A stretch of 11,535 nt of DNA from Candidatus Nanopelagicales bacterium (lineage in GTDB: Bacteria > Actinomycetota > Actinomycetes > S36-B12): assembly GCA_030836325.1 (NCBI GenBank), contig JAURQC010000025.1:1-11535 (forward strand), written 5' to 3'. The translations under genes were made by a program, and so were the position numbers. The notes below the pieces were generated by a model that saw nothing but the letters and a program-made list of their open reading frames with translations, was not told where the DNA came from and ran no database searches. Shown one piece after another: positions 1 to 11,535 of this stretch (positions within the stretch are counted from its first letter, which is position 1; every line of letters starts with the position of its first letter).

Positions 1-1
1 C

Positions 2-1573
2 GATAATGACGGTGACGTTCTGGCTGTGGGCACGAATGCTTCACCGGGAGCGGCGGTGGGCAAGATCGTCTTCGAATCGGCTGATGCCGTCGCCTGGACT
101 GCGCGTGGCGAGCAGGTGATCTTGGTGCGACGGGAGACGAATCCGGACGACCTCGCGGGCATGGTTGCAGCGGCCGGCATTTTGACTAGCCGCGGCGGCA
201 AGACATCGCACGCGGCCGTGGTAGCTCGCGGCATGGGCAAGACGGCCGTGTGCGGTGCGGAATCGATTGAGGTCCGAGGCTCGGAGAAGAAACTCAAGGT
301 GGGGAATCGCGAACTGACCGAAGGTGACGTCATTTCCATCGACGGCAGCACCGGTGAGGTGTTCGCTGGCGAGGTGCCGGTCGTGCAGAGCCCTGTCGTG
401 CGTTACTTCGAAGAAGGTTTGGCCGCCGCGGTGAGTGGCGTCGACGAACCGACCGCCGACCTAGTGCGAGCGGTGGATCGGATCATGGTGCACGCGGATG
501 AATGTCGTCGGTTGGGCGTTCGCACCAACGCTGACACCGGACCAGATTCGGCGCGCGCTCGTCGCATGGGTGCTGAAGGTATTGGTCTGCTGCGCACAGA
601 GCACATGTTCCTCGGTGAGCACAAGAAGTTCGTCGAGAAGCTGATCCTCGCGAGCACTGAGGACGAGCAGCGCGAAGCCTTAGCAGCGCTTCTACCCTTG
701 CAGATCGCCGACTTCACCGACGTTCTCGAGGCCATGGATGGCCTACCGGTGACCATCCGCTTGATCGATCCACCGCTCCACGAGTTCTTGCCCGATCGCA
801 CCGAACTCGCAGTCGAGGTTGCGCTGGATAAGGAGCGCGGGACGGTCGACGAAGCCAAGGTCGGCATCCTTCGTGAGGTCAACCGGCTCGCTGAGCAGAA
901 CCCGATGCTGGGTCTGCGAGGTGTTCGTCTGGGCCTGGTTCTCCCCGGCTTGTTCGCCCTGCAGGTTCGCGCAATCGCGGAGGCGGCCTGTGCTCTGCGC
1001 GCCCAGGGCAAGGACCCACGTGCGGAGATCATGATCCCGCTGGTTGCCACCGCGGCGGAGTTCGAATTCACGCGGGCCGAGGCAGAGCGGGTCCTCGCGG
1101 AGGTTGGACAGAAGAACGGTTGCCCGTTGGACTTCCCGATCGGCACGATGATCGAACTTCCGCGCGCGGCACTGACGGCCGATCGGATCGCCGAGCAAGC
1201 TGAGTTCTTCTCCTTCGGCACTAACGACCTGACCCAGACCACATGGGGATTCAGCCGCGACGACGTCGAGGCGGCCTTCTTCTCGCCCTATCTGGAGATG
1301 GGTGTGTTCTCGGTTTCCCCGTTCGAGTCCCTTGATCGAGAGGGTGTCGGCGCTTTGGTTCAGATGGCGGTGGAGAAGGGGCGCAGTACCCGGCCCGGCC
1401 TGCACTGCGGCGTCTGCGGTGAACACGGCGGAGACCCTGAATCGGTTCACTTCTTTGATGAAGTAGGTCTGGACTATGTCTCGTGCTCGCCGTTTCGGGT
1501 GCCTGTGGCACGACTGGAGGCCGGTCGGTCTGCGATCGAAAAGGCCGGAGGAAAGGGCAGCGACACCCGTTAG
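2..1573 (+). CDS. ppdK: Pyruvate, phosphate dikinase, C-terminal part (5' end outside window)
   Basis: PPDK interconverts pyruvate, ATP and phosphate with phosphoenolpyruvate, AMP and diphosphate in the cytoplasm. The reading frame is open to the left edge, so the N-terminal ATP-grasp region is missing; about 520 of the roughly 880 residues usual for the family are present. The GTG at 26 is internal, because the in-frame codons before it continue the gene. The swivelling phosphohistidine domain comes first, with the motif TSHAAVVARGMG and its catalytic His codon at 209-211. The PEP/pyruvate TIM-barrel domain follows, with GIGLLRTEHMF, GLRGVRLG, SFGTNDLTQTTWGFSRDD and the signature CGVCGEHGGDP, whose second Cys (codon 1415-1417) is the expected catalytic acid. 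The end, DYVSCSPFRVPVARLEA, matches the normal PPDK C-terminus, so the 3' end is intact. These motifs, the CGEHGG signature above all, separate it from PEP synthase and enzyme I. Confidence 0.97.
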   Translation, partial: DNDGDVLAVGTNASPGAAVGKIVFESADAVAWTARGEQVILVRRETNPDDLAGMVAAAGILTSRGGKTSHAAVVARGMGKTAVCGAESIEVRGSEKKLKVGNRELTEGDVISIDGSTGEVFAGEVPVVQSPVVRYFEEGLAAAVSGVDEPTADLVRAVDRIMVHADECRRLGVRTNADTGPDSARARRMGAEGIGLLRTEHMFLGEHKKFVEKLILASTEDEQREALAALLPLQIADFTDVLEAMDGLPVTIRLIDPPLHEFLPDRTELAVEVALDKERGTVDEAKVGILREVNRLAEQNPMLGLRGVRLGLVLPGLFALQVRAIAEAACALRAQGKDPRAEIMIPLVATAAEFEFTRAEAERVLAEVGQKNGCPLDFPIGTMIELPRAALTADRIAEQAEFFSFGTNDLTQTTWGFSRDDVEAAFFSPYLEMGVFSVSPFESLDREGVGALVQMAVEKGRSTRPGLHCGVCGEHGGDPESVHFFDEVGLDYVSCSPFRVPVARLEAGRSAIEKAGGKGSDTR

Positions 1574-1613
1574 ACAGCCGGTACACGCCCTTCGCCAAGA
1601 AGTTTGAATAGTC

Positions 1614-1619
1614 GAGGAG
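1614..1619 (+). promoter_or_regulatory. Shine-Dalgarno site for the secreted protein
   Basis: GAGGAG lies seven bases before the GTG at 1627. It fixes GTG as the start and places it directly before a typical signal peptide. Confidence 0.7.
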
Positions 1620-1626
1620 TGTTGTT

Positions 1627-2256
1627 GTGAAATCACTAGTCCTGGCGGCGACCGCAGCGTTGTCGTTGGCTTTCGCCGGCCCGGCGGTAGCGGCCACAGA
1701 GCAAATTCCCGTTCAAGCGACCAAGGCGAGCGTCGATAGTTGGGTGGGACAGGCTTCGTCGCACGACATGCGAGTGAGCACTCGCTACAACCTCGATGAA
1801 GGTGTTGAGCGGGACTGTGGAATCTCGGCCGCCGGCTCCTCTGACTGTGCGGTCTTGGACCGAAATCCAGGAAGCGGCAACCCCTACCAGGAAATCCAGG
1901 TGGGGTCGCAACGCTGGAGGCGCGACATTCCCGGTGGCCCTTGGCAACGGCTTATGGACGTTGCGTCGGAGAACCCAATCGCCAACGTGTCTCGCTACTG
2001 GTCGTACAACCCATTTGAGCCGTGGAACGCCAAGAAGGGCGTGACCTGGAAAATGAAGACCAAGACGAATGGTGACGTTGTCATCACCTCAACCATCGCT
2101 AACCCGAGAGACGATGAGCCGAAGCGAACCCGGGTGGCCATTTCTCCGAACGGTCTGCATTTCTCGATCACTGCGAAGGCTGAAAACGGAAGCCGTCTGT
2201 GGCGCACCACGGGAGAGCTCGTGGACGGCGTCGTGGTCACTGCGCCGACGTCCTAG
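1627..2256 (+). CDS. Secreted protein of unknown function
   Basis: A 209-residue protein that I do not recognise. It opens with a clear Sec signal peptide: Lys2, a hydrophobic Ala/Leu stretch, and an AVA|A cleavage site after about residue 22. There is no lipobox Cys, so a soluble exported or wall-associated protein is likely. The mature part has only two cysteines (C64 and C74), which could form a disulfide. It is rich in alternating polar and hydrophobic segments with tryptophans (SQRWRRDIPGGPWQRL, then GVTWKMKTKTNGDVVITSTI). That pattern suggests a beta-sheet half-barrel like those of LolA/LppX-type carrier proteins, but this is only an impression. It starts 53 bases after ppdK, has its own ribosome binding site and is followed by a terminator, so it may be read from the ppdK transcript or alone. 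No catalytic motif is visible. Confidence 0.8.
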   Translation: MKSLVLAATAALSLAFAGPAVAATEQIPVQATKASVDSWVGQASSHDMRVSTRYNLDEGVERDCGISAAGSSDCAVLDRNPGSGNPYQEIQVGSQRWRRDIPGGPWQRLMDVASENPIANVSRYWSYNPFEPWNAKKGVTWKMKTKTNGDVVITSTIANPRDDEPKRTRVAISPNGLHFSITAKAENGSRLWRTTGELVDGVVVTAPTS

Positions 2257-2290
2257 TCACATCGCAGGGGAAAAGTCTTCTGGTTCCGCG

Positions 2291-2328
2291 AGGGCCGCAC
2301 CCGAGATCGGGGTGCGGCCCTGGCTTTT
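2291..2328 (+). terminator. Rho-independent-like terminator after the secreted protein gene
   Basis: AGGGCCGCACCC (2291-2302) pairs perfectly with GGGTGCGGCCCT (2310-2321) across a seven-base loop, giving a 12-bp GC-rich stem. A short T run (CTTTT, 2324-2328) follows. The T tract is weak, as is common in actinobacteria, but the stem is the strongest I saw in the intergenic regions. Confidence 0.75.
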
Positions 2329-2396
2329 GGTCCCGTGATGGATCTGTAACGGTGTCGGAACCGTGAAACGCAAGTGACGCATGTGACTATTGCGCG

Positions 2397-3083
2397 GTGG
2401 CTTCCCCCGCGCTGACGCGCGTTTCTGCAGCGCAGCGTGCCTTCGCACATGCTCCCGCTCGACCCACCTCGCCCTGGTGGTTGCCCGGCTCGGCCCGGAC
2501 CGCCAGCACGCTTCTGCTCACCGTGGTGATTGTCTCTACTTTGATGGTCCCCGTGGGCGCTACGGCCCAGGTGGTTTTGGCCTCGCAGTTCGATGATCGC
2601 TCGCCCACCCAGGCGATCGTGATGCTCGATCCGGGCCGAGTGTGGGGTGATCCCGACGCCACGCGGACCGCGCGAATCGACCACGCAGCTGAGCTCTATC
2701 GCGATCAAGTAGCGCCGGTGGTGATTGTCGCCGGGCCTCCGCGAACCCACGAGGAGACGATCCGGGGCCTGCAGATGCGCGGGGTTCCCGTCGCAGACGT
2801 TGTGACCTTTGACTCCGGCGCGGACACCGTTGGCCCGCTCACCACTGTTGCCTCGGTGATGCGTGACTTGGACTGGGTATCGGCGACCATCGTGACCGAT
2901 CCCGCGCACGCTGCTCGCGTGCAATCCACCGCTGGGGCTCTGGGCATGGACGCACATGTCTCGCCGACCCAATACGGCTCGAATGTCTCCCTGACCTCGG
3001 ACTACGTCGGTAGGGAAGTGGCAGCCCTGTTGCGACACCACTTCGTGACCCGTTGGTCGCTGCCAAACCTCCTGGGCAGTTGA
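2397..3083 (+). CDS. DUF218/YdcF-like membrane-anchored protein
   Basis: A 228-residue protein. The N-terminus has about 35 mostly polar residues, then one hydrophobic segment at about residues 37-62 (STLLLTVVIVSTLMVP), which should anchor it with the domain outside the cytoplasm. From about residue 66 the protein follows the DUF218 (YdcF/SanA/ElyC) plan: a first strand AIVMLDPG, an Arg/Ala-rich helix RTARIDHAAELY, a second strand PVVIVAG, the segment MRGVPVADVVTF, a DT motif, and TIVTDPAHAARVQSTAGALG, matching the usual 'TxxxHxxRa' helix. Members of the family are linked to envelope maintenance, but the reaction is not established. The first motif reads LDPG rather than the common LGGG, so this copy is divergent. 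The start is GTG with no good Shine-Dalgarno; GACTAT ends six bases before it and could be a poor -10 of a leaderless transcript. It precedes dgt by 53 bases on the same strand. Confidence 0.75.
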   Translation: MASPALTRVSAAQRAFAHAPARPTSPWWLPGSARTASTLLLTVVIVSTLMVPVGATAQVVLASQFDDRSPTQAIVMLDPGRVWGDPDATRTARIDHAAELYRDQVAPVVIVAGPPRTHEETIRGLQMRGVPVADVVTFDSGADTVGPLTTVASVMRDLDWVSATIVTDPAHAARVQSTAGALGMDAHVSPTQYGSNVSLTSDYVGREVAALLRHHFVTRWSLPNLLGS

Positions 3084-3124
3084 TTCATCGCCCATAGGCG
3101 GCACGACTGTCGTCCTAGCCTCGC

Positions 3125-3130
3125 TAATGT
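3125..3130 (+). promoter_or_regulatory. Candidate -10 element of a leaderless dgt promoter
   Basis: TAATGT fits the TAnnnT form and ends exactly six bases before the GTG start at 3137, where no Shine-Dalgarno is present. This is the spacing expected if transcription begins at the start codon. I see no convincing -35 box. Confidence 0.45.
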
Positions 3131-3136
3131 CGTGAC

Positions 3137-4390
3137 GTGACGTCTTCACCAAGCGTTCCCGGCTACTCGGACGCGGATACCGCGCGCCTGGTGACTGAGC
3201 CGATCAAGGAGGGTGTGCGCAGCCCGTTCTCGCGGGATCGTGCGCGTGTCCTGCACTCGGCAGGCCTACGGCGACTCGCAGCCAAGACGCAGGTCATGGT
3301 GGCCGGTCAAGACGACTTCCCGCGCACGCGACTCACCCACACTCTCGAGGTGGCCCAGATCGCCCGCGAACTCGGTGAGGCACTGGGGTGCGATCCGGAC
3401 GTCGTCGAAGTTGCCGGTCTTGCGCATGATCTCGGTCATCCACCCTTCGGACACAACGGCGAGGAAGAACTCAACCGTCTTGCCGACTCCATCGGGGGAT
3501 TCGAGGGCAACGCGCAGACCCTGCGGGTTCTCACCAGGCTCGAAGCGAAGGTCTACGACGACTCCTTGGATCGCAGCGTCGGTTTGAACCTCACACGCGC
3601 TTGTTTAGACGCCTCGTGCAAGTACCCGTGGGCACGTGGATTCGGTGGTCCCGGCTACGAACGCAAGTTCGGCTACTACGCCGACGACGCCGACGTCTAT
3701 TCGTGGGTCCGCGAAGGTGCGCCGGGGGAGCGGACTTGCTTAGAAGAGCAGGTGATGGACTGGAGTGACGACGTCGCCTACTCGGTCCACGACGTCGAGG
3801 ACGCGGTCCATGTCGGTCTTATCAAGGTGGATCTGTTCGACGATGATGAGGCGCGACGCGAGGTCGTGGATATCGCCCGTCGTCGGTACCTGCCATCGGC
3901 CACAGATGATGAACTAGATGAGGCGATCACGCGGCTTACCAGCCTCGAGTATTGGCCCACCGAGTTCAACGGAACTCATCGAGACATGGTGAATCTGAAA
4001 CGGTTCACGAGTTACCTGATCGGGCGTTTTTGTGTAACCGCTCAGATTGCAACGCAGATGGAGTTCGGTGATAAACCACTGACGCGATACGCGGCTCACC
4101 TCGTCGTTCCCGATGAAGTCCGCGCCGAGGTTGCGGCAATGAAAGCGATCACCGCCGCGTTCGTGATGCAGCGACCTGGAGCAGAGCCTGAGTACGCGCG
4201 CCAGCGTGAGGTAATCGCCGAACTTGTGCACGCATTGACTCTGGACGAGGGGCGGTCTCTGGAGTCCTGGCTACTGCCGACCTATCGGGCAGCGACTACC
4301 GATGGCGAGCGCTTCCGGGTGATCATCGACCAGGTAGCCAGCCTGACCGACGTCAGCGTCTTGGCCTGGCACCAGCGTCTCGTGCGCTAA
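3137..4390 (+). CDS. dgt: Deoxyguanosinetriphosphate triphosphohydrolase-like protein (HD domain)
   Basis: A 417-residue cytoplasmic enzyme expected to split dGTP, or related dNTPs, into nucleoside and triphosphate, and so to control the dNTP pool. The HD metal site is complete: His68 in RTRLTHTLEVAQIA, His97-Asp98 in AGLAHDLGHPPFGHNG with His101 and His106 close by, and the distal Asp in WSDDVAYSVHDVED at about residue 211. The N-terminus (YSDADTARLV, then RDRARVLHSAGLRRLAAKTQV) matches the actinobacterial Dgt form, which supports the GTG at 3137. The length is normal for the shorter type-2 Dgt proteins. In many actinobacteria dgt lies directly before dnaG; here a toxin-antitoxin pair lies between them. 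Substrate preference cannot be read from sequence, so 'dGTPase-like' is the safe name. Confidence 0.95.
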   Translation: MTSSPSVPGYSDADTARLVTEPIKEGVRSPFSRDRARVLHSAGLRRLAAKTQVMVAGQDDFPRTRLTHTLEVAQIARELGEALGCDPDVVEVAGLAHDLGHPPFGHNGEEELNRLADSIGGFEGNAQTLRVLTRLEAKVYDDSLDRSVGLNLTRACLDASCKYPWARGFGGPGYERKFGYYADDADVYSWVREGAPGERTCLEEQVMDWSDDVAYSVHDVEDAVHVGLIKVDLFDDDEARREVVDIARRRYLPSATDDELDEAITRLTSLEYWPTEFNGTHRDMVNLKRFTSYLIGRFCVTAQIATQMEFGDKPLTRYAAHLVVPDEVRAEVAAMKAITAAFVMQRPGAEPEYARQREVIAELVHALTLDEGRSLESWLLPTYRAATTDGERFRVIIDQVASLTDVSVLAWHQRLVR

Positions 4391-4393
4391 ATA

Positions 4394-4420
4394 GCTACGT
4401 CATGCTACGTTTGTAGCATG
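4394..4420 (+). promoter_or_regulatory. Operator/promoter of the toxin-antitoxin pair: perfect palindrome over the start codon
   Basis: CATGCTAC (4401-4408), spacer GTTT, then GTAGCATG (4413-4420) form a perfect 8-bp inverted repeat whose last three bases are the antitoxin ATG. A further GCTAC half-site lies at 4394-4398, exactly ten bases (one helical turn) upstream of the GCTAC in the left arm. TACGTT (4406-4411) fits TAnnnT and ends six bases before the ATG, so the promoter is probably leaderless and buried in the operator. Antitoxins of the Phd/YefM family bind palindromes at their own promoter, so autorepression here is the natural reading. Confidence 0.75.
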
Positions 4421-4690
4421 ACTGAAGTTCCTATTAGGGATTTGCGCAATGAAACCTCTGTGCTGGTGCAACGTGCCCAAGCCGGCGAGGACATCGTCAT
4501 CACGGTCCGAGGAGTTCCTACGGCAAGACTCGTCCCTATTCCGCAGGGGCGGCGAACATCCTTTCCGGGTGCCGAGTTCTTTGCTCGCCTACCTAGCTAC
4601 CAGGCTGATTCGCAGATGGCTGCCGACCTGAAGGCGATGGGTGCAGAGGAGACGGACGTGGTCGGCCCCTGGGTGGACGGACGGCAGTGA
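4418..4690 (+). CDS. Phd/YefM-family antitoxin
   Basis: A 90-residue protein expected to bind and neutralise the PIN toxin encoded directly after it, and to repress the operon. The N-terminal half (VPIRDLRNETSVLVQRAQAG, then DIVITVRGVPTARLVPI) is the classic Phd/YefM DNA-binding and dimer fold: a short strand, a helix with the R-N-x-x-S-x-L pattern, and the 'itrrGkpvArLvp' hairpin. The C-terminal half (about residues 46-90) has no fixed structure signature and is the likely toxin-binding tail, containing PSYQADSQMAADLKAMGAEE. The start codon lies inside the palindromic operator, and its TGA stop overlaps the toxin GTG start (GTGA, 4687-4690), which points to translational coupling. Functionally it is a VapB-type partner, though its fold class is Phd. 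Confidence 0.9.
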   Translation: MTEVPIRDLRNETSVLVQRAQAGEDIVITVRGVPTARLVPIPQGRRTSFPGAEFFARLPSYQADSQMAADLKAMGAEETDVVGPWVDGRQ

Positions 4691-5085
4691 CTCAGCAAGT
4701 CCTTCTCGACACCAGTGTCTTCATCGCCCTCGAGACCCAGCGCACCCTCAGAGCCGATCCCGACAATTGGGATGTGCGCATAAGTCCGATCACGATTGCT
4801 GAACTTAAGGCGGGGGTTCTCGCTGCACAGACCACTCAGCAGCGTCTTTCGCGCCTGCGGACGGTTGAAATGGCCGTCGAGATTCCGATGCTGGGAATCG
4901 ATGAATGGGTGGCCGACGAGTGGGCAGCACTTCGAAGTTGGTTGGCAGATGCTGGCCGCAGGTTGGATGTCAACGATCTATGGCTTGCGGCAACAGCCGC
5001 ACGACACAGCATTCCTCTCATCACCCAGGACACGGACTTCTTCGTCGTTTCGGGTGTTCGCGGGCTCGAGGTAGTCCAGGTCTAG
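4687..5085 (+). CDS. vapC: PIN-domain toxin, VapC type
   Basis: A 132-residue protein made of a single PIN domain, the fold of metal-dependent VapC ribonucleases that cut tRNA or rRNA. The acidic residues expected at the active site are all visible: Asp8 (VLLDTSVFIALE), Glu39 (ITIAELKAG), Asp97 (VNDLWLAATA), and Asp115/Asp117 (ITQDTDFF). The toxin therefore looks intact and probably active. It starts with GTG overlapping the antitoxin stop by four bases. The length is typical for VapC. The RNA target cannot be predicted from sequence. Its stop lies only five bases before the probable -10 of dnaG, so the pair fills nearly the whole gap between dgt and dnaG. Confidence 0.92.
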   Translation: MTQQVLLDTSVFIALETQRTLRADPDNWDVRISPITIAELKAGVLAAQTTQQRLSRLRTVEMAVEIPMLGIDEWVADEWAALRSWLADAGRRLDVNDLWLAATAARHSIPLITQDTDFFVVSGVRGLEVVQV

Positions 5086-5096
5086 CGACCTAAGAT
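5078..5096 (+). promoter_or_regulatory. Candidate leaderless dnaG promoter with adjacent inverted repeat
   Basis: TAAGAT (5091-5096) is a good -10 hexamer ending six bases before the dnaG ATG, where no well-placed Shine-Dalgarno exists. Directly upstream, and sharing its last base with this hexamer, AGGTC (5078-5082) and GACCT (5087-5091) form a perfect 5-bp inverted repeat around TAGC. A protein bound there would cover the promoter. The repeat also spans the vapC stop codon. It is short enough to occur by chance. Confidence 0.45.
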
Positions 5097-5102
5097 CAAG
5101 GT

Positions 5103-6923
5103 ATGGCTGGGCGCATTCGAGACGAGGACGTAGCCCTCGTTCGTGAGCGTGCCCGGATTGATGAGGTAGTGCGTGAGTACGTCACGCTCAAGTCAGCAGG
5201 TGGGGGAAGTCTCAAGGGGCTGTGTCCCTTCCACGATGAGCGATCGCCAAGTTTCCACGTCACCCCGAGCCGTGGAATGTGGTACTGCTTCGGCTGCGGT
5301 GAGGGTGGCGATGTCATCAACTTTGTCCAGCGCGTCGATCACCTTTCCTTTGCCGAGACCATCGAGAAGCTGGCGGACAAAGCCGGAGTCCAATTGCGGT
5401 ATGTCGAGGGCAGCGCTGCGATCAACCGACAGCAGGGAGTCCGAACCCGACTCGTCGAAGCACACAAGGTGGCGGCGGCGTTCTATCGCGAGCAACTTCA
5501 GACACCTGCAGCGCAGGTGGGTCGTGAGTTCTTAAAATCGCGTGGTTTCGACGCCGCAAGCGCCGAGCACTTCGGGGTTGGCTACGCACCTCAGTCGTGG
5601 GATGCCCTGCGCTCACACCTGAAAGACAAGGGTTTCACCGATGAGGAAATGCTCGCCGGGGGATTGGTCAGTCAGGGCAACCGTGGAGTTTACGACCGCT
5701 TTCGTGGTCGGTTGGTCTGGCCGATTCGTGACCTAGGTGGCGATGTCATCGGCTTTGGTGCACGCAAGTTGACCGACGACGACGACGGCCCGAAATACCT
5801 GAACACTCCCGAGACACCCATATACAAGAAGTCTCAGGTGCTGTATGGCATCGACCTCGCACGCAAGGAGATCTCCAAGAATCAGCAGGCGGTGATCGTC
5901 GAGGGATACACCGACGTCATGGCGTGCCATCTTGCCGGTGTCACGACAGCGGTTGCAACGTGCGGAACATCGTTCGGCACCGATCACATCAAGGTGCTTC
6001 GACGTTTGTTGATGGACGACGATCAAATGAAAGGCCAGGTGGTCTTCACTTTCGATGGTGATGCCGCAGGACAGAAGGCAGCTATGCGCGCCTTTGCCGA
6101 GGATCAGAAGTTCGTCTCGCAGACGTTCGTCGCCGTTGAATCCCACGGTCTGGATCCGTGTGATCTTCGCCTTGAACATGGGGACGCGGCCGTGAATTCG
6201 CTGGTGGAAAACCGCGTGCCGCTATTCGAGTTCGCGATCAAGTCGACCATCGCTGCCTACGACCTTGAATCCGCCGAGGGCAGGATTGCGGCCTTGCGGG
6301 AGGCCGCACCGATCGTAAGCAAGATCCGCGATTCGGCCCTTCGTCCGGAGTACGCGCGTCGCCTGGCTGGCTGGATCGGTATTGACGTCGCGCAGGTGAC
6401 CAAGGCGGTTGGAGGCTCTGCTCCTGCTGCACCCACCTCTACTCGCGCACCGCGCCCTGGTGATCCAGCACTCGTGGTGGAACGCGAGGCGCTGAAGTGC
6501 GCGCTCCAGCACCCGCAGGTGGTGGCTGAGTGGTACGCATCGGTCGAGACTCCGGCATTCACCCACCCCCGAGCCATCCGCGTGCACGAGGCGATCGTTG
6601 CAGCAGGTGGCCCCCAAGAGGGCCGCGACGGATTAGCTTGGATCGATTCGGTGCTCGAGGAATGTCCGGATGACGAGGTGCGCTCGCTGATTCGCGAACT
6701 CGCGGTCGAGCCTCTGCCCGCGATGGAGGGCTACGACTCGCGCTACGCGATCGGGGTTATCGCGCGGTTGCTCGAAGTCGATGCGGGCCGACGGATCGAA
6801 GATCTCATGGGTCGCCTTCAGCGGTCTGAGGATCCTGCCGAGCAAGAGCGCCTGGGCCAGGACTTGCAAGCCCTGCAGCAATATCGGCGCAGCCTGTTGA
6901 AGGAAGCGGTGGGAACTACATGA
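5103..6923 (+). CDS. dnaG: DNA primase
   Basis: The replication primase makes RNA primers for lagging-strand synthesis and works with the DnaB helicase. All domains are present in order in 606 residues. The N-terminal CHC2 zinc finger has ligands Cys41, His44, Cys62 and Cys65 (CPFHDE to YCFGCGEGGD). The primase core follows at about residues 120-250. The Toprim domain has Glu267 (VIVEGYTDVM) and Asp318/Asp320 (FDGDAAGQKA) for metal binding, then DPCDL at 352. A proline/alanine-rich linker near residues 432-448 leads to the helical helicase-binding C-terminus. The N-terminal MAGRIRDEDVALVRERARIDEVV matches actinobacterial DnaG and fixes the ATG at 5103. Its TGA overlaps the next gene's ATG (ATGA, 6920-6923), so the two are co-translated. 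It is uncommon for a toxin-antitoxin operon to lie just upstream, as it could affect dnaG expression by read-through. Confidence 0.98.
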   Translation: MAGRIRDEDVALVRERARIDEVVREYVTLKSAGGGSLKGLCPFHDERSPSFHVTPSRGMWYCFGCGEGGDVINFVQRVDHLSFAETIEKLADKAGVQLRYVEGSAAINRQQGVRTRLVEAHKVAAAFYREQLQTPAAQVGREFLKSRGFDAASAEHFGVGYAPQSWDALRSHLKDKGFTDEEMLAGGLVSQGNRGVYDRFRGRLVWPIRDLGGDVIGFGARKLTDDDDGPKYLNTPETPIYKKSQVLYGIDLARKEISKNQQAVIVEGYTDVMACHLAGVTTAVATCGTSFGTDHIKVLRRLLMDDDQMKGQVVFTFDGDAAGQKAAMRAFAEDQKFVSQTFVAVESHGLDPCDLRLEHGDAAVNSLVENRVPLFEFAIKSTIAAYDLESAEGRIAALREAAPIVSKIRDSALRPEYARRLAGWIGIDVAQVTKAVGGSAPAAPTSTRAPRPGDPALVVEREALKCALQHPQVVAEWYASVETPAFTHPRAIRVHEAIVAAGGPQEGRDGLAWIDSVLEECPDDEVRSLIRELAVEPLPAMEGYDSRYAIGVIARLLEVDAGRRIEDLMGRLQRSEDPAEQERLGQDLQALQQYRRSLLKEAVGTT

Positions 6924-7429
6924 GGTTCAGGCGGGACAAGTTGGACTCGACAGCGCGTGATCGAGTGGGGATTCCCCGCGGTGAGCGCATAATCGCCTGG
7001 GGCGTAGGAAGCGCGTCCGAACCCGACGCCTCCCTGGTGGTCGCCACAAGTTCCGCGCTGTACGAGCAGCGCACCGGTCAGCGGATTGAGTGGCAGCAGG
7101 TGGCGAAGGGAACGTGGGAGCAACCGGAATTCGTCATTGACTTCGAAGACTCCGGCGCGTTGCGACGCATTCGCATCCGCATCGACGATGCCCGTGATCT
7201 CCCTGCCGCAGTTCGGGACCGAGTTACCGACACCGTCGTTATTTCCGAGCACCGGAACCTCGTAGGAGAGCAGGGAGCCCAATTCGTCGCCCGGCGCACC
7301 CCGGACGGCGATCTCGAGGACATCCAATGGTCCGTCGTCTTCGACTCTGGGTTGGATCCCACCGACCCAACCCTGCGTCAGCGAGCCGACGCGGAGCTCG
7401 CGGCGCTACGGGCATCCCTGGGCGTGTGA
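6920..7429 (+). CDS. Conserved hypothetical protein coupled to dnaG
   Basis: A 169-residue protein whose ATG overlaps the dnaG stop by four bases, so it should be made together with primase. It has no signal peptide or membrane segment. The first half has the pattern 'GERIIAWG... LVVATSSALYE... GQRIEWQQVAKGTW', strands ending in an aromatic residue before a basic loop, which resembles the small PH-like domains common in actinobacterial hypothetical proteins. This likeness is an inference. The second half is charged and ends in a helix (RQRADAELAALRASLGV). No catalytic motif is visible and I cannot assign a function; the coupling to dnaG is the only hint. Confidence 0.8.
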   Translation: MRFRRDKLDSTARDRVGIPRGERIIAWGVGSASEPDASLVVATSSALYEQRTGQRIEWQQVAKGTWEQPEFVIDFEDSGALRRIRIRIDDARDLPAAVRDRVTDTVVISEHRNLVGEQGAQFVARRTPDGDLEDIQWSVVFDSGLDPTDPTLRQRADAELAALRASLGV

Positions 7430-7466
7430 CTGAGTATCGTGTTGATAGCCTTTCCCGGCTTGATAG

Positions 7467-7539
7467 TCCCCCATAGCTCAATTGGCAGAGCATTCGACTG
7501 TTAATCGAAGGGTTATTGGTTCGAGTCCAATTGGGGGAG
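7467..7539 (+). tRNA. tRNA-Asn (anticodon GTT)
   Basis: A complete 73-nt cloverleaf. The acceptor stem TCCCCCA/TGGGGGA (7467-7473 with 7532-7538) is perfect. The D stem is GCTC/GAGC (7476-7479 with 7488-7491). The anticodon stem TTCGA/TCGAA (7493-7497 with 7505-7509) holds the loop CTGTTAA with anticodon GTT at 7500-7502. The T stem ATTGG/CCAAT (7515-7519 with 7527-7531) encloses TTCGAGT. The variable loop has five bases, and the discriminator base is G. CCA is not encoded. The 3' half is copied at 9290-9335, which marks this gene as a probable integration target; the copy here is the intact, functional one. Confidence 0.97.
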
Positions 7540-7540
7540 C
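7495..7540 (+). repeat. Left copy of 46-bp direct repeat (candidate att site in tRNA-Asn)
   Basis: This segment, from inside the anticodon arm to one base past the tRNA 3' end, matches 9290-9335 at 44 of 46 positions. The differences are T7505/C9300 and G7536/C9331. tRNA 3' halves are classic attB sequences for tyrosine integrases, and an incoming element normally restores the tRNA end, as seen here. Confidence 0.85.
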
Positions 7541-7561
7541 TAGCACCCCGTTTGTCCGCTC

Positions 7562-7583
7562 CCCTTGCGCAAGCCCTTGCGCA
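7562..7583. repeat. Short direct and inverted repeat upstream of the propeller gene
   Basis: CCCTTGCGCA occurs at 7562-7571 and again at 7574-7583, a 12-base period. The same segment is also a hairpin: TGCGCAAG (7566-7573) and CTTGCGCA (7576-7583) are perfect inverted arms separated by CC. It sits between the tRNA end and the propeller gene. It could be a protein-binding site for regulation or recombination, or part of the tRNA transcript end; no T tract follows. Confidence 0.5.
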
Positions 7584-7612
7584 TTGATCTCTGGCGCGCT
7601 TAGGTCGGGCCT

Positions 7613-9241
7613 ATGACGCCTGTGCTTCGTGCCGCAAAGACCAAGATGACCGCCATCGCTGCCAGCGTGGCCCTCGGGATCGGATGCCTGGTGGCCGGCG
7701 CGCCGCCTGCCGCGGCGGCGCCAGGTGATGTGACGCCATACCTCGTGGGTGACGGGGCTACGCCGGCGGACATCATCACTGCTCCTGACGGCACGATGTG
7801 GGCTGCGAACGAAGGAGCCAATTCGATATCCCGAGTGACGACGGACGGGCAAATCACGTCGTTCCCGGTTCCGGGAGTTGGGCCCAACTCTCTGGTGTTT
7901 GGTCCGGATGGAGCCGTGTGGTTCACCTACTCGGGGACTTCGGCGATTGGGCGCATGGACACGAGCGGCAATGCTCGGAATTTTCCGACGGGAGTCCCCA
8001 ACGGACGCGGAAGCGACATCGTGGTGGGTTACGACAGCAAAATGTGGTTCACCATGCCCGACGCGCAACTCATCGGTCGCATAAGCACGGCTGGTGAAAT
8101 AGTCAGGTATTCAGGTGTTGGCGCCGCGGAGTCAATTGCCGTTGGCCCAGTGCGAAGTGGAGAGATGTATTTCAGCTCAGGAGTACGCGGGCTGGGAGCG
8201 ATCGCTGCACTCTCGGGTGCACGACGTTTCATAACGACTCCAGGTGCTACGTCGACCGGCCCGATACATAACGCCGGGGGCAACGTTTGGTTCGAGATGA
8301 CCGATGCTCAAGGTCGAGTCAAGCTGGGGAAAGCAACGCGTACGGGGATCGTTGAGGTTGACGTTCCGCGAATCGCCAACGTAAATCAGATAGCGACTGG
8401 TCCGGACAAGTCCGTGTACATCACGGACACTGCTAGCCAGCGCATCGTTCACGTCACCGCCGATGGTGCGGTTGCGGCGGTCTTCAATTCGGGAGCCGAT
8501 GCACACTCGTCGACACTGGGTGAGGATGGGAATCTGTGGGTGGCTGCCGGGACGAGCAGCACCCAAGGTCAGATCCGCCGGATTCTGACCGGCATCGTTC
8601 CGACGTTGGTCGTCAACTCCCGCCCCTTCACCACGCCTTCGACTGGACTTTCCTCGGGGTCTCGAGTGTTGGCCAATAAGGCCGTCTGGAAGTACGAACC
8701 GTCCAGCTACGCCTACCAGTGGCAGGCATGTGCCGACCAGACGGAAACGACCTGTGTTGACATTCCCGGTGCTACGGGATCGTCCTACATCGTGGCTGAT
8801 TCGGATGTTGGAAAATACGTTCGCGTTGGGGTTACTGCAACGAACTTGAACGGTGCTTCAAGTCCGGCCTTTAGCAGGCCAGCGGCCACAGACGGTGCCG
8901 CAGGCGGTAATGCTCCAGGGCTGTCCACGGTGGCTTCCATTGGGGGTGAGTACACCATGCAGCTGCGTGCCCCGAACAAGCAGAAGCGCAACAAGCGCGA
9001 GTACTACATCGTTACCTTCTCCGCGGCAGATACCGAGGGCACGGTCACATTTCAGTTCCGCAAAGGCAATCGCACGAAGACAAGGACCGTAACGATCTCT
9101 GATGACGAAGCCTTTTACCGGTGGAAGCCCACGCGTAGGTGGCGCAAGGGTTACACAACGGTCACAGCAACGTTCGAGCCGAGCCCCAGCCAAAGTGAAC
9201 TGACTTCCGCGGTCGTGGGAAGCCGGGTGCGAATCCGATAG
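7613..9241 (+). CDS. Exported seven-bladed beta-propeller (Vgb-like) with Ig-like and basic C-terminal domains
   Basis: A 542-residue protein. It begins with a Sec signal peptide (basic n-region with Arg6, Lys9 and Lys11, a hydrophobic core to about residue 29, and cleavage near AAAA at 33-36). Residues about 45-325 hold seven propeller repeats of the form 'gpDG..Wft....I.r....G....f', with DG/W pairs such as PDGTMW, PDGAVW and EDGNLW; this is the virginiamycin B lyase (Vgb)/SMP-30-like fold. Residues about 330-425 form an Ig-like repeat (YQWQACADQ, Cys373 and Cys381, DVGKYVRVGVTATN) typical of actinobacterial surface proteins. Residues about 440-542 are very basic (KQKRNKREYY, RKGNRTKTR, RWRKGY) with a beta-rich pattern, possibly for binding wall or polyanionic polymers. 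The histidines of true Vgb lyases are not recognisable in place, so antibiotic cleavage is not supported. It has no sorting signal or C-terminal helix. It is the only gene in the tRNA-flanked interval. Confidence 0.85.
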   Translation: MTPVLRAAKTKMTAIAASVALGIGCLVAGAPPAAAAPGDVTPYLVGDGATPADIITAPDGTMWAANEGANSISRVTTDGQITSFPVPGVGPNSLVFGPDGAVWFTYSGTSAIGRMDTSGNARNFPTGVPNGRGSDIVVGYDSKMWFTMPDAQLIGRISTAGEIVRYSGVGAAESIAVGPVRSGEMYFSSGVRGLGAIAALSGARRFITTPGATSTGPIHNAGGNVWFEMTDAQGRVKLGKATRTGIVEVDVPRIANVNQIATGPDKSVYITDTASQRIVHVTADGAVAAVFNSGADAHSSTLGEDGNLWVAAGTSSTQGQIRRILTGIVPTLVVNSRPFTTPSTGLSSGSRVLANKAVWKYEPSSYAYQWQACADQTETTCVDIPGATGSSYIVADSDVGKYVRVGVTATNLNGASSPAFSRPAATDGAAGGNAPGLSTVASIGGEYTMQLRAPNKQKRNKREYYIVTFSAADTEGTVTFQFRKGNRTKTRTVTISDDEAFYRWKPTRRWRKGYTTVTATFEPSPSQSELTSAVVGSRVRIR

Positions 9242-9249
9242 GGACAGAA

Positions 9250-9279
9250 AGCGAGCGGTGAAGAAAGGGCACACTCGCT
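9250..9279 (+). other. Weak hairpin after the propeller gene
   Basis: AGCGAG (9250-9255) can pair with CTCGCT (9274-9279), and GTG with CAC can extend the stem across a bulge. It begins nine bases after the propeller stop and could end its transcript, but no T run follows. Confidence 0.3.
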
Positions 9280-9289
9280 GCAAAGCGGG

Positions 9290-9335
9290 CGACTGTTAAC
9301 CGAAGGGTTATTGGTTCGAGTCCAATTGGGCGAGC
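9290..9335 (+). repeat. Right copy of 46-bp repeat: tRNA-Asn 3' fragment (candidate att site)
   Basis: It carries the anticodon loop, T arm and 3' acceptor strand of tRNA-Asn but not the 5' half. Upstream bases give no D arm and no partner for the acceptor strand, and the anticodon stem cannot form because the 5' side is GGCGA instead of TTCGG. It is therefore not a functional tRNA. The matching stretch starts and stops abruptly (CGACTG... to ...GAGC), as expected for a recombination product. Confidence 0.85.
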
Positions 9336-9375
9336 AAAACCGGTAGGTTCGTTTGGCAGTAATTGCCGTTCGATC

Positions 9376-9381
9376 GGAAGG
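9376..9381 (+). promoter_or_regulatory. Shine-Dalgarno site deciding the hydrolase start
   Basis: GGAAGG lies seven bases before GTG at 9389. The alternative in-frame TTG at 9353 has no such site and lies only 18 bases after the tRNA fragment, so the GTG is preferred. Confidence 0.7.
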
Positions 9382-9388
9382 TGCCATC

Positions 9389-10582
9389 GTGGCTACCCAG
9401 AGGTTCTTCGCCGACGAAGGTTTCGAATTCATGGCGCTCCTGGCTGCCGGGAGTGCGGCATACCGACTCGCGGAAGTCGGAGAGGTCTACGCCACTTGCG
9501 ACAAGATCACCGACGGTGATCCTGACTCGTGGTTCGACCAATGGATGGCCACAGCGGACCGGGTCCGCCGCGTAGCCGAAGATGCCGAAGGACGCGGTGA
9601 CCAAGTCAGCGCCCGGGATGCATTCCTGCGCGCCGCCAACTACACAGCAACGGCCTTCTTCTACGTGCTCGCGACCAAGGACCCGAATCGTTCCTTGCAC
9701 ACCTGGCGTAGCCATCGCCGAGACTTCGATCGGGCGATGAAGCTTTGGCCCACACCGGTGGAGCACATTGAGATCCCCTACGAGGACACCCATCTGCACG
9801 GCTACTTCTGGTCCGGGGGAGAGGGTTCGCGACCGACGGTCATCCTCAACAACGGATCCGATGGACCCGTGACCGACATGTGGATGATGGGTGTGCAAGA
9901 TGCCGTGGCCCGTGGCTGGAATGCAATGACCTTCGACGGACCTGGACAGGGATACGCCCTGTACGAACAGGGTCTCCACTTCCGGTATGACTGGGAGGCC
10001 GTAGTCACACCCGTTGTCGACTACCTGGTTGGCCGCGATGACGTCGACGAACACCGCATCGCCATTGCCGGGTTCAGTCAGGGTGGCTACTGGGTGCCCA
10101 GAGCCGTCGCATTCGAAAAGCGGATCAAGGCCGCCGTGGCCGATCCGGGTGTTGTTCGCGTCGATACGTCTTGGCGCTCGCACCTACCCGACGTGATGAT
10201 CCAACTGCTCGATGCGGGGCAGGACGAGGAGTTCGACGGCTACTTCACCGAGGCGATGAAGAGCGAGCCCAACGTTCGCCGCACACTCCCCAAGCGCATG
10301 GAGCCCTACGGGACAACATCGATGGCCGCGGTTTTGCACGAACTCGAGAAGTGGGACCTCACCGACGTTGCCGGCAAAATCGACTGCTCGCTGCTCATCA
10401 CTAATCCCGAAGATGAGCAGTTCTGGCCCGGCCAGTCGCAAAAGCTCTACGACCTTGCTGGGTCGGCAGACAAGGAACTTCTCTCCTTCACAGCTGCCGA
10501 GGGTGCTAACTGGCATTGCGAACCGATGGCACCAACGCTGCGGGGTCAGCGGATGATGGATTGGCTAGCCGCACGCATGTGA
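9389..10582 (+). CDS. Alpha/beta hydrolase, FrsA / 2,6-dihydroxypseudooxynicotine hydrolase-like
   Basis: A 397-residue cytoplasmic hydrolase. The helical N-terminal cap (about residues 30-120, with DPDSWFDQWMATADRV and ARDAFLRAANYTATAFFY) is characteristic of the FrsA/DHPON-hydrolase branch, whose members cut esters or C-C bonds of aromatic ketones. The catalytic domain follows from about residue 125. It has a VILNNGSDG oxyanion region, the nucleophile Ser230 in GFSQGGYW, a likely acid Asp342 in NPEDEQFW, and His376 in GANWHCEP. All triad residues are in place, so it should be active. The substrate is unknown. The start was set at GTG 9389 from its ribosome binding site. The gene lies just outside the tRNA-Asn repeat, and its last 37 bases overlap the 3' end of the opposite-strand hydrolase gene. 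It has no signal peptide. Confidence 0.88.
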   Translation: MATQRFFADEGFEFMALLAAGSAAYRLAEVGEVYATCDKITDGDPDSWFDQWMATADRVRRVAEDAEGRGDQVSARDAFLRAANYTATAFFYVLATKDPNRSLHTWRSHRRDFDRAMKLWPTPVEHIEIPYEDTHLHGYFWSGGEGSRPTVILNNGSDGPVTDMWMMGVQDAVARGWNAMTFDGPGQGYALYEQGLHFRYDWEAVVTPVVDYLVGRDDVDEHRIAIAGFSQGGYWVPRAVAFEKRIKAAVADPGVVRVDTSWRSHLPDVMIQLLDAGQDEEFDGYFTEAMKSEPNVRRTLPKRMEPYGTTSMAAVLHELEKWDLTDVAGKIDCSLLITNPEDEQFWPGQSQKLYDLAGSADKELLSFTAAEGANWHCEPMAPTLRGQRMMDWLAARM

Positions 10583-11205
10583 TCGAGGAACCAGGCGCCG
10601 GCGAGTTCGGCGACGGTTTCGAGTGCCCCGGGCTCTTCGAATAGGTGCGTGGCTCCCGGCACCACTTCTAGCCGGTGCTCGCATCGCAACTGCCGAGCGG
10701 ACTCCTCATTCCACACCAGCACCTGCTGATCGTCGCCACCGACGATGAACAGCGTTGGCGCAAGGACTTTGCCAAGCCAGCGGCCCGCCAAGTCGACGCG
10801 GCCTCCACGAGAGACGATCGCGGCAACTCCCTTCGGTTGGCTGGCCGCGGACACGAGCGCGGCTGCTGCGCCGGTGCTGGCGCCGAAGAGTCCTAGTGAC
10901 AGGGACGATAGCTCCGAGTCTGTTGCGAGCCACGTTCGAACGCCGGCCACTCGGTCCGCCAACAGATCGATGTCGAAGACGTTCTGGCGTCGTCGTCCCT
11001 CGTCCTCGGTGAGTAGGTCGAACAGCAATGTGCCAAGTCCCTGGTCATTGAGGTAGTCGGCCACTTGCCGGTTGCGTGGGCTATGCCGACTGCTGCCGCT
11101 GCCGTGCACGAAGGCAACCAAACCGGTGGCACCAGGAGGAGTACGGCAGTGCCCGGTCAATGTGGCGGATGCGCCAATGGGGATTGCCACGGCGCTATCG
11201 AGCAT
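10546..11205 (-). CDS. Dienelactone-hydrolase-like alpha/beta hydrolase
   Basis: A 219-residue hydrolase on the minus strand. It shows the oxyanion-loop motif HGSGSSR (34-40), the nucleophile elbow GASTG with Ser110, a probable acid in IVGGDDQQV (Asp158 or Asp159) and His187 in GATHLFEEPG, so the triad is complete. This type matches the small hydrolase domain that follows a phosphoribosyltransferase domain in some actinobacterial proteins, such as mycobacterial Rv0571c as I recall its annotation. Here it is a separate frame whose ATG lies inside the end of the phosphoribosyltransferase gene (11-bp overlap). GAGGG (minus strand, 11213-11217) is seven bases before that ATG, which is why I prefer it to the GTG at 11211. 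The substrate is unknown. Its 3' end overlaps the convergent hydrolase gene. Confidence 0.85.
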   Translation of the reverse strand: MLDSAVAIPIGASATLTGHCRTPPGATGLVAFVHGSGSSRHSPRNRQVADYLNDQGLGTLLFDLLTEDEGRRRQNVFDIDLLADRVAGVRTWLATDSELSSLSLGLFGASTGAAAALVSAASQPKGVAAIVSRGGRVDLAGRWLGKVLAPTLFIVGGDDQQVLVWNEESARQLRCEHRLEVVPGATHLFEEPGALETVAELAGAWFLDHMRAASQSIIR

Positions 11206-11535
11206 GTTCACGCCCTCGAAGGATGCCTAGTACTTCGTCTTCGGATACTTGCGGGAATGATTCGTACTGGGCTCCCACGCTGCCGAACTGCGCAGGAATT
11301 TCCAGGCAGACGAGTTCGTCACTCAGTGCCTCGAGTCGATCTACGGCCTGCTGCGAACCGGTGGGTACGGCAAGGACGACCGATGCCGCTCCTAAGTGGC
11401 GAACAACTGCGATAGCCGCTTCCGCGGTTGCTCCGGTGGCTAGACCATCGTCTACGACGATCACCGTGCGACCCGTGACGTCGATGAGTTCGCGGCCGCC
11501 GCGGAGGGTGAGGATGCGCGAGTCGATGTCGGTCA
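11195..11535 (-). CDS. Phosphoribosyltransferase, C-terminal part (5' end outside window)
   Basis: On the minus strand the frame is open to the right edge, so the N-terminus is missing. The PRPP-binding loop is plain: TVIVVDDGLATGATAEAAI, with the two adjacent Asp residues and the TGAT turn typical of type I phosphoribosyltransferases. The remainder (AVVRHLGAASVVLAVPTGSQ, then EIPAQFGSVGAQYESF) matches the family of conserved actinobacterial phosphoribosyltransferases of unknown base specificity, including the ones fused to dienelactone hydrolase. The V codon at 11462-11464 (GTG) is internal to this motif and should not be taken as a start. The stop overlaps the downstream hydrolase start by 11 bases, so the two proteins are probably co-translated and act together. 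Confidence 0.9.
   Translation of the reverse strand, partial: TDIDSRILTLRGGRELIDVTGRTVIVVDDGLATGATAEAAIAVVRHLGAASVVLAVPTGSQQAVDRLEALSDELVCLEIPAQFGSVGAQYESFPQVSEDEVLGILRGREHAR

Follow-up and report, generated by a model that had tools for sequence, protein, structure and literature searches.

A one-gene cassette between tRNA-Asn and a copy of its 3' half in Candidatus Nanopelagicales, probably moved by phage-type integrases

The window, that is, the whole stretch of 11,535 nucleotides analysed here, contained two genes that we take from their sequences to be dgt and dnaG, a Phd/PIN toxin-antitoxin pair, a gene for a 169-aa protein, tRNA-Asn, a propeller gene, a lone tRNA-Asn half, and genes for an FrsA-like esterase, a hydrolase and a phosphoribosyltransferase. 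The toxin-antitoxin pair, a Phd/YefM antitoxin and a PIN-domain toxin (4418-5085), was located between dgt and dnaG. The main features are as follows.

5103..6923, + strand: dnaG, left flank, named from its sequence; used as bait for relatives
6920..7429, + strand: conserved 169-aa protein between dnaG and tRNA-Asn, left flank; no Pfam family
7467..7540, + strand: intact tRNA-Asn(GTT), attL, the island's left end (ARAGORN, Rfam)
7495..7540, + strand: att core of 46 bp within tRNA-Asn, from the anticodon arm to the 3' end (repeat comparison)
7498..7504, + strand: anticodon loop CTGTTAA, putative crossover segment
7613..9241, + strand: Vgb_lyase-family beta-propeller protein, 542 aa, apparently exported (PF24684, E 8.8e-40)
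9276..9287, + strand: imperfect palindrome adjoining the right core (by eye, weak)
9290..9335, + strand: lone tRNA-Asn 3' half with two differences, attR, the island's right end
9353..10582, + strand: FrsA-like esterase, right flank (Pfam)
10546..11211, - strand: alpha/beta hydrolase, right flank (sequence search)
11195..11533, - strand: phosphoribosyltransferase, right flank, running off the window (Pfam)

The segment at 7495-7540 was repeated in direct orientation at 9290-9335 with exactly two mismatches and a spacing of 1,795 bp, and none of 200 dinucleotide-preserving shuffles gave a 46-bp match at three or fewer mismatches. ARAGORN called a single tRNA in the window, tRNA-Asn(GTT); the second copy was called as a tRNA neither by ARAGORN nor by Rfam at E-values up to 1. 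The original prediction of a 46-bp tRNA-Asn segment recurring 1,795 bp downstream with two differences, as a 3' half from which the 5' half is missing, was thus reproduced exactly. Since the half spans the anticodon arm to the tRNA 3' end, it fits the anticodon class of attachment site as outlined in the excerpted text of PMC4383910. The stretch in common with two viral contigs (L268 and L350, described below) starts 2 bp ahead of the anticodon loop. An HMM built from five integrases detected no integrase in the window's six frames, in agreement with the expectation that none lies between the copies, and a promoter scan of 7300-9500 returned no site.

Two further candidate signals around the second copy were discarded. 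A tRNA-like RNA at 9262-9337 had a fold z-score of -1.35, with 18 of 200 shuffles equally stable, and no Rfam hit. By eye, a palindrome akin to that at 9276..9287 was also present beside the core in the related locus L002 and in the phage attP of L175 but nothing like it was seen in L107, L154, L268 or L350, and it was therefore dropped as an integrase signature. Reverse-strand open reading frames enter the tRNA half in the window (9308-9335) and in L002 (5919-5960), gaining a QLDSNQ tail; in L002, the frame with this tail is the end of a kinase-like gene.

A single exported propeller protein had been proposed as the cargo. The propeller was borne out by the PF24684 match, obtained in a Pfam scan that covered the long open reading frame between the copies (7613-9241), and a signal peptide recognised by eye suggests export. 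The protein matched the solved virginiamycin B lyases 2z2p and 2z2n, and the NCBIfam Vgb resistance models gave it 86 and 82 of 600 bits, far under their cut-offs; we read it as a putative secreted propeller that ends in an Ig-like tail and do not take it for a resistance gene. The gene had no PHROG match, and a pattern search of IMG/VR found no relative. A global protein search recovered further relatives at 59-99% identity; a habitual association of such genes with tRNAs was rejected, with a tRNA gene in 2 of 16 neighbourhoods, too few to support it.

All comparisons with relatives rest on draft MAG contigs. The dnaG search yielded 80 loci, the best 80 of 249 confirmed. Among genomes whose dnaG was nearly complete, the closest six (G001-G006) had protein identities of 86-90%. 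Four of the MAG records (L014, L019, L029 and L061) are titled Bifidobacterium breve, with dnaG 71-83% identical to that of the window; these titles look misassigned. A whole-draft search of the six genomes located the propeller in G002 (91%) and G003 (90%); the best matches in G001, G004 and G006 reached just 33-35%, and G005 had none. In L002 and L003, the propeller gene lay behind tRNA-Asn. L002 also had a mismatch-free second tRNA-Asn half at a distance of 2,122 bp downstream, and none was found in L003 before its contig end. Other DNA followed tRNA-Asn in L004, whose contig ends 411 bp later; its dnaG is 0.94 identical to that of L002, yet the unit is present in L002 only. The contig of L005 stops at the tRNA.

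Occupancy of the site is variable. The locus L051, from one of the six closest genomes without a propeller match above 35%, was empty, with tRNA-Asn running straight into native sequence: a terminator-like hairpin (by eye), other sequence and the phosphoribosyltransferase gene, and in the more distant L023 and L040, tRNA-Asn stood directly before the hydrolase and phosphoribosyltransferase genes. Relatives of the window's phosphoribosyltransferase were located behind tRNA-Asn in all three loci, and the hydrolase adjoined tRNA-Asn or its half in G001, G007 and G008 (three of the nine genomes searched). The FrsA-like esterase gene, which is either native or an older insertion, had no match in the relatives' fetched loci, and for this reason an empty site joined to the window's own right flank was not located in them. 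An empty site was recovered in relatives: L051 is empty and L023 and L040 pass from tRNA-Asn to the hydrolase, but the junction to the window's own right flank was not found. Neither a free circle nor a same-species empty site was seen among the draft contigs compared. Had every relative shown the propeller at this position, an insertion would have been contradicted; this was not the case, as L051 is empty and G001, G004, G005 and G006 have no close match.

The unit and its flanks differed markedly in synonymous divergence. Fourfold-site agreement between the window and L002 was 83/202 for dgt, 107/301 for dnaG, 29/72 for the 169-aa gene and 265/314 for the propeller, that is, 0.84 for the propeller against 0.36-0.41 for the three upstream genes; the values against L003 were 81/199, 103/299, 28/68 and 261/309, respectively. 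These are raw counts from a comparison of eight window genes in which the PPDK gene, the DUF218 gene, the antitoxin and the PIN gene had no row for L002-L004. Because neither the Phd/YefM nor the PIN gene was matched in these loci, the spot between dgt and dnaG may vary too. Nucleotide identity between the window and L002, computed in 60-bp steps, was 0.55-0.80 upstream, with 0.60 in the step just short of the tRNA (7400-7459); it rose to 0.83-1.00 at the tRNA and kept this level until approximately 9260, past which L002 has some 330 bp extra ahead of its half. Across the order (166 genomes, with eight candidates scored in some), 12 genomes matched the propeller at E 1e-60, and only two (G002 and G003) did so at 90% identity or more, the next reaching 41%. 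The excess of fourfold identity over the upstream genes and the onset of high identity at the tRNA show that the unit moved horizontally and travelled between lineages; given the 16% difference at its fourfold sites, the transfers were not recent.

The same identity profile bears on whether a recombinase is needed for this spread. The tRNA copies could instead have served as short homology for RecA after DNA uptake, an integrase having acted only in the original footprint. The tRNA-Asn sequence is identical in the window and L002, and the raised identity begins at the tRNA, both as expected from such an exchange. However, the raised identity stops short of the upstream genes, and the genes to the right of the half differ in L002, so that only the two tRNA copies are common on both sides. 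We regard this route as quite improbable.

Other cargo was found at the same tRNA. The tRNA-Asn half pattern (two or fewer mismatches) matched in 69 of the 85 family genomes, with two copies on one contig in G002 and G039 and two on different contigs, neither of them lone, in G079. Four distinct lone halves were recognised, in the window, L002, G001 and G039, while the copies in L045 and L046 were full tRNAs. Besides tRNA-Asn and a lone half 2.38 kb away, G039 contained a TetR gene, an epimerase/dehydrogenase-type gene and a gene for a 151-aa protein; the five-integrase HMM found no integrase in this second island, which measures 2.34 kb. This provides the lone half with other cargo that had been sought in relatives. 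Sequence like the right flank of G039 starts ~500 bp past its half, whereas in G035 the distance from the tRNA is ~95 bp, which leaves some 400 bp in G039 unexplained. The G039 lone half (L154, 3867-3909) has a C in the anticodon and would read GCT. For G001, a tRNA-Asn 5' half was found at one contig end and a lone 3' half on another contig, preceded by other DNA and fused to the same hairpin and native sequence as in L051, then the hydrolase and phosphoribosyltransferase genes; this lone half marks where another island ends on the right, the left end of that island lying outside the contigs seen. The gene to the right of the half in L002 (kinase-like by eye) had no Pfam match over the cut-off and no match in G001, G003 and G004, drafts that may be incomplete, which suggests a second insertion stacked to the right of the L002 unit. 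Behind its propeller, L002 also has a fragment (5530-5900) resembling a response regulator that is whole at 7685-8350, and the same fragment lies at the contig end of L003 (both by eye).

These halves also speak to a simple tandem origin of the repeat, in which tRNA-Asn was duplicated and the second copy then lost its 5' half. A duplication would indeed leave two similar, directly oriented copies, but these run from the anticodon arm to the tRNA 3' end, just as they do on phage contigs, a horizontally moved gene sits between them, and in G001 and G039 halves of this kind accompany different contents. Such an origin is extremely improbable.

Tyrosine integrases that use the tRNA-Asn half as an attachment site were identified on viral contigs. 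The half pattern matched five contigs in IMG/VR, and a looser pattern matched eight. In L175, L268/L348 and L350, a lone tRNA-Asn half (attP) stands beside a tyrosine integrase of 373-408 aa, assigned by PF00589 and phrog_1 in L175, by phrog_1 in L350 and by 60% identity to the L175 enzyme in L268. Beyond the half, L175, L268 and L350 have a small gene that is repressor-like by position only; L349 has the half and no integrase in view. The phage halves are identical to the tRNA-Asn found in many members of the family, and four of their positions are different from those of the window's half. Four other viral contigs (L174, L176, L177 and L178) have a full tRNA-Asn in phage tRNA clusters, next to tRNA-Leu, and three of them also have tRNA-Phe and tRNA-Pro in the fetched piece.

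The L175 integrase was matched in 84 of the 85 family genomes at E 0.001, most of them weakly, and these weak matches are probably Xer-type enzymes. PF00589 was likewise found in 84 of the 85 genomes, and among the matches listed none was near a tRNA-Asn. The best family match to the L175 enzyme was a broken gene in G009, with pieces of 76% and 61% identity, ~140 bp behind tRNA-Asn; G084 has a broken piece (69%) ~20 bp behind tRNA-Asn, and an integrase fragment in G018 adjoins tRNA-Met, not tRNA-Asn. The phage enzymes and the broken host copies beside tRNA-Asn indicate that a phage integrase family uses its 3' half in these hosts. Together with the propeller-free relatives and the lone half with other cargo, these integrases uphold the earlier reading of the repeat as a footprint of integration at a tRNA gene. 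The two genomes holding the unit have no close relative of the L175-type integrase (best E 5.6e-7 in G002; 44% over 89 residues in G003), a point in favour of RecA-mediated spread.

The broken integrases also show that decay occurs at this site, and the unit could be what is left of a larger prophage or IME that entered at tRNA-Asn, lost all but the propeller and its two att sites, and has become fixed and unable to move. The unit has no detected recombinase, and the two mutations in the window's lone half, which may have ended its mobility, point the same way. Against this, two lineages share one compact unit whose synonymous divergence is far below that of the three upstream genes. That decay should have reached identical ends twice over is improbable, except where a partner left by clean excision, as in the reading favoured below. 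Decay is accordingly an unlikely explanation.

We consider it probable that 7495-9335 is a 1.8-kb island with one cargo gene and no recombinase, formed by recombination in the anticodon loop and moved by tRNA-Asn phage-type tyrosine integrases in trans or in cis. Site-specific recombination within the anticodon loop of tRNA-Asn would have rebuilt the tRNA at the left and displaced the 3' half that the host originally had; at the right end, this half would be free to mutate. By one route, a phage-type tyrosine integrase would act in trans on the little circle. By the other, which appears more likely, a tRNA-Asn phage or island would integrate beside the unit, the pair would leave and arrive together in cis, and the partner would later excise, with the one-gene unit staying behind. 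Several findings weigh against this reading: the four positions that set the phage halves apart from the window's, the lack of a close integrase relative in G002 and G003, the age of the transfers and the two mutations in the lone half. We infer that an enzyme of this type was the mover of the window's unit, which may continue to excise and may pass between cells.

The unit was compared with known systems as they are described in excerpts of the cited papers. Additive flexible-genomic-island cassettes with partial tRNA repeats occur in Ca. Actinomarinales (PMC7771536), where cassettes are reported to be transferred between genera, and in Ca. Methylopumilus (PMC10872708), whose islands start from 330 bp and one CDS. 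Like them, the window's cassette stands at a tRNA, is bounded by a partial repeat of that tRNA and is found in some relatives only. Judged from the same excerpts, it differs in consisting of a single gene, in that its host family has identified phage integrases with a tRNA-Asn attP, and in that its transfer was shown by synonymous sites in the unit versus the flanks. A CIME (PMC5704250) keeps attL and attR, lacks integration and transfer genes, and is described as a decayed ICE or IME. The window unit likewise retains attL and attR with no integration genes (by HMM) or transfer genes (judged from the list of open reading frames), and shares stacking at one tRNA site; by contrast, no ICE/IME genes lie within it, no ICE/IME parent was seen, and the users of its site were found on viral contigs. 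The Dehalococcoides ssrA islands (PMC3146451), arranged in tandem between repeats of the target RNA gene's 3' end and 15 of them without an integration module, are similar in both respects but, in the excerpt, involve a serine recombinase, a tmRNA gene and multiple genes.

Islander (PMC4383910, excerpt) detects islands from a tRNA and a displaced fragment. The window resembles its islands, having an intact tRNA at one end, a 3' fragment in the same orientation at the other and the anticodon-loop class of site, with empty sites in relatives (L051, L023 and L040) and contents of horizontal origin according to the fourfold sites and the presence in 2 of 166 genomes. Islander demands an integrase and a length of 2 kb or more and would miss this unit; gene traffic of this kind may therefore be undercounted. 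Tycheposons, described in the excerpt of PMC10872708 as 4-200 kb elements with a tRNA border and a tyrosine recombinase, do not correspond to a 1.8-kb unit with no recombinase by HMM, and the lone propeller gene is accompanied by no packaging or capsid-control genes of a phage satellite. The best reading is an integrase-less cassette of the CIME or additive-island type that uses phage tRNA-Asn att sites. One-gene cassettes flanked by tRNA sequence are already in print, and what is provided here is clear evidence of transfer; no paper on tRNA-half units of this kind in Nanopelagicales was recognised by title and abstract start, which is not proof of absence. The movement of integrase-less islands is an open question for which this unit is a minimal case: it consists of one gene between two att sites, shares its tRNA with a phage group and has a measured transfer between lineages, so that the smallest mobile unit becomes directly testable.

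Halves of tRNA-Thr(CGT) showed a wider pattern. The 18-mer of this half (one or no mismatch) was found in 63 of the 85 family genomes, the tRNA gene itself counted, and a reversed 18-mer gave no hit in any of the 85. On 24 contigs chosen for several copies (20 plus 4 earlier), a biased sample, adjacent copies on one strand (two or fewer mismatches) delimited 32 intervals of 0.8-7.1 kb. Four of the 32 contained an integrase trace, long in L374 and L211 and fragmentary in L366 and L224, and L369 had one just outside its copies; the detector, the HMM of five integrases, can miss distant ones. In L361 and L249, two of the copies were called as tRNA-Thr genes, and some copies in G009 had little in common beyond the 18-mer; the intervals are therefore not all clean islands. 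As the best-match flag of the fuzzy searches may skip weaker copies, the tRNA-Thr scan of 10 loci was redone without it.

Two arrays had no integrase by HMM. L240 (G009:C101) has five copies in 11.8 kb in one orientation, at 2007, 5099, 6187, 9372 and 11636, and its cassettes include a GntR regulator, a Gp49-type gene with an HTH partner and an AbiEi-type gene; in L359 (G070:C28), 3'-half stretches in one orientation at 644, 2429, 3217 and 6402 have small cassettes between them. From these tRNA-Thr arrays, we tentatively raise the possibility, itself rather doubtful, that the family holds an integron-like pool of 1-3 kb candidate cassettes, some with one gene, flanked by tRNA-Asn or tRNA-Thr 3' halves, sometimes in recombinase-free arrays, and served in trans by passing phage integrases. 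If so, the tRNA half would take the role of attC in integrons, and the integrase-free arrays would be the counterpart of CALINs, a term used in the excerpt of PMC11389934. Among the individual intervals, L211 (G024:C53 16000-27000) has 3.0 kb between tRNA-Thr halves (4563-7559) containing a tyrosine integrase and a gene that by eye encodes an exported propeller-like protein, and next to this segment (8701-10398) are an integrase fragment and a gene that resembles the window's propeller by eye.
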